A stretch of DNA of 56,132 nucleotides from Spirochaetia bacterium (GTDB lineage: Bacteria; Spirochaetota; Spirochaetia; Treponematales; Rectinemataceae): positions 1 to 56,132 of the forward strand of contig JARKOY010000131.1 in NCBI GenBank assembly GCA_029975555.1, written 5' to 3'. Of the stretch, positions 1 through 56,132 are shown piece by piece. The notes below the pieces were generated by a model, which saw only the letters and a program-made list of their open reading frames with translations, ran no database searches and was not told the DNA's origin. A program made the position numbers and the translations under genes. Numbering within the stretch: the stretch's first letter is position 1; each line of letters opens with the position of its first letter.

Positions 1-185
1 CAAAGGCTGAGGTTGGGTGCGTTGTAGAAAGAAGAAAGTTCTGGAAACGCCGCTTCCCAACACCTTTAAAAACATCTCCCGAATACCTGCCTCGCTATGC
101 CCTCGCCTAACCCTCCCATCTGCAGGCTTCGGAACACTATATGCTGATTGACCAGCGCCGAGGCTTTCGGTACACTGGCTCCGCT

Positions 186-1985
186 ATGATCACAATCCAC
201 GAACTGCGCAGAAAATACATCGAATTTTTCAAGGCCCACGGGCATGCCGAGATCAGCGGCAAATCGCTCATTCCGGAGAACGACCCCACGGTGCTCTTCA
301 CCACAGCGGGCATGCACCCGCTTGTCCCCTATCTGCTCGGCGAACCGCATCCTGCTGGCAAGCGCCTCACCGATTACCAGAAGTGCATCCGCACCGGCGA
401 CATCGACTCGGTCGGCGATCCGAGCCACCTCACCTTCTTCGAGATGCTCGGCAACTGGTCGCTCGGCGATTATTTCAAAAAAGAGGCGATCCGCTGGTCG
501 TACGAGTTCCTCACGAGCCCGGAGTACTTGGGTATAGATCCTGCGAAGTTGTCCGTGACGGTGTTTGCAGGCGAAGAGGACATACCCCGCGACGACGAGT
601 CTGCAGAGATATGGCAGTCGGTCGGCATCCCCCCAGAGAGGATTTATTTTCTTCCGCGCGAGGACAACTGGTGGGGCCCGGCGGGCGAGACCGGTCCCTG
701 CGGCCCCGACACCGAAATGTTCGTCGACACCGGAAAGCCTGCCTGCGGCCCGGACTGCAAACCAGGATGCCACTGCGGCAAATACTTCGAAATTTGGAAC
801 GATGTGTTCATGCAGTACAACAAGACCTCCGACGGGAGCTACAGGCCGCTTGAGCACCCTTGTGTGGATACGGGCATGGGCATCGAGCGCACGGTCGCAA
901 TGCTCCAGGGCAAGAAGTCGGTCTATGAGACTGAAGCCTTCACCCCCATCCTCGCGGTGATCGAGTCGATCACCGGGAAGACGTACGGTGCGCCCGGCAA
1001 CGATCCAGAGGTCGACCGGAGCTTCCGCATCATCGCGGACCACACCCGCGCCGCCACGTTCATCCTCGGCGACCCGAAGGCCGTGCTTCCCTCCAACATC
1101 GGCGCGGGGTACGTGCTCCGCCGTCTCATCAGGCGCGCGGTGCGCCACGGCCGCAAGCTCGGCATCGAAGGCACCTTCCTCTCCAAACCTGCCCGCGCGG
1201 TCCTCGATATCTACGGTGTGCCTTATCCAGAGCTCATCGAGAACAGCGCGCGCATCTTCGAAGAACTCGAGCGCGAGGAGCAGAAGTTCCTCGAGACCCT
1301 CCAGAAGGGCGAGCACGAATTCGAGAAGATGCTGCCGAACCTCATTCGCAACCCGGAGAAGATCATGTCTGGTCGCCTCGCATTTAGGCTCTACGACACC
1401 TACGGTTTCCCCATCGAGCTCACTGAGGAGCTCGCGGGCGAGCATGGGCTCGTCGTCGATCGATCGGGCTTCGATGAGGCCTTCAAAAAGCATCAAGAGC
1501 TCTCGCGCGCAGGCAGCGAACAGGTGTTCAAGGGCGGACTTGCGGACCACTCCGAAGCCGTCACGAAGTATCACAGCGCGACCCACCTTCTACACAAGGC
1601 CCTGCGCATCGTCCTAGGCGACCACGTGGCGCAGAAAGGTTCCAACATCACCGCCGAACGCCTGCGCTTCGACTTTTCGCACCCGGCGCCGATGACGAAA
1701 GCGCAGATCGCCGAGGTCGAGCGCATCGTCAACGAACAGATCGCGCGCGACCTGCCGGTCACCATGGAGGTGATGCCGCTCGAAGAGGCCAAGGCTTCCG
1801 GCGCAATCGCGCTCTTCGGCGAGAAGTATGAGCCTATCGTCAAGGTGTACACGATGGGCGATTTTTCGAAAGAAGTGTGCGGCGGGCCGCATGTTGCGCA
1901 CACGGGAGAACTCGGCAGATTCAAGATCGTGAAGGAGCAGTCGTCGAGCGCCGGCGTTCGACGCATCTACGCGGTGCTCGAATAG
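186..1985 (+). CDS. alaS: Alanyl-tRNA synthetase, short form without C-Ala domain
   Basis: It charges tRNA-Ala with alanine in the cytoplasm and clears mischarged serine or glycine. The class II catalytic core fills the N-terminal half (FTTAGMHP near residue 40, RTGDIDSVGDPSHLTFFEML after it). The editing domain follows, with HSATH at residues 463-467 and CGGPH at 565-569, the four zinc ligands; most bacteria have CGGTH there. The protein stops about 30 residues later, so the oligomerising C-Ala domain of the usual 870-residue enzyme is absent, as in other spirochaetes. The start at 186 fits the family; an in-frame ATG at 141 would add 15 non-conserved residues. Neither start has a clear Shine-Dalgarno. 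Identity is certain, the start less so. Confidence 0.96.
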   Translation: MITIHELRRKYIEFFKAHGHAEISGKSLIPENDPTVLFTTAGMHPLVPYLLGEPHPAGKRLTDYQKCIRTGDIDSVGDPSHLTFFEMLGNWSLGDYFKKEAIRWSYEFLTSPEYLGIDPAKLSVTVFAGEEDIPRDDESAEIWQSVGIPPERIYFLPREDNWWGPAGETGPCGPDTEMFVDTGKPACGPDCKPGCHCGKYFEIWNDVFMQYNKTSDGSYRPLEHPCVDTGMGIERTVAMLQGKKSVYETEAFTPILAVIESITGKTYGAPGNDPEVDRSFRIIADHTRAATFILGDPKAVLPSNIGAGYVLRRLIRRAVRHGRKLGIEGTFLSKPARAVLDIYGVPYPELIENSARIFEELEREEQKFLETLQKGEHEFEKMLPNLIRNPEKIMSGRLAFRLYDTYGFPIELTEELAGEHGLVVDRSGFDEAFKKHQELSRAGSEQVFKGGLADHSEAVTKYHSATHLLHKALRIVLGDHVAQKGSNITAERLRFDFSHPAPMTKAQIAEVERIVNEQIARDLPVTMEVMPLEEAKASGAIALFGEKYEPIVKVYTMGDFSKEVCGGPHVAHTGELGRFKIVKEQSSSAGVRRIYAVLE

Positions 1986-2093
1986 AGGCTAGGTCAGGAG
2001 GGACCCCGGTCCTGCGGAGCAGCACGAGCGGAGAAGCGGAGTTGTAGTTCGAGGCGCCCAGAGCTAAAAAAGACGGATATACAACCCCGTAGC

Positions 2094-2585
2094 TCAGGGC
2101 ACTCTGTTCAGCCTTCTGAGTGCCTGCATGGCCGTGCTGCCGTCTTCTGCCACAAGCCGGACATACCACGGCCCGGCGCACTCGAGCTGCTGCCACCATG
2201 CCTCGCGCACGACTTCCTCGAGCACTATGGTGAATTCGGCGCCATTGTCCGTGCTCGGGGATCGAGCCGGCCCTTTGTACGCACCGTGCGCGCGCCACTG
2301 GAAGAAGACGTAGTCGCCTGGGGCGAGCGAAAACGCGCTGGCCCCTTCGTCGCAGGGCTCTCCGTGCGCCGCGGCGCGGTAGGCCGATTCGATTGGAGGA
2401 GCGCCGATAAGTTTCGGCCCGTCATCGGTCATCCTGGACAATCCACCTTCCGCGAACACGAGGAGGCATTCGCCGAATTGCGAGGCGAGGCCTTCGAGCG
2501 TTGTTGCATCGGTGCCTGCAGGCCTCTCGATCGTGATATACCAGAGTGCGCGGTGCAGATGGAGGATTTTAAGATCGACATTCAT
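2094..2585 (-). CDS. Hypothetical protein, 163 aa
   Basis: I do not recognise this protein. It is a soluble-looking 163-residue product with no signal peptide or membrane segment. Tryptophans are frequent in the second half (FFQWRAHG, EAWWQQLE, GPWYVRLV), which suggests a compact beta-rich domain. The ATG at 2585 follows a GGAAG-type ribosome site; an upstream ATG at 2633 would add 16 residues of weak character. It lies alone on the minus strand between alaS and dxs, so dxs probably has its own promoter in the short gap near 2586-2683. An overlapping forward frame (2286-2678) is less protein-like. Confidence that this is a real gene is moderate. Confidence 0.6.
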   Translation of the reverse strand: MNVDLKILHLHRALWYITIERPAGTDATTLEGLASQFGECLLVFAEGGLSRMTDDGPKLIGAPPIESAYRAAAHGEPCDEGASAFSLAPGDYVFFQWRAHGAYKGPARSPSTDNGAEFTIVLEEVVREAWWQQLECAGPWYVRLVAEDGSTAMQALRRLNRVP

Positions 2586-2683
2586 CCTGGCTTCTTCCTT
2601 TTTCCCAAGGATTTTCGAGGCTTGCCCGCACATCTGTCAAGATGTGGCCAATCCCCTCTTGCGCTGGAAATCGTTTAGGATTA

Positions 2684-4657
2684 ATGATACATTACAATGA
2701 CATGTCGTTACTCGATCGAATCTCAGGGCCCTCTGATCTGAAGGGCTTGTCGATATCCGAACTCCATCGTCTGGCAAAGGAAATTCGCCTGCGCATCATT
2801 GAGACCGTGCAGCGCAACGGCGGGCACCTCGCGTCGAATCTCGGCGTGGTGGAGCTGACCATCGCGCTCCACCGCGTGTTCGATTCGCCAGTCGATGCGA
2901 TCGTGTGGGACGTCGGGCATCAGTGCTATCCCCATAAGATTCTCACCGGCAGGGCGGCGCGTTTTGGCACGCTGCGGCGGAAGGGAGGCATTTCGGGATT
3001 TCCAAAACGTCAGGAGAGCGAACACGATATCTTCGACACAGGTCACTCGTCGACGGCGATCTCTTCGGCGCTCGGCCTCCTGCAGGCCAGAGTGCGCACC
3101 GGCCAGGATGGCAGGGTCATCGCGGTGGTGGGCGACGGAGCCCTCACCGCCGGTATGGCCATGGAAGGACTCAGCAATGCCGGCCAGCTCGGCCTGCCCC
3201 TCATCCTCATTTTGAACGACAACCGCATGTCGATCTCTCGCTCGGTCGGCTCGCTTTCGAGGTATCTGTCGAAGTTGTCGGCCTCGGTGCGGTATCAGTC
3301 CTTGCGGGCCCGCGTCGATGCGACGGTGCTCCGTATCCCGCACATCGGCAGACCCCTTTTTTCACTGATCAACAGGGTAAAGCGTGCGGTGAAGGCGATC
3401 TTCTTTAAGGAAAATCTGTTCGTCGATTTTGGATTCGAGTATGTCGGTCCCATCGAAGGACACAACATCTCCGCATTGATCGACGCTTTTTTGCATGTGC
3501 GCGACCTGAAGCGTCCCGTGGTGGTGCACGTGGTGACCAAGAAGGGCAAGGGGCTCGAGAAGGCGGAGGATGATCCGGAGAGCTTCCACGGCATTGGGCC
3601 CGCATGTCCAGACATCCCAGGCTCTGGCACGACAAGCCACGGGGAGAGTTTTACCGCATCCTTCGCCGATGCGCTCGTCAAGATAGCACAGCTGGACGAT
3701 CGCGTGGTCGCCGTGACTGCGGCGATGAGCTCGGGAACGGGGGTGGTGAAGCTGCAGGAGCGGCTGCCGCAGCGGGTGTTCGATGTCGGCATTGCGGAGC
3801 AGCATGCGGTGGCCTTTGCCGCGGGGCTCGCACAGGGCGGGCTCAGGCCCGTGGTGGCCATCTATTCGACCTTCATGCAGCGGGCGGTGGACCAGGTGTT
3901 CCAGGAGGTGGCGCTCGCGAAGCTGCCGGTGCTGTTTGCGCTCGACAGAGCGGGCGCGGTGGGGGAGGATGGGGAGACCCACCAGGGGATCTACGACATA
4001 GCGCTCTTCAAGTCGCTGCCGAATCTGGTGCTTTTCGCGCCCGCGGACAGCGAGGAGCTCTCCGCGTTTATGCATCTGGCCTTGACGTTGGATATGCCCT
4101 GCATGATGCGCTATCCCAAGGCTTACTCGCCATGCCCTGCGCAGTCCACGCCTCCGCTTGAGCTCGGAAAAGGCATGTTCATGCGAAAAAGAGAGGGCGC
4201 AAAAGTGCTCGTCCTCGCGGTGGGCCCGCTCGCCTACACCGCCGCGGAGGTGAGCGACAGGCTGGGACAGAGGGCGCTTTTTGTGGACGTCTACAACGTG
4301 CGCTTCCTTGCCCCTCTCGACGAAGACTGCCTCGCCTTGCTCTGTGCGAAGTATGAGGGCATTGTGATCGTCGAAGATGGTGTGCGGGTCGGCGGCTTTG
4401 GAGAATCGGTCGCCGCGCTCCTTGCGCGCAAGGGAGTGAAGACGAAAATCGAAGCCTATGGATTTGAGCGCAATCCCTTGGGGCAGGCGTCGAGGGAGGA
4501 ACTTCTCGCGAAAGCCGGCCTCGACGCAAAGGGAATTCGGAAGGCGCTCGGCGACATGCTCCAAAGCTTGGGACTGTCGCCGCAGGCTTCGGGCGCTCCT
4601 GCCGCCGCACGGATCGACACCTTCCCTGTCTCTGGCGAGGTCCAGCATGTCCACTAG
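2684..4657 (+). CDS. dxs: 1-deoxy-D-xylulose-5-phosphate synthase
   Basis: This thiamine-diphosphate enzyme condenses pyruvate with glyceraldehyde 3-phosphate, the first step of the methylerythritol phosphate isoprenoid route, and also feeds thiamine and pyridoxal synthesis. The N-terminal domain has GHQCYPHK and the cofactor-binding GDGALTAGMAMEG followed by NDN. The transketolase-like middle domain has the catalytic-Glu motif FDVGIAEQHAV, and the C-terminal domain is complete. Length (657 aa) is slightly above the usual 620-640. The start at 2684 has AGGA three bases upstream; the ATG at 2702 fits the family N-terminus as well but has no ribosome site. It is the first gene of a packed operon and overlaps folP by 11 bp. 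Confidence 0.96.
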   Translation: MIHYNDMSLLDRISGPSDLKGLSISELHRLAKEIRLRIIETVQRNGGHLASNLGVVELTIALHRVFDSPVDAIVWDVGHQCYPHKILTGRAARFGTLRRKGGISGFPKRQESEHDIFDTGHSSTAISSALGLLQARVRTGQDGRVIAVVGDGALTAGMAMEGLSNAGQLGLPLILILNDNRMSISRSVGSLSRYLSKLSASVRYQSLRARVDATVLRIPHIGRPLFSLINRVKRAVKAIFFKENLFVDFGFEYVGPIEGHNISALIDAFLHVRDLKRPVVVHVVTKKGKGLEKAEDDPESFHGIGPACPDIPGSGTTSHGESFTASFADALVKIAQLDDRVVAVTAAMSSGTGVVKLQERLPQRVFDVGIAEQHAVAFAAGLAQGGLRPVVAIYSTFMQRAVDQVFQEVALAKLPVLFALDRAGAVGEDGETHQGIYDIALFKSLPNLVLFAPADSEELSAFMHLALTLDMPCMMRYPKAYSPCPAQSTPPLELGKGMFMRKREGAKVLVLAVGPLAYTAAEVSDRLGQRALFVDVYNVRFLAPLDEDCLALLCAKYEGIVIVEDGVRVGGFGESVAALLARKGVKTKIEAYGFERNPLGQASREELLAKAGLDAKGIRKALGDMLQSLGLSPQASGAPAAARIDTFPVSGEVQHVH

Positions 4658-5531
4658 CGCGTTCCTTGAGCCCGTGGAAGGGCGAGGTAGAACGCTCAAG
4701 CTCCCGCGCGGCCGCAGCCTGCACCTCGGCTGTGCGCCGGGCGATCTTCCCTGCATCATGGGGATCGTCAACGTGAATCAGGATTCTTTCTTCGAAGGGA
4801 GCAGGAGGCCCGACCCTGCCGGCGCCATTGAGGCTGCGCTCGACATGGTCCGCCAGGGCGCACTGATCATCGACTTCGGCGCTGAATCGACGAGGCCGGG
4901 CTCCACGGAAATCGGTGTGGAAGAGGAACTTGCGCGGCTTTTGCCTGCCGTCGAGGGCTTCCGCGCGGTAAGCGATGCCGTGATTTCCGTCGACACGCGA
5001 CATCCGGAAGTCGCGGAGGCCGCGCTCCGCGCGGGAGCGGATATCGTGAACGACATCGAGGCCCTGGCGCGGCCTGGCATGGCGGAGATTGCCGCACGCG
5101 CCCAGGCTGCCGTGGTGCTCATGCACATGCAGGGCACGCCGCAGACTATGCAGCGCGCCCCCTCATACGCCGACTGCCTCGGAGAGGTCTGCGCCTTCCT
5201 CGAGGATGCTGCCCAGCGTGCGCTCGATGCGGGCATTGCCCCAGAGGCGATCATCCTCGATCCTGGGATAGGGTTCGGTAAATTAAACGAACACAATCTT
5301 GCCCTGCTGCGGGGAATCGGCCGGCTCAAGGGCCTCGGGTATCCTGTCCTGGTCGGCGTCTCCCGCAAGCGGCTCATCGGAGAGCTGACGGGAAGGGATG
5401 TCCCCGAACGCCTCGCGGGCAGCCTCGGCGCGGCGCTCGCTGCGTGGCGCAACGGCGCCGATATCCTCCGCGTGCACGACGTGGCCCCGACCATCGACGC
5501 ACTCCGCGTCTTTCGGGAGGTCGCGCAATGA
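4647..5531 (+). CDS. folP: Dihydropteroate synthase
   Basis: It joins p-aminobenzoate to dihydropterin pyrophosphate in folate synthesis and is the sulfonamide target. Recognisable motifs are IMGIVNVNQDSFFEGS (first pterin-site signature), DFGAESTRPGS (second signature), SVDTRHPEVA, VNDIEAL and VGVSRKRLIGELTG, in the order expected of the TIM-barrel family. At 294 aa it is of normal length. The start at 4647 has GGCGAGG six bases upstream, inside the end of dxs. The stop overlaps the cdaA start as ATGA, so translation is probably coupled. folP directly before cdaA puts folate and c-di-AMP synthesis on one message. Confidence 0.95.
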   Translation: MSTSAFLEPVEGRGRTLKLPRGRSLHLGCAPGDLPCIMGIVNVNQDSFFEGSRRPDPAGAIEAALDMVRQGALIIDFGAESTRPGSTEIGVEEELARLLPAVEGFRAVSDAVISVDTRHPEVAEAALRAGADIVNDIEALARPGMAEIAARAQAAVVLMHMQGTPQTMQRAPSYADCLGEVCAFLEDAAQRALDAGIAPEAIILDPGIGFGKLNEHNLALLRGIGRLKGLGYPVLVGVSRKRLIGELTGRDVPERLAGSLGAALAAWRNGADILRVHDVAPTIDALRVFREVAQ

Positions 5532-6331
5532 ATGCGCCTGCGCTGATCAATTTTCTGACCACCTATGTCCGCCCCGTCCTCGACGTCGGCATCCTCGCCT
5601 TTCTCATCTACAAGACCTATCAGCTCCTCGTCATGACCGATGCCGTGTACCTCATTCGGGGGCTGCTCATCCTCGTGGCGATCTATGGCGCGGCCTTTTT
5701 TCTCAACCTCTCCACGGTGACATGGATTATGAACATCCTCGCCCCAGGACTCGTGGTGGGGCTCGCCATCATTCTCCAGCCGGAACTCAGGCGAATTTTT
5801 ATCCAGCTTGGACGACAGTCGATCATCCGCCAGAAGAGCGCTGCGCGCACTTCTTGGATAGATGCGGCCGTATCTGCCGCCACGTACCTCGCCGGCAAAC
5901 GTCGGGGTGCACTCATCGTCATCGCTCGAAAGGTCGGACTCTCTTCGTATATCGAGAAAGGCATCCCCCTCGATGCGATCATCTCGAGCAGCCTCCTCAT
6001 CTCGGTCTTTGAGCACGACAACCCACTGCACGACGGCGCCGCCATCATTTCACAAGGAAGATTGGCCGCTGCCGGATGCTTTTTGCCGCTCTCCGATCAG
6101 CAGGACATCCGGAAGACCTTCGGCTCTCGCCACCGCGCAGCCCTCGGCATAGCGGAGGAGTCCGACGCGGTTGTCCTCATCGCATCAGAAGAGACGGGGG
6201 CGCTCTCCCTCGCCTACGACTCGAAGCTGTACTACGACCTTTTGCCGGATGAGATCCTGGAGCGGCTCCGCATTCTATTCTCGGAACACAGCCAGCGCGG
6301 CCAAACGAGCGAGGTGGACAATGAGCCTTGA
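5528..6331 (+). CDS. cdaA: Diadenylate cyclase CdaA, membrane-bound
   Basis: It makes the second messenger c-di-AMP from two ATP. Three hydrophobic segments fill roughly residues 12-95 (LDVGILAFLIYKTYQLLV; YLIRGLLILVAIYGAAFF; IMNILAPGLVVGLAIIL). The DAC domain follows, with the catalytic DGA at residues 169-171 and RHR at 201-203, both intact. Length 267 aa matches CdaA. The start overlaps the folP stop (ATGA) and the end overlaps ybbR by 11 bp. CdaA beside YbbR is the standard regulated pair at the membrane, although the usual third partner glmM is not here. In this family c-di-AMP typically controls potassium and osmolyte uptake and wall homeostasis; the targets in this organism are not visible. 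Confidence 0.95.
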   Translation: MNAPALINFLTTYVRPVLDVGILAFLIYKTYQLLVMTDAVYLIRGLLILVAIYGAAFFLNLSTVTWIMNILAPGLVVGLAIILQPELRRIFIQLGRQSIIRQKSAARTSWIDAAVSAATYLAGKRRGALIVIARKVGLSSYIEKGIPLDAIISSSLLISVFEHDNPLHDGAAIISQGRLAAAGCFLPLSDQQDIRKTFGSRHRAALGIAEESDAVVLIASEETGALSLAYDSKLYYDLLPDEILERLRILFSEHSQRGQTSEVDNEP

Positions 6332-7352
6332 TGCCAAAATTTCCAAATTGCTTGAAAACTGGCCGGCGAAGGTCATCTCCCTCGTGGTCGCGATTTTCAT
6401 CATGTTCCTTTACAATCTGACGCGCCTCGACCAGCGGTACATCACCGTGCCGCTCAATATCTCTGAGGGGCGCAGCTACGTGCCCGCAACCGAATACCCG
6501 AAGACGGTCCGCGTGGCAATCCGCGGGGACCGTAACCAAATATACAGGATCCGAGAGAGCGATATCGTGGCGAGCATCGATCTGACGCGCTATGGGTCGG
6601 AAGGCGTCTTCCGCGTCCCCGTAAAACTCGAGCGCCGCGGCGACGCCAGCGACATCGATCCTCTTGAGCTGCGCGCAGATCCCGCGGAGATACCCATCAG
6701 CTTCGAACGCCTCTCGGCGAAACGTGTGGCGATCAGTCCGACCTTCAAGGGGTTTCTCGAACAGGGCTACGAATTGAATTCTTATGAAATCGTGCCGCCG
6801 GAGATCGTCATCGAGGGACCGACGAGCCTCATCGCCAGCACGAAGGACATATCGACCGACGTCATCGAGCTGAGCGGCAAAACAGGCGATTTTTCACTCA
6901 CCGTGCCCCTCGTCAAGCCTTCCAGCCTCATCAACCTCATCGATGTGACCACGGTGCGTTTCACCGCGAAGATTCAGAAGCAGGAACGTCGCATCACGCT
7001 CGATAATGTCACAATTCAGGTGGTGAACCTCGATCCGAGCCTGACGTTTTCAGAAGTCCTTCCGGTAGGGAAGATGACGCTGTTGCCGCGCCAGGGACAA
7101 GATCCCGCAAGGGCGACCGATGCCCACCTTGAGGCGGATTTCAAGGACATCGTCAGACCAGGGCAGTATTCGATTCCGCTCACACCCTTGCCGCCGGAAG
7201 GATTCGATGTCGAGGCTTACGATCCTCTCGTCATCACGGTGCGCCTGCGGACTGCTCCCTCATCGTCGGGATCATCAGGTGCTTCGAGCGGAGCCGGTCT
7301 TCAGGGACAAGGTCAGTCCCAGGGGACCACGGGCCAGCCTGGGACACGTTGA
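6321..7352 (+). CDS. cdaR: YbbR-domain protein, CdaA regulator (CdaR)
   Basis: This is a single-pass membrane protein with extracytoplasmic YbbR repeats that binds and modulates CdaA in Firmicutes. One transmembrane helix lies near residues 15-33 (KVISLVVAIFIMFLYNLT), followed by successive beta-rich YbbR units with the typical VPLNIS, VRIRG-like (VAIRGDRNQIYRI) and GFLEQGYEL patterns. The last about 30 residues are Gly/Ser/Gln-rich and probably disordered. The start at 6321 lies inside the end of cdaA. At 343 aa the protein is of usual size with about three repeats. The functional pairing with CdaA is inferred from family knowledge and gene overlap. Confidence 0.9.
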   Translation: MSLDAKISKLLENWPAKVISLVVAIFIMFLYNLTRLDQRYITVPLNISEGRSYVPATEYPKTVRVAIRGDRNQIYRIRESDIVASIDLTRYGSEGVFRVPVKLERRGDASDIDPLELRADPAEIPISFERLSAKRVAISPTFKGFLEQGYELNSYEIVPPEIVIEGPTSLIASTKDISTDVIELSGKTGDFSLTVPLVKPSSLINLIDVTTVRFTAKIQKQERRITLDNVTIQVVNLDPSLTFSEVLPVGKMTLLPRQGQDPARATDAHLEADFKDIVRPGQYSIPLTPLPPEGFDVEAYDPLVITVRLRTAPSSSGSSGASSGAGLQGQGQSQGTTGQPGTR

Positions 7353-7364
7353 GGAGGAGTGACA

Positions 7365-7742
7365 ATGATTTCCGGTCTTGGCATCGACATCGTTCACGTC
7401 GACCGCATCCGCCATTGGGTCGACAACCCCGGAATTCTCAAGCGATTCTTTCATCCTTTGGAGATCGAAACCGCCAGGTCGCGCGACAGAGGCATGGCCC
7501 TCTCGCTCGCCGCGCGCTTCGCCGCAAAGGAAGCCTTCGGCAAGGCCCTCGGCTCAGGACTGGCCCACTTCGCCCTCGTGGAAGTGGCCGTGATCAACGA
7601 CAGCCGCGGCCGCCCCTTCCTCCTCCTCGAAGGCAACGCGCGCCGCGAGTTCGAGCGCCATGGCGGCGGCACGATCCACCTTTCGATGACGCACGAGGGC
7701 GACAACGCCGTGGCGGTCGTCATTCTGGAGCAGAAGGAATAA
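7365..7742 (+). CDS. acpS: Holo-[acyl-carrier-protein] synthase
   Basis: It transfers 4'-phosphopantetheine from CoA to acyl carrier protein, switching on fatty-acid synthesis. GLGIDIVHVDRI at the N-terminus and AARFAAKEAFGKALG in the middle contain the magnesium- and CoA-binding Asp and Glu residues of the AcpS family; LSMTHEGDNAVAVVI closes the fold. At 125 aa it has the expected size. The ATG at 7365 is preceded by GAGGAGG eight bases upstream and is preferred over the GTG at 7359. It lies 12 bp after ybbR and 3 bp before truA. Confidence 0.95.
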   Translation: MISGLGIDIVHVDRIRHWVDNPGILKRFFHPLEIETARSRDRGMALSLAARFAAKEAFGKALGSGLAHFALVEVAVINDSRGRPFLLLEGNARREFERHGGGTIHLSMTHEGDNAVAVVILEQKE

Positions 7743-7745
7743 CCG

Positions 7746-8738
7746 ATGGAGAGAGAGTCTTCCGAACCCGCCGGGCAGCCGTCTCGGCGCGGGTCTTCGG
7801 TGCGCGCGATCAAACTCGTCCTCGCCTACGACGGCACCGATTTTTCCGGCTGGCAGCGCCAGAAAAACGGCCGCTCCGTCCAGGAAGAGCTCGAAAAGGC
7901 ACTTGCGAAGATGCACGGCCATGAAATCCGCGTGACCGGCGCGGGCCGCACCGATGCAGGAGTCCACGCGATGGGGCAGGTGGCCGGATTTTATACCGAC
8001 ATACGGTCCATCCCTGCGGACCGCTTTGTGCTCGCGCTCAACAAGCTCATGCCGCGCGACGTGCGCGTGCTGTCCTCGGAAGAAGCGCCGCCAGATTTCC
8101 ACGCGCGCTTCGATGCATCCCTGCGACGGTATCGGTATTTTCTGGTGTGTGGGGGGACGCCGGACCCCTTTGCCCTGCGATATGCGCATTGTATCCCCTA
8201 CTACCCGCGCATCGCAGTGTTGAACGCGGCGGCCGCGGTGGTCTTGGGCGAGCACGATTTTTCGACCTTCGCCTCGGCCCAGGACAAGAGTGAATCGCGC
8301 TCACGGCACATCAGCGAGTCGATCTTTTTCTTTGAAGGTGGGCGGCTAGTCTACCAGGTCGCCGGAAATGCGTTTTTGTGGCGCCAGGTGCGTTCGCTCG
8401 TGGGCAGCTTTCTCGAAATCGAGAGAATCGCGGAGAACCCCGCCCACGGCGAGGTGCTCATGCGGCAGCTGCTCGAGTCCCGCGACAGGGGGAGGGCGGG
8501 GGCCACCGCTCCGGCCTGCGGACTTTTCTTGTGGAATGTCGAGTATGGAGCGCGGACGCATGGCCACCCGCGCAGACACAGCGGGACAGGAGTCCAGGGC
8601 GACCGGCGTCCGTCATCCGATGCTCCAGCAGATTCCGGCGCGCGCACTTCGGACGCGGCGTCGGACGCGGCGTCCGGCACGGTATTCCCAGGGCCACGCC
8701 TTGTACCTGGACTTGGATGGATCGATGAGCGCGAATAA
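7746..8738 (+). CDS. truA: tRNA pseudouridine synthase A with disordered C-terminal tail
   Basis: It isomerises uridines 38-40 in the anticodon arm of tRNAs. The catalytic Asp lies in GAGRTDAGVHA; YDGTDFSGWQRQ near the N-terminus and FLWRQVRSLVGSFLEI in the second half are family hallmarks. After the usual end of the fold (GLFLWNVEYG, about residue 265) there is a tail of about 60 residues rich in Arg, Ser, Ala and Asp (including DAASDAAS) that is not part of TruA. The tail region also carries the ribosome site and start of the next gene. Enzyme identity is firm; the tail may have no function. Confidence 0.93.
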   Translation: MERESSEPAGQPSRRGSSVRAIKLVLAYDGTDFSGWQRQKNGRSVQEELEKALAKMHGHEIRVTGAGRTDAGVHAMGQVAGFYTDIRSIPADRFVLALNKLMPRDVRVLSSEEAPPDFHARFDASLRRYRYFLVCGGTPDPFALRYAHCIPYYPRIAVLNAAAAVVLGEHDFSTFASAQDKSESRSRHISESIFFFEGGRLVYQVAGNAFLWRQVRSLVGSFLEIERIAENPAHGEVLMRQLLESRDRGRAGATAPACGLFLWNVEYGARTHGHPRRHSGTGVQGDRRPSSDAPADSGARTSDAASDAASGTVFPGPRLVPGLGWIDERE

Positions 8739-9810
8739 TTCGAAGCGAGAGGCTGCCTCCTGCTTGTGGGAAGGCATCGCCTCGCCCTTTGAGCCCATGC
8801 GGGCAGACAAATACCTCTCCGAAATCCTCAAGGTAATGAGCCGTTCCCAGCTCAAGGCGCGCGGCGCCCGCCTTTTCTGCAACGGCAAGGACGTGAAGCT
8901 TTCCCACAGGCTCAGAGGTGGCGAACTCCTCCGCCTCGAGTGGACCGAAGCCCCTTCAGAAGAGATTGTCCCGGAACCGCTGCCGCTCAATGTCCTCTAC
9001 CATGACGGAGATGTCTTTGTCATCGACAAACCTCAGGGTATGGTGACCCACCCCGGGGCCGGCAATTGGCGCGGGACCCTGGCGAACGGCGTGCTCTGGC
9101 TCGAACGCGGCGGTGGCGCCGATTCTGGGTGTGCCGACGCAGCGGAATGCCCTGAATTTGCGCCTCCTCCCCGCGCAGGGATCGTCCACCGTCTAGATAA
9201 GGACACCTCCGGCGTCATCATCGTCGCCCGCACCGCCTTTGCCCACGAATTTCTCTGTCGCCAGTTCCGGGAGCGGCAGGCTCGCAAGGAATACTACGCC
9301 ATAGTGATGGGCGTGCCGCCCGCCACCAAGGGGCGCATCGACACCTGGCTCGCCCGAAGCCCCCGGGACCGCAAAAAATTTGCGGTGAGCCAGCCCGGCC
9401 GAGGCAAGCACGCCCTCACGCTGTATGCCGTGCGCGCCGTATGGAGCCTTTGCGCCCCGACTGCGGAGGCGGGCCCCCGCGAAGGCTCCCGCGGCATAAC
9501 CACGGCCACACATCATAGTTTCAGTCGTCGGCCTCGGACCTATTCTCTCCTCGCCCTCTACCCAAAGACCGGGCGCACCCACCAGCTCCGCGTCCACTGC
9601 GCCCACATAGGCTGTCCCATCCTCGGCGACCCCATCTACGCGAAGAAGGACCCCATCTTCCCCGATGCGACCCTCATGCTGCACGCCCGTCGCCTCAAAA
9701 TCAGCCTGCCTTCGCGTTCCGCCCCCTCGATCTTCAAAGCTTCTCTTCCTGAGCGCTTCAAAGATATTATCGCCTTTCTGAGCGCCAGAGGAGAGGCGCC
9801 CAAGGGATAA
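8725..9810 (+). CDS. RluA/RluD-family 23S rRNA pseudouridine synthase
   Basis: It is a pseudouridine synthase of the large RluA family, probably acting on large-subunit rRNA. An S4 RNA-binding domain occupies about residues 25-70 (RADKYLSEILKVMSRSQLKA). The catalytic motif is HRLDKDTSG, and the C-terminal signature is YPKTGRTHQLRVHC with GDPIY. Compared with RluD there are two extra loops, one Cys/Pro/Ala-rich before the catalytic motif and one of about 25 residues before the YPKTG motif. The start at 8725 has GGATGG just upstream and overlaps truA by 14 bp; longer forward readings from 8368 are shadow sequence. It ends the dxs operon; a hairpin follows at once. The exact rRNA position cannot be told. 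Confidence 0.9.
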   Translation: MSANNSKREAASCLWEGIASPFEPMRADKYLSEILKVMSRSQLKARGARLFCNGKDVKLSHRLRGGELLRLEWTEAPSEEIVPEPLPLNVLYHDGDVFVIDKPQGMVTHPGAGNWRGTLANGVLWLERGGGADSGCADAAECPEFAPPPRAGIVHRLDKDTSGVIIVARTAFAHEFLCRQFRERQARKEYYAIVMGVPPATKGRIDTWLARSPRDRKKFAVSQPGRGKHALTLYAVRAVWSLCAPTAEAGPREGSRGITTATHHSFSRRPRTYSLLALYPKTGRTHQLRVHCAHIGCPILGDPIYAKKDPIFPDATLMLHARRLKISLPSRSAPSIFKASLPERFKDIIAFLSARGEAPKG

Positions 9811-9816
9811 AAAAAA

Positions 9817-9842
9817 CCGACACAGGGCGAACCCTGTGTCGG
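9817..9842 (-). terminator. Convergent intrinsic terminator
   Basis: An 11-bp perfect stem (CCGACACAGGG / CCCTGTGTCGG) with a CGAA loop lies between the rlu gene and the convergent RRM gene. On the minus strand it is followed by a run of U (the A-tract at about 9809-9816), so it is a textbook terminator for the RRM gene. Forward transcripts meet the same stem but have only a short UCGUU tail, so the dxs operon probably also ends here, less sharply. Confidence 0.85.
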
Positions 9843-9913
9843 TCGTTCAGCCATCTTCTGGCCTTGTGGAAAAGCGTGCGCCGGCGGCGAGGCGCACAGG
9901 CTTTGTGCCCTGT

Positions 9914-10210
9914 TTAGTACTTGCGGCCTCTGTATCCGCCGTTGTCTTCTCTTTCGTAGCGGGGCTTCTCCTGCGCTTCGTTCACGCGGAGCTGTCGACC
10001 CATGAATTCCTGACCATTGAGCGCGGCGATGGCGGCATCGGCAGCCTCGGCGTTCTCCATTTCGACAAAGCCGAATCCCTTCGCCTTGCCGGTGAATCTG
10101 TCGACGATGATGTTCACGGAAGAAACATCGCCGTACTGAGCAAAGAGATCCTGGAGCTGGCGCTCGGACGTGTTGTAATTCATGTTACCGACATAAATTT
10201 TCTTGGACAT
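9914..10210 (-). CDS. RNA-recognition-motif (RRM) protein
   Basis: A 98-residue single-RRM protein that should bind single-stranded RNA. RNP2 is IYVGNM near residue 5 and RNP1 is KGFGFVEM near residue 43, both with the aromatic residues that stack on bases. A basic Gly/Tyr/Arg-rich tail (GGYRGRKY) ends the protein. Similar small bacterial RRM proteins are common in spirochaetes and cyanobacteria and are often cold-induced. The 5' region is unusually long: a good minus-strand promoter lies about 340 bp upstream with a terminator-like hairpin in between, so expression may be attenuated. It ends at the terminator 9817-9842. Confidence 0.93.
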   Translation of the reverse strand: MSKKIYVGNMNYNTSERQLQDLFAQYGDVSSVNIIVDRFTGKAKGFGFVEMENAEAADAAIAALNGQEFMGRQLRVNEAQEKPRYEREDNGGYRGRKY

Positions 10211-10384
10211 TTCGGAAAAACCTCAAATCTTGGCCTCGTCCTCTCGACGTCGGCCGGTTTGATCCGCCTAGGGCGAATCGGAAGCGACAACGTGGAAGTA
10301 CAATACCGCGCCGACAGTCTTCAGAGGAGAAATTAGAGAACTGTTCTGATTATTGTTGGTCTTTCCGAATGAAACACGAAGAGG

Positions 10385-10517
10385 AAAAAAACCGGCGCGT
10401 GCGTCAGCCGCCGTCAGCAGGCCGGTGCTACGAAAGAAAAAACAATGCATGAAACAGCCAATTCCAACCTGAAAACATGGGGAAGGCAATTGTCCTTCCG
10501 CAGTTTTCGCTTATCTT
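10385..10517 (-). ncRNA. Candidate small RNA or attenuated leader of the RRM gene
   Basis: This is a predicted minus-strand transcript of about 130 nt. It would start near 10517 from the promoter at 10525-10553. A first hairpin is formed by GGAAGG/CCTTCC (10481-10499). The transcript ends at a GC-rich stem, ACCGGC/GCCGGT (10391-10396 with 10421-10426), followed on the minus strand by seven U (10385-10391). No convincing protein is encoded. Because the RRM start lies 175 bases further on in the same direction, it may be a free sRNA or a leader with premature termination. No known RNA family was recognised. The inference rests only on promoter-plus-terminator layout. Confidence 0.45.
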
Positions 10518-10524
10518 GTTTAAG

Positions 10525-10553
10525 TATATACACCTTTTACGGAGGATCGTCAA
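10525..10553 (-). promoter_or_regulatory. Minus-strand sigma70-type promoter
   Basis: Read on the minus strand there is TTGACG (10553-10548), a 17-bp spacer and TATATA (10530-10525). It points toward the candidate small RNA and the RRM gene, and is divergent from the rny promoter about 50 bp away. Confidence 0.5.
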
Positions 10554-10598
10554 GTGTATCGCCAGAAAAAGTCATTATTTATAAAAATGTAGACAAAC

Positions 10599-10626
10599 TT
10601 GACAAAGACCTCGCCATCGTTATAAT
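10599..10626 (+). promoter_or_regulatory. Consensus sigma70 promoter of rny
   Basis: TTGACA (10599-10604) and TATAAT (10621-10626) are both exact consensus hexamers with a 16-bp spacer. Transcription should start near 10633, about 30 bases before the rny ATG. A strong GGGGAGGAG ribosome site lies at 10651-10659. Confidence 0.85.
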
Positions 10627-10661
10627 CAGAATGACGGCATTATATACAAAGGGGAGGAGTT

Positions 10662-12194
10662 ATGACACCTGTCGTGTGGTACATCGTCCTTCCTCTCGCC
10701 GGTCTTTGTCTGGGATGGATGATCCGCTGGCTATATGCCAGATTTCAACTCTCTTCCGCGGAACGGGAAGCAGAGCGTGTTTTGCAGGACGCAATAAAAG
10801 AGGCGGAGGCCAAAAAGAAAGAGCTCCTGGTAGAAGCAAAAGATCAGATCATTCGAGAACGAAACCAGCAAGAGAGGGAAATTCGTGACCGGAGAATCGA
10901 GCTGCAGAAGTATGAGCGGCGCGTTCTCCTCAAGGAAGAGAACCTCGATGCGAAGCTCGCATCCATAGAGCGCATCGAGGCGAATCTTAAAAACAGAGAA
11001 AATGCGATCGCCGAAAAGGAAGCGTATCTCGCAGGTCAGGAAGAGCGCTACGCTGCGGAGCTCGAACGCGTCTCGGGCTTCACTGCCGAAGAGGCCAAAA
11101 AGCTCATCATGCAAAACATGGAGCAGGAGGCCCGCCGCGACGCGCAGGTTCTGCTCAACAAAATTGAACAAGAAGCCCAGCTTACGGCGGAGAAGAAGGC
11201 CAAAGACATCGTCATCACGACGATCCAGCGCATCGCGACCGAGTCCACTGCGGAATCCACGGTGTCCTCGGTCAGTCTGCCTTCGGACGAGATGAAGGGG
11301 CGCATCATCGGGCGAGAGGGGCGCAACATCCGCACCCTCGAAACGCTCACCGGCGTCGACATCATCATCGACGACACGCCGGAAGCGGTCGTCATCTCCT
11401 GCTTCGACCCGATCCAGCGCGAGATCGCCAAGATTTCGCTCGAGCGACTCATCGCCGACGGCCGCATCCATCCGGCGCGCATCGAGGAGATGGTGCAGAA
11501 GGTCACGCGCGAGATCAACCAAAAGCTCTACGACGAAGGCGAGAAGGTGGTATTCGACCTCGGGCTGCACAACATGGCGCCCGAGCTCATCCGGGCAGTG
11601 GGGCGGCTCTACTACCGTACGAGCTACGGACAGAACGTCCTCATGCACTCGAAGGAAGTGGCGGTCATCGCGGGGCTCCTCGCCGCCGAGCTCGGCCTCA
11701 ACCGCGAGATTGCAAAGCGCGGTGCGCTTCTGCACGACATCGGCAAGGGCATCGTCACCGACAGCGACAAGAACCATGCCGAAATCGGCACCGAGATCGC
11801 CAAGAAGTTCGGAGAGGATGCCAGGGTCATCAACGCCATCGCCTCGCACCACAACGATGTCGAGCCCAATTGCCCAGAGAGCGTCATCGTGCAGATCGCC
11901 GATGCGATTTCCGCAGCGCGCCCCGGCGCCCGCCGCGAGACCTTGGACAACTACATCAAGCGGCTCGAGGACCTCGAGGCCGTGGCCGAGAGCTTCTCCG
12001 GCGTCGAGAAGGCCTTCGCCATCCAGGCCGGCCGGGAGCTCCGGATCATTGTCAACAACGAACAGGTCTCCGACGAGCAGGCCAAGGAACTGTGCAAGAA
12101 CATCGCGAAGAAGATCGAATCCGACCTGCGCTATCCCGGCAGGATCAAGGTGACCATCATCAGAGAGACGCGCATAGTGGAATACGCCCGATGA
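10662..12194 (+). CDS. rny: Ribonuclease Y
   Basis: This membrane-anchored endoribonuclease starts bulk mRNA decay where RNase E is absent. An N-terminal helix (about residues 3-24, VVWYIVLPLAGLCLGWMI) anchors it. A long charged coiled coil follows (about residues 30-190, rich in E, K and R). The KH RNA-binding domain has GRIIGREGRNIRTLE, and the HD hydrolase domain has the metal pair H358-D359 in LLHDIGKG. At 510 aa the protein is full length. It has its own consensus promoter, and its stop overlaps the start of ymdB as ATGA. Confidence 0.97.
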   Translation: MTPVVWYIVLPLAGLCLGWMIRWLYARFQLSSAEREAERVLQDAIKEAEAKKKELLVEAKDQIIRERNQQEREIRDRRIELQKYERRVLLKEENLDAKLASIERIEANLKNRENAIAEKEAYLAGQEERYAAELERVSGFTAEEAKKLIMQNMEQEARRDAQVLLNKIEQEAQLTAEKKAKDIVITTIQRIATESTAESTVSSVSLPSDEMKGRIIGREGRNIRTLETLTGVDIIIDDTPEAVVISCFDPIQREIAKISLERLIADGRIHPARIEEMVQKVTREINQKLYDEGEKVVFDLGLHNMAPELIRAVGRLYYRTSYGQNVLMHSKEVAVIAGLLAAELGLNREIAKRGALLHDIGKGIVTDSDKNHAEIGTEIAKKFGEDARVINAIASHHNDVEPNCPESVIVQIADAISAARPGARRETLDNYIKRLEDLEAVAESFSGVEKAFAIQAGRELRIIVNNEQVSDEQAKELCKNIAKKIESDLRYPGRIKVTIIRETRIVEYAR

Positions 12195-13036
12195 GTTTCG
12201 AAACCGCCAATGTCCTCATGATCGGCGATGTCGTGGGAACGCCCGGCCTCCGGGCGCTCTTCACGTTTCTGGCGTCGCTCATAAAAAAGCTCGAGGCGGA
12301 TCTCGTCGTCGCCAACGGCGAAAATGCGCTCAAAGGCTTCGGCATCGGGGCGGACGAAGTCGCGGCGATGCGCTCCTACGGCGTCGATGTCATCACGAGC
12401 GGCAACCATGTGTGGGAGCACAAAGATGCCTACGCGCTTCTTGAGGCCGAGCAGGCGCTCCTGCGCCCGGCGAATTACCCGAAGGGCCTGCCCGGCCGAG
12501 GTGTCGTCCACATCGAAGGACGGAGTGCGCCCGGACAGCCTGCCCCCACCCGTGCATCCGGCGCAGGCGGCCGTTTCGAGTGGCTGGTCATCAACCTCCA
12601 GGGTCGCCGCGATCTCTACGACATCGATTGCCCCTTCACCAAGGCCGACCAGATTCTTTTATCCGCAGCGCACGAGCACCCCAACGCCCTCGTCGTCGTG
12701 GATTTTCACGCCGAATCCAATGAGGAAAAAGAGGCCCTCGCCTGGCACTTGGACGGCCGGGCCTCTGTCGTCGCGGGCACCCACACCCACGTGCCGACCG
12801 CCGACGAGCGCATCCTTCCCAAGGGGACAGGCTTCCTCACCGACCTCGGCATGACCGGCCCCATCGATTCCGTAATCGGCATGAACGGTGACGTGTGCAT
12901 TCGCCGTTTTCTCACCCAGATACCGTATAAAATGGAGATTGCCGAGGGCAGCGCAGCCATCATGGGGGCACTTTTCCGCATCGATCCAGAGAGCCGCCGC
13001 TGCGTGGCCGTTGAGCGCATATTCGAAAGCCTGTGA
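12191..13036 (+). CDS. ymdB: YmdB-family metallophosphoesterase
   Basis: It belongs to the TIGR00282 calcineurin-like phosphodiesterases; the Bacillus member hydrolyses 2',3'-cyclic nucleotides and affects biofilm and motility decisions. The metal ligands sit in MIGDVVG, ANGENALKGFG, SGNHVWEHKD, DFHAESNEEK and GTHTHVPTAD, all intact. The N-terminus MSFETANVLMIGD starts at 12191, overlapping the rny stop, so translation is coupled. At 281 aa it is slightly longer than the Bacillus protein because of a short Pro/Ala-rich insertion near residue 115. An RNA-decay enzyme coupled to a cyclic-nucleotide phosphodiesterase suggests cleanup of RNA degradation products; that link is inference. Confidence 0.92.
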   Translation: MSFETANVLMIGDVVGTPGLRALFTFLASLIKKLEADLVVANGENALKGFGIGADEVAAMRSYGVDVITSGNHVWEHKDAYALLEAEQALLRPANYPKGLPGRGVVHIEGRSAPGQPAPTRASGAGGRFEWLVINLQGRRDLYDIDCPFTKADQILLSAAHEHPNALVVVDFHAESNEEKEALAWHLDGRASVVAGTHTHVPTADERILPKGTGFLTDLGMTGPIDSVIGMNGDVCIRRFLTQIPYKMEIAEGSAAIMGALFRIDPESRRCVAVERIFESL

Positions 13037-13047
13037 GGATTGGGCGG

Positions 13048-13764
13048 CTATCGTGCCACGGCGATGAGATACAGACTGCGATCCTCCTGGAAGTCCGCCC
13101 TGTTCCAGTCTGCAAAGAAATCGATCCGGTCAAAACCGGCGGCAGCAAGCGCATTCCGAAGCACAGCCGGCGGCAGGGGATACAGCTCCGTGCGGTCGGT
13201 CATTACTGTCCCGTCCAACGAAAGGTCTGTGACAAAAATGAGTGAGTCCATCCCGGCGCCAGCCTCATACCTGCGTGAGAACACGATATCCCCCGAAACA
13301 ATGTCGGGGAATACAAAACCAGCCCCGACTGCAGGGTTGGCGTAATTCAGCATCTGAACGACAAAAGGGCAGCCCGGAGCGGTAAGACGGCGGATGGCGG
13401 AGAAAAAGGGGGCAATTGTCTCCGGCCGGAGGTGGGGCAGGGTGTTTCCGAGGCAGAGAACCGCGCCGCAGCGTGCGCCTTCGCCAAAGTACCGGCCAGC
13501 TAGTGCCTCCGCGTCGAGCATGGAACCCTCGATGACTCTCACACCTTCCCGGGCCTTTGCCACCATCGCACGATTCAATTCGATACCGAGGACTTCCCAG
13601 CCGCGCTCTTTGAATCCTGCGAGGTGTCCGCCCGTGGCCGCACCTAAGTCCAGCAGACGCCGTGGCGCATTTTCTGGAATCAGCGCCTCGATCGCCGGGA
13701 ATGTGGAAGGGTTTGTGGGGAAAAGACGGTCATACACCGCGCTCAATCTATCATAGAGAGCCAT
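13048..13764 (-). CDS. Class I SAM-dependent methyltransferase
   Basis: A 238-residue soluble methyltransferase of unknown substrate. Motif I is LLDLGAATGGHL, the acidic ribose-binding residue is in VLGIELN, and a motif IV-like stretch is GAVLCLGNTLPHL. The N-terminal YDRLSAVYDRLFP pattern is typical of small-molecule and ubiquinone/tRNA-type methyltransferases with a lid helix. The ATG at 13764 has AGGGG eight bases upstream; an ATG six bases earlier at 13770 sits too close to it. It converges on ymdB with 11 bp between the stops and diverges from the tRNA-Leu gene. Confidence 0.85.
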   Translation of the reverse strand: MALYDRLSAVYDRLFPTNPSTFPAIEALIPENAPRRLLDLGAATGGHLAGFKERGWEVLGIELNRAMVAKAREGVRVIEGSMLDAEALAGRYFGEGARCGAVLCLGNTLPHLRPETIAPFFSAIRRLTAPGCPFVVQMLNYANPAVGAGFVFPDIVSGDIVFSRRYEAGAGMDSLIFVTDLSLDGTVMTDRTELYPLPPAVLRNALAAAGFDRIDFFADWNRADFQEDRSLYLIAVAR

Positions 13765-13914
13765 TGTCATCGCCCCTTATGTCTAAGAGTATGGCACAAA
13801 ACCGGCCTTCTTGGTAGGTAGACACACCCCAGCACACGGCCTCTGCGCTTCCGGATGAATCCCATCGAAGGAACAGACCGCTCACCTCGACCGCGCCCAA
13901 ACAACACACTCTGC

Positions 13915-13944
13915 TTGACAGAAAATGCGGGAATACGGTATAAA
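13915..13944 (+). promoter_or_regulatory. Promoter of tRNA-Leu
   Basis: TTGACA (13915-13920), an 18-bp spacer and TATAAA (13939-13944) end 13 bases before the mature tRNA. The strong -35 and short leader are typical of a stable-RNA promoter. Confidence 0.75.
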
Positions 13945-13957
13945 TTAGCCATAACGT

Positions 13958-14039
13958 GCGGCGATGGTGGAATTGGTAGACACGCTAGCTTGAGGTGCTA
14001 GTGCCGAGAGGCATGGAAGTTCAAGTCTTCTTCGCCGCA
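13958..14039 (+). tRNA. tRNA-Leu (anticodon GAG)
   Basis: The acceptor stem GCGGCGA pairs perfectly with TCGCCGC, and A is the discriminator. The anticodon stem CTAGC/GCTAG encloses the loop TTGAGGT, so the anticodon is GAG, reading CUC and CUU. The long variable arm (about GTGCCGAGAGGCAT) is the class II hallmark of tRNA-Leu. The T arm carries GTTCAAGTC. The terminal CCA is not encoded. It stands alone and is transcribed toward a structured element starting directly after it. Confidence 0.96.
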
Positions 14040-14047
14040 AAGTATTG

Positions 14048-14175
14048 TATAATTGCATAGAAGAAAATTAGTAAGAAGACCGGGAAACCGGATTCCGAAA
14101 GCTGTTCTCTTCCTTTTACCTTGAATCGGGGAAGAATGGGCAAAGGTGGTTCGGAAGCCGGTTTTTCTGTTTTTA
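14048..14175 (+). ncRNA. Structured RNA element ending in an intrinsic terminator
   Basis: After tRNA-Leu there is an isolated TATAAT (14048-14053) and then a folded segment. The two arms 14087-14099 and 14150-14162 pair at 12 of 13 positions and are followed by TTTTTCTGTTTTT, so they make a terminator closing a loop of about 50 nt. The first arm can instead fold locally as CCGG-GAAA-CCGG (14080-14091), which would break the terminator stem. A further six-pair helix (14108-14113 with 14130-14135) lies inside. It may be a small RNA of about 110 nt, the 3' tail of the tRNA transcript, or a leader controlling the transpeptidase gene at 14255. I could not match it to a known riboswitch. Confidence 0.5.
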
Positions 14176-14254
14176 TCTCACCTTTGTAAACACCTCCCCC
14201 AATTTTGAATCACAAAGCCTCAAAGGGTGCGTCATTGTGGTGGAGGTGAACAGC

Positions 14255-14977
14255 ATGAAAAAACTACTCGCGACCTTCGTGGCACTGGCCTTTGGTGCTG
14301 TCGCGACGATGGCCCAGGAGCAGGTGGCCGCCGCTGGCGCCATAGCGCAGGCTGGGGCGCTCGACCCGGGGAGCACGCTGCAGAGTGACACTGTTTTTGC
14401 AGAGGCGGTCTTTGCCGAGGTGGCGGGCATTCCCCTCGGGGAGGCTGAGGCCGCCCTGGTGAAAGGAGGCGACCTCGTGCTGGCCGTCCACCGCGACAGC
14501 CAGACCATGACCGTCTACAGCGGCACGCCCGCCGCTATCGTCAATGGTCTTGCGGAGGTCTACACTGTCCCCGTCACTACGCGCGTGGTAAAGGCCAGCT
14601 CGTCGCAGCATAGAGATGATATGACACGAGATGGGTATGTGGAATACAGAGGTGTTGTCTATAGGCCCACCCAGTTGCCGGAAGGGACATACCGGTTAGA
14701 CTATATTCAGCGCGATGTCGCCGGCTACGGCCCGGGCATTCACATCGATGCCTTCGTTGATACAATCATACTCACAGAAGATGGTAACATTAAAACCATG
14801 CCAATGAATGATTACTTTGTGCATGGCACCGACATCGACAACACCTGGGGCTGCGTGGGAGTGAAGAGCGGCGCCATAGGCAGGGTCATGCGTACGTATA
14901 CCCGCTCGTATGGGCCAAGGATCTTGACGATCGATGCGTATTCAGCGCGGAGAGGCCCGTCCAAGAGGGACGATTAA
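14255..14977 (+). CDS. Secreted L,D-transpeptidase-like (YkuD-fold) protein
   Basis: It probably acts on peptidoglycan peptides in the periplasm. A signal peptide spans residues 1-20 (cleavage near ATMA-QE). The domain begins LVLAVHRDSQTMTVYSG, has LPEGTYRL in the position of the usual TPxGxY motif, and ends with FVHGTDIDNTWGCVGV, giving a His190-Cys200 catalytic pair. Classic YkuD enzymes have HG followed by SHGC(I/V)R with wider spacing; here the His just before Gly-Cys is Trp and the Arg after it is Gly. The ten-residue spacing resembles the compact DUF2778/Tlde1 branch. GGAGGTGA precedes the ATG at 14255. Fold assignment is likely; activity (transpeptidase or carboxypeptidase) is open. 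Confidence 0.7.
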   Translation: MKKLLATFVALAFGAVATMAQEQVAAAGAIAQAGALDPGSTLQSDTVFAEAVFAEVAGIPLGEAEAALVKGGDLVLAVHRDSQTMTVYSGTPAAIVNGLAEVYTVPVTTRVVKASSSQHRDDMTRDGYVEYRGVVYRPTQLPEGTYRLDYIQRDVAGYGPGIHIDAFVDTIILTEDGNIKTMPMNDYFVHGTDIDNTWGCVGVKSGAIGRVMRTYTRSYGPRILTIDAYSARRGPSKRDD

Positions 14978-14992
14978 GAGAAAGCAAAAAAG

Positions 14993-15015
14993 CCGGCTGC
15001 CTGCGTGGCGGCCGG
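14993..15015 (+). promoter_or_regulatory. Hairpin abutting the ribosome site of the next gene
   Basis: CCGGCTGCC (14993-15001) pairs with GGCGGCCGG (15007-15015), eight Watson-Crick pairs and one wobble around a five-base loop. The Shine-Dalgarno AAGGAGG starts at the very next base. It has no U-tract on the plus strand, so it is more likely an intercistronic stability or translation element than a terminator. Confidence 0.45.
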
Positions 15016-15028
15016 AAGGAGGAACAGC

Positions 15029-15949
15029 ATGAAAAAAACGTGGTGGATCGCCTGCGTTGCACTGAGCCTGTTCGCAGGCTACGTCGCGCAGGCAAAGGCG
15101 CTCGACCTAAAAGCAACGCTTCACTTCGTCGACGAACCCCAGCTCGTGCTGCACGAGGCCTTCACCCTGTGGGTGAAATATTCCACCGAAGCCCCCGAGG
15201 GCAAACCCATCAGAGAAGAATCCTACGTCGGCTACACCGACGAGACCGGCCTCGTCCGAAAGCTCATCCATAAGGAAACCTACTTCAAAACCAACAAGAC
15301 CTTTGAGGAAGAAGTTGCCGTTCGGAAAACAAGCGACGGGTTCTATTACGAGAAGCTCGATATATTTCAAGGAGCACAAACAAGTATTGACAAGTATTAC
15401 TACCGGTTAAGGGAAAAAGGATTCACCAAAACAATATATACGACGTTTCTAAGTCAAGAGGCCATCGCCTTGAATGGGGAACAGAAAACGACGACCATGA
15501 ACATCAGCTACCTGCACGAGGATGGCTCTCTCTGGCAGTCGGACTACAAGAGGGCCAAGATAGAGAATAATCAATACTTCGAACACTATTATGTGAAAAA
15601 AGAAGACAGGTGGGACAATATCATTTATACAGATAATACAATGTTGCTCTATGATGAATATGATCAAGACACTCGCAAACCGTTGCTCAAGTACAAGTAC
15701 GTCTTCTCCTACACCAAAGACCCCACCTCTGGCGAGATCACGGGGAAGCTCGTCGATTGGCTGTGGAACATGAAGGCCTTCTTTGATGTCCCTGAGCAAT
15801 GGAAGCGCAACCCCAAGGAGATTGAGCTGCACGTCAAAACCAAGCTCCACGCACAGGACCAGAACATCAACATCCTCAATCAATGGATTATCCCCCACAG
15901 CGAGTATTTGATCCCTTTTATCTATGGATTAACGGTGGATTACAAATGA
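15029..15949 (+). CDS. Exported protein of unknown function, 306 aa
   Basis: I do not recognise the family. A signal peptide occupies about residues 1-23 (TWWIACVALSLFAGYVAQAKA). The mature part is rich in Tyr, Lys, Asp and Glu with many short beta-prone stretches, for example YYYRLREKGF, YLHEDGSLWQ and YKYVFSYT, and resembles periplasmic antiparallel beta-sheet proteins of the MORN- or LolA-like type, without a motif that proves it. An excellent AAGGAGG precedes the ATG at 15029. It follows the transpeptidase-like gene by 51 bp behind a hairpin, so the two probably share a message and may act together in the envelope. The centre of the gene is more AT-rich than its ends. Confidence 0.75.
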   Translation: MKKTWWIACVALSLFAGYVAQAKALDLKATLHFVDEPQLVLHEAFTLWVKYSTEAPEGKPIREESYVGYTDETGLVRKLIHKETYFKTNKTFEEEVAVRKTSDGFYYEKLDIFQGAQTSIDKYYYRLREKGFTKTIYTTFLSQEAIALNGEQKTTTMNISYLHEDGSLWQSDYKRAKIENNQYFEHYYVKKEDRWDNIIYTDNTMLLYDEYDQDTRKPLLKYKYVFSYTKDPTSGEITGKLVDWLWNMKAFFDVPEQWKRNPKEIELHVKTKLHAQDQNINILNQWIIPHSEYLIPFIYGLTVDYK

Positions 15950-16070
15950 TTTTTATTTGTAATATTAAGCATCTTAAGTTGCAGCTTTTAGCTCTTTTCC
16001 CTGCCGGGCTGTAACCTCGATTTTGGATGCGCGGTTTTTACTCAAGAACCTATATTCTCTGGAGGCTCCC

Positions 16071-17051
16071 ATGATTGAACTGTCGCACGTGTCACGCACC
16101 TTTGGGGCATTCCGTGCGGTGGACGACATCAGTTTTTCCATACCGTCCGGCCAGATCGTCGGATTGTTGGGACCGAATGGAGCCGGCAAGACCACGACCA
16201 TGCGCATGATCACTGGCTTTTTGGCTCCAAGCAGCGGGACGATCAGCATCGACGGGACGGATGTCGCCGACGCGCCCATTGCAGCAAAGCGAAAAATAGG
16301 CTACATGCCGGAGTCCGCGCCGCTCTACAGCGATATGATCGTCGACGACTATCTGCGCTATGTCGCCGCAATGCAGGGCGTGGACGCCAACGCGAAAGTA
16401 CCTTCCCTCGCGGGCGTCTGCGGGCTTACCGACGTGATGCACAAGAACATCAGCGAACTTTCGCGGGGATACAAACAGCGCGTAGGACTTGCACACGCAC
16501 TCATGCAGGACCCCGAGATTCTCATCCTCGATGAGCCCACGAACGGCCTCGATCCGAACCAGATCATCGAGGTGCGCAACCTCATCAAGGAAATAGGGCG
16601 GACCCGCACCGTCATCGTATCGACCCACATTCTGGCCGAGGTCGAAATGATTTGCGACCGCGTCATCATCATTTCGAAAGGAAAAATCGTCGCGGACAGC
16701 CCGACCGAGGAGCTTCGCGGGCACTTTGGGCGCCGCATGACGTTGCGCCTCACCGTGGGCGGCTGCACGCGCGACGAACTCGTGTGCGCCCTCTCTTCGG
16801 TCCGAGGAGTGGGCGCAGTTAAAGACGCCAATTCCACCCAGATCCGTGGCGAAGCACATCCCATCAGCCTCATGCTTTCAGTCGATGAGGATGAAGAACC
16901 CCGGCCAGCGCTCTTCAGACAGGTTGTCGATCGAGGATGGACACTCTACGAACTCGCGGTCCAGACAAGCAGCCTCGAAGACGTGTTCCGTGCGCTCACT
17001 GCGGATACTCCCGTGGATCCTGGCGAATCGGCCAAGGAGGCGACACGATGA
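16071..17051 (+). CDS. ABC transporter ATP-binding protein (GldA-type)
   Basis: This is the ATPase of an ABC-2 type exporter. Walker A is GPNGAGKT near residue 40, the signature is LSRGYKQRVGLAHAL and Walker B is ILILDEPTNGLDP. A C-terminal extension of about 90 residues after the D-loop region is typical of GldA/NatA/CcmA-like subunits. The ATG at 16071 has GGAGG nearby; an in-frame upstream ATG at 16023 gives non-conserved sequence. The stop overlaps the permease start as ATGA. The four genes 16071-20850 form one operon. In gliding Bacteroidetes the equivalent genes are needed for motility, but in spirochaetes the substrate is unknown. Confidence 0.92.
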   Translation: MIELSHVSRTFGAFRAVDDISFSIPSGQIVGLLGPNGAGKTTTMRMITGFLAPSSGTISIDGTDVADAPIAAKRKIGYMPESAPLYSDMIVDDYLRYVAAMQGVDANAKVPSLAGVCGLTDVMHKNISELSRGYKQRVGLAHALMQDPEILILDEPTNGLDPNQIIEVRNLIKEIGRTRTVIVSTHILAEVEMICDRVIIISKGKIVADSPTEELRGHFGRRMTLRLTVGGCTRDELVCALSSVRGVGAVKDANSTQIRGEAHPISLMLSVDEDEEPRPALFRQVVDRGWTLYELAVQTSSLEDVFRALTADTPVDPGESAKEATR

Positions 17052-17794
17052 CTACTTCTTCAGCACCGCGCAGCACCACACAGCGACCCCATATCGCAGC
17101 CGTCATTATGAAGCGCGAACTGGGCGCATACTTTTCTGGGCCCATCGCCTACATCGTGACAGGCCTTTTCCTGCTCCTTTCGGGGATTCTTTTCTTTTCG
17201 GCCTTCTTTCTGCAGGATCGCGCCGAGCTGCGGCGCTTCTTCGATAATCTGCCCATCTTGCTGTCGTTTTTCATACCGGCGCTCACCATGCGCCTCTTCG
17301 CGGAAGAAAAACGCTCAGGAACCATCGAAACCCTCATGACCTTGCCCGTCACTGAGCTCGATGTCGTGTGGGGAAAATTCGCCGCGGCGTGGATCAGTGC
17401 AATTGCCATGCTCGCGCCCACTGTCTCTTATGTCGTGACGGTGGCGCTCTTCGGCCGCCCCGATCCTGGCCCCATCGTCGGAGGATATCTGGGCGCGCTC
17501 TTTCTCTGCGCGGCCTTCTCGGCGATCGGGCTCTTTGCATCATCCGTCACCAAGAATCAGATCATCTCCTTCTTCATCGCATTCGGAATCAGCATTGTGC
17601 TGTCCACGATGGATTATTTCTTGATATTCCTGCCGGGGACGGTGGTACATTTCTTGTCGTATTTTTCGGCAGGTGCGCATTTCAGCTCGATATCGAGGGG
17701 CATCCTCGATACGAGGGACTTACTCTATTTCGTGTCCGTGACGTTGCTTTTTTTAGTGTTGACCGTCGAGGTCGAACAGCGCGAGAGGAGGTAG
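17048..17794 (+). CDS. ABC-2 type permease (GldF-like)
   Basis: This 248-residue integral membrane protein has about six hydrophobic segments, such as IAYIVTGLFLLLSGILFFSA, AWISAIAMLAPTVSYVV and GALFLCAAFSAIGLFA. The cytoplasmic loop LFAEEKRSGTIETLMTLPV is the typical ABC-2 coupling motif. It starts within the stop of the ATPase gene (ATGA) and ends six bp before the GldG-like gene. It should form the channel with the ATPase encoded at 16071. Confidence 0.9.
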   Translation: MTTSSAPRSTTQRPHIAAVIMKRELGAYFSGPIAYIVTGLFLLLSGILFFSAFFLQDRAELRRFFDNLPILLSFFIPALTMRLFAEEKRSGTIETLMTLPVTELDVVWGKFAAAWISAIAMLAPTVSYVVTVALFGRPDPGPIVGGYLGALFLCAAFSAIGLFASSVTKNQIISFFIAFGISIVLSTMDYFLIFLPGTVVHFLSYFSAGAHFSSISRGILDTRDLLYFVSVTLLFLVLTVEVEQRERR

Positions 17795-17800
17795 CCTGCC

Positions 17801-19900
17801 ATGAAGAAATTCCTCACCTGGCTCAAGAGCCCTTCGAGCGACGGTGCTCTTTTCATCATCGTGCTGCTGCTCGCAAATATTGTCGGACAGCGGGCTTTCT
17901 TGCGCTTCGATCTGACCGGCCCACGGTCGTATTCGCTTTCTCCGGCGAGCGTGCAGCTCGTAAAGACGCTGCGCGAGCCTCTTTCCGTAAAAGTGTTCTT
18001 CTCCAGTAATTTGCCTGCGCCTTACAACAGCGTGGAGCAGTATGTGCGCGACCTTTTGGTGGAGTACAAAGGCGCGGCGAATCGCAACTTTAACTATGCG
18101 TTTTTCGACATGGACAAAAAAGAGAATCAGCAGCTCGCCTCGGATTACGGCATCGCGCAGGTGCAGATCCAACAGCTGTCCAACAATGAAGTGGGCATCA
18201 AAGAAGTGTGGATGGGGCTGGCGATCGTCTACCAGGACAGCATCAAAACCCTCGATTCGCTGACAACCTCCGATGGGCTCGAGTATAAACTCACCACGGC
18301 CATGTCGAAGATGATCAGCAGCGCTGACGCCTTGGCGGGCCTCGGGGAGCACGACAAAGTCAAGCTCACCCTGTACGCCACAGGCCTTCTTTCCAAGTTC
18401 AAGATTTCGGGCTTCGACACCATGGCAGCCCAGGTGAAGAACGCGTATGAGGCCATAAACAAGAAGAACATGAACCGCATCGAGTTCGACACTGTGGATC
18501 CAAGCCCCTCTGATATCCCAAACCTCGCGCAGAAATATGGCATCCAGACCATCACGTGGAAGGATGAAGGCGGTAAGCAAGGGCAGGGTGCGCTCGGCCT
18601 CGTCCTCGAATACAAAGACAATTTCCGGCTTATACCCCTCAGCATGCAGCGCTCGCTCTTTGGCTACACGATCGTGGGGCTCGATGCGCTCGAGACGAGT
18701 ATCGGCGATAGCCTGAGGAGCCTTATGGCGAGGTCGACCGATGTCGGCTATGTGACGAACCACGACGAGCCGAGCATCTATGACCAGCAGAACGGCGCAG
18801 GCAATTTCAACGGCCTGCTTTCCGACTTCTATACGCTGAAGGAGATCGATCTCTCGAAGGATCAAATCCCCGCGAGCCTGACGACCCTCATCGTCAATGG
18901 CCCAAAGAAGGCCTTCACCGATGAGGAGCTCTACAAGATCGACCAGTTCATCATGCGCGGAGGGAATGTCCTATTCTTCGTCGATCCCTTTGAAACGACC
19001 CAGGCCAGCTACTACGAGCCGCCGCAGTACAAGCCCCTCGATACCGGGCTCGGCAAGCTTTTGTCCGCCTACGGGGTGAGCCTTGGACAGAACTACGTGA
19101 TGGACGAGCATTGCTATACGACGATTCAGCAGGGCTACGGCAAGCTGTCACTGCCTTGGGCGCCACTGCTCACGCAGCGCCAGCTCGCGCCATCGAGCGT
19201 CATTACGAAAAACCTGGGCGACCTCATTTTTCTCCAGAACAGCGCGGTGGATCCGGCGAACGCTCTAGCGAACAAGGATCTCAAGGTCACCGTGTTGGCG
19301 AAGTCTTCGCCGCAGTCGTGGCTCGTGTCGAAGAATATCATGCTCAATCCGCTCATGACGGCCGCTCCGTCGGACAAATCCACCGAAAAGTCGTACGATT
19401 TGGCGGTGTTGATCGAGGGGAAGTTCAAGAGTGCGTTCGGAGCGCCGCCGCAGGCGGCTAGCGGCCAGTCGGGCCGCGCGGGCGGTGGCGCAGCTTTCGA
19501 GGGGGAATCGGGAAACGCAGGTTCTCTCGCGTCTTCCACACACCTCGCCGAAAGCGTCCTGCCTGGGAAAATTTTCGTGACGGGCTCTTCGGAGCTCACT
19601 GGTCCCCAGCTCATCGATCAGAATGGATCGCAGCCCGTGGCGCTCTTTGTACGAAATGTCGTCGACTACATGAGCGGTGCGGCCGATTTCTGCACGATGC
19701 GCACCAAGGGGCTCTCGCTGAGTAGACTCAGCGGCAAGAACAGCGGCGCAGCCGTCGCGGCAACGTTCTTCAATGAGTTTGGGCTCACAATTCTGGTGGC
19801 GGCGGCCGGGCTTATTGTGTGGCGCGCCCGCGCCAGGCGCCGCGAGCGCATACGGCGAAGATACAATCCCGTTGAAAATCCGCAGGAGGCTGAACAATGA
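17801..19900 (+). CDS. GldG-family ABC-associated membrane protein
   Basis: This 699-residue protein has an N-terminal membrane helix (about residues 15-32) followed by the GldG extracytoplasmic domain (FDLTGPRSYSLSPASVQLV, then VKVFFSSNLP and the tyrosine-rich VEQYVRDLLVEYK). The later GNVLFFVDPFE stretch belongs to the second, flavodoxin-like half. A C-terminal helix near residues 655-675 ends in a very basic tail (RARARRRERIRRRY). A Gly/Ala-rich linker around residues 550-570 is probably flexible. It follows the permease by six bp and overlaps the next gene. It is likely the periplasmic sensor or substrate-handling arm of the exporter; the substrate is unknown. Confidence 0.87.
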   Translation: MKKFLTWLKSPSSDGALFIIVLLLANIVGQRAFLRFDLTGPRSYSLSPASVQLVKTLREPLSVKVFFSSNLPAPYNSVEQYVRDLLVEYKGAANRNFNYAFFDMDKKENQQLASDYGIAQVQIQQLSNNEVGIKEVWMGLAIVYQDSIKTLDSLTTSDGLEYKLTTAMSKMISSADALAGLGEHDKVKLTLYATGLLSKFKISGFDTMAAQVKNAYEAINKKNMNRIEFDTVDPSPSDIPNLAQKYGIQTITWKDEGGKQGQGALGLVLEYKDNFRLIPLSMQRSLFGYTIVGLDALETSIGDSLRSLMARSTDVGYVTNHDEPSIYDQQNGAGNFNGLLSDFYTLKEIDLSKDQIPASLTTLIVNGPKKAFTDEELYKIDQFIMRGGNVLFFVDPFETTQASYYEPPQYKPLDTGLGKLLSAYGVSLGQNYVMDEHCYTTIQQGYGKLSLPWAPLLTQRQLAPSSVITKNLGDLIFLQNSAVDPANALANKDLKVTVLAKSSPQSWLVSKNIMLNPLMTAAPSDKSTEKSYDLAVLIEGKFKSAFGAPPQAASGQSGRAGGGAAFEGESGNAGSLASSTHLAESVLPGKIFVTGSSELTGPQLIDQNGSQPVALFVRNVVDYMSGAADFCTMRTKGLSLSRLSGKNSGAAVAATFFNEFGLTILVAAAGLIVWRARARRRERIRRRYNPVENPQEAEQ

Positions 19901-20850
19901 AACCTCGAAAGATAGCTCTGCTCTCCGCGATTGCGGTATTGATCGTGCTTCTTGTCGTCCAAATCTTGACTCCGCCACGAGGCTCTGTCCGTGAAATGAA
20001 GCTCTCGGAAGCGCCCGATACCATCGTTATCGCACATGGTGCCGACAGTGTGAGGCTCGCGCTCAAGGACGGCTCCTGGGTTGTCGGGGATGCACAATAC
20101 CCCGCGGACGCGTCCACGGCCCAGCGCATCGCAGCGTCGATTGAGGCCATCAAGGTCCTCGACGCCGTGGCGAAGACCAGCGACGATGCCGTACTCGCGC
20201 GCTATGGCCTCGACGCCGCGAACGCCATTACGGTCAAGGCCCTGAAGGGCGGCAAAGAGCTGCGCACCCTCGTCGTGGGCAAGGATGCGCCGACCGCTTC
20301 GCAGACCTACATCCGTCTTCAAGGCGGACGCGAGATTTACCTCGCCTCAGGAACGCTGCGGACCACGTTCGGCGTGAATGTCGACGAGCTGCGCAGCAAG
20401 GTTGTGTACAGCGTGAAATACGATGACATTTCGAAGATCACCGTGAGCGGTCCAGCGGGCACCTGGACTTTGGAAAAAGTCGGCAGCCCCGCGGCTTGGG
20501 CCCTCGCGTCGGATGGGAAGCAGAGAAGCGCAGAGGCTATCTCCCACACGGCGACCGCAAAGAGCAGCGCCATATCAATAGACCCCGACAAAGCTGCTGC
20601 ATGGGTCAAGAGCCTGATCGAGCTCACCGCGGACTCATGGCTTGCGGACGACGCCTCACTCCCGAATGTGGCGCCAACTACCGTGACGATAGGCCTCGGC
20701 GACCATGAGGTCAGCGTCAGCATCTATCCATCGGGCAGCGGCCACGATATGAAATACCTCTGTACCTCGAGCGCGACGCCTTACAAGTTCGTCATGGGGA
20801 GCTACGAGGCAGGGGTATTCTTAAAGCCCTTGGCCGACCTGAAAAAGTAA
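19897..20850 (+). CDS. DUF4340-type membrane-anchored protein
   Basis: A 317-residue protein with an N-terminal anchor helix (about residues 6-25, IALLSAIAVLIVLLVVQIL) and an extracytoplasmic beta-rich domain. Recurrent patterns are VRLALKDGSWVVGD, LRTLVVGKDAPTASQTYIRL and ELRSKVVYSVKYDDISKITV, which match the DUF4340 family that regularly follows GldG in exporter operons. The ATG at 19897 overlaps the gldG-like stop (ATGA), so the two are made together. It is the last gene of the exporter operon. Its molecular role is unknown. Confidence 0.85.
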   Translation: MKPRKIALLSAIAVLIVLLVVQILTPPRGSVREMKLSEAPDTIVIAHGADSVRLALKDGSWVVGDAQYPADASTAQRIAASIEAIKVLDAVAKTSDDAVLARYGLDAANAITVKALKGGKELRTLVVGKDAPTASQTYIRLQGGREIYLASGTLRTTFGVNVDELRSKVVYSVKYDDISKITVSGPAGTWTLEKVGSPAAWALASDGKQRSAEAISHTATAKSSAISIDPDKAAAWVKSLIELTADSWLADDASLPNVAPTTVTIGLGDHEVSVSIYPSGSGHDMKYLCTSSATPYKFVMGSYEAGVFLKPLADLKK

Positions 20851-20987
20851 GCTGGACAGCACTGAGGGGGCGGTGGAAGAAAAAAGAGTATATTTGGCGT
20901 TCATCAAGCCACCTCTGTGCAGCCCCCTTGTGGTGAGACAGATTCGATGCTTGAATCCTGATAGGAAAGACAGAAAGGGGTATAACG

Positions 20988-21887
20988 ATGGATAGGACGC
21001 AGGCGCGGAATACCTTCATCGATCTCATAGCCAGGTTCACGGATTATTCCAGTAAGCATCTGCCGGACGATGTGCGTACAAAACTAAAGGAGCTTGGCGA
21101 CCGGGAAGACAGCCAAATGGCCAAGATCATCTATACGGCAATGTTCGATGATATAAAAATGGCGGATGCGCTGAATCGCCCCGTCTGCCAAGATACCGGC
21201 GTCATACAGTATTTTGTGCGAGTGGGTACAAAGTTCCCCCTGATCGACGAAATCGAGGATGGCCTGCGTGAAGCCGTAAAAAAAGCCACGGAGATTGCGC
21301 CGCTGCGCCCCAATGCCGTGGAGGTCTTCGACGAGAAAAACACCGGCAATAATGTAGGAACCAGAATTCCATGGATCGATTGGGAAATTATGCCGAACAG
21401 GGACGATGTTGAGATATACTGCTACATGGCTGGGGGCGGCTGCAGTCTGCCGGGCACGGCCAAGGTCCTCATGCCGCTGGAAGGCTATGAGGGGGTGGTA
21501 AAGTTCGTGTTCGATCAGATCACCTCCTACGGAATCAACGCCTGTCCTCCTCTCTTGGTGGGGATCGGCATCGCCGGCTCCGTAGAAGTCGCCGCGAAAC
21601 TGTCAAAGAAGGCGCTCCTGCGGCCCCTCGGTTCTCACAACAGCAATCCTCGCGGTGCCGAACTGGAAGCTCGCATAGAGCAAGGCTTGAATGACCTCCA
21701 TATCGGACCAGGAGGCCTTTCGGGGAGGAGCTCGGTGATGGGCGTGCACATCGAGCAGGCGGCACGGCATCCTGCGACGATCGCAGTGGGGCTTTCCACG
21801 GGATGCTGGGCCCACCGAAGAGCGCTGATACGCATCGATGCCTCAATGGGCTACGAGGTCATCTCTCACAGAGGAGCCAAGATATGA
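20988..21887 (+). CDS. ttdA: L(+)-tartrate dehydratase-type hydrolyase, alpha subunit
   Basis: This [4Fe-4S] hydrolyase subunit acts with the next protein to dehydrate L-tartrate to oxaloacetate, or possibly malate to fumarate. Cluster-ligand regions are NRPVCQDTG near residue 60, [10 protein letters not shown] and [10 protein letters not shown]. The text closely follows E. coli TtdA from memory, including [22 protein letters not shown] and SSVMGVHIE. At 299 aa it matches TtdA (303) and is longer than a bare class I fumarase alpha piece. AAAGGGG precedes the ATG. The stop overlaps ttdB as ATGA. A small two-subunit fumarase remains the alternative. Confidence 0.85.
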
Positions 21888-22501
21888 GCAAAATAGTCCT
21901 ACAAACGCCGATCTCTGATGCCGACATCGAGAGCCTTTCCGTCGGCGACATCATATATTTGGATGGACATCTGGTGACGGCGCGGGACGATGTGCACCAT
22001 CGCCTTTTGAAACAGGAACGAGCCCTCCCCGTGGACCTTGCAGGGAAGGCTATTTTCCATGCGGGGCCGATCATGAAGAAAATACAAGAGAAGCCGGGGC
22101 GATATGAGGTTGTTTCCATTGGGCCGACGACGAGCATGCGGATGGAGGCGTATGAAAAGGAGTTTATCCGACGCACCGGGCTCAAGCTGATCGTCGGCAA
22201 GGGCGGCATGGGGCCGCAGACGACCGAGGGCTGTCGAATCTATAAGGCGATTCATGCGGTCTTCCCTGGGGGGTGTGCCGTGCTGGCCGCCACCTGCGTG
22301 GAGGATGTCGAGTCCGTCGAATGGCTAGACCTGGGCATGCCGGAAGCCATGTGGATTCTGCGAGTAAAGGAATTCGGCCCCCTCATTGTCTCCATCGATA
22401 CGAAAGGGAATAATCTTTTCGAAAAGAATAGGCGGGCGTTTGAGGCACAGAAAGATGTCGTCCTCGAAGAAATCTGCCGTCACGTGGATTATTTCGGATA
22501 A
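21884..22501 (+). CDS. ttdB: L(+)-tartrate dehydratase-type hydrolyase, beta subunit
   Basis: A 205-residue swivelling beta subunit that completes the active site of the iron-sulfur hydrolyase. It shows [49 protein letters not shown] and [15 protein letters not shown], all in the order and spacing of E. coli TtdB, which is 201 residues long. The start overlaps ttdA by 4 bp, so the stoichiometry is probably 1:1. No transporter or regulator for tartrate is next to it, so the physiological substrate is not settled. Confidence 0.85.
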
Positions 22502-22550
22502 TGTGAGCGCCGATGCAGGGCTGTGGCTTCACAATCGAACGTTGGAAAAT

Positions 22551-22576
22551 AGGCATAGACTATAAAGTCTATGCCT
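22551..22576 (-). terminator. Terminator of the arabinose operon
   Basis: A perfect 10-bp stem AGGCATAGAC/GTCTATGCCT encloses TATAAA. On the minus strand it is followed by ATTTTCC, a short U-tract, so it fits the end of the ara operon about 100 bp after araD. It also lies 50 bp after ttdB and may slow forward transcripts. The remaining sequence of this 178-bp gap shows nothing clear. Confidence 0.65.
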
Positions 22577-22679
22577 AAGGGGGCCACCACAGGAGGCCTA
22601 CTGTTACGAACTTAAATATCCCTAGTACTCACAGTGCCTGCACATTATAAAGACCCACGGCCAAGTTGCGGTGGCGCCT

Positions 22680-23396
22680 CTATTTCTGCCCATAATACGC
22701 ATTCTTTCCATGCTTGCGCTCGAAGTGGCGGGCCAGGAGGCTCTGCTGCATCGGCGAAGGAGCTCTGCCCAGCGCCATGCGCGAGAGGATTGCCATCTTT
22801 GCGACATTCTCGAGGACCGCGGCGTTGTGCACGGCGTCCATCGCGGAGGTGCCCCAACAGAAAGGGCCGTGCGAGTGCACGATGACCGCAGGGACAGATG
22901 CTGGATCGATTCCACGGTTTCTGAATGTTTCGACGATCACGTTGCCGGTCTCGCGCTCGTAGTCGCCAGCAATTTCGGCGTCGCCGAGGCATCGGGTGCA
23001 GGGCACGGGGCCGTAGAAGTGATCGGCATGCGTCGTGCCTTCCGCAGGCAGGTCGAGGCCCGCCTGCGCCCATGCGGTGGCGTAGGTCGAGTGCGTGTGC
23101 ACAATGCCTGCAGCGAGGGGAAAAGCCTTGTAGAGCGCCAGGTGGGTCGGAAGGTCGGAGGAGGGCTTTAGACCGCCGCCTACAGGGCGGCCCTCCATGT
23201 CGACGACGACCATGTCCTCCGCGGTCATCGTCTCGTAGGGGACGCCGCTCGGCTTGATGACGACGAGGCCGCGTTCCCTGTCTATGGCGCTCGCATTCCC
23301 CCACGTGAAGAGGGCAAGCCCCAGGCGCGACAGCTCCAGATTGGCCGCGAGCACCTCTTCTCGCAGCGTCTTAAGTTCTCGTACGTTTATGGTCAT
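22680..23396 (-). CDS. araD: L-ribulose-5-phosphate 4-epimerase
   Basis: It converts L-ribulose 5-phosphate to D-xylulose 5-phosphate by a retro-aldol mechanism with zinc. [12 protein letters not shown] is the phosphate-binding start, [13 protein letters not shown] and [15 protein letters not shown] hold the first zinc histidines and [12 protein letters not shown] the third. At 238 aa it is close to the E. coli enzyme (231). The ATG at 23396 has AGAGG at proper spacing and is preferred over the GTG at 23405. It lies 33 bp after araA and is the last gene of the operon. Confidence 0.95.
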
Positions 23397-23429
23397 GGCG
23401 CGCACCTCTTTCGCCAGAATATCGCCGGT

Positions 23430-24920
23430 TCACCGGCGATAGAGACGCTCTCGCTCGAGCTGGCGGCGCAGCTCGGGGACCGATGTCTGTCGCCCGATCA
23501 GCAGGCACTCGGTACCTGCCATCCGTGCCCAATCCTCCAGCATCTCGGCGGTGACCGCGTATGAGAAGCTCGTGTGGTGCGCGCCTCCGGCAAGCAGCCA
23601 GAGCTCGAGGGCCCCCTTGAAGTCGGGCAGGGGCTTCCACAGCGCCCGCGCCACCGGCAGTTTGGGCATGGAGTGGGGCAGGGGTACGGCCTCGACTTCG
23701 TTCACCACGAGCCTGAACGAATCGCCGAAGTCGAGCACCGTCGCGGCGACCGCAGTTCCAGACCTTGCATCGAAGACGAGCCGCGCCGGATCATCTTTGC
23801 CTCCGATCGAGAGAGGGTGCACTTCGATGCGTGGCCTAGCCGCCGCGATCGAGGGACAGACCTCGAGCATGTGGGCGCCCAGCACCATCTCGTTTCCTGG
23901 CTCCAGATGGTACGTGTAATCTTCCATGAACGAGGTGCCGCCCAAAAGCCCCTCGCTCATCACCTTCATCGCCCTCACGAGGGCAGCCGTCTTCCAGTCC
24001 CCTTCGGCGCCGAATCCGAAGCCCTCTTCCATAAGGTGCTGGACGGCCAGCCCCGGCAACTGCGGAAGACCCGCGAGGTCCTCAAATGTGGTGGTGAGGG
24101 CTTTTGCGCCGGTCTCGGCGAGGAAGCGTCGCAGCGCACACTCGATGGCGGCCTGTGCCCGCACTTTCCGCATTGCGCTCTCGTTGACGCGAACTTCCGG
24201 CGCGATATCGTAGCGCGCCTCGTATGCCTGCATCGCCGCATCGATTTCTTTTTCCGTCACCGAAGACAGGCGCTGCGCGACCTCTGAGACCCCATAGCCG
24301 TTCACCTGCCAGCCGAATTGGATCTGGGCCGACACCTTGTTCCCCTCGGTGACCGCGACTTCGCGCATATTGTCGCCCAAGCGCGCCACGCGCAGCGCCT
24401 TGCCGTCGGCAAAGGCCACCGCCGCCCGCATCCACGCGCCGATCCGCGCCAGCACCTCGGGATCCTGCCAGTAGCCGACCACGACCTTCCGCGCAGTCCT
24501 AAGGCGCGCGTGGATAAAGCCGTGCTCCCTGTCCCCGTGCGCCGACTGGTTCAGGTTCATGAAATCCATATCGATGGAGTCCCATGGGATGTCACGGTTG
24601 AACTGCGTGTGCAGGTGCAGAAGGGGCCTCTGGTTCTCCATAAGCCCCTGAATCCACATCTTGGAAGGGGAAAAGGTGTGCATCCACGTGATGATGCCTG
24701 CGCATTCCGGATCGGCGTTGGCCTTTCTGAACAGCGCGACGATGTCCTCGGGCGAAGTCGCGATGCCGGGCTGGATCACGGCGGCTGGTATCGCATCGCT
24801 CTGGTTGAAGAAGTCCGTCATGATTCTGGCGTGCGCGCTGACCTGCTCGAGCGTGCCTGGACCGTAGAGCAGCTGGCTGCCTACGATGAACCAAAATTTG
24901 TGCGATGGATATGTTTTCAT
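23430..24920 (-). CDS. araA: L-arabinose isomerase
   Basis: It interconverts L-arabinose and L-ribulose using manganese. The N-terminal FWFIVGSQLLYGPGTLEQV and the metal-site segments GFGAEGDWK, FMEDYTYHL, GAHMLEVCPS and GGAHHTSFSY carry the two glutamates and two histidines of the family. Length 496 aa equals the standard enzyme (about 500). Its start overlaps the araB stop as ATGA. Its position between araB and araD confirms an arabinose rather than xylose pathway. Confidence 0.97.
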   Translation of the reverse strand: MKTYPSHKFWFIVGSQLLYGPGTLEQVSAHARIMTDFFNQSDAIPAAVIQPGIATSPEDIVALFRKANADPECAGIITWMHTFSPSKMWIQGLMENQRPLLHLHTQFNRDIPWDSIDMDFMNLNQSAHGDREHGFIHARLRTARKVVVGYWQDPEVLARIGAWMRAAVAFADGKALRVARLGDNMREVAVTEGNKVSAQIQFGWQVNGYGVSEVAQRLSSVTEKEIDAAMQAYEARYDIAPEVRVNESAMRKVRAQAAIECALRRFLAETGAKALTTTFEDLAGLPQLPGLAVQHLMEEGFGFGAEGDWKTAALVRAMKVMSEGLLGGTSFMEDYTYHLEPGNEMVLGAHMLEVCPSIAAARPRIEVHPLSIGGKDDPARLVFDARSGTAVAATVLDFGDSFRLVVNEVEAVPLPHSMPKLPVARALWKPLPDFKGALELWLLAGGAHHTSFSYAVTAEMLEDWARMAGTECLLIGRQTSVPELRRQLERERLYRR

Positions 24921-26581
24921 GTGAACTCCCTTTCGATGAATGCACCGAGCTTTTTATACTCCTGATAGAGCTGATTATAGACCTCGGCGTGGTCCTGCTG
25001 CGGCAGTATCACGGCCTCGATCGCCGGACGCATCGCAGCCTGCGCCTCGGGCACAGAGGCGTAGATGCCGGCCACGACTGCGGCGAACATCGCGGCCCCC
25101 AGCGCCACCGACTGATCGCTCGCCACAATTTCGATGGGCTTGCCAAGCACGTCGGCCACAATCTGCATGACGAGGGGAGACTTGCGCGCGACGCCGCCTA
25201 TGGCCCGGATTTTCTGGATGTCGATGTGTTCTTCGACAAAGCGCTCTACGATGGCGCGGGCCCCGAAGGCGGTGGCCTCTATGAGCGCGCGATAGATCAT
25301 CGGCGCTGTGGTCCCGAGGGTGAGCCCTATGATTGCGCCTTTGAGCTTTTGGTTGGCGTCCGGCGTGCGCCTGCCGTTGAGCCAGTCGAGGGCGAGGAGC
25401 CCCGAGGCCTTCGGCTCGATGGCGCTCGCCGCTTTTTCGAGCGCGGGCATGATTCTGCGCTCCGCTTCTTCCCTGACACTCGCCGAGACAGCCTCTTTGG
25501 GCAGGGCATGTTCGATCGGCCACATGAGCAGGTTCTTAAACCAGGCGTAGACATCGCCGAATGCACTCTGGCCCGCCTCGTAACCGAGCATCCCCGGAAT
25601 GATCGAACCGTCCACCTGCCCGCAGATGCCCTTCACCAGGTGCTCTTCTCCTTTCGAAGGGGGACCGACGATCATGTCGCAGGTCGATGTCCCCATGACT
25701 TTGATGAACACCCCAGGTTCGACTCCACCGCCCACCGCCCCCATGTGGGCATCATAGGCCCCCACTGCCACAGGAATCCCCGGCTTCAGGTGCAGCCGTT
25801 GGGCCCATTCGGCGCTGAGCTGTCCGAAGATATTGTCGCTCGTCCACGTCTCAGACCCCAGGGTCTTTTTTATCCTGACCAGCTCGGGGTGCAGCCTGCC
25901 CAAAAATTCGTCGGAAGGGTAGCCACCGAAGCTCTGGTGCCACATGGCCTTGTGGCCCATCGCGCACCTGCTCCGCTTTATGTCGCCGAGGGATCGGACT
26001 CCCGTGAGCAAGGCAGGCATCCAGTCGCAGTGTTCGATCACGGACGCGCCCGCGGCCATCACCTTCGGGGCTGTCCTTGCGACATGCAGCAGTTTTGCCC
26101 AGAACCACTCGGAGGAGTAGACGCCTCCCTCGTACATCGTAAAGTCGGTCTTCCACTTGTGGGCAAGTTCGTTGATCTCGAACGCCTCCTCGGTCGCCGT
26201 GTGATCCTTCCAGAGCATGAACATCGCATTCGGATCGTCGGCGAATTCCGGGAGCATCGCGAGCGGCGTTACATCCGGCGTTATCAAACAAGGCGTCGAA
26301 CCCGTCGTATCGATGGCGATTCCCCGCACGAAGGGCAGCACCTCTTCTCCCGTGTTCGCCGCGAGTTCGTCCATCACGGCGAGCAGCGAATCGATATAGT
26401 CCTGAGGATGCTGACGGAACTGATTCTTGGCCGCATCGCAGTACCGCCCTTCTGCCCAGCGGGGATACCGCGCCACGGCGCTCGCGATTTCCTCGCCGTT
26501 CCGCGCATTGGTGACCACGGCGCGGCACGAGTCCGTGCCGTAATCGATGCCGATGACGTACATTGTTTCTCTGTCGTTCAT
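24917..26581 (-). CDS. araB: Ribulokinase
   Basis: It phosphorylates L-ribulose at O-5 with ATP. This is an FGGY-family kinase: IGIDYGTDSCRAVV at the N-terminus is the first phosphate loop, GIAIDTTGSTPCL follows, GAYDAHMGAVGGG is the substrate/hinge region and GVARKSPLVMQIVADVLG with ALGAAMFAAV forms the C-terminal ATP site. At 554 aa it agrees with AraB (about 560). The ATG at 26581 has GAGGAG seven bases upstream. It overlaps araA by 4 bp and lies 64 bp after the transporter ATPase gene. Confidence 0.95.
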   Translation of the reverse strand: MNDRETMYVIGIDYGTDSCRAVVTNARNGEEIASAVARYPRWAEGRYCDAAKNQFRQHPQDYIDSLLAVMDELAANTGEEVLPFVRGIAIDTTGSTPCLITPDVTPLAMLPEFADDPNAMFMLWKDHTATEEAFEINELAHKWKTDFTMYEGGVYSSEWFWAKLLHVARTAPKVMAAGASVIEHCDWMPALLTGVRSLGDIKRSRCAMGHKAMWHQSFGGYPSDEFLGRLHPELVRIKKTLGSETWTSDNIFGQLSAEWAQRLHLKPGIPVAVGAYDAHMGAVGGGVEPGVFIKVMGTSTCDMIVGPPSKGEEHLVKGICGQVDGSIIPGMLGYEAGQSAFGDVYAWFKNLLMWPIEHALPKEAVSASVREEAERRIMPALEKAASAIEPKASGLLALDWLNGRRTPDANQKLKGAIIGLTLGTTAPMIYRALIEATAFGARAIVERFVEEHIDIQKIRAIGGVARKSPLVMQIVADVLGKPIEIVASDQSVALGAAMFAAVVAGIYASVPEAQAAMRPAIEAVILPQQDHAEVYNQLYQEYKKLGAFIEREFT

Positions 26582-26645
26582 GGTGACTCCTCAAAGATAG
26601 AAGTGAGCTCCGCCTCGATCTCTGTCGGCTTCCTTGTTGCTTAAT

Positions 26646-28139
26646 TCAGCCTGCGAAGACGGCTCCCATGATGTTTTCCTGCGAAATCTCCGCTTTGTCC
26701 AGCACCTTACACACTCTCCCCTCGTGCATCACCAGGACGCGGTCCGACAGCGCGACGATCTCTGGGAGTTCTGAGGAGATGAGGATGATACTCGTGCCCT
26801 TGTCCGCAAGGTCGGTGATGAGCTTGTGTATCTCCGCCTTCGCGTGCACATCGATGCCCCTCGTGGGTTCGTCTAGGATCAAAATCGATGGCCTTGTCGC
26901 CAGCCATTTCGCGACCACCACCTTCTGCTGGTTTCCTCCCGAGAGATTGTTCACCACCTGATCGAGCCCGCTCGTCTTGATTTCGAGTAGTCTCACGAAA
27001 GAATCGGCGATCTCGCGTTCTTTTTTCATGTTCAGAATGCCGAGGAAGCCGGAAAGGGTGCTGTGGATCGACATGGTGATGTTTTCCCGGACCATCATTG
27101 GGAGGATGAGGGACTTCGTCTTTCGGTCTTCGGAGAGGTATGCAATGCCATGCCCAATTGCCTGCCACGGCGAGTGCACATGTATCTCTCTTCCCCGCAG
27201 AAAGATCCTTCCAGATGTTTTCTGCTCTGCGCCGAACATAAGGAGCGCGAGCTCGGTTCGTCCAGCCCCAATGAGTCCTGCGAGCCCCAGTATTTCTCCT
27301 TCATGCAGTTCGAAATTTACTCCTCGCACATTGGGTGGACCGGAGAAGTCCTCGACCTTCAACAAAACCTCTGTCCCCGCCGACTTGTTTCGGCTTGAAA
27401 AAAACGACTGAATCTCCCGGCCCACCATGAGAGACACCAGCGAATCTCTCGTTGCGGAACTTGTCTCGAGTTCGCCGACGCGCTTGCCGTCGCGCAGGAC
27501 GACAATCCTGTCTGTCACCTCGAAAACTTCTTCGAGCTTGTGCGAGATGAAGATGACGGCGATGTTCTTTGCCTTCAGTTCCTTTATGATCTGAAAGAGC
27601 TTGCGCGTTTCCTTTTCGGTGAGGGAGCTTGTCGGCTCGTCCATGATAATGAGCTTTGCCTTCGTGAGGAGGGCCTTGCCGATCTCCACCATCTGCTGAA
27701 GGGCCACCGACAGCTTGCCGACAGGAGTGGTGAGAGGAATCTGTACGTCCAGGTACGAAAATATCTCCTGGGCCTTCTTTTTCATCGCGCGAAAATCGAC
27801 GACTCCTGTCTTGGAGCGGATTTCGCGGCCGAGAAATAGGTTTTCAAGGGCAGAAAGGTTGGGACAGTTGTTGAGTTCCTGGAAGATGATCGTGATACCT
27901 CTCTCCTGGGCATCCATGATGGATTTTATAGTGAATTTATTCCCATGCCAGACCATATCTCCTGAGTCTGGCATATAAACGCCGGAAATGATTTTTACGA
28001 GCGTACTCTTCCCTGCACCGTTCTCTCCGAGCAGCCCGACGACCTCGCCCTCCTGAATGGAGAAATCGACCTCGTCGAGAGCTTTGACGCCGGGGAAACT
28101 TTTGCATATCTTCTTCAGCTGCAAAAGCGGTTCAGCCAT
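26646..28139 (-). CDS. Sugar ABC transporter, double ATP-binding protein
   Basis: This cytoplasmic ATPase of a CUT2-type (ribose/arabinose/galactose) importer has two fused ABC domains. The first has Walker A GENGAGKST and Walker B LIIMDEPTSSLTE; the second has GLIGAGRTE in place of a classic Walker A, as usual for RbsA/AraG/MglA, with signature LSGGNQQKVVVAKWL and Walker B ILILDEPTRGIDV. At 497 aa it is of standard length. It lies 11 bp after the permease gene. Location in the ara operon points to L-arabinose; sequence alone cannot fix the sugar. Confidence 0.94.
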   Translation of the reverse strand: MAEPLLQLKKICKSFPGVKALDEVDFSIQEGEVVGLLGENGAGKSTLVKIISGVYMPDSGDMVWHGNKFTIKSIMDAQERGITIIFQELNNCPNLSALENLFLGREIRSKTGVVDFRAMKKKAQEIFSYLDVQIPLTTPVGKLSVALQQMVEIGKALLTKAKLIIMDEPTSSLTEKETRKLFQIIKELKAKNIAVIFISHKLEEVFEVTDRIVVLRDGKRVGELETSSATRDSLVSLMVGREIQSFFSSRNKSAGTEVLLKVEDFSGPPNVRGVNFELHEGEILGLAGLIGAGRTELALLMFGAEQKTSGRIFLRGREIHVHSPWQAIGHGIAYLSEDRKTKSLILPMMVRENITMSIHSTLSGFLGILNMKKEREIADSFVRLLEIKTSGLDQVVNNLSGGNQQKVVVAKWLATRPSILILDEPTRGIDVHAKAEIHKLITDLADKGTSIILISSELPEIVALSDRVLVMHEGRVCKVLDKAEISQENIMGAVFAG

Positions 28140-28150
28140 GGCATCCTTCC

Positions 28151-29104
28151 TTATTTGTTCTTGATCCTGTCGAGCACGGCCGCGAGCACGATGATGATAC
28201 CGATCACTGCGGTCTGCCAGTAGGCCGAAACGCGCATGAGCACAAGACCATTGCGGATGACGCCCATTATCGCGGCGCCGATGATGACACCGAGGATGCT
28301 TCCGCTTCCGCCCGACAGCGAGGTCCCGCCGATGACCGCCGCCGCGATTGCGTCGAGTTCCCAGCCTGAACCCGTATCGGCCTGCGCCGAGTTGAACCGC
28401 GCGACAAGGACTATCCCAACCACGGCGGCCATGAAGCCTGAAATCATATACAAGAAGACCTTGATCTTCTTCACATTGATGCCCGAAAGAAAAGTTGCCT
28501 GCTCATTGCCACCGATGGCGTAGGTCCGCCGTCCGAAGGTCGTTCTGGACAGCACAAAGTGCGCAATTAGACCCAGAAAAATCGTCATCCAGAGCGGGAT
28601 GGGGAGGGCGAGGAAATCTCCCTGCCCTACGGCCAAAAATGGTTTGGGGATATTGGTGACCGGCCAGCCTTTCGTAATAATGAGGATGACCCCCCTCGCG
28701 AAAGACTGCATGCCGAGGGTCACAATGAAGGGCGCGATCCGGACATATGAGATCAGTACCCCATTGAGAAGCCCACACGCAATGCCGGTGATGAGCCCCA
28801 GAAGCACGCTGAACCAGATCGGCTCTTGGCCGGCCATCGCGAGCGCGGAGATCACGCCGGACAGCCCCATGATGGATCCGACCGACAGATCGATGCCTCC
28901 AGTCAGTATGACGAACAATTCTCCAAAACCCACGATCGCGACGAACGAGATTTGTCTGGAGACAAGATAGAGGTTAGAGCCACTTATGAAATTCGGCGCG
29001 AATACCGTCACCGCGATCATCAACAGGATCAGCGCCAAAAATATCGCTGATTCGCGGTACGAAAAAAATCGAGCGATGAGCGATTTCTGTTCTTGAGCCA
29101 TCAT
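28151..29104 (-). CDS. Sugar ABC transporter permease
   Basis: This integral membrane permease of the BPD_transp_2 family (RbsC/AraH/XylH) has about nine or ten hydrophobic helices in 317 residues. Family motifs include LTGGIDLSVGSIMGLSG near residue 65, the coupling segment TFGRRTYAIGGNEQATFLSGI and GGTSLSGGSGSILGVIIGA. The gene starts with two adjacent ATGs (29104 and 29101) behind GGAAG. One permease gene is present, so a homodimer is expected. It follows the binding-protein gene after a strong hairpin. Confidence 0.94.
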   Translation of the reverse strand: MMAQEQKSLIARFFSYRESAIFLALILLMIAVTVFAPNFISGSNLYLVSRQISFVAIVGFGELFVILTGGIDLSVGSIMGLSGVISALAMAGQEPIWFSVLLGLITGIACGLLNGVLISYVRIAPFIVTLGMQSFARGVILIITKGWPVTNIPKPFLAVGQGDFLALPIPLWMTIFLGLIAHFVLSRTTFGRRTYAIGGNEQATFLSGINVKKIKVFLYMISGFMAAVVGIVLVARFNSAQADTGSGWELDAIAAAVIGGTSLSGGSGSILGVIIGAAIMGVIRNGLVLMRVSAYWQTAVIGIIIVLAAVLDRIKNK

Positions 29105-29120
29105 AGCTTCCTTTTTTGTA

Positions 29121-29151
29121 AAGGCAGTGCCACAATCTGCGGCACTGCCTT
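29121..29151 (-). repeat. Intercistronic hairpin after the binding-protein gene
   Basis: An 11-bp perfect stem AAGGCAGTGCC/GGCACTGCCTT with a nine-base loop lies between the binding-protein stop and the permease start. On the minus strand it is followed by UUUAC and then A residues, so it is not a full terminator. Such stems after binding-protein genes usually stabilise the upstream message and lower downstream expression. Confidence 0.7.
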
Positions 29152-29177
29152 CTCACACGACGCTTATTTTACAATGA

Positions 29178-30116
29178 TTATTGAGCGAATTCCTTCTTCA
29201 TCTCGTCCATGTACGTATTCACGTTGCTCTTGGTGACAAACAGAACGCCCGTATCGATCACCTTGGGGATCGGTTTGCCGTTCATCGCGTCGAGGAGCTT
29301 TTCGACGGAGAGCCAGCCCATCTTGTAGGTTTTCTGTACGAGACAGAAGGCCACCGAACCGTCCTTGATGCCCTCGAGAGTGTCTTTGAGGTCATCGAAG
29401 CCTGCGAGGAGAATTTTGCCGGCTTTTTTCTGCTGCTTAAGGACATTGGCGGCCGCAGGTGCTCCCTCCGCGGAAACCGCGAAAATCGCCTTCAGGTTCG
29501 GATAGGTCTGGAGAATCGCCTCAGTTTTGTTGGTGGCAACGGCAAAGTCTCCTTGGACATCGACTACATCGAGGACCTTGATCTTGGGGGCAACTTCGCT
29601 GATCGCGCGCTTGAACCCTTTGGTGCGCAGGTTGAGGTTTGCGGCGCCGAGGCCTCCCTGCAGAATGATGATGTCGCCGCTCTTGTTCATGAGTTCGGCC
29701 ATTTTTTTGCCAGCCTCATAGCCTGCCGTCTCGTTGTCTGTGCCGATGTACGTGAGGGCTGCGCTCGAAGGGGCTGGAGCATCGAAGGTGATGACCTTGA
29801 TGCCCGCTTTGATGGCATCCGCGATAACCGGCACGAGGCCTGCATCGTCGAGCGCGGAGATGGCGATTCCGTCCACCTTGCGGGCGATCAGGTCTTCAAT
29901 GACCTTGACTTGCAGCGGCAGCTCGAATTTCTGGGGATCGACCTTCTCGACAGTTACCCCGTACTTTGCAGCGGCGGCCTTGAAGCCCTCGTAGCAAGGT
30001 TCATAGTAGGGATGTACTCCCTTAGGCACCATCACGAAGACAGGTTTTTTCTGGGCGAAAGCTCCGAAGGGCAGAAGAACCATCATCGCCAGCACAAAAA
30101 CCAGTAGCTTTTTCAT
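29178..30116 (-). CDS. Periplasmic sugar-binding protein
   Basis: This is the substrate-binding protein of the CUT2 importer (RbsB-like, periplasmic binding protein type 1 fold). A signal peptide covers residues 1-22 (LLVFVLAMMVLLPFGAFAQ). The mature part has VKVIEDLIARKVDGIAISA, FDAPAPSSAALTYIGTDNE (sugar-contact Asp and hinge) and LLAGFDDLKDTLEGIKDG, standard for the family. It is 312 aa long. The ATG at 30116 follows AGGAGGTAG-like sequence; an upstream extension to 30206 is not coding. Specificity for L-arabinose or a related pentose is inferred from the operon. Confidence 0.93.
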   Translation of the reverse strand: MKKLLVFVLAMMVLLPFGAFAQKKPVFVMVPKGVHPYYEPCYEGFKAAAAKYGVTVEKVDPQKFELPLQVKVIEDLIARKVDGIAISALDDAGLVPVIADAIKAGIKVITFDAPAPSSAALTYIGTDNETAGYEAGKKMAELMNKSGDIIILQGGLGAANLNLRTKGFKRAISEVAPKIKVLDVVDVQGDFAVATNKTEAILQTYPNLKAIFAVSAEGAPAAANVLKQQKKAGKILLAGFDDLKDTLEGIKDGSVAFCLVQKTYKMGWLSVEKLLDAMNGKPIPKVIDTGVLFVTKSNVNTYMDEMKKEFAQ

Positions 30117-30135
30117 ATCTACCTCCTTGATTCTC

Positions 30136-31230
30136 TCAAGCCCCCTGACAGGGGCAGGATTCACTGTGTTTGGACGCGTGTGCTTCGGCCTTTTGCAGCT
30201 CAGCATGAGGCTCTGTCGGCAAATTTTCCCTCAGATAAATATCAATCGGCATCTCGACCTCCGGCTCGACTGACTGACCGAGCACCACAGAGCGGTACAG
30301 CTGATAGATGCCCTGATAGCCCTGCTGTTCCTGCCTTTGAGAGATGATGCAGTCGATGGTTTTCGCTTCGAGCTGCTTCATGTTTTCCGGCACGAGGTCG
30401 TAGCCAACCACCGTGATGTGCTGCTGGCACGGCCTCGTGTTGAGGTCCACGGCGATTCCGTGGACCGAGGCGTTAGTCACGAAGACCCCGTCGATGGAAG
30501 CAAATTCCTGGAGAAGAAGGCGGACGAAGTGTCTTCGCTTTTCGTGGTGTTCGATATCGAAGCATTCCCGAAGATGCACTTCGTAGGGGCGGCCTTCGAA
30601 ATAGGCCCTAAAGCCTTCGATGCGCCTGCGGATATGGTAGTCTTCGCTGTGGGTGCTGACGATGATGTAGGGGCCACGGCGACTAGAAAATGCTTCCAAG
30701 AGGCGCCCTGCCAGAAGCCCGCTCTGGTACGCATTCTGTCCGATGCGCGTCAGGGGTTTGAAGGTGGGGATCTGCGCGTCGAAGAATACGACAGGATAGT
30801 CGGCGGGCAGGCGCCCCAGCAGCGCCGTCGTCTCGTCAGGGATGACCGGCGCGATGAGGAGCCCCGCGAACTGCAGCGGGTCGAACGCAGCCATGGCCTT
30901 CGCAAAGGAGGCCCGCACATAGCGGTTGAATTCGAAGCGCTTGACGCTCACCCCGAAAGCCGCGAGCTCCTTCTGTGCCTTTTGGATGCCAGCACAGGCT
31001 ATGCGCCAGTACCCGGAGTCCTCGTCCGATGCCGGCATAATCACCGCAAAGGGATACTTTTTGTTGAGCTTCAGGTGCCTGGCGATGGGGTTTGGCGTGT
31101 ACCCCGACTGCTCGATGATGGAGAGGATCGAAGCTTTCGTCTCGGGCGAGACCCGGCCGCGATTGTGCAAGACGCGGTCCACGGTACCGATCGAAACACC
31201 CGCTTTCTCTGCAATTTCGCGGACGGTCAT
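30136..31230 (-). CDS. LacI-family transcriptional regulator of the ara operon
   Basis: A repressor with an N-terminal helix-turn-helix (residues 1-20, TVREIAEKAGVSIGTVDRVL), hinge helix region near residues 45-55 (PNPIARHLKLNKK) and a periplasmic-binding-protein-like sensor domain (FAVIMPASDEDSGYW onwards). GVFVTNASVHGIAVDL and VVGYDLVPENM belong to the sugar-binding lobe. It is 364 aa long. The ATG at 31230 has GGGAGGT and leaves a canonical HTH start; the GTG at 31266 is less likely. It is the first gene of the operon, so it probably represses itself and the sugar genes through the palindrome at 31298-31315. The inducer is inferred to be L-arabinose or a derivative. Confidence 0.92.
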   Translation of the reverse strand: MTVREIAEKAGVSIGTVDRVLHNRGRVSPETKASILSIIEQSGYTPNPIARHLKLNKKYPFAVIMPASDEDSGYWRIACAGIQKAQKELAAFGVSVKRFEFNRYVRASFAKAMAAFDPLQFAGLLIAPVIPDETTALLGRLPADYPVVFFDAQIPTFKPLTRIGQNAYQSGLLAGRLLEAFSSRRGPYIIVSTHSEDYHIRRRIEGFRAYFEGRPYEVHLRECFDIEHHEKRRHFVRLLLQEFASIDGVFVTNASVHGIAVDLNTRPCQQHITVVGYDLVPENMKQLEAKTIDCIISQRQEQQGYQGIYQLYRSVVLGQSVEPEVEMPIDIYLRENLPTEPHAELQKAEAHASKHSESCPCQGA

Positions 31231-31297
31231 GCTTCTGTGTACCTCCCTCACGACGATGACGTGCACAACCTAGCCTTTGGTCAGACGGACCAGTAGT

Positions 31298-31315
31298 TGC
31301 GGTAACGTACACGCA
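31298..31315. promoter_or_regulatory. Candidate LacI-type operator
   Basis: The 18-bp segment TGCGGTAACGTACACGCA is an imperfect palindrome centred on CG (TGCG...ACGT...CGCA). LacI-family operators are typically 16-20 bp palindromes with a central CG. It begins just past the -10 box of the minus-strand promoter and covers the expected start point, where a bound repressor would block initiation. Confidence 0.6.
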
Positions 31316-31316
31316 C

Positions 31317-31345
31317 AGTATAGAGCGACTTTTCGATTCTGTCAA
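31317..31345 (-). promoter_or_regulatory. Promoter of the LacI-ara operon
   Basis: On the minus strand TTGACA (31345-31340), a 17-bp spacer and TATACT (31322-31317) form a near-perfect sigma70 promoter. It points to the regulator gene at 31230, leaving a leader of about 80 nt. Confidence 0.8.
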
Positions 31346-31455
31346 ATAAAACTTTGCCTCCGCCTGTCTTTCCGACGATAGCTTCATCGAGGCCCTGCCT
31401 GGTTCGCTCTCCAGGGGCGTACAGCAAATTTGCGCAAAGGACTACGAGCTCGTCT

Positions 31456-31463
31456 GGTATAAT
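31456..31463 (+). promoter_or_regulatory. Weak candidate promoter for the Wzi-like genes
   Basis: TATAAT at 31458-31463 is preceded by TGG, giving an extended -10 motif. No good -35 is seen at the right distance. It lies about 85 bp before the gene at 31548. The rest of the gap 31346-31547 shows no other clear feature. Confidence 0.4.
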
Positions 31464-31547
31464 GGGCCCTGCTTGCTGCTTGCATGGGGCGATATGGACG
31501 ATGTAAAATTGTTAATATTACGCACTACCGTGTTGAGGAGAAGTCGC

Positions 31548-33332
31548 ATGAGAAGGAGTATCCTCGCGCTCGTGCTTGCCGCATCTGTCTGTGTGTCGGC
31601 TTTCCCCGAACCTGGAAAGAATGTTCAGAAAATCTACCCCATCGATTCCGATGTCTATCAGGCGATTACCGCGCTCTACATCAGTCAGGGGCTTGCGCTC
31701 CCTTCGACGACAGGACCGTGGAGCGCGGATGAGCTTCTCAAGATGCTCGATAAAGTCGACACAGGTAGGCTTTCCGGAGGCACGCTGGCCGCATATCAGT
31801 ATGCGTCGACCGAATTGCACCGCGACACAAAGGCCTTTAAGTTTGGGCTCACCGCCAGTGCTGAGGCCTATTACCACACCAACACCACGGATTTTACGGA
31901 CGAATCCGATTGGGTTCGGGGCTTTGCCGAGCGCAAACCCTTGCTGGATATACGCCTTGAAACTTGGCCTGGCGAGCACTTTTACGGCTATTCCGCCTTG
32001 ACAGTAGGGAATAATCTTTATAACGGCTGGAATTCCACGGACGGCTACACGTCGACGCTGTTTGGTCAGTATGCGCTGACGACCAATATTCCTCTCGTTC
32101 CGCCAGCGGTCATGGAGGACCTGGATTTTAATATTCCCTACCGCGCGTTCGGAGCCTTTGGCGGCGATGGATGGAGCGCCGAGTTTGGACGCGAGCGGCT
32201 TTCCTGGGGCCCCGGCGAGTCTGGCAACTTTGTGATCGGCGATCAGATTCTCTACCACAACATGGGGCGCATCACCACGTACACGAAGAATTTCAAATAT
32301 ACGTTCTTGACGTCGTTTTTCCCCTATCCTGGAAACTATTATCCCATCATAGACTCGACGACGGGGGCATATACCGACATCAACGAGTCGGGGCAGTCGA
32401 AATCATCCCAATCGACGCCCATCTCTGGCCTCAAGATGTTCATGGCACACAGGCTCGAATGGACTATGTTCAAGAACAAGGTCGGATTTGCCCTCACAGA
32501 GGGTATCATGTACCAGTCCGCCGACAACACGTTGGACCTGAGAATACTGAGTCCGACTTCCATTTTTCACGATTATTACATCCGGGGCAACGCCAATTCC
32601 ATACTGTCGGCCGAACTCAATTATTCGCCTGTTTCGTACGTTAACCTCTACGGGCAGCTGGTCGTCGACGAATTTTCGCTTCCTGGCGAGCCGCTTCCTG
32701 GCGAATCCGGAGCTCTCCCCTCCGCTTTCGGCTATATGGTCGGGGTCAAAGGGCGGTATCCCTTCGGCACCGGCATGTTCTTCGGCTCTCTCGAGTGGGC
32801 GCTGACCGACCCCTATCTCTATCTGCGCTACGGCACAAATACGACTCAGTCCCTAGGCGACCCAGGCCTCAACTACGTCGTGGCCCTGCGAATGTTTTCG
32901 AACGCGTTCGGCGTTTCGTATACGGAACAATTTATGGGGTATCGGTACGGCTGCGATGCGATCGTCTACAACGCTACGCTCGGCTACAAACAGTTCGGCA
33001 AATGGTATGCCTCGGCGAATTTCCTTTTTATGATGCACGGGACGCACGACAAGTGGACTCTCTGGACCGATGTCTCGGATGCGAGCCTCAACGTCTCCAC
33101 GCCGACGACACACCACGATACGGGCAACAACGGGGACCTGAGCGCGAGCACTGCGCGCAACGCCGCCAGCATGACGACGATCGTGGGGCTCAAGGGGGGA
33201 TACAGCATCGTGAAGAACCTCGACGTCTACCTTGAGGCAGATTACATCTACATCAAAAATCCGGGCAACGTAAGCACCAATGCGCCCATACATGATCTTC
33301 AGCTGACGGCCGGCATCTCGTATTCGCTGTAA
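31548..33332 (+). CDS. Wzi-like capsule-assembly outer-membrane barrel protein
   Basis: A 594-residue exported beta-barrel protein. The signal peptide is residues 1-18 (RRSILALVLAASVCVSA). The N-terminal part (KIYPIDSDVYQAITALYISQGLALP, split by several helices) resembles the periplasmic helical region of Wzi-type proteins. The barrel has the hallmark GRERLSWGPGESG and many alternating aromatic strands, and ends in TAGISYSL. Wzi helps tether exported capsule to the outer surface. The ATG at 31548 has GAGGAG seven bases upstream. It lies at the edge of the polysaccharide region and only a few bp before a second barrel gene. Assignment is by motif, with moderate certainty. Confidence 0.75.
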   Translation: MRRSILALVLAASVCVSAFPEPGKNVQKIYPIDSDVYQAITALYISQGLALPSTTGPWSADELLKMLDKVDTGRLSGGTLAAYQYASTELHRDTKAFKFGLTASAEAYYHTNTTDFTDESDWVRGFAERKPLLDIRLETWPGEHFYGYSALTVGNNLYNGWNSTDGYTSTLFGQYALTTNIPLVPPAVMEDLDFNIPYRAFGAFGGDGWSAEFGRERLSWGPGESGNFVIGDQILYHNMGRITTYTKNFKYTFLTSFFPYPGNYYPIIDSTTGAYTDINESGQSKSSQSTPISGLKMFMAHRLEWTMFKNKVGFALTEGIMYQSADNTLDLRILSPTSIFHDYYIRGNANSILSAELNYSPVSYVNLYGQLVVDEFSLPGEPLPGESGALPSAFGYMVGVKGRYPFGTGMFFGSLEWALTDPYLYLRYGTNTTQSLGDPGLNYVVALRMFSNAFGVSYTEQFMGYRYGCDAIVYNATLGYKQFGKWYASANFLFMMHGTHDKWTLWTDVSDASLNVSTPTTHHDTGNNGDLSASTARNAASMTTIVGLKGGYSIVKNLDVYLEADYIYIKNPGNVSTNAPIHDLQLTAGISYSL

Positions 33333-33368
33333 TCCGTGTACGGCCTGCCAATTGCGAAAGGCATTGCA

Positions 33369-34835
33369 ATGAAGATTTTTGTGGACTATGCCCGCCACGC
33401 CGCGTTGAAAGCGGTGCTGTGCGCGAGTTTGCTGGGCGCCGCCGTAATGCTCGCGTGCGCGGCCGAGCCCGCCACGGGTCGCCTCGGTCAGAGCTCCGCC
33501 GGACTTTGGTTCGACATCGCCCCGCTCGTGGAGTGGACCAACCGCCCTGCCTTGAGCACCTCTGATAAGGTGAGCCCCGACGACCTCGCGTGGTTCTATG
33601 CGCGGCCCGCGCTTGCCTCTCTCGGATTCCAAGTGCGCACGGGACCCCTGCGTGCGGCTATGTCGGTTGAACTCCAGCAGGACCCAGGCGAACTGCTCGT
33701 GGGAGGATCCTTGACGAACCTGCCTATCTCTCACGACGGGAAGATATTCTGTTCCGCCACCAACTATCCGAGCGTCGGCTTCCTCGAGGGAGAAGGGCAG
33801 GGCTGGCATTTTTCGCTCGGCAGGAGGGCCATCAATCTCGGCCCCGGCCACTATTCTCTGACGGTTTCGGGACAGAATCCATGGTACGACCATGCCTTAG
33901 GAGGTCTCTCGGCACGGCTCGGCTCCGGTTCCACGGATTACGATTTTCTTGCGATCAATGTTCAAAATCGATCTGACGACGGAAAGTACCTTTTCATGCA
34001 TCGACTCCAGCTGGATTTTCCCGTCTGGTCCTTGGGTTTCTCCGAATATAACCTCGTGGCCAGGAATGCACTGGACTTTCAGGATATCGGGCCTTTCCTC
34101 GTATATCACCATCTTTTTGCGGGAAAGTCAAACGTCATGGCCCAGCTCGATGCTGAGCTGAGACCTGTTGCCACCCTCCGCCTGTATGGGGAAGCGCTCG
34201 TGGACGACTTCAGACTTGCCTCTGAATCTTCTTCTTCGAATCCCAACGCCTTCGGCTTCCATGCGGGACTCGAGTGGGCAATACTGCCGGCTCTGGACTA
34301 TTTTCGCCCTCGCTTTTTCAGGAAAGACTATGCGACCAGCATAGGTCCTTCCCATCTCCAAGGTGAGCTTATTGCCTCTCTGGAGTGGTACTGGGCGTCG
34401 ACCTACCTCTACCGACGCAGTTCGAGTGCCCCCAACGAGGCATATTTTTCGCGATATTTTCTTCAGTCGAACAATCTGGGGTGGCAGATAGTGGAGCCTT
34501 GGTTTTCGTATCCCCTCGGCCCGGACCGGATGATGTTTTCGGCGCGGCTCGCCTATGCGAAGTCCCACATCGCCGCCTCCTGGCGCACGTATTTCATGAT
34601 ACTCGGTGCCGAATCGGACGAGACCACCTACGCTGCCCCCTATGCGGACAACTGGCTCGGACCGCAGAGCCCCGTCAGCTATTCTGCACACACGGACATC
34701 TCCTTCGAATACATGCTGTGGCATTCGACGCTCTTCCGGTCCGCGGTTTCGCTGGACTGGAGGAGCGCAAATACCGCGGTATTCAGTGTGTCGTTTGGGC
34801 TTGTGCAGCGGCTTGGCGTCGGAACGACGGAGTGA
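33369..34835 (+). CDS. Second Wzi-like outer-membrane barrel protein
   Basis: A 488-residue exported protein with a signal sequence (about residues 10-30, KAVLCASLLGAAVMLACAAE); a relaxed spirochaetal lipobox ending in Cys is possible but not convincing. The motif LGRRAINLGPGHYSL parallels the WGPG motif of the gene before it, and the rest is alternating barrel strands such as WHFSLGRR, MMFSARLAYA and LFRSAVSLDWRS. The start at 33369 has AAAGG upstream; the frame opens at 33336. It follows the first Wzi-like gene closely and is probably in the same transcript. It converges on the gene at 34840 with four bp between stops. Role in glycan attachment is inferred. Confidence 0.65.
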   Translation: MKIFVDYARHAALKAVLCASLLGAAVMLACAAEPATGRLGQSSAGLWFDIAPLVEWTNRPALSTSDKVSPDDLAWFYARPALASLGFQVRTGPLRAAMSVELQQDPGELLVGGSLTNLPISHDGKIFCSATNYPSVGFLEGEGQGWHFSLGRRAINLGPGHYSLTVSGQNPWYDHALGGLSARLGSGSTDYDFLAINVQNRSDDGKYLFMHRLQLDFPVWSLGFSEYNLVARNALDFQDIGPFLVYHHLFAGKSNVMAQLDAELRPVATLRLYGEALVDDFRLASESSSSNPNAFGFHAGLEWAILPALDYFRPRFFRKDYATSIGPSHLQGELIASLEWYWASTYLYRRSSSAPNEAYFSRYFLQSNNLGWQIVEPWFSYPLGPDRMMFSARLAYAKSHIAASWRTYFMILGAESDETTYAAPYADNWLGPQSPVSYSAHTDISFEYMLWHSTLFRSAVSLDWRSANTAVFSVSFGLVQRLGVGTTE

Positions 34836-34839
34836 GTGT

Positions 34840-36327
34840 TCAGGGGGTGAAGCTGTACTTCAGGCCGACCGAGATGGCGCCGAACCACGTCGACTGGTCG
34901 GATGGCCGCCAGTAGGGCTCGCTGCCGTCGGCTTCGGTCAGATATTCGCCGTTCGAGTCTGTGTCCGAATCCGCAGCGGTGACGCTCGTAAGCTCAAGGC
35001 GATTCCAGACATAGCCCACGGTGGCTTTGGCCCACACCGTCATGCGACCGAAGGATCGAGAGGCGCTCAGCTTGAGCGTGAGCTTTTTTTCGAGCACGGG
35101 GTCGTCCAGCCAACGGAACCAGTCGGCAGAAGTGAAGCCCACTTGATCGTGCCAGGGGTTGGCGGGGGACTGTGCACCCGTCAGCTTGAATTCCAGAGAA
35201 CTATTGATGGTGGCGATCGGAAAGGTCTTCTTCCACGTGAGCATTGCGGCGAAATTGTTTTCGCCGTTGATGTAGCCGATCATCAGGTCTTCCATTGGGA
35301 TGCCCACCAGCGCATCCTCGGAGATGACGGCGCTGCCCGGATAGTAAGTGTAGGAATAAAACTCGTTGCGGACCGATTCGAAGGTGTAGCGGGTCGCCCC
35401 CGCGATGTAGAGGCCGAATGTCCCCACTTTAGTGTCCAGCCTTCCCCCCAAGGAAGCTGCGAGTTTGTTGGGGGCATAGTTCTGGGCACTCGGATCGAGA
35501 ATCGGATCCAGGTTCACATCATCGACGAGTACTTGGCCATATACGTACCAGGAGTCTTCGGTGTAGTCCGCGAAGAAGCCCATGAGAGAATTCATGTCAC
35601 TTGCGCTAGTCCAAGGCCTCCCCGCTGCACTGGCGGCATATTGCACCAGCCATCCCGGGGCCGGAATGGCGAAGGCGTCGATGTTAAAGTATTGCCCCGT
35701 ATAGAGGAGCGCATCCTGGTAGCCTATGCGCAGCCGGCCGAACCGAAGGCCGAAGGTCTTCAGCACGAGGCCCCGGTCGCGGTAGAGATTTTCTTGCGTC
35801 TTCGTCGAGCAAGGCCACAGATCTTTGTCGGATGCCGTATAGTAGAGGCCGCTCTGAAGGTTGTGGTTCAGGCCGACCCAGCGGTCGGTATAGAAGAAGG
35901 TTCCCCGTTCCAGGCTGATTTCTCCCATCATCGCCTGGTTGCCTGCGCTGGAGACAAAGAGCGAATAAGGCGAATCGATCATGTCGTAGTTGGCGAATTT
36001 CCCTAAGGTGATGCCGATGCCATCGTGGCTATTATACCGGAGCCCCGAATCCTCGGCATAGTAGGAAAGGGTGCCTGACAGCCCCGCCAGAGCTTCCTGT
36101 GGGTATTTCCCCTCGTTGTCCACCCGGGCGGACCAGAGAAACTCGAAGTCTCCGAGCTTCTGATACACGCTTCCCACGAAACCTCCCCAGAGCGAACGAG
36201 ATGTCGTGGTGGGCTTGGCAGCATCGGTTTGCGCGGTGAAGAGCAAGCCGCCGCGTATGTCCAATGCCGGAAGCGCAAGAATGAGCAAGCAGAGCATGGC
36301 AACGACAAAAAAAATGTGTTTTTTCAT
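34840..36327 (-). CDS. Outer-membrane beta-barrel protein
   Basis: A 495-residue exported protein with a signal peptide (HIFFVVAMLCLLILALPAL, cleavage near residue 21). The mature chain alternates hydrophobic and polar residues with many Tyr and Trp and ends in VGLKYSFTP, near the terminal-aromatic pattern of outer-membrane barrels. YGQVLVDDVNLDP recalls the LYGQLVVDEFSLP stretch of the 31548 protein, so the two may be distant relatives. It lies 14 bp after the sugar-phosphate transferase gene on the same strand and is the last gene of the glycan operon. No exact family was recognised. Confidence 0.7.
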   Translation of the reverse strand: MKKHIFFVVAMLCLLILALPALDIRGGLLFTAQTDAAKPTTTSRSLWGGFVGSVYQKLGDFEFLWSARVDNEGKYPQEALAGLSGTLSYYAEDSGLRYNSHDGIGITLGKFANYDMIDSPYSLFVSSAGNQAMMGEISLERGTFFYTDRWVGLNHNLQSGLYYTASDKDLWPCSTKTQENLYRDRGLVLKTFGLRFGRLRIGYQDALLYTGQYFNIDAFAIPAPGWLVQYAASAAGRPWTSASDMNSLMGFFADYTEDSWYVYGQVLVDDVNLDPILDPSAQNYAPNKLAASLGGRLDTKVGTFGLYIAGATRYTFESVRNEFYSYTYYPGSAVISEDALVGIPMEDLMIGYINGENNFAAMLTWKKTFPIATINSSLEFKLTGAQSPANPWHDQVGFTSADWFRWLDDPVLEKKLTLKLSASRSFGRMTVWAKATVGYVWNRLELTSVTAADSDTDSNGEYLTEADGSEPYWRPSDQSTWFGAISVGLKYSFTP

Positions 36328-36341
36328 GTTCTTTCGTCTGT

Positions 36342-37817
36342 TCAGCGGCCCTTTCGTCGTATCATCGTCAAGATAGTCCTACAAAAAATCGAGACGTCGA
36401 GCGAAAATGATATGTTTTTGAGATAATACAGATCGTACTGCAGTTTTTTTTTGGTGTCGGCAATCGAAGGGGAATGGTATTCGCCGCAGACCTGGTCCCA
36501 GCCGGTCACGCCGGGTTTGAGGAGATGGCGCTGCTGGTAATACGGAATTGCCTCGGCAAGCCTCTGGGCTATCTCGGGCCGTTCGGGGCGAGGTCCGATA
36601 AAGCTCATTTCGCCCCTCAGGATGTTCAGTGCCTGAGGAATTTCATCGATTCTGGTGGACCTCAGAAAAGAACCGAACTTGGTGATGCGCCCGTCGCCTT
36701 CCTCTGTCGGAGCAAAGTCGTTCCCCTCTTCCCGCATGGTCCTGAATTTGATCATCGTAAAAGGCCTGCCATTGCGCCCCACGCGCTTCTGTTTGAAGAA
36801 TACGGGCCCCTTACTCTCCAATTTGATGCCCAGCGCGATGATCGGGAAGAAGGGCAAAGAGATGAGCAACAAAAGAGCAGCCAGAATCCGGTCGAGTATT
36901 GCTTTTATTGTTTCGTACGGCATGACGGCCCTCAGGTCGACATGCTCCAAAAACCACGATTCGTTGATGGCGTTGATCGGCACGCGCCTAAAAATCATTT
37001 CATAGAAATCCGGCAGGTGCATGAATCGGACCTTGATGTCCAAAAGGCCGTACAGCTCTCTGATGAGTTCGGGCGAAAGCGAACGTTGCCCGGCCGCTAT
37101 GACAATGAGGTCGACGTTGGTTTCTTGTATGATGGATCGAATTGCAGAGACATCGCCGATTCGACGGATTTTCCCCTCTCCATTTTCTGAAGGACAGTCT
37201 TCGCCTGCGCCGCCATCGGCCACGGCAACAACCTCTCCATCGTCGTGCAGCGCAATCTCGGTACTGCCACAGCCACCTTCCCCCCGCTCGTCCGAATTGG
37301 GATCGAAGAAAAAGCGGGCGTCGTACCCCAGCAGCGTATGCTGATTGAGTTCCCTCACAATTTGTTCGACTTCTTTGGTAATGCCGATAAAACCGACGCC
37401 GACTCTGTACTTTTGATTCTGCACCCAGCGCTTTTCGTAGAGGTAACGCCACCCCCACAGGAGTGTCCCATAGATTATGAACAGCAGGACAAGGAGCAGC
37501 TTAGGGGCGATGTAGGCGACAGGATTGATATAGAAATAACATACCGACACAAAGCCTGAGGCCAAAAACCCCGCAGAGAAGAGCTTGACGTAGTTGTAGG
37601 TGTTGGAAGTGCGGTCCAACCTGTAAAACCCCAGTATATAAAAAATGACGAGCCACAGCGCGAAGAGAGGGGTGAAGTGGACGACGTGATACCAAAGGTA
37701 CTCAAAAGAAAGCGATCTGCCCCTCCTTGCCACAAGGGAGAGCGACAATGCCGCGTACATGAGGAGGACATCGATCAAAGCTATGAAAAACTGTCGTCGT
37801 TTTAGGTTTCGTGGCAT
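36342..37817 (-). CDS. Polyprenyl-phosphate sugar-1-phosphate transferase (WbaP-like)
   Basis: This enzyme starts the glycan by moving a sugar phosphate from a nucleotide sugar to undecaprenyl phosphate at the inner membrane. The N-terminal half has four membrane helices (for example FFIALIDVLLMYAALSLSLV), then a Rossmann-like CoA-binding domain. The C-terminal catalytic domain has a re-entrant helix (LAALLLLISLPFFPIIAL), then FKQKRVGRNGRPFTMIKFRT, RSTRIDEIPQALNIL and FIGPRPERPE. An unusual Gly/Glu/Asp-rich insert (about residues 195-220) interrupts the middle domain. At 491 aa it is full length. The donor sugar cannot be read from sequence. Confidence 0.92.
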   Translation of the reverse strand: MPRNLKRRQFFIALIDVLLMYAALSLSLVARRGRSLSFEYLWYHVVHFTPLFALWLVIFYILGFYRLDRTSNTYNYVKLFSAGFLASGFVSVCYFYINPVAYIAPKLLLVLLFIIYGTLLWGWRYLYEKRWVQNQKYRVGVGFIGITKEVEQIVRELNQHTLLGYDARFFFDPNSDERGEGGCGSTEIALHDDGEVVAVADGGAGEDCPSENGEGKIRRIGDVSAIRSIIQETNVDLIVIAAGQRSLSPELIRELYGLLDIKVRFMHLPDFYEMIFRRVPINAINESWFLEHVDLRAVMPYETIKAILDRILAALLLLISLPFFPIIALGIKLESKGPVFFKQKRVGRNGRPFTMIKFRTMREEGNDFAPTEEGDGRITKFGSFLRSTRIDEIPQALNILRGEMSFIGPRPERPEIAQRLAEAIPYYQQRHLLKPGVTGWDQVCGEYHSPSIADTKKKLQYDLYYLKNISFSLDVSIFCRTILTMIRRKGR

Positions 37818-37868
37818 ATTTTTAATAATCTATCACGATGTGAGAGGTAACATCAATCGGAAGCCCAT

Positions 37869-38966
37869 TCATGATCCTGAACGAGAAAGTTCGGTATAGA
37901 GCTGCAGATACCTGCACCACATCGAATCTGCGGAAAAGCAGCGTTCGTAGCGCGCCCGCGCCGACGCGCCCATGCGGGCACGAAGCGCTCGGTCGTTGGT
38001 CAAGCGATCAAGCGCCATCAACACCGCATCGCGATCATTCGGCACGAGGAGGCCCGCGTCCGGAGCCAATGCTTCAGATATTCCACCGACATCCGAGGCC
38101 ACGACGGGCTTGCCGCAGGACAGAGCCTCCAGAATGGACATGGGGAGCCCCTCGTAGTCCGAAAGCAAAAGGAATATGTCGCAGAGGTTGATGCAGTTGC
38201 CAGCCTCGGGCACCTCCCCAAGCATCTCAACGTTGAGGGGCAAGTCCAGATTGGTCGCAGCCCGAACGTTGCCGATCCAGAAAAAGCGCATATCCTTCGG
38301 CGCCCGGCGGGCCACTTCGAGGAAAAGGTCAAAGCGTTTGGGAGGTTCCAGCCTGGCGATGCTCATGACGATCGTCGCACCCTGAGCCCGTGCTGCCCCG
38401 ATTCGTTCGGCCACCATAGAAGCAGGAGGGGCGCCAAGCCTGTCGCTCGCGCCGTTGTGGATGAGCCGGACATTCCCTCTCACGCCTGCCCTGCGAAGGT
38501 TCCCCTCGTCGTAGGCAGAAACCGGCACGACGGCGGAAGTTCTTCTCGCCATCATTCGCTCCAGCGGCAGGAACCTCCGGTGAGTCTTCAAAATGGTGTC
38601 GAAACCGTGGATGGTGTACACCGTAGGAATGCGCCGCGGTGCACCCCAAGAGGCCAGAAGCGCCGCAAGGCGTCCCAAGACGCCTGCCTTAGAGGAATGA
38701 AGGTGCACGATCTCGGGCTGCCACCGGCGGATGAGCGCGGTGAGCTCCCAGAGCGCGGCGAAATCCTGCACCGGGTCGAGATTCCTCCGAAGATGGCGCA
38801 GAGGAAGCCTCTCCACCCGCGGGTCGAGATGATCCCAGAAGGGACCAATCGGCACGGTGGCGGCCCCGCAGGTGTGGTCAGCCTGCACCGTCCTGTTGGC
38901 CAACTCCGTGACCACGCGCGGCGCCCCGCCGAGGTCAGCGTTAGTCACGACGTGCAGAATTCTCAT
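37869..38966 (-). CDS. GT4 glycosyltransferase
   Basis: A retaining GT-B glycosyltransferase of 365 aa. The N-lobe has ILHVVTNADLGGAPRVVTEL and PEIVHLHSSKAGVLGRL; the C-lobe has VMSIARLEPPKRFDLFLEVA and the donor-binding LLLSDYEGLPMSILEALSCG. The ATG at 38966 has GGAGGG just upstream; the frame opens at 38984. It is GC-rich like the flanking genome, outside the AT-rich block. The sugar added is unknown. Confidence 0.9.
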   Translation of the reverse strand: MRILHVVTNADLGGAPRVVTELANRTVQADHTCGAATVPIGPFWDHLDPRVERLPLRHLRRNLDPVQDFAALWELTALIRRWQPEIVHLHSSKAGVLGRLAALLASWGAPRRIPTVYTIHGFDTILKTHRRFLPLERMMARRTSAVVPVSAYDEGNLRRAGVRGNVRLIHNGASDRLGAPPASMVAERIGAARAQGATIVMSIARLEPPKRFDLFLEVARRAPKDMRFFWIGNVRAATNLDLPLNVEMLGEVPEAGNCINLCDIFLLLSDYEGLPMSILEALSCGKPVVASDVGGISEALAPDAGLLVPNDRDAVLMALDRLTNDRALRARMGASARARYERCFSADSMWCRYLQLYTELSRSGS

Positions 38967-39015
38967 TGCCGCCCTCCTGTCCATGGGAAGCAGCCTGTCG
39001 GGCAGAGGGCCTTTT

Positions 39016-39930
39016 TCATACCACGGGTACCCTTACCCAGGATTCGGGCACGATATCGGAGAAATCGTAGCGATAGTAGGAGAACGGCCCGTGCCGTGCA
39101 AGGGACCAGCGGTCTGGAACAATGACGAGCTTATCCGGATTGGGATCGAGCCATGCCCCCCACCAAGAGAAACTGGAGTTGGCGATGATGTGCCCGCCAC
39201 AGCGGCTCATGAGCCACATGTCGCGCCAGCTGTCGGCGCCGCGGTTCCAATCGACGAAGGTAGCATCGCCTTTGCCCAGGCCAAGGTTGGCACGACACCA
39301 GGGCAGATCGTCGGAAAACACCAAAAAATGAGGCCGGACAAATCGCTGTCGCACCAGTCCAAGCGCATTGCGATAGTACGCCTCGGTGCACACCTGCGTT
39401 TCTGGCAGCTTGAGGCTGTCTCCACGCCTGACATGGACCGACACGAGCTTGTGACGCCCAGGCGACTCGGCGCTGCCAGCCTTTTGTGCTTCTTCAAGTA
39501 TCTGACGGTTTTGGGGTCCAGGATCAGAAATGAATTCGAATTCTTGGCGCAGACTGTCGGCGATCGGTGCAAAATACTTCTCGGACTGCCAATAGCCTTC
39601 GAGATAACGATCGCCTTCCAGCGTAAAGACCTTGGGATCATAACGAAACTCGCGGTCGATGTAATGGGTCAGTTTCGTACAATATTTGCGCCGCAGCTTG
39701 GAAAAAAGGCTGCGTGGGCGCGTTCCGAGGCGCCTGACGTCTTCCTCCCGCGCCACCTTGTATTTCACGGCAAACAGCCTGCCCAGTTCGAAGCCGTTGT
39801 GCGCCGGCATGTACTCGTAGGTAGAGGTGTCCAGATACACCTCCTCTCCCGACCGAACCTCGAGCGCCCGCGCAAAGGCATACTGAAACATCTGATTGCC
39901 GAGCCCCCCGGCGACTTTGACGATTTTCAT
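39016..39930 (-). CDS. GT11 alpha-1,2-fucosyltransferase
   Basis: It transfers L-fucose from GDP-fucose to a sugar acceptor. GT11 hallmarks are KVAGGLGNQMFQYAFARAL at the N-terminus, the GDP-fucose site VSVHVRRGDSL, FLVFSDDLPWC and IIANSSFSWWGAWL. Length 304 aa matches the family (about 290-310). It overlaps the GT25 gene by 4 bp (ATGA). The donor is made by gmd and fcl in the same cluster, so a fucosylated glycan is well supported; linkage type is a family inference. Confidence 0.93.
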   Translation of the reverse strand: MKIVKVAGGLGNQMFQYAFARALEVRSGEEVYLDTSTYEYMPAHNGFELGRLFAVKYKVAREEDVRRLGTRPRSLFSKLRRKYCTKLTHYIDREFRYDPKVFTLEGDRYLEGYWQSEKYFAPIADSLRQEFEFISDPGPQNRQILEEAQKAGSAESPGRHKLVSVHVRRGDSLKLPETQVCTEAYYRNALGLVRQRFVRPHFLVFSDDLPWCRANLGLGKGDATFVDWNRGADSWRDMWLMSRCGGHIIANSSFSWWGAWLDPNPDKLVIVPDRWSLARHGPFSYYRYDFSDIVPESWVRVPVV

Positions 39931-40685
39931 TCCCGCCCCAGAATTTTCTTTACTGTATGTTTAAGCAATCGCCCAATTGGAGTATAGACTTTAAAGCCAT
40001 ACCAGAGATATGTCCATATAGAATATGGATGAAATGCTTGTCTTGTGCCTTTTTCGGTCGTCTGGCTATTCAGTGAAGTGTTCTGCCGTATAAGAGTGAG
40101 CGTTGGGACTACCCCTCTAAAACGAACTAACCTTCTGTAGTATCCCCAGTTGTCGGCAGGAAATCGAACTGGAATGTTAACCTTACTCATCGCTGCTGCA
40201 GCTTTCGCGGTGACAATATAGCCGGCTGCTTGAGCATTATTGCCATATCGTACCAAAATAGGATCTACAATAGAAAATTGTTTCCAAAGCGGTTGTTTTG
40301 AACCCCACTTATAATGGTCACAACGTTCAAGAAAAATGACATCACCTTGCTCAATTTTATCGTTTTCAAGGACTTTTAGAATACTTGGAAGATCGTTATG
40401 GAGTATAGCGTCATCTTCTAGAATTAATGCCCAGGACAAGCCCCTTTTAACAATCTCTTCATATACTGCGGCGTGACTCAACGCACATCCGACTTCGCCT
40501 GGGCGCAAACTTCGATCCTCTAACCTTCGAGCGGATACATCATCATACCAGCGTGGATCGTCGAAATATTCTGAGCCGGGTATTGCATCAAAAAATTCAT
40601 AGTCGAGTCCTAAATGCTCAAGTTGCATTTTCATAAACGTGCGCCGTTCATTTGCATTGGGAAGGCTGATCACGAATGTCTTCAT
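39927..40685 (-). CDS. GT25-family glycosyltransferase
   Basis: A 252-residue member of the LPS-type GT25 family (LgtB/LpsA-like), which usually adds galactose. It shows TFVISLPNANERRTFM at the start, GEVGCALSHAAVYEEI and the metal/donor motif WALILEDDAIL, then GYIVTAKAAAAM. The body is AT-rich while its last few codons are not, so the edge of the AT-rich block falls here. Overlaps by 4 bp on both sides tie it to its neighbours. The acceptor is unknown. Confidence 0.9.
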   Translation of the reverse strand: MKTFVISLPNANERRTFMKMQLEHLGLDYEFFDAIPGSEYFDDPRWYDDVSARRLEDRSLRPGEVGCALSHAAVYEEIVKRGLSWALILEDDAILHNDLPSILKVLENDKIEQGDVIFLERCDHYKWGSKQPLWKQFSIVDPILVRYGNNAQAAGYIVTAKAAAAMSKVNIPVRFPADNWGYYRRLVRFRGVVPTLTLIRQNTSLNSQTTEKGTRQAFHPYSIWTYLWYGFKVYTPIGRLLKHTVKKILGRE

Positions 40686-41881
40686 CTCCTGTATTCCGCT
40701 GGGATAAGGTTGTGTTCCCTGAAAATAGTATCTATGTTTGCGTTGAAGGCTTCAATGGAGTATGTATTACTTTTTTCCACCGCAGCTTTCGACATGGCGA
40801 GGCGCAGATCAGGATCCATAATCAGCCTTTGCGTCAAACGCCCCAACTCTTCCAACGTCTTCCATCGGAAGCCATTGATGCCGTCATCGACGATTTCGCG
40901 CTGTCCACCCTTGTCTATCACGACGGGAACAGCGCCTGCGGCCATGGCCTCGACCGTCGTGATGCCGAAGTGTTCTACATTCAATGGATCAGTGTTTTCA
41001 TCGATATGTAACCCCATAACATGCCAAAATATTTTTGCCTTTTTGTATAGGGCTTCAAGATTCAATCCTGATAAGTTTACCTTTACCTCTACGCGATGAC
41101 CATGTGCGGCCTGAGCGACGCGATCATAATATTCTTTGTCTTTATCGTTGCAATACCCAGCAACGATAAGGCGCCAATTAGGGAAGAGATTTTCATGCTC
41201 GCAAAAATACGTTACCCCTTCGAGTATGTTTTTGCGTTTATCGAATCGAGATACAAGAAGGATTATATTCTCTTTTTTTTCCTCAATACTAAGAGACCAT
41301 ATTGAACCATAGGTTGCAGGTGGATTCAATACGATTTTTCGTTCAGGGGCGATATTCCAATATCGTTCAAGCCATGCTTCTGTAAATAGGGAATTACATA
41401 TAAATAAATTATAGCATTTTTCATATTTTTTATCCAGTATATATGCGATTGGTTTTAACAGAGGGATTCGAGAAAAAGTCGGAGATGCAACAGTTCGTCG
41501 ATTGGCAGGAAAATGTATAATGTGTACATTCTTTTTCCCATAAAAGAATTGCACATTGTGAAAGCAGTTTATATATAGATCTACATTCCTGGAGGTTTTT
41601 CTCAATTCACGATGCGCTGCATATCGGTTCCAGAGGCCTGGTGTTTCTTCCTTAAGAAACTGGATATTGATATCCGATGAGAACGAAAGGCCATAGTTCT
41701 GATTGAGGAAATCGATATTGTCCTCCATGCGTGCATATTTTGCCTTTTGAGCGACTAACCCAAGATCGAGTTCTTTGAACGTTTTCACAAGATACTGCGC
41801 TATCATTGCAGTAAATTTTTCAGCGCCGCCGATCGTCGAGAACAGTGTCGGACAATAAAGCCTCACGCTAAACACTTTCAT
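40682..41881 (-). CDS. GT4 glycosyltransferase
   Basis: A 399-residue GT-B enzyme. It has YCPTLFSTIGGAEKFTAMIA at the N-terminus (the glycine-rich acceptor loop), IILLVSRFDKRKNILEGV between lobes and HFGITTVEAMAAGAVPVVID as donor-binding E-x7-E-type motif. ATG at 41881 overlaps the preceding GT2 stop (ATGA); the longer reading from 41968 lies inside that gene and is not used. Final residues overlap the GT25 start by 4 bp. WHVMGLHIDENTDPLNVEHFG matches ALG11/eukaryote-like mannosyltransferases, hinting at mannose transfer, but weakly. Confidence 0.88.
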   Translation of the reverse strand: MKVFSVRLYCPTLFSTIGGAEKFTAMIAQYLVKTFKELDLGLVAQKAKYARMEDNIDFLNQNYGLSFSSDINIQFLKEETPGLWNRYAAHRELRKTSRNVDLYINCFHNVQFFYGKKNVHIIHFPANRRTVASPTFSRIPLLKPIAYILDKKYEKCYNLFICNSLFTEAWLERYWNIAPERKIVLNPPATYGSIWSLSIEEKKENIILLVSRFDKRKNILEGVTYFCEHENLFPNWRLIVAGYCNDKDKEYYDRVAQAAHGHRVEVKVNLSGLNLEALYKKAKIFWHVMGLHIDENTDPLNVEHFGITTVEAMAAGAVPVVIDKGGQREIVDDGINGFRWKTLEELGRLTQRLIMDPDLRLAMSKAAVEKSNTYSIEAFNANIDTIFREHNLIPAEYRR

Positions 41882-42642
41882 AGCCTTTCGTTGTGTGTCC
41901 CGATTCGAAAATTTTTTATTGACGTTCTCAGCTTTTTCAATCTTTTTCCTATTATGAATCTTATCCACATCTTCTTTGTCAACATGCCGTATTCATGCAT
42001 GATTTCCATTCTCTCTTCATACGGTAGAGTCCCCGTAGTAGACAAGCCGCCTGCATTGAATTTAGTCACTATATAAGGAACAAAAGCAAATCTTGCCCCT
42101 GCTCGTTTGAGCTTGATAAATGCATCCAAATCAGATGCCGATTTGTATTTTATATTGAAACCACCTATTTCGACATACATGTCTTTTTTTACGAAGGTGG
42201 CAGCGTGGTGCATCATTCTTCCTTCGTCCAGGTATTTTTCATCCGTTGTGTACCAATAATGCGCACCATCTTGCCGAACAAAATCTATAATTCCATAGAC
42301 TACTTCATGGTCATCAGCATTTCCTATACTATTTGCAATCGATTCCAGAACCCCAGGATAATACTCATCTCCACATCCGAGAAATCCTATCCATTTCCCA
42401 CAAGCTATTTTCAGGCCTTTGTTGAAAGCGTCGAATACACCGTTGTCGGCTTCGCTGACGTACTGCACAGCAAATGGCGCACTTTTTACAAGTTCTTGGA
42501 GCACACCGCAAGAGTATGCTTCGGATCCTCCATCAACGATTATCCATTCGAAAATCTCATGATTTTGAAGCAACAATGAATTATAAGTTTTTCGTATTTC
42601 ATCCCCTGAATTGTATGAAGCAGTCACTATGGAGAACAGCAT
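41878..42642 (-). CDS. GT2 glycosyltransferase (WcaE-like)
   Basis: An inverting GT-A enzyme of 254 aa. FSIVTASYNSGDEIRKTYNS, WIIVDGGSEAYS and YVSEADNGVFDAFNKGL are the WcaE/colanic-acid GT2 pattern; GFLGCGDEYYPG stands in for the DXD region, with Asp-Glu next to Cys-Gly. MMHHAATFVKKDMY and SDLDAFIKL complete the fold. It lies 25 bp after the preceding glycosyltransferase gene and overlaps the next. The sugar is unknown. Confidence 0.88.
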   Translation of the reverse strand: MLFSIVTASYNSGDEIRKTYNSLLLQNHEIFEWIIVDGGSEAYSCGVLQELVKSAPFAVQYVSEADNGVFDAFNKGLKIACGKWIGFLGCGDEYYPGVLESIANSIGNADDHEVVYGIIDFVRQDGAHYWYTTDEKYLDEGRMMHHAATFVKKDMYVEIGGFNIKYKSASDLDAFIKLKRAGARFAFVPYIVTKFNAGGLSTTGTLPYEERMEIMHEYGMLTKKMWIRFIIGKRLKKLRTSIKNFRIGTHNERL

Positions 42643-42667
42643 CTTTGGATCCTCGGTTTCTCATGTT

Positions 42668-43723
42668 TCAAGCTTTTCGAGATTTCTTCAATTTCTTATA
42701 CAACAATACTACGCCATATGGCATAATGTATTTAATTGGGATTTTCATATATTTAATGATATCCTTTTTATTGCACCTTTCAAGTGGATGTCTTGCAAAA
42801 TAGTGATTTTTCTTCATTGGAGATTCAACGAATTCAAATATTTTTTCTTTTTCGACTTCCCATGACCTTCGACCTTCAATAATCGTATTGACCGCATTTT
42901 CGGCTATTCTGTCCAAGTTCCTGAACTCTATAGGTACTGGTGCATAAGGATCATATAAATAACCGTTCTCTGTATGAATTATGTATTCATTCATTGTCGG
43001 AAAGTTAGGCGCTACCACAACACGACCTGCAGCCATAGCTTCCAAAAAAGAAAGCCCGATTCCCTCTTTCATCCTTGGTGCGATGTATATTTGTTTCGAG
43101 CACATAATTTTCTCATATTCCTGTTTGCTAGGGAACCAGTCGCTGAACGTCATTCGATATCGGTGTATGTCTTCAATAGAAGGCGGATAGAATATTTGTC
43201 CAGGATCTACCGCTCGGTGTATATGAACTGTACTGATTTCTGTGTCTTTAAGAAGGTTTTTTACAAGAGGCCAGTTGATTTCTGTAACCCTCTGCCAAAA
43301 AAAGCAAGAACCTTCTTCAGCATCAATCTTCTCAGTAGGCTTTGGGAAATATTTCACCGACAATGTATTGAAGCCAGCCCTGGCCAATAATAATTCCATA
43401 TTTTTACTGAAGTTAATGATTTTTATGTTCCTAAAAGCGTACCAATAATCAAGGCCTCGGTCACTACATCCATCATACATCGGTACGTATACTATATTTT
43501 TACAGTCTATCGACTTGAATATTCGCTGGTTTATCTGTTGCCAAAAGACGACGATGTCATAACCGGTATATACATGGTGACCTTCTTTAATCGTGTGATT
43601 CTGATCCCAGCTGGTATCTACAACATATGTTACCTGATATCTTGTCTTAAGCATGTCGACGAAGAATTTCGATGAACCTGTTTTCTGATGAAACGAATGG
43701 TCGATAAAAAGAAGTCTCTTCAT
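42668..43723 (-). CDS. Glycosyltransferase, tandem paralogue A
   Basis: A 351-residue GT-B-like glycosyltransferase. The C-lobe is clear: IYIAPRMKEGIGLSFLEAM with an E-x7-E-type motif and PNFPTMNEYIIHTENGYLYD. The N-lobe starts LFIDHSFHQKTGSSKFFVDM, unlike common GT4 proteins, and includes FFWQRVTEINW and HIHRAVDPGQIFYPPS. The next gene on the minus strand upstream (43720-44826) shares every one of these landmarks, so the pair arose by duplication. A 4-bp overlap couples them. The family is probably a little-studied GT4 relative; its substrate is unknown. Confidence 0.8.
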   Translation of the reverse strand: MKRLLFIDHSFHQKTGSSKFFVDMLKTRYQVTYVVDTSWDQNHTIKEGHHVYTGYDIVVFWQQINQRIFKSIDCKNIVYVPMYDGCSDRGLDYWYAFRNIKIINFSKNMELLLARAGFNTLSVKYFPKPTEKIDAEEGSCFFWQRVTEINWPLVKNLLKDTEISTVHIHRAVDPGQIFYPPSIEDIHRYRMTFSDWFPSKQEYEKIMCSKQIYIAPRMKEGIGLSFLEAMAAGRVVVAPNFPTMNEYIIHTENGYLYDPYAPVPIEFRNLDRIAENAVNTIIEGRRSWEVEKEKIFEFVESPMKKNHYFARHPLERCNKKDIIKYMKIPIKYIMPYGVVLLYKKLKKSRKA

Positions 43724-44826
43724 AGAATCCTCTCATCGAGACGATGTCCCTTGTTACGCATGTTGGTTCGGAGATACCTTTGCCTCAACATTATGATGAG
43801 AAATGGGGTTGCCTCTTTCAGTATTCTTTTTGCTTTCAAAACTGCTTTTCTGCAAGCATCTTGTATTATTTGTTTGAAAAGTAGCTTGCGATTCGGCGAG
43901 TAATGTCGCTCGACGATGTTGTATATTTCTTGTTTTTGGGCATTCCATCGTTCAAAACCTCGTTCTACACTTTTTATACAGTTTTTTCTAATCGATTCTA
44001 TATCGCTAAAGTTGATTTGATGGATATGATGTATGTCAAATAAATATCCATTTTTTCTATGTTCTATATATTCATTCATAGTAGGCATATTCACGGCAAC
44101 AACGGCTTTCCCCATTGCCATGGCCTCAAGAAACGAAAGCCCTATCCCCTCAGTTATCCTTGGTGCTATGTATATGTCTACTTGGGCTATTTTATCTTCA
44201 AGTTCAGCTTTATCGTTGAACCATTCCGTAATTTCGATGTTGTATTTTTTTATATCCGCCGCACTAGGCATGAGGAATTGATGGCCTGGATCGACGCTTT
44301 TATGTAAAATTACTTTTTCTATGTCTTTGTAATTAATGAGCCTTTTAATTTCTTTCCATGTAAGAGCGTTGACCCGCTGCCAAAAGAATACCGTATAGCG
44401 GTTTTTCTTTAGGTCGAAAGGCGTTTCCTTAGGTTTGGGAAAATATTGGAAATATTGAACATCGAACCCCCATTGTTTTAATTTCGAGTAATTAAATTTA
44501 GAAAACGATATTATTTTGAATTTCTTGTATTTTTTCCATTTATTCCAATCATCCCAATAATTTTCCATAGGGAAAAAGATTGTGTTTCTCTTTGAGAGTT
44601 CTGCTATGAAATCAGACGGCAATAAATCGGCGATTTGCCAAATTATGATTGCATAATAATCGTCAAGATTGAAGGATGATGAATCGAAACCTTTCTCGGA
44701 ATGAAGCCAGCTCTCGTCATACACGCATTCTACTTCGTACTTTTCTTGAAGCATTTGTTCTATGAACTTGGATGAGGCTGTTTTTTTATGATAGGAATGC
44801 CCGATGAACAGTACTTTTTTATTCAT
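43720..44826 (-). CDS. Glycosyltransferase, tandem paralogue B
   Basis: A 368-residue relative of the 42668 protein. Shared landmarks are LFIGHSYHKKTASSKFIEQM, FFWQRVNALTW, HKSVDPGHQFLMPSAADI, IYIAPRITEGIGLSFLEAM and VNMPTMNEYIEHRKNGYLFD. The copies have diverged strongly outside these, so the duplication is old or both were acquired together. It overlaps the GT4 gene at 44819 by 8 bp and paralogue A by 4 bp. Very Lys/Ile/Phe-rich and AT-rich. Confidence 0.8.
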   Translation of the reverse strand: MNKKVLFIGHSYHKKTASSKFIEQMLQEKYEVECVYDESWLHSEKGFDSSSFNLDDYYAIIIWQIADLLPSDFIAELSKRNTIFFPMENYWDDWNKWKKYKKFKIISFSKFNYSKLKQWGFDVQYFQYFPKPKETPFDLKKNRYTVFFWQRVNALTWKEIKRLINYKDIEKVILHKSVDPGHQFLMPSAADIKKYNIEITEWFNDKAELEDKIAQVDIYIAPRITEGIGLSFLEAMAMGKAVVAVNMPTMNEYIEHRKNGYLFDIHHIHQINFSDIESIRKNCIKSVERGFERWNAQKQEIYNIVERHYSPNRKLLFKQIIQDACRKAVLKAKRILKEATPFLIIMLRQRYLRTNMRNKGHRLDERIL

Positions 44827-46018
44827 GTATCAGCTTCTCCCATTCGGGCATAATAGATTCAGGATTATATTTTCTTATCGATTCGACTGCGTTCCTGGAC
44901 AATTTGACGTATAATTCAGGATTTCCTATGAGATAATCAATCAGTCTGGCAAGTCCGGCCGCATCATTTTCTTTCGACAACAATCCATTGTAATGATCAG
45001 AGATCAAATCATTAATCCCAGAGCACGACGAGAATCCTATCGGCACCACACCTCTGGCCATGGCCTCTGATACAGCGAGAGGGAATCCTTCGAAGAGCGA
45101 AGGCTGAATTATCACATGGGCTTTTTCGATTTCCTTCTCGATCGAATTTGTAAAACCTTTTAAGAACACACGGTTTTCCAGCTTATTTTTTTCGATCATC
45201 TTTTTCAAAGTTTCTTTTTCGCCGCAGTCTTTTCCCCAGATATCACAACTCCAATTATCTGAGCGAACTATCGCGAGCGCTTGGATTAATATATCGAAGT
45301 TTTTTTCTTTTACGAGATTCCCAATGGCGATAATGTTGACGTGGTTCCCGATATGCTTATGGCGATCCCTTGTGAATTCATAGATGAAGTTAGGTATATA
45401 AACCAGCTTCTTTGTATCTTGGCAATATCCCCTTGCTTCGGCTATGAACTTCTTTTGCAATACAGTGATCTTATTGGCCCTGTTCAATCCTTTGACTTTT
45501 GCTCTGAAGATAATCTTGTTGAGTGAGAATCCTTCAATTTCTGCTTGAGGTCGGCTGTGGAGCGTTATGATGAGTTTTGTTCTTTTAGTGTTTACTGCAA
45601 AAGGTACTATTGATATCGCATCAGAGCCGTGGACGGAAACGACATCGTAACCTCCTCGATTAAAGGCTATTTTCCATGCCCAAACAGGAGCAATATTCTC
45701 TTGGATAAACCATCTGAGCTGGTATAATGATTCTCCAATATGTTTATATAAAAAGAATGGTAAAATTGAGGGAATATTATAGAGAATTTTGATGATTATT
45801 TTACTTACCTTTAATAATCGAACAGGACGAACTTTGGCTAGATTAAAAAAATATACTCGTGGATCGAGTTTAAATTCTAATTTTTCTTGAGTCTCGTCGT
45901 AGCACAGAAATGAGACATCATTGTTTCTTTTTACCAATTCATTCGCAAGATTGACGGCAGCCTTCACACTGCCATATCCGACCCCAAGACAACGCATCAT
46001 GCATATTGCGATTTTCAT
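44819..46018 (-). CDS. GT4 glycosyltransferase
   Basis: A 399-residue GT-B enzyme. N-lobe: GVGYGSVKAAVNLANELVKR and YDVVSVHGSDAISIVPFAV. C-lobe: IIAIGNLVKEKNFDILIQAL and the donor motif IIQPSLFEGFPLAVSEAMAR, then VPIGFSSCSGINDLI. This is a standard GT4 layout. It follows the GT2 gene after ten bp and overlaps the tandem glycosyltransferase by 8 bp. No sugar can be assigned. Confidence 0.9.
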   Translation of the reverse strand: MKIAICMMRCLGVGYGSVKAAVNLANELVKRNNDVSFLCYDETQEKLEFKLDPRVYFFNLAKVRPVRLLKVSKIIIKILYNIPSILPFFLYKHIGESLYQLRWFIQENIAPVWAWKIAFNRGGYDVVSVHGSDAISIVPFAVNTKRTKLIITLHSRPQAEIEGFSLNKIIFRAKVKGLNRANKITVLQKKFIAEARGYCQDTKKLVYIPNFIYEFTRDRHKHIGNHVNIIAIGNLVKEKNFDILIQALAIVRSDNWSCDIWGKDCGEKETLKKMIEKNKLENRVFLKGFTNSIEKEIEKAHVIIQPSLFEGFPLAVSEAMARGVVPIGFSSCSGINDLISDHYNGLLSKENDAAGLARLIDYLIGNPELYVKLSRNAVESIRKYNPESIMPEWEKLIHE

Positions 46019-46028
46019 TTTGCCTATT

Positions 46029-46949
46029 TCACCATTTTAGCATTATCCTGAGTTTTGAAACTAGTTTTTCAAAGAAAGTCTTCTCGGTGTGTTTGTTGAG
46101 CTCTTTCATATATTTATAGTATATATTGACCAATAGATACGAAATGACTTCTATAGGCAGCACACGCAATATTGTTTGGTCGGATAGAGCCTTTATGCAG
46201 TTTTCCGATGGGATTCCTTTGTTTACCAGCAGGATGAGTCCCTCGATATAGTCTCTAGGTATAGGAAGATAATCCGCGAGGATTTCAACCAGTTCTTTCC
46301 TGGCAGCTTCTTCGTTCGAAGACATCCCTCCATCCGTGAAATATAGAATAGGTTGCTCTACCTTCGCCACCACATAACCTCGGCTGATGAGCTCCAATTC
46401 AAATTTCAAATCCGCCGCAATTTTATATTTTGTATTATATCCTCCGATATCATCATACGCTTTCCGCGAGACAAGCAAGGTTTCATGTGCGCATGGATTT
46501 TGAGCAATATAGGCAGATTTATCAAAGCAATTAGGCCAGTATACATATTTAATGGAGGAATCCTTATCTATGATATACGCTTGAGCTCCGCAATAATCGG
46601 CCTTTTGTTCTCGAATTGCGTTGACACTGAGCTCGATTGCTTCGGGAATGAAGAAATCGTCGGAATTCAGCATGATGATATAATCACCATGCGATATTCG
46701 ATATCCTTTATTCATTGCATCATAGACGCCATTATCCTTTTCAGATATCAATATGTCGATTTTATCCCTGTATTTCTCAAGGATTTTGAGAGTACGATCC
46801 GTACTTCCTCCATCAATGACTATATATTCGATATTTTTATATGTTTGTGCGATTACCGACTTAACGCATCGCTCGATAAACCTTTCAGCATTCAGAACGA
46901 CCGTAATTATGCTCACTAAGGGGCGATTATCCGAATGTTTCGTGCTCAT
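46029..46949 (-). CDS. GT2 glycosyltransferase
   Basis: A 306-residue GT-A enzyme. It has VSIITVVLNAERFIERCVKS, YIVIDGGSTDRTLKILEKY, ISEKDNGVYDAMNKGY and the metal-binding IIMLNSDDFF, in standard order, and a C-terminal region of about 80 residues with amphipathic helices that may touch the membrane. It lies 17 bp after wzt and ten bp before the GT4 gene. Closely similar in plan to the 41878 enzyme (DNGVYDAMNKG versus DNGVFDAFNKG). Substrate unknown. Confidence 0.9.
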   Translation of the reverse strand: MSTKHSDNRPLVSIITVVLNAERFIERCVKSVIAQTYKNIEYIVIDGGSTDRTLKILEKYRDKIDILISEKDNGVYDAMNKGYRISHGDYIIMLNSDDFFIPEAIELSVNAIREQKADYCGAQAYIIDKDSSIKYVYWPNCFDKSAYIAQNPCAHETLLVSRKAYDDIGGYNTKYKIAADLKFELELISRGYVVAKVEQPILYFTDGGMSSNEEAARKELVEILADYLPIPRDYIEGLILLVNKGIPSENCIKALSDQTILRVLPIEVISYLLVNIYYKYMKELNKHTEKTFFEKLVSKLRIMLKW

Positions 46950-46966
46950 AGTGTTCTTTGATTTTA

Positions 46967-47758
46967 TTATTGTCCGATCAGTTTTGCATACTCATCGGCC
47001 ACTTTATCGACGTTATCTAGCATTAAGAGCTTGCCGTGGTCCAGCAGCGCACCTGTCTGGCAAAGTTGCCGAACTGCTCCAATATTGTGACTCACAAACA
47101 ATACGGTTCTCCCCTGCTTTTCGCTCACCTCCTTCATCTTCCCGAGGCATTTTTCCTGAAACTTGACGTCCCCCACGGCGAGCACTTCGTCGGCGATCAG
47201 GATTTCGGAGTTGAGGTGCGCTGCGACGGCGAAGGCGAGCCGCACGTACATGCCGCTGGAGTAGCGCTTGACGGGGGTGTCGATGAATTCCGGCTCGATT
47301 TCGGAGAACGCGACGATCTCGTCGAAGTTTCTGTCGATGTCGGCCTTGGACATGCCGAGGATCGCGCCGTTGAGGTAGATGTTTTCCCGCCCCGTGAATT
47401 CGGGATGAAAGCCTGTCCCCACTTCGAGCAGGCTCGCCACGTGGCCGCGCATCTTTACAACTCCTTCTGTGGGAGCCGTTATCTGGGAAAGGATCTTGAG
47501 GAGCGTCGATTTGCCTGCGCCGTTGCGGCCGATGATGCCCAGGCGCTCGCCCTGTTGGACTTCGAAGTTGATGTCCTTGAGCGCCCAGAACCGTTCTCTC
47601 TTGCCGATGCGCGATTCCTCGTTTATTTTGGTCCACGGGTCGGGCTTGCCTTGGAGTTTTGCGGTCCAGCTCTGGATGTCCTTCCAGAGGCTTCCGTTGC
47701 CTATGACGCCGAGGCGGTACTCTTTGGAAAGGTGCTCTACTTTGACTGCGGTGCTCAT
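46967..47758 (-). CDS. wzt: Polysaccharide ABC exporter ATPase (Wzt), no carbohydrate-binding domain
   Basis: The ATPase that drives export of the finished lipid-linked glycan. Walker A is GRNGAGKST, the signature is YSSGMYVRLAFAVA and Walker B is ILIADEVLAVGD, all typical of Wzt/KpsT/TagH. The protein ends after 263 residues, so the C-terminal carbohydrate-binding domain of O9a-type Wzt is missing, as in systems that export without recognising a terminal cap. The ATG at 47758 has GAGGAA; a GTG at 47770 would overlap wzm. It lies eight bp after wzm. The last part of the gene lies at the edge of the AT-rich block. Confidence 0.93.
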   Translation of the reverse strand: MSTAVKVEHLSKEYRLGVIGNGSLWKDIQSWTAKLQGKPDPWTKINEESRIGKRERFWALKDINFEVQQGERLGIIGRNGAGKSTLLKILSQITAPTEGVVKMRGHVASLLEVGTGFHPEFTGRENIYLNGAILGMSKADIDRNFDEIVAFSEIEPEFIDTPVKRYSSGMYVRLAFAVAAHLNSEILIADEVLAVGDVKFQEKCLGKMKEVSEKQGRTVLFVSHNIGAVRQLCQTGALLDHGKLLMLDNVDKVADEYAKLIGQ

Positions 47759-47766
47759 GGCTTTCC

Positions 47767-48618
47767 TCACACGACATCGACGAAGGTTTGTTCGTTATGG
47801 TTGAAGGTCATGAGGCCCAAAAGGAACACGACCACCGAAACGATGAGGCTGTACGCCCACATCTTCAGGTTGCAGCTCCCTTTTCCAAAAAAAGAATATC
47901 GGAACATTTCTATGACGGGTGCGACGGGATTGAACTGAAAAAGCACTTTCCATCGCACGGGTATGCTCGATATGGGATAGACGACCGGGGTCGCGTACAT
48001 GAGGAGGGAAAGGCCGAAGCTGACCAGGTTGCGCAGGTCGTGGTACTTGGTTGTCAGCGCGGAAATCATGATGCCGAACCCGGTTCCGAGGAGCGCCAGC
48101 TGGAGAATGTAAATCGGCGTGGTGAGTATCCACCACGAGAGCGAAAACTGAACGCCGTTCGCGAGGTAATACACGTAGAAGACGAGCATGACGGCGAATT
48201 GGATGAGGAGCGTAAAGAACGCATTGGTCACATAGGCTATCGGCATGGTCAATCTGGGGAAATAGACCTTGCCGAACAGACCTGCATTGTTGATGAAGGT
48301 GTCCGAACACTTCTGGAGCGTCGTCGCAAAAAAGGTCCACAGCATCGTCCCCGAAAAGTAGAACAGGGCCTGGGGTATTTCGTCGGTGCCCATCTGCGCG
48401 ATGTTTCCAAACACGAACATGTACAGGAACGTCGACATGAGCGGCTGGAACACGAACCACAGCGGACCGAAAATCGTCTGTTTGTAGACCGAGACGAACT
48501 CTCGTCGGATCATCAGTGTGATCAGATCTTTGTACTGTCGCAACTCTTTTAGGTTCAGTCCCAGCCACATCCTTTTCGGTGTTATGACGACGTCCCATGT
48601 TTCCTTATCTGATGTCAT
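47767..48618 (-). CDS. wzm: Polysaccharide ABC exporter permease (Wzm)
   Basis: The membrane channel for export of the glycan. A cytoplasmic N-terminal stretch leads into IRREFVSVYKQTIFGPLWFV, the amphipathic gate helix of the family. About six membrane helices follow, such as FVFQPLMSTFLYMFVFGNIA, LLIQFAVMLVFYVYYLA and MWAYSLIVSVVVFLLGLMTF. Length 283 aa is standard. It touches the fcl stop by one base and lies eight bp before wzt. It belongs to the ABC-2 group. Confidence 0.93.
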   Translation of the reverse strand: MTSDKETWDVVITPKRMWLGLNLKELRQYKDLITLMIRREFVSVYKQTIFGPLWFVFQPLMSTFLYMFVFGNIAQMGTDEIPQALFYFSGTMLWTFFATTLQKCSDTFINNAGLFGKVYFPRLTMPIAYVTNAFFTLLIQFAVMLVFYVYYLANGVQFSLSWWILTTPIYILQLALLGTGFGIMISALTTKYHDLRNLVSFGLSLLMYATPVVYPISSIPVRWKVLFQFNPVAPVIEMFRYSFFGKGSCNLKMWAYSLIVSVVVFLLGLMTFNHNEQTFVDVV

Positions 48619-49565
48619 TATCGTCGATTCCCTGCATTCAATGATAAAAATTCTCGATATGAGCGTTCGATGCCTTCCCTGAGGCCTATTTTCGGTTTCC
48701 AGCCGAGCGCGAAGAGGCGCGAGCTGTCAAGGAGTTTTCGCGGCGTACCGTTGGGCTTCGTGGTATCCCACAGGATTTCGCCCCGGAACCCTTCCACATC
48801 GGCGATCAGTTCGGCGAGCTCTCTGATGCTCAGCTCTTGCCCTGAGCCTACGTTTATGAATTCCCCGATATCCTTGTAGTTGTACCGCTCCATGAGCATA
48901 ACCGCGGCGTCTGCCAGGTCGTCGGCGTGCAGAAACTCCCTCAAGGGGGTTCCGTCGCCCCACAGAACGACCGGCTGGCCTTTCTCCTTTGCTTCATAAA
49001 CCTTCCGAATCATAGCCGGGAGCACATGGGAGGTAAAGGGGTCATAGTTGTCGCCCGTTCCGTAGAGGTTTGTCGGCATGAGGGAGATATAGTTGGTGCC
49101 GAATTCGGTGTTGTAGTAGGCGCACATCTTGATCGCCGCAATCTTCGCTATGGCGTAGCCCTCATTGGTGGGTTCCAGTGGCCCGGTGAGCAGGTACTCT
49201 TCTTTGAGCGGCTGAGGTGCCAGCTTGGGATAGATGCAGGAGGAGCCGAGGTTGAGCAGTTTTTTGACGCCGTTCTTCCACGCCGCATTGATGACGTTGA
49301 GGGCGATGGCCATGTTCTCGTAGAAGAACTCGGCAGGATAATAGGAATTTGCCCCTATGCCGCCCACGCGAGCCGCGGCGAGGAACACATAGTCCGGCTC
49401 TTCCTGCTCGAAAAAGGCTTCCACTTCGGACTGGCGCGTCAGATCGAGCTCGGCGTGGCCGAGGACGACGATGTTGTCGTATCCTTTTGCCTTGAGGCAT
49501 CGCACGATTGCAGAGCCCACAAGGCCACGGTGGCCGGCCACGTAGATTTTATCATGCGGATTCAT
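48618..49565 (-). CDS. fcl: GDP-L-fucose synthase
   Basis: A bifunctional 3,5-epimerase/4-reductase that turns GDP-4-keto-6-deoxymannose into GDP-L-fucose with NADPH. The nucleotide-binding start is [17 protein letters not shown], the catalytic Ser is in LGSSCIYPK and the Tyr-x3-Lys is [13 protein letters not shown], followed by [13 protein letters not shown]. At 315 aa it is of normal length. It lies 75 bp after manC; that short gap shows nothing clear. With gmd it completes the fucose donor pathway. Confidence 0.95.
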
Positions 49566-49639
49566 GATTCATTCCTCCCTCCACCTGCATGGATGCCATG
49601 CGGCCAATGCTGTGTTGTTATGTATTTCTTTGTGTATTT

Positions 49640-50665
49640 TCATAGGAGGTCGGGCCTCCTTTCGGCGATGACTTTGAGCACGTCGCGCACGTTCTGACTC
49701 TGGCCGCGACGCATGATGAGGGTGGTGTCGTCGGTCTGCACCACGATGAGGTCTTCTACTCCTTCGAGAATAATGGGCTTTTCTCCTCCCACGACGAGGC
49801 AACGCCGAGAATTGAGGAATGTGGCATCGTCTGCGAGCGCTGCGTTCTCTGCATCTCCCCTCGTCTCGTCGTACAGGGCGTCAAAGCTGCCCAGGTCGCT
49901 CCAGCCAGGATCGCAGGCCACGACTTTGACTCTCTTACTTTTCTCCATGACGGCATAGTCGATCGATATGCTGGGAATGGCCGCCATATCTTCCGGTCGA
50001 GGACGCAGCAGGTTTCCTTTCTCGGCCCGCGCATACGTGCGCTGTGCCGCATCGAAGACCTCTGGGGCACAGCGCGACAGCTCATCCAACAAGGTGCCAG
50101 CGCTGAACACGAACATGCCGCTGTTCCAGTAATACCGGCCGGATGCCAGGTAGGCCTCGGCCGTGGTCCTGTCTGGTTTTTCTCGGAATGAAAGGACATT
50201 CTCTCCATCCGCCTCGATGTAGCCGTAGCCGGTTTCGGCGTACTGTGGCGTTATTCCAAAGGTGACGAGGAAGCCCTGTTCCGCGAGCCTGGCCGCGCGC
50301 CGTACCGCCTCAGCGTACCGATCGTGCTTGGTGATGCGGTGATCGGAAGGGGAGACGAGCACAAGTTCGTCCCGTGGAAGCCCCATGAGGATGAGGGCTA
50401 TTGCCGGGGCCGTATTGCGGCCCATGGGTTCCAAAAGCCCTTCGACGCGCTCGATCCCCATCCGCGCCATCTGGCTTTTTACGAGCGGCAGGTGTTCGAC
50501 GTTCGTCGCCACCACAAATCTGTCGCAGAGAGGCCTATTCCGTGACAGCACCTCCTCGAAGAGCGATCTGTCTCTGAAAATACGTGCAAACTGCTTAGGC
50601 GTCTTTTTGCGGCTCAGGGGCCACAGACGAGTGCCTGAACCGCCGCACAAGATCAGATTGACCAT
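49640..50665 (-). CDS. manC: Mannose-1-phosphate guanylyltransferase
   Basis: It makes GDP-mannose from GTP and mannose 1-phosphate. The pyrophosphorylase signature is LCGGSGTRLWPLSRKKTPKQF without its last residue, followed by EPMGRNTAPAIALI, FREKPDRTTAEAYL, WNSGMFVF and DPGWSDLGSFDALY. At 341 aa it is the short single-function form; the C-terminal phosphomannose isomerase domain of many ManC proteins is absent and no manA or manB is in the window. The ATG at 50665 has AGGAG and overlaps the GT2 gene end by 13 bp. Confidence 0.94.
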   Translation of the reverse strand: MVNLILCGGSGTRLWPLSRKKTPKQFARIFRDRSLFEEVLSRNRPLCDRFVVATNVEHLPLVKSQMARMGIERVEGLLEPMGRNTAPAIALILMGLPRDELVLVSPSDHRITKHDRYAEAVRRAARLAEQGFLVTFGITPQYAETGYGYIEADGENVLSFREKPDRTTAEAYLASGRYYWNSGMFVFSAGTLLDELSRCAPEVFDAAQRTYARAEKGNLLRPRPEDMAAIPSISIDYAVMEKSKRVKVVACDPGWSDLGSFDALYDETRGDAENAALADDATFLNSRRCLVVGGEKPIILEGVEDLIVVQTDDTTLIMRRGQSQNVRDVLKVIAERRPDLL

Positions 50666-51414
50666 CGAATTCTCCTGACCAGGTATTTCGACAGCGACCA
50701 CCACCGCAGGATGGCCTCGCGGCGGGCTGAAATCCTGCCTTCTGTGCGCATTATAGCATACGTTTCCAGTTCGCCCTTTTCCATGGGCCAGAGCTTGGCA
50801 GAGATGCCTCTGCCTTTCGTGTACTGTATGAGGGGCCTGTTTAGCACCACGATGGTGCCGCGATGCGCGATCCGAAGCCAAAGTTCGAAATCTTCAGAGT
50901 ATCTCCGCGCTTCGTTGAAGTCCCCTGCAGCGCTCAGGCTGTTTTTCCTCGCGACGACGCTCGATGTGTACACAATATTATTCGGCAGCAAGGCTCTGAA
51001 CCTGAGGGTGAATTGCGCCGGCCGGCATAAGAACCGTGTGCCGTTCATGGCGGTGCAGACGAGATCGACTTCGGGATCTGCTTCCAGAATTGCAAGCTGC
51101 GTTCTCAGTTTGCCGGGAAGCCACAGGTCGTCCGCGTCGAGGAAGGCTACATAATCACCTTTTGCGGCGCGGAGCCCTGCATTGCGCGCGGCTGCAGGGC
51201 CCGCATTCCTCTGATGGATGATGCGGATGTGAACCGGGCTGCGCTTCGCCAGCGATTCGGCGACGCGGGAGGTGGCGTCGGTGGAGCCGTCGTCCACGAC
51301 GATGATCTCGAGCTGATAACGTTCGTCTTTTTCCTGATCGAGCACCGAATGAACGGCCCTTGCGAGGGTCTGCTCGGCATTGTATGCGGGGATCACGACG
51401 CTCACGAGGCTCAT
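50653..51414 (-). CDS. GT2 glycosyltransferase
   Basis: An inverting GT-A enzyme of 253 aa. VSVVIPAYNAEQTLARAVHS, IIVVDDGSTDATSRVAE, NAGPAAARNAGLRAAKGDYV and the DXD-type motif FLDADDLWLPGKL are textbook GT2; SEDFELWLRIAHRG is the acceptor-side ED-x-ELW pattern. The ATG at 51414 overlaps the GT4 stop (ATGA). GC-rich like its neighbours, so it lies in the conserved flank of the cluster. Sugar unknown. Confidence 0.9.
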   Translation of the reverse strand: MSLVSVVIPAYNAEQTLARAVHSVLDQEKDERYQLEIIVVDDGSTDATSRVAESLAKRSPVHIRIIHQRNAGPAAARNAGLRAAKGDYVAFLDADDLWLPGKLRTQLAILEADPEVDLVCTAMNGTRFLCRPAQFTLRFRALLPNNIVYTSSVVARKNSLSAAGDFNEARRYSEDFELWLRIAHRGTIVVLNRPLIQYTKGRGISAKLWPMEKGELETYAIMRTEGRISARREAILRWWSLSKYLVRRIRWSI

Positions 51415-52499
51415 TTGACATCTCCCAGTCTGACATCCCCTAGCGCGCGCAGCAGGCTGGACCATCGCTCGATGATAGGCCCTATTTCGTAGCGATGGAT
51501 GTTCTGGCGGGCCGCGGCCCCCATTCGTCTCCGAAGAGGAGCATCGTCGGCAAGCCTGCCCATTCTTTCGGCGAGCGCCGCGACGTCGTAGAGCGGGACG
51601 ATAAAGCCATCCTGACCATCTTCGATTATTTCGGAAGGGCCCTCGGGGCAGTCGAAGCTCACGCAGGGGACACCTGCCGCCATCGCTTCGACGAGCGTCA
51701 TGGAAAAACCTTCGTACTCCGAACTTATGGCATACATCGATGCGCCGGCGTATTCTTCCGCGACGTTGTGCGTGGGCGGAAGAATCTGTACGCTGTCCTC
51801 AAGCCCACGCGCGGCCAGTTTATTCCTGAGCTCGGCCTCTTTCGACCCTGATCCGCGGATCCGTAGACTCCAGTCTGGATGCGCCCTGGCAAATACGGCA
51901 AACGCGTCGATGAGCAGGTCGAAGCGCTTCTGCGCCTCAAGCCTTCCCAAGGCGAGTATGCGCTTTGTCTCGAGGCCGGCTGGGTGATCGGGGAAGCCTG
52001 GCACAGGATTGGGAATGCACACGACGTTCCGAGGCGCAAGCACACGGCGCCAGGTTTCGGCGTCCTTGTGGGTCAGCGTGACGATGAAGTCGCAGCACCG
52101 GGCGGCGATTCTGCGGCTCGGATGGTTTGCAGCGTACGTCGCATTGAAGTGCTCCCACGCGATCAATGCAGGCCTGTGTGGCCGTTGCAATAGCGCCACC
52201 AGCAAGAAATGTCTGATTTCTCCCACCCCCGACAGGATGACGACATCGGGCGCCCTGTGTCTGACAAAACGCAGCATGTGGATGTTTGAGCCGAGGATGT
52301 GTCGAGCGCCTCCCGCGAGCGGCAGATAGGAGAGTTTTACTTCGGGGCTGTAAGGATAGCCACAGGCGTGGTGAGGGGGCGGGCACAGCGACAGCACCTC
52401 GACGTCGAAGTGCTCTGAAAGTCCATTCGCGATGAGGTTGGTGACCCGCTCCGTTCCGGCCCACCCGTGCGCATCGTGTATCACAAAGAGGACGTTCAT
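51411..52499 (-). CDS. GT4 glycosyltransferase
   Basis: A 362-residue GT-B enzyme. N-lobe: [20 protein letters not shown], with the acceptor-loop glycines. C-lobe: [20 protein letters not shown] and the donor motif [20 protein letters not shown], then [19 protein letters not shown], strongly like GalNAc/Glc-transferring GT4 enzymes such as AmsD/PglH types. Overlaps gmd and the GT2 gene by 4 bp each. Sugar assignment is a guess. Confidence 0.9.
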
Positions 52500-53593
52500 T
52501 CTCGTGGTTCAAATATTTTGTAGCCGCCGTCTTTTAAGTATCGTTCTTTGCGGGCTTCGGCCAAGTCGTGTTCCATCATCTCGCGCACAAGCTCTTCCAG
52601 GCTGTGCCGTGGCGTCCAGCCGAGTTTCTCCCTGGCCTTGGTTGCATCGCCGAGCAAGAGGTCCACCTCGGTCGGGCGGAAATATGCGGGGTCGACTTCC
52701 ACGAGGACCTTGCCTGAGGCGGCATCGATACCTTTTTCTTCAAGGCCGTGCCCGCGCCACGCCATTTCGAACCCTGCGTGGCGGAACGCCATGGTCACGA
52801 AATCGCGTATCGAGGTGGTCTTCCCTGTTGCGAGCACGTAGTCGTCGGGCTCGGGCTGTTGGAGGATGAGCCACATGCCCTCCACATAATCCTTCGCGTG
52901 TCCCCAGTCGCGCTTTGCGTCGAGGTTGCCGAGATAGAGCTTCTGCTCGAGCCCGTATTTGATCCGCGCCGCTGCCCTGGTGATCTTCCTCGTCACGAAG
53001 GTTTCTCCACGGACGGGCGATTCGTGGTTGAAAAGAATGCCGTTGCTGGCATGGATGCCATAGGCTTCGCGGTAATTCACGGTAATCCAGTACGCGTATA
53101 ATTTTGCCACAGCGTAGGGGCTGCGCGGGTAGAAGGGCGTCGTCTCTTTCTGAGGAATCTCCCTGACCTTGCCGAAGAGCTCTGAGGTGGACGCCTGATA
53201 AAACCGCGTCTTTTTTTCTAGGCCAAGTAAGCGTATTGCCTCCAGCAGCCGCAAGGTCCCAAGGCCGTCGGTGTTCGCCGTATATTCCGGCGTGTCGAAA
53301 GAAACTTTGACGTGACTCTGCGCCGCCAGGTTGTATATCTCGTCAGGTTCGATCTCTTCGACGAGCCGGATAAGGTTCGTGCTGTCGGTGAGGTCTCCGT
53401 AGTGGAGCCTGAAGCGGTTGTCAGGATCGTGGGGGTCCTTGTAGAGGTGGTCGATGCGCTGCGTATTGAAGCTCGAACTTCTGCGCTTTATCCCATGGAC
53501 TGTATAACCTTTTTCGAGCAGAAACTGTACGAGGTAGGAACCATCCTGCCCTGTTGCGCCCGTAATGAGTGCCGTCTTTGTCCTCTCCGTCAT
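52496..53593 (-). CDS. gmd: GDP-mannose 4,6-dehydratase
   Basis: It converts GDP-D-mannose to GDP-4-keto-6-deoxy-D-mannose, the committed step to GDP-L-fucose (or GDP-rhamnose or perosamine). The Rossmann start is [19 protein letters not shown], the catalytic Thr/Ser and Glu are in [18 protein letters not shown], and the Tyr-x3-Lys is [12 protein letters not shown]. At 365 aa it is of normal length. Start and stop both overlap neighbours by 4 bp; the upstream partner is an exported protein, an unusual pairing. Presence of fcl makes fucose the likely end product. Confidence 0.96.
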
Positions 53594-54396
53594 TTTTTCC
53601 CCTCCACTGGTGCGATTTTCTTTGTGATATAGCTAAAAAACGCCTCGACCCGGCCCATGAGAGAAGGTTCCAACCGTTCCCGGAAGAGCCCAAACAGGTC
53701 GAAGGCCTTCACCGCCCCCACGCCGTAGACGCACAGCCCGTCGTTCTGGCGGAAGACATACAGCTCCCACACCATGTTGCCGGGGGCCACGGCCCGAAAA
53801 TGCTGGTAGCTGTAGACGATGGGGTCCAGATTGACCGCGGAGAACCGTAGGATTCCTGTCTCCAGCCTGTAGTCGTATTGGGCTCGGAATGCGTCGAAGG
53901 GCTCCATGTGCTGACGAACCTCGATCGTCTCGCCCTTGCCGGCTTGCCGGGCTTTTCTGCTCAGCACATCCATCGTATCGAACAGCGCGTAGGTCGTCTT
54001 TTGCTGTTTTGACCAATAGGGAATGCCTACGTAACTTTTGACGTCGGAGAGGGCGGCGGCGATACGGCTCAGCATGCCGTCGGCCTGTGCCCCATCCTGT
54101 ATGGGGACGAAGGCCATGAATTCCGCCGTATAGTTAGGACGAGTGGTCTGGATTCGTCGTACTATTTCTTTGGTCTCGTTGTCGTCGCGCGTCAGGCTGA
54201 GTTTTCCGGGGCCCTCGAGAGGACGGACGACCATGTCCCCGCGCTCGAGCGCAGATGCCTCGGTGTCGGAGAGCCCCTGAAATATTCCTGCATACGGGGC
54301 GCTTCCTCCTGCCGGCATGGCAGAGACAATCGCGGTCGCAGCGACGATTGTCGTTGAGAGCACAACCGTCAAAAGTACAGTTCGGGCAGATTGCAC
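53590..54396 (-). CDS. Exported protein of unknown function coupled to gmd
   Basis: I do not recognise a named family. A 268-residue protein with an N-terminal signal segment ([21 protein letters not shown], ends near residue 27). The mature part is mixed alpha/beta, with [37 protein letters not shown] and [23 protein letters not shown] at 54396 has GAGGAG upstream. The stop overlaps the gmd start as ATGA and the gene lies 9 bp after the Omp85-like gene, so envelope proteins and fucose synthesis share a message. It may help glycan assembly or surface display; this is only context-based. Confidence 0.75.
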
Positions 54397-54405
54397 GTTC
54401 GCTCC

Positions 54406-55878
54406 TCAGAAGAAAAGTCCCAAGCCAAAGAATATCTCATACGGAGAGTATCCGTCGCGGGGGCTCGGCGCCGTCAGAGACTTGTTCCGTATTACCGCAT
54501 CCAGGTCGAAGGCGGCGCTTGCCCTCACGATGAAAGTGCGCATCCGCAAGGGGTAAACGCAGAATTCGAGCCCCGCCGTGTACCATGCGCTGTCCTGAAA
54601 TGCATCGCCGAGGTGCTTGCGGCAATAGCCAAGATCGACAAAGGGCGTCATCTGAAGCTCGAAATCGAACCAGTTTTTGCCGATAATGACGTGCGTGGGG
54701 AAATCGAATAGTTTGATTGGCACCTGCAGATTTAAGAACGCCGCAGCCCCGCCCCAGAGGCGTTCATCGATTATGCCCCTCATGTAGGTGCCCAAATCGG
54801 TCCGCGTGGTGTCGGTGAAGCTGTAAAAGCCCACAAAGCGCGCCTCGAAGCCGATGGTGCCGCCTTTGGTGGCATGATACACGTACGCACCGTCGAAATC
54901 CAGGGTCGGGGCTCCGGTCAGGAAATTATAGGCGTCGGTGTTCGTCAGATGGCCTTCCATGCCCCTGCGCATGTTGTTGACCCAGTCGACGCGCCCAAAA
55001 TGCAGGCCGTGAGAGAAGGTGAGCTTAAAGCCCTTTCTGTCGTCCCGGACCATTTCCCCTGGCCGCCAGTTCAAGGACGCGGTGAGGGAGGGCGCATAGG
55101 AGACTTGGCCGTATCGGCCCGCCGAAAATCCGGCCGGTATCCACGAAGAGGCCGCCAGCGACGAGACCAGAAAGTACGGATCGGTATCGTTGTCCACTTC
55201 ATCGGGGTTGGACTGGTATCCTTGGTTTGCGCTCAGGGTGATCGGATAGGCGCGGGTGGGAAACACAATCGAAAACCCAAGGTTGGAAATCGAGGATGTG
55301 GGCCTACCATCGGCGTGGACCGCGAGGTCTTCGTAGATGCTGACGCTCGCGTCGTAGCCTGCGAGCTGGAAGGGCAGGTTCATGCTGGCAAGCCCACCGT
55401 AGGAATGTCGTTCACGTTGGTCGATCGCGTAATCGACATTCAAAACCAACGTCTGCATCGAGCCGAGGAAGTTGTAGTCCCTGCCTCTCGCGCTGAGCGT
55501 TAAGCCGTCGTTCGAATCGTATTTGAAGTACGGCAGCGCGATGATGTTCCAGGAGTCTTGGGTGATGAACGTGATGTCGATGAAGACGCGCCCTTCGTCG
55601 CCCTTTTCGAGCGCATACTCGGCCTTGACATCTGCGAGCACGCGCTCGTTCAACAGTGTCTGTCTCCGCTGTTCGAGATAGCCTTCGAAGTCTTCCAGCG
55701 TGGCGAATTCAGTTCCGATTGCGATGTTGGCTTTTTGGCGCAAGACGCGCTCTCTCGTGAAACCATTAATCTTGAAGGACACGCTGCGTATCGTGTAGAC
55801 CACACGCGCTTCCGGGAATGCGGCGAACGGGGCGCAGACGATCAACAGCATTCCAAGGAAGAGCCCTAATGTGCGCAC
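54406..55878 (-). CDS. Omp85-type outer-membrane protein with one POTRA domain
   Basis: A 490-residue BamA/TamA-related protein. Signal peptide about residues 1-23 (LGLFLGMLLIVCAPFAAFPEA). One POTRA domain follows (VYTIRSVSFKINGFTRERVL to RVFIDITFITQDSW, about residues 25-110). The rest (about 380 residues) is a beta barrel with many aromatic-edged strands and the terminal FFGLGLFF, a classic outer-membrane insertion signal. Full BamA has five POTRAs, so this is a specialised short relative. GTG start at 55878 with AGGTGG. It heads the glycan operon. Role could be insertion of a cluster barrel or transport of a partner. Confidence 0.8.
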   Translation of the reverse strand: MRTLGLFLGMLLIVCAPFAAFPEARVVYTIRSVSFKINGFTRERVLRQKANIAIGTEFATLEDFEGYLEQRRQTLLNERVLADVKAEYALEKGDEGRVFIDITFITQDSWNIIALPYFKYDSNDGLTLSARGRDYNFLGSMQTLVLNVDYAIDQRERHSYGGLASMNLPFQLAGYDASVSIYEDLAVHADGRPTSSISNLGFSIVFPTRAYPITLSANQGYQSNPDEVDNDTDPYFLVSSLAASSWIPAGFSAGRYGQVSYAPSLTASLNWRPGEMVRDDRKGFKLTFSHGLHFGRVDWVNNMRRGMEGHLTNTDAYNFLTGAPTLDFDGAYVYHATKGGTIGFEARFVGFYSFTDTTRTDLGTYMRGIIDERLWGGAAAFLNLQVPIKLFDFPTHVIIGKNWFDFELQMTPFVDLGYCRKHLGDAFQDSAWYTAGLEFCVYPLRMRTFIVRASAAFDLDAVIRNKSLTAPSPRDGYSPYEIFFGLGLFF

Positions 55879-56132
55879 GAGAAATCCACCTCGTGCTCCT
55901 CGGTGTTTTATTTTTTGTCCTCCTGAAGATGATCGTGTAGGCGTATAGGTTCGTTATTATTGCATCTTGTCGTGAATTTGGCAATTCTCTTGTTAGTGCT
56001 CTCAAGCTTGTGCAAAGGGCAGGAGCGCGGAGAACGGGGTGGTTTTCAATGGTTTCAAGCCAGGACGAAGCGGGGGACATACTCAGGGCTGGTTTTGCCT
56101 GGGGTTTTCCAGGCTTTTGTCCAGGTACGGTG
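55879..56132. other. Gene-free window end
   Basis: This is the upstream region of the glycan operon. It should hold the operon promoter, but I find no hexamer pair good enough to call. The final about 90 bases are rich in CCAGG/CCTGG repeats without a clear hairpin. A minus-strand frame over 55766-56080 has no ribosome site or protein-like composition. Confidence 0.4.

Follow-up and report, generated by a model that had tools for sequence, protein, structure and literature searches.

A conserved candidate kissing loop between the 5' and 3' untranslated regions of an RRM-protein mRNA in the Rectinemataceae

The stretch of DNA that we analyzed (hereafter the window, 56,132 nt) comes from a Rectinema-like spirochaete and contains on its minus strand an interval, 10385-10553, that the initial annotation had read either as a small RNA or as the leader of a nearby gene encoding an RNA-binding protein with an RRM domain. 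Comparison with related genomes indicates that this interval is the promoter-proximal (5') half of the approximately 305-nt leader of the RRM mRNA, and not a separate sRNA. One of its hairpins (P2) has a loop complementary to that of a 3' UTR hairpin of this gene, usually the terminator, and we consider it probable that a conserved 5'-3' UTR kissing loop formed by the two controls the stability or the translation of the RRM mRNA. The comparisons showed the leader to be conserved and, by prediction, folded, with co-variation in P2, in a second hairpin (H4) and between the two loops.

The close relatives of the source genome include Rectinema subterraneum and treponeme-like MAGs, and the family group that we compared (Rectinemataceae, Spirochaetes) comprised 30 genomes. 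The RRM gene (9914-10210, minus strand) encodes a protein of 98 aa (Pfam RRM_1, E = 1.2e-25). Its divergent neighbor is rny, encoding RNase Y (10662-12194, plus strand), upstream of which a sequence scan detected a promoter of perfect consensus, TTGACA-16-TATAAT (10599-10626, plus strand). The divergent pair was seen in every family genome in which both genes were found. Both are genes of RNA metabolism whose arrangement has been kept through the family, and they may be under shared control. Second copies of the RRM gene are present in several family genomes (G029:C52, G028:C53, G015:C348, and G021:C32), where the six-frame match spans an in-frame TAA.

The minus-strand promoter claimed in the initial annotation is indeed present. 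It consists of a -35 box TTGACG (10548-10553) and a -10 box TATATA (10525-10530) separated by a 17-nt spacer, both at positions conserved in the relatives, and an alternative -10 box, TATACT, lies 2 nt further on (10528-10523). The RRM transcript is expected from this predicted promoter to start near 10517. The extra hairpin that had been noticed at 10481-10499 (minus strand), GGAAGGACAATTGCCTTCC, is the first hairpin of the leader and its stem is kept in Rectinema; the GC-rich stem followed by seven T could likewise be located in the window. A mechanical scan alone would not single out the interval 10385-10553. Such a scan lists the hairpin at 10499-10481, in a region with about twice as many terminator-like sites as its own shuffles, and it missed the RRM promoter because the -10 box ends in A and the GC stem because its loop exceeds 8 nt. 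Seven Rectinema genomes share the promoter position, the 10481-10499 stem and the GC stem, and this recurrence places all three above chance.

The leader extends over 10211-10517 on the minus strand and is conserved in the family. The promoter, several hairpins and structures proximal to the Shine-Dalgarno sequence were found together upstream of the RRM gene at all Rectinemataceae loci with both ends, and a promoter with a long structured 5' UTR was also recovered in three genomes of one genus from another family. The genome search returned the leader as a single significant copy in its own genome. No Rfam family reached the gathering score (the whole window gives a tRNA only), and nothing relevant appeared over 9800-10700 at E values up to 5.

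An open frame runs through the leader in most genomes, with recurring GKT and LKT motifs, and across the family the frame containing GCG-GYC has no stop for about 55-100 codons, as it might if the leader encoded a conserved small protein or a leader peptide. We find this scarcely credible, as each codon position holds a similar number of variable sites (28/27/30 in Rectinema, 41/41/46 in the other main group) with no third-position excess, and in the family comparison the start codons of the frame are not conserved and its ends vary. The even spread and the unconserved starts point to an RNA element, not a gene, in agreement with the initial reading that the interval held no clear protein. A 73-codon frame that overlaps the leader at 10268-10489 might be taken for a small gene in annotation; the substitution pattern argues against this.

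The P2 hairpin, which had originally been taken for a terminator stem, occupies 10391-10426 (minus strand) in the window, where it has the Rectinema form with a large loop. Its GC stem pairs ACCGGC (10426-10421) with GCCGGT (10396-10391) and is followed by a run of seven T (10385-10391). Outside Rectinema, the P2 loop is 7 nt long (GGCGGYC) and the P2 stem varies in sequence with its pairing kept, and pair counting across genomes recovered changes on both sides at 8/8 pairs of the stem. The sequence after the P2 stem reads TTTTTC, ATTTTC, CACC (G006) or AACTTC (G002) in relatives, and several Rectinema genomes and all other genera have lost the T-run but kept the stem and the loop. The succession of promoter, GC stem and T7 in the window would fit a 3' end at this run, near 10385, for either a stand-alone sRNA or a terminator-type attenuator, but the T-run is unconserved even within the genus and the loop of the GC stem is longer than 20 nt, which makes this reading very unlikely. 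The attenuator of the initial annotation is not supported, given the loss of the U-tract within the genus and its absence elsewhere in the family, where P2 has a conserved loop. The proposed sRNA loses its support with the same U-tract, whereas the other half of that proposal, a leader of the RRM gene, is supported: the promoter and the hairpins are kept, and conservation in the relatives locates the stems ahead of the orthologous RRM gene.

In the genera other than Rectinema, the reverse complement of the P2 loop, GRCCGCC, sits in the loop of the 3' terminator hairpin of the RRM gene itself. In Rectinema, the partner is often a hairpin other than the terminator, located between the latter and the RRM stop codon, as it is in the window. 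There, the P2 loop segment CGGCGGC (10407-10413, minus strand) has its complement in the 3' UTR, GCCGCCG (9882-9888, minus strand, facing 10413-10407), located 26-32 nt past the RRM stop codon, and the predicted duplex CGGCGGC/GCCGCCG has an energy of -14.1 kcal/mol. This partner segment belongs to the loop of a 3' UTR hairpin that we call K, GTGCGCC-TCGCCGCC-GGCGCAC (9876-9897, minus strand), the central element of the arrangement and one that was out of sight for the initial annotation. The same UTR contains a second hairpin, GGCCA..TGGCT (9849-9863, minus strand), similar in the relatives, and the intrinsic terminator of the RRM mRNA detected by the terminator scan (9815-9844, minus strand).

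Across the compared genomes, both partners are located in hairpin loops on supported stems and the 3' hairpins have U-rich tails, Rectinema being the weaker case. Its loops are larger, and the matches cover 5-7 bp with little covariation and with G-U pairs in L003 and L004, so that for Rectinema, including the window, the claim depends on homology to the genera with better support. In the window mRNA, the minimum-energy fold also puts part of the P2 loop into other pairs.

When the terminators were picked blind to complementarity, 15 of 19 genomes had an exact 7-nt complement of their own P2 loop and the other four had 5-6 nt; in L015, L022, L023, and L024 the match covers only 5-6 nt. Differences in one loop were mirrored in the other. 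At loop position 6, a C in the leader corresponds to a G in the 3' loop, and a U in the leader corresponds to an A in L012, L013, L014, L018, and L023; the U of L022 faces a G, a wobble pair observed once. The co-variation from C-G to U-A at this position concerns four lineages, and L013 has in addition a G-C to C-G exchange at loop position 1. In a genus of the second family (L025, L027, and L089), the leader loop is CGACGGC and the terminator loop GCCGUCG, and an unbiased loop-loop scan found this same site. The covariation of the two loops spans 13 genera and two families. On the RNase Y tree (20 genomes), four separate changes are required to account for the U-A state at loop position 6, or a forced minimum of two if only strongly supported branches are trusted. 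All four A states of the 20 tree genomes are found among the five U states, for which the chance is about 0.001 under independence.

The true pairings obtained a score of 86 versus a mean of 70.8 for swapped pairings, and this score was reached in 8 of 20,000 swaps (one genome per genus, blind terminators). Permutation of the partners among 23 genomes, with kinship ignored, reached the observed pairing in none of 20,000 trials. The kissing helix was 97.6% paired, with changes on both sides at 4/7 pairs, and 91.9% of the cells were paired when P2 and the kissing helix were considered jointly. Their covariation score was 0.642 versus 0.203 in shuffled alignments (0/500 reached it) and at most 0.163 when slid; the register of this alignment was set using the complement, and the swap test with blind terminators is the check on that choice. 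The P2 and 3' loop pieces were aligned with constant artificial anchors between and around them, as MAFFT without anchors shifted the second family. Three to four of the loop positions are nearly invariant GC and pair easily by chance in GC-rich genomes. By the covariation score and the swap test, the complementarity between segments of the two UTRs of the RRM mRNA is beyond chance.

Among 191 terminators predicted in 40 stretches from 10 family genomes, nine had a comparable loop and two of these were the RRM gene's own, so that such terminator loops are not a general habit of these genomes. The same device was also sought in RRM paralogues and in other families, where loop-loop matches of at least 7 nt occurred in 4 of about 58 cases, in unrelated places. 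Judged by these scans, the partner loop is specific to the RRM gene. Hairpins with a GGCGGYC loop were considered as a possible regulon and rejected, since in the approximately 800 kb sampled from these genomes they occur elsewhere at background level; no other targets of that form were thus seen. This lack of excess weighs against a model in which the 3' UTR hairpin, released or trans-acting as a small RNA, would pair with the leader loop and perhaps with further mRNAs, chaperoned by the RRM protein. The model has precedents, as many sRNAs derive from 3' UTRs, and sRNAs are bound by RRM proteins in Bacteroides (PMC11697453), and cis and trans pairing are not separable by sequence. On balance, we regard it as unlikely.

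The complement of a motif on one strand is the identical motif on the other, and the conserved loops could therefore also be read as protein sites. The leader hairpins would then be bound by a protein, for example the RRM protein, with GGCGGYC as the site and its 3' copy serving the mRNA of a convergent rluD-like gene, and no 5'-3' pairing would take place. The terminator could indeed serve both genes where the neighbor is convergent, and RbpB of Bacteroides binds its own mRNA, which carries an RbpB site (PMC11697453). However, in L015 and L016 the RRM gene is followed by a co-directional gene and no antisense mRNA is expected, yet the 3' loop is kept, and in Rectinema the hairpin sits between the RRM gene and its terminator. 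Both observations favor a function in the RRM mRNA. On the protein-site reading, four parallel C-to-U switches in both sites, and the switch to CGACGGC, would all have to be attributed to a co-evolving protein. We consider this reading quite improbable.

The leader contains other conserved elements closer to the start codon. The SD-proximal hairpin H4, GATTCGCC-CTA-GGCGGATC (10261-10279, minus strand), is conserved across the family, with 98.4% of cells paired, 5/8 pairs changed on both sides and a covariation score of 0.427 versus 0.228 in shuffles. The hairpin H5 (10232-10255, minus strand), located beside the Shine-Dalgarno sequence GAGG (10221-10224, minus strand), varies in sequence and keeps its stem in the relatives. 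Just downstream of P2, a purine box, TTCGGAAAGACC (10358-10369, minus strand), is identical in Rectinema and near-identical in the sister genera. This box is complementary over 12 nt, with one G-U pair, to the ribosome-binding site (10210-10224) and may possibly be an anti-SD element. The pairing is present in the predicted fold of the whole window mRNA, but the predicted folds of leaders alone disagree on how the ribosome-binding site is covered, so that here we only infer it.

Long leaders also precede the RRM paralogues and the RRM genes from other clades, but these lack the pair formed by P2 and the 3' loop. In another genus of the second family (L029 and L090-L094), the leader is short and without P2, and no 3' partner loop was seen. 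In L100, which belongs to another family, the shorter RRM leader retains just the SD-proximal hairpin, CCGCC-CTA-GGCGG, which suggests that this hairpin is the older core of the leader. Another group of RRM genes in a second spirochaete family (L102-L105 and L146) has a different and strongly conserved leader, GTTGGAAACGAATCGTG..GAGGACCGTGAACCTGTTGGAT.., which looks like a separate RNA element.

We propose that the P2 loop kisses the loop of the 3' UTR hairpin within one molecule of RRM mRNA. Because the 3' partner is made last, this end-to-end contact would form on full-length transcripts only. The resulting clasp might shield the leader from endonucleases, by analogy with hbs of Bacillus subtilis, or it might shift the leader between forms hiding and exposing the ribosome-binding site, which the purine box can cover. 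One may further conjecture, from the examples of RbpB and of the cyanobacterial rbp leaders, that the RRM protein binds the clasp structure and that its own level is regulated in this way; on the same analogies, control by the RRM protein itself is plausible. A fuller version of this scenario, a dedicated end-to-end clasp in which the terminator hairpin is the kissing partner, only completed messages are closed, and the RRM protein recognizes the clasp and tunes its own mRNA, appears doubtful to us as a whole. If the kissing loop is real, the end-to-end closing of a bacterial mRNA would have been under lasting selection, as reflected by compensatory changes in many genera, and it would give a hint at the control of RRM proteins, which are widespread yet poorly understood in bacteria. 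The two loops would also offer a clean 7-nt pair for swap tests.

In kissing complexes of the ColE1 RNAI/RNAII type, stable stems carry loops of about 7 nt that are complementary over their full length. The candidate pair described here resembles them in these respects, but the ColE1 loops belong to two RNAs from opposite strands, whereas both loops are here in one mRNA. Few bacterial mRNAs are known in which the UTRs pair with each other (RNAIII, icaR, and hbs), and the extension of such pairing to other genes was said in a review to need further study (PMC7821165). In B. subtilis, the interaction between the 5' and 3' UTRs of hbs was reported to shield the 5' UTR against RNase Y (Braun et al., 2017, doi 10.1093/nar/gkx793, cited through PMC7821165). 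In the terms of that description, hbs is similar to the RRM gene in the pairing of the 5' and 3' UTRs of the same mRNA and in encoding a small abundant nucleic-acid-binding protein, and the enzyme warded off in hbs, RNase Y, is encoded by the gene adjoining the RRM gene here. The hbs interaction, as summarized there, covers 14 nt, whereas the pairing proposed here involves two hairpin loops of about 7 nt predicted from sequence.

In Staphylococcus aureus, the icaR mRNA has a 3' UTR element that pairs with its own 5' UTR (PMC3868564; PMC7821165). The icaR ribosome-binding site pairs with a UCCCC motif, which is absent in S. epidermidis, whereas the RRM pair is widely conserved and its leader site precedes the start codon by about 180-240 nt, and thus does not correspond to an anti-RBS 3' UTR of the icaR type. 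RNAIII of S. aureus also has a long-range contact between both ends of one RNA (PMC7821165), but it is a dual-function virulence RNA, whereas we are dealing here with an ordinary mRNA and its terminator loop. The cyanobacterial rbp genes resemble our case, by description only, in being RRM genes with a conserved leader, consisting there of cold-response boxes in the 5' UTR; no 5'-3' pairing is described in the available portion of that account (PMC9333190). In the open-access literature, most subscription journals being outside the scope of the search, we found no earlier report of the pairing proposed for this gene. UTR-UTR pairing is known as a kind, and what is new in the pairing proposed here is its loop-loop form, the terminator hairpin as partner, the compensatory conservation over many genera and the gene concerned.
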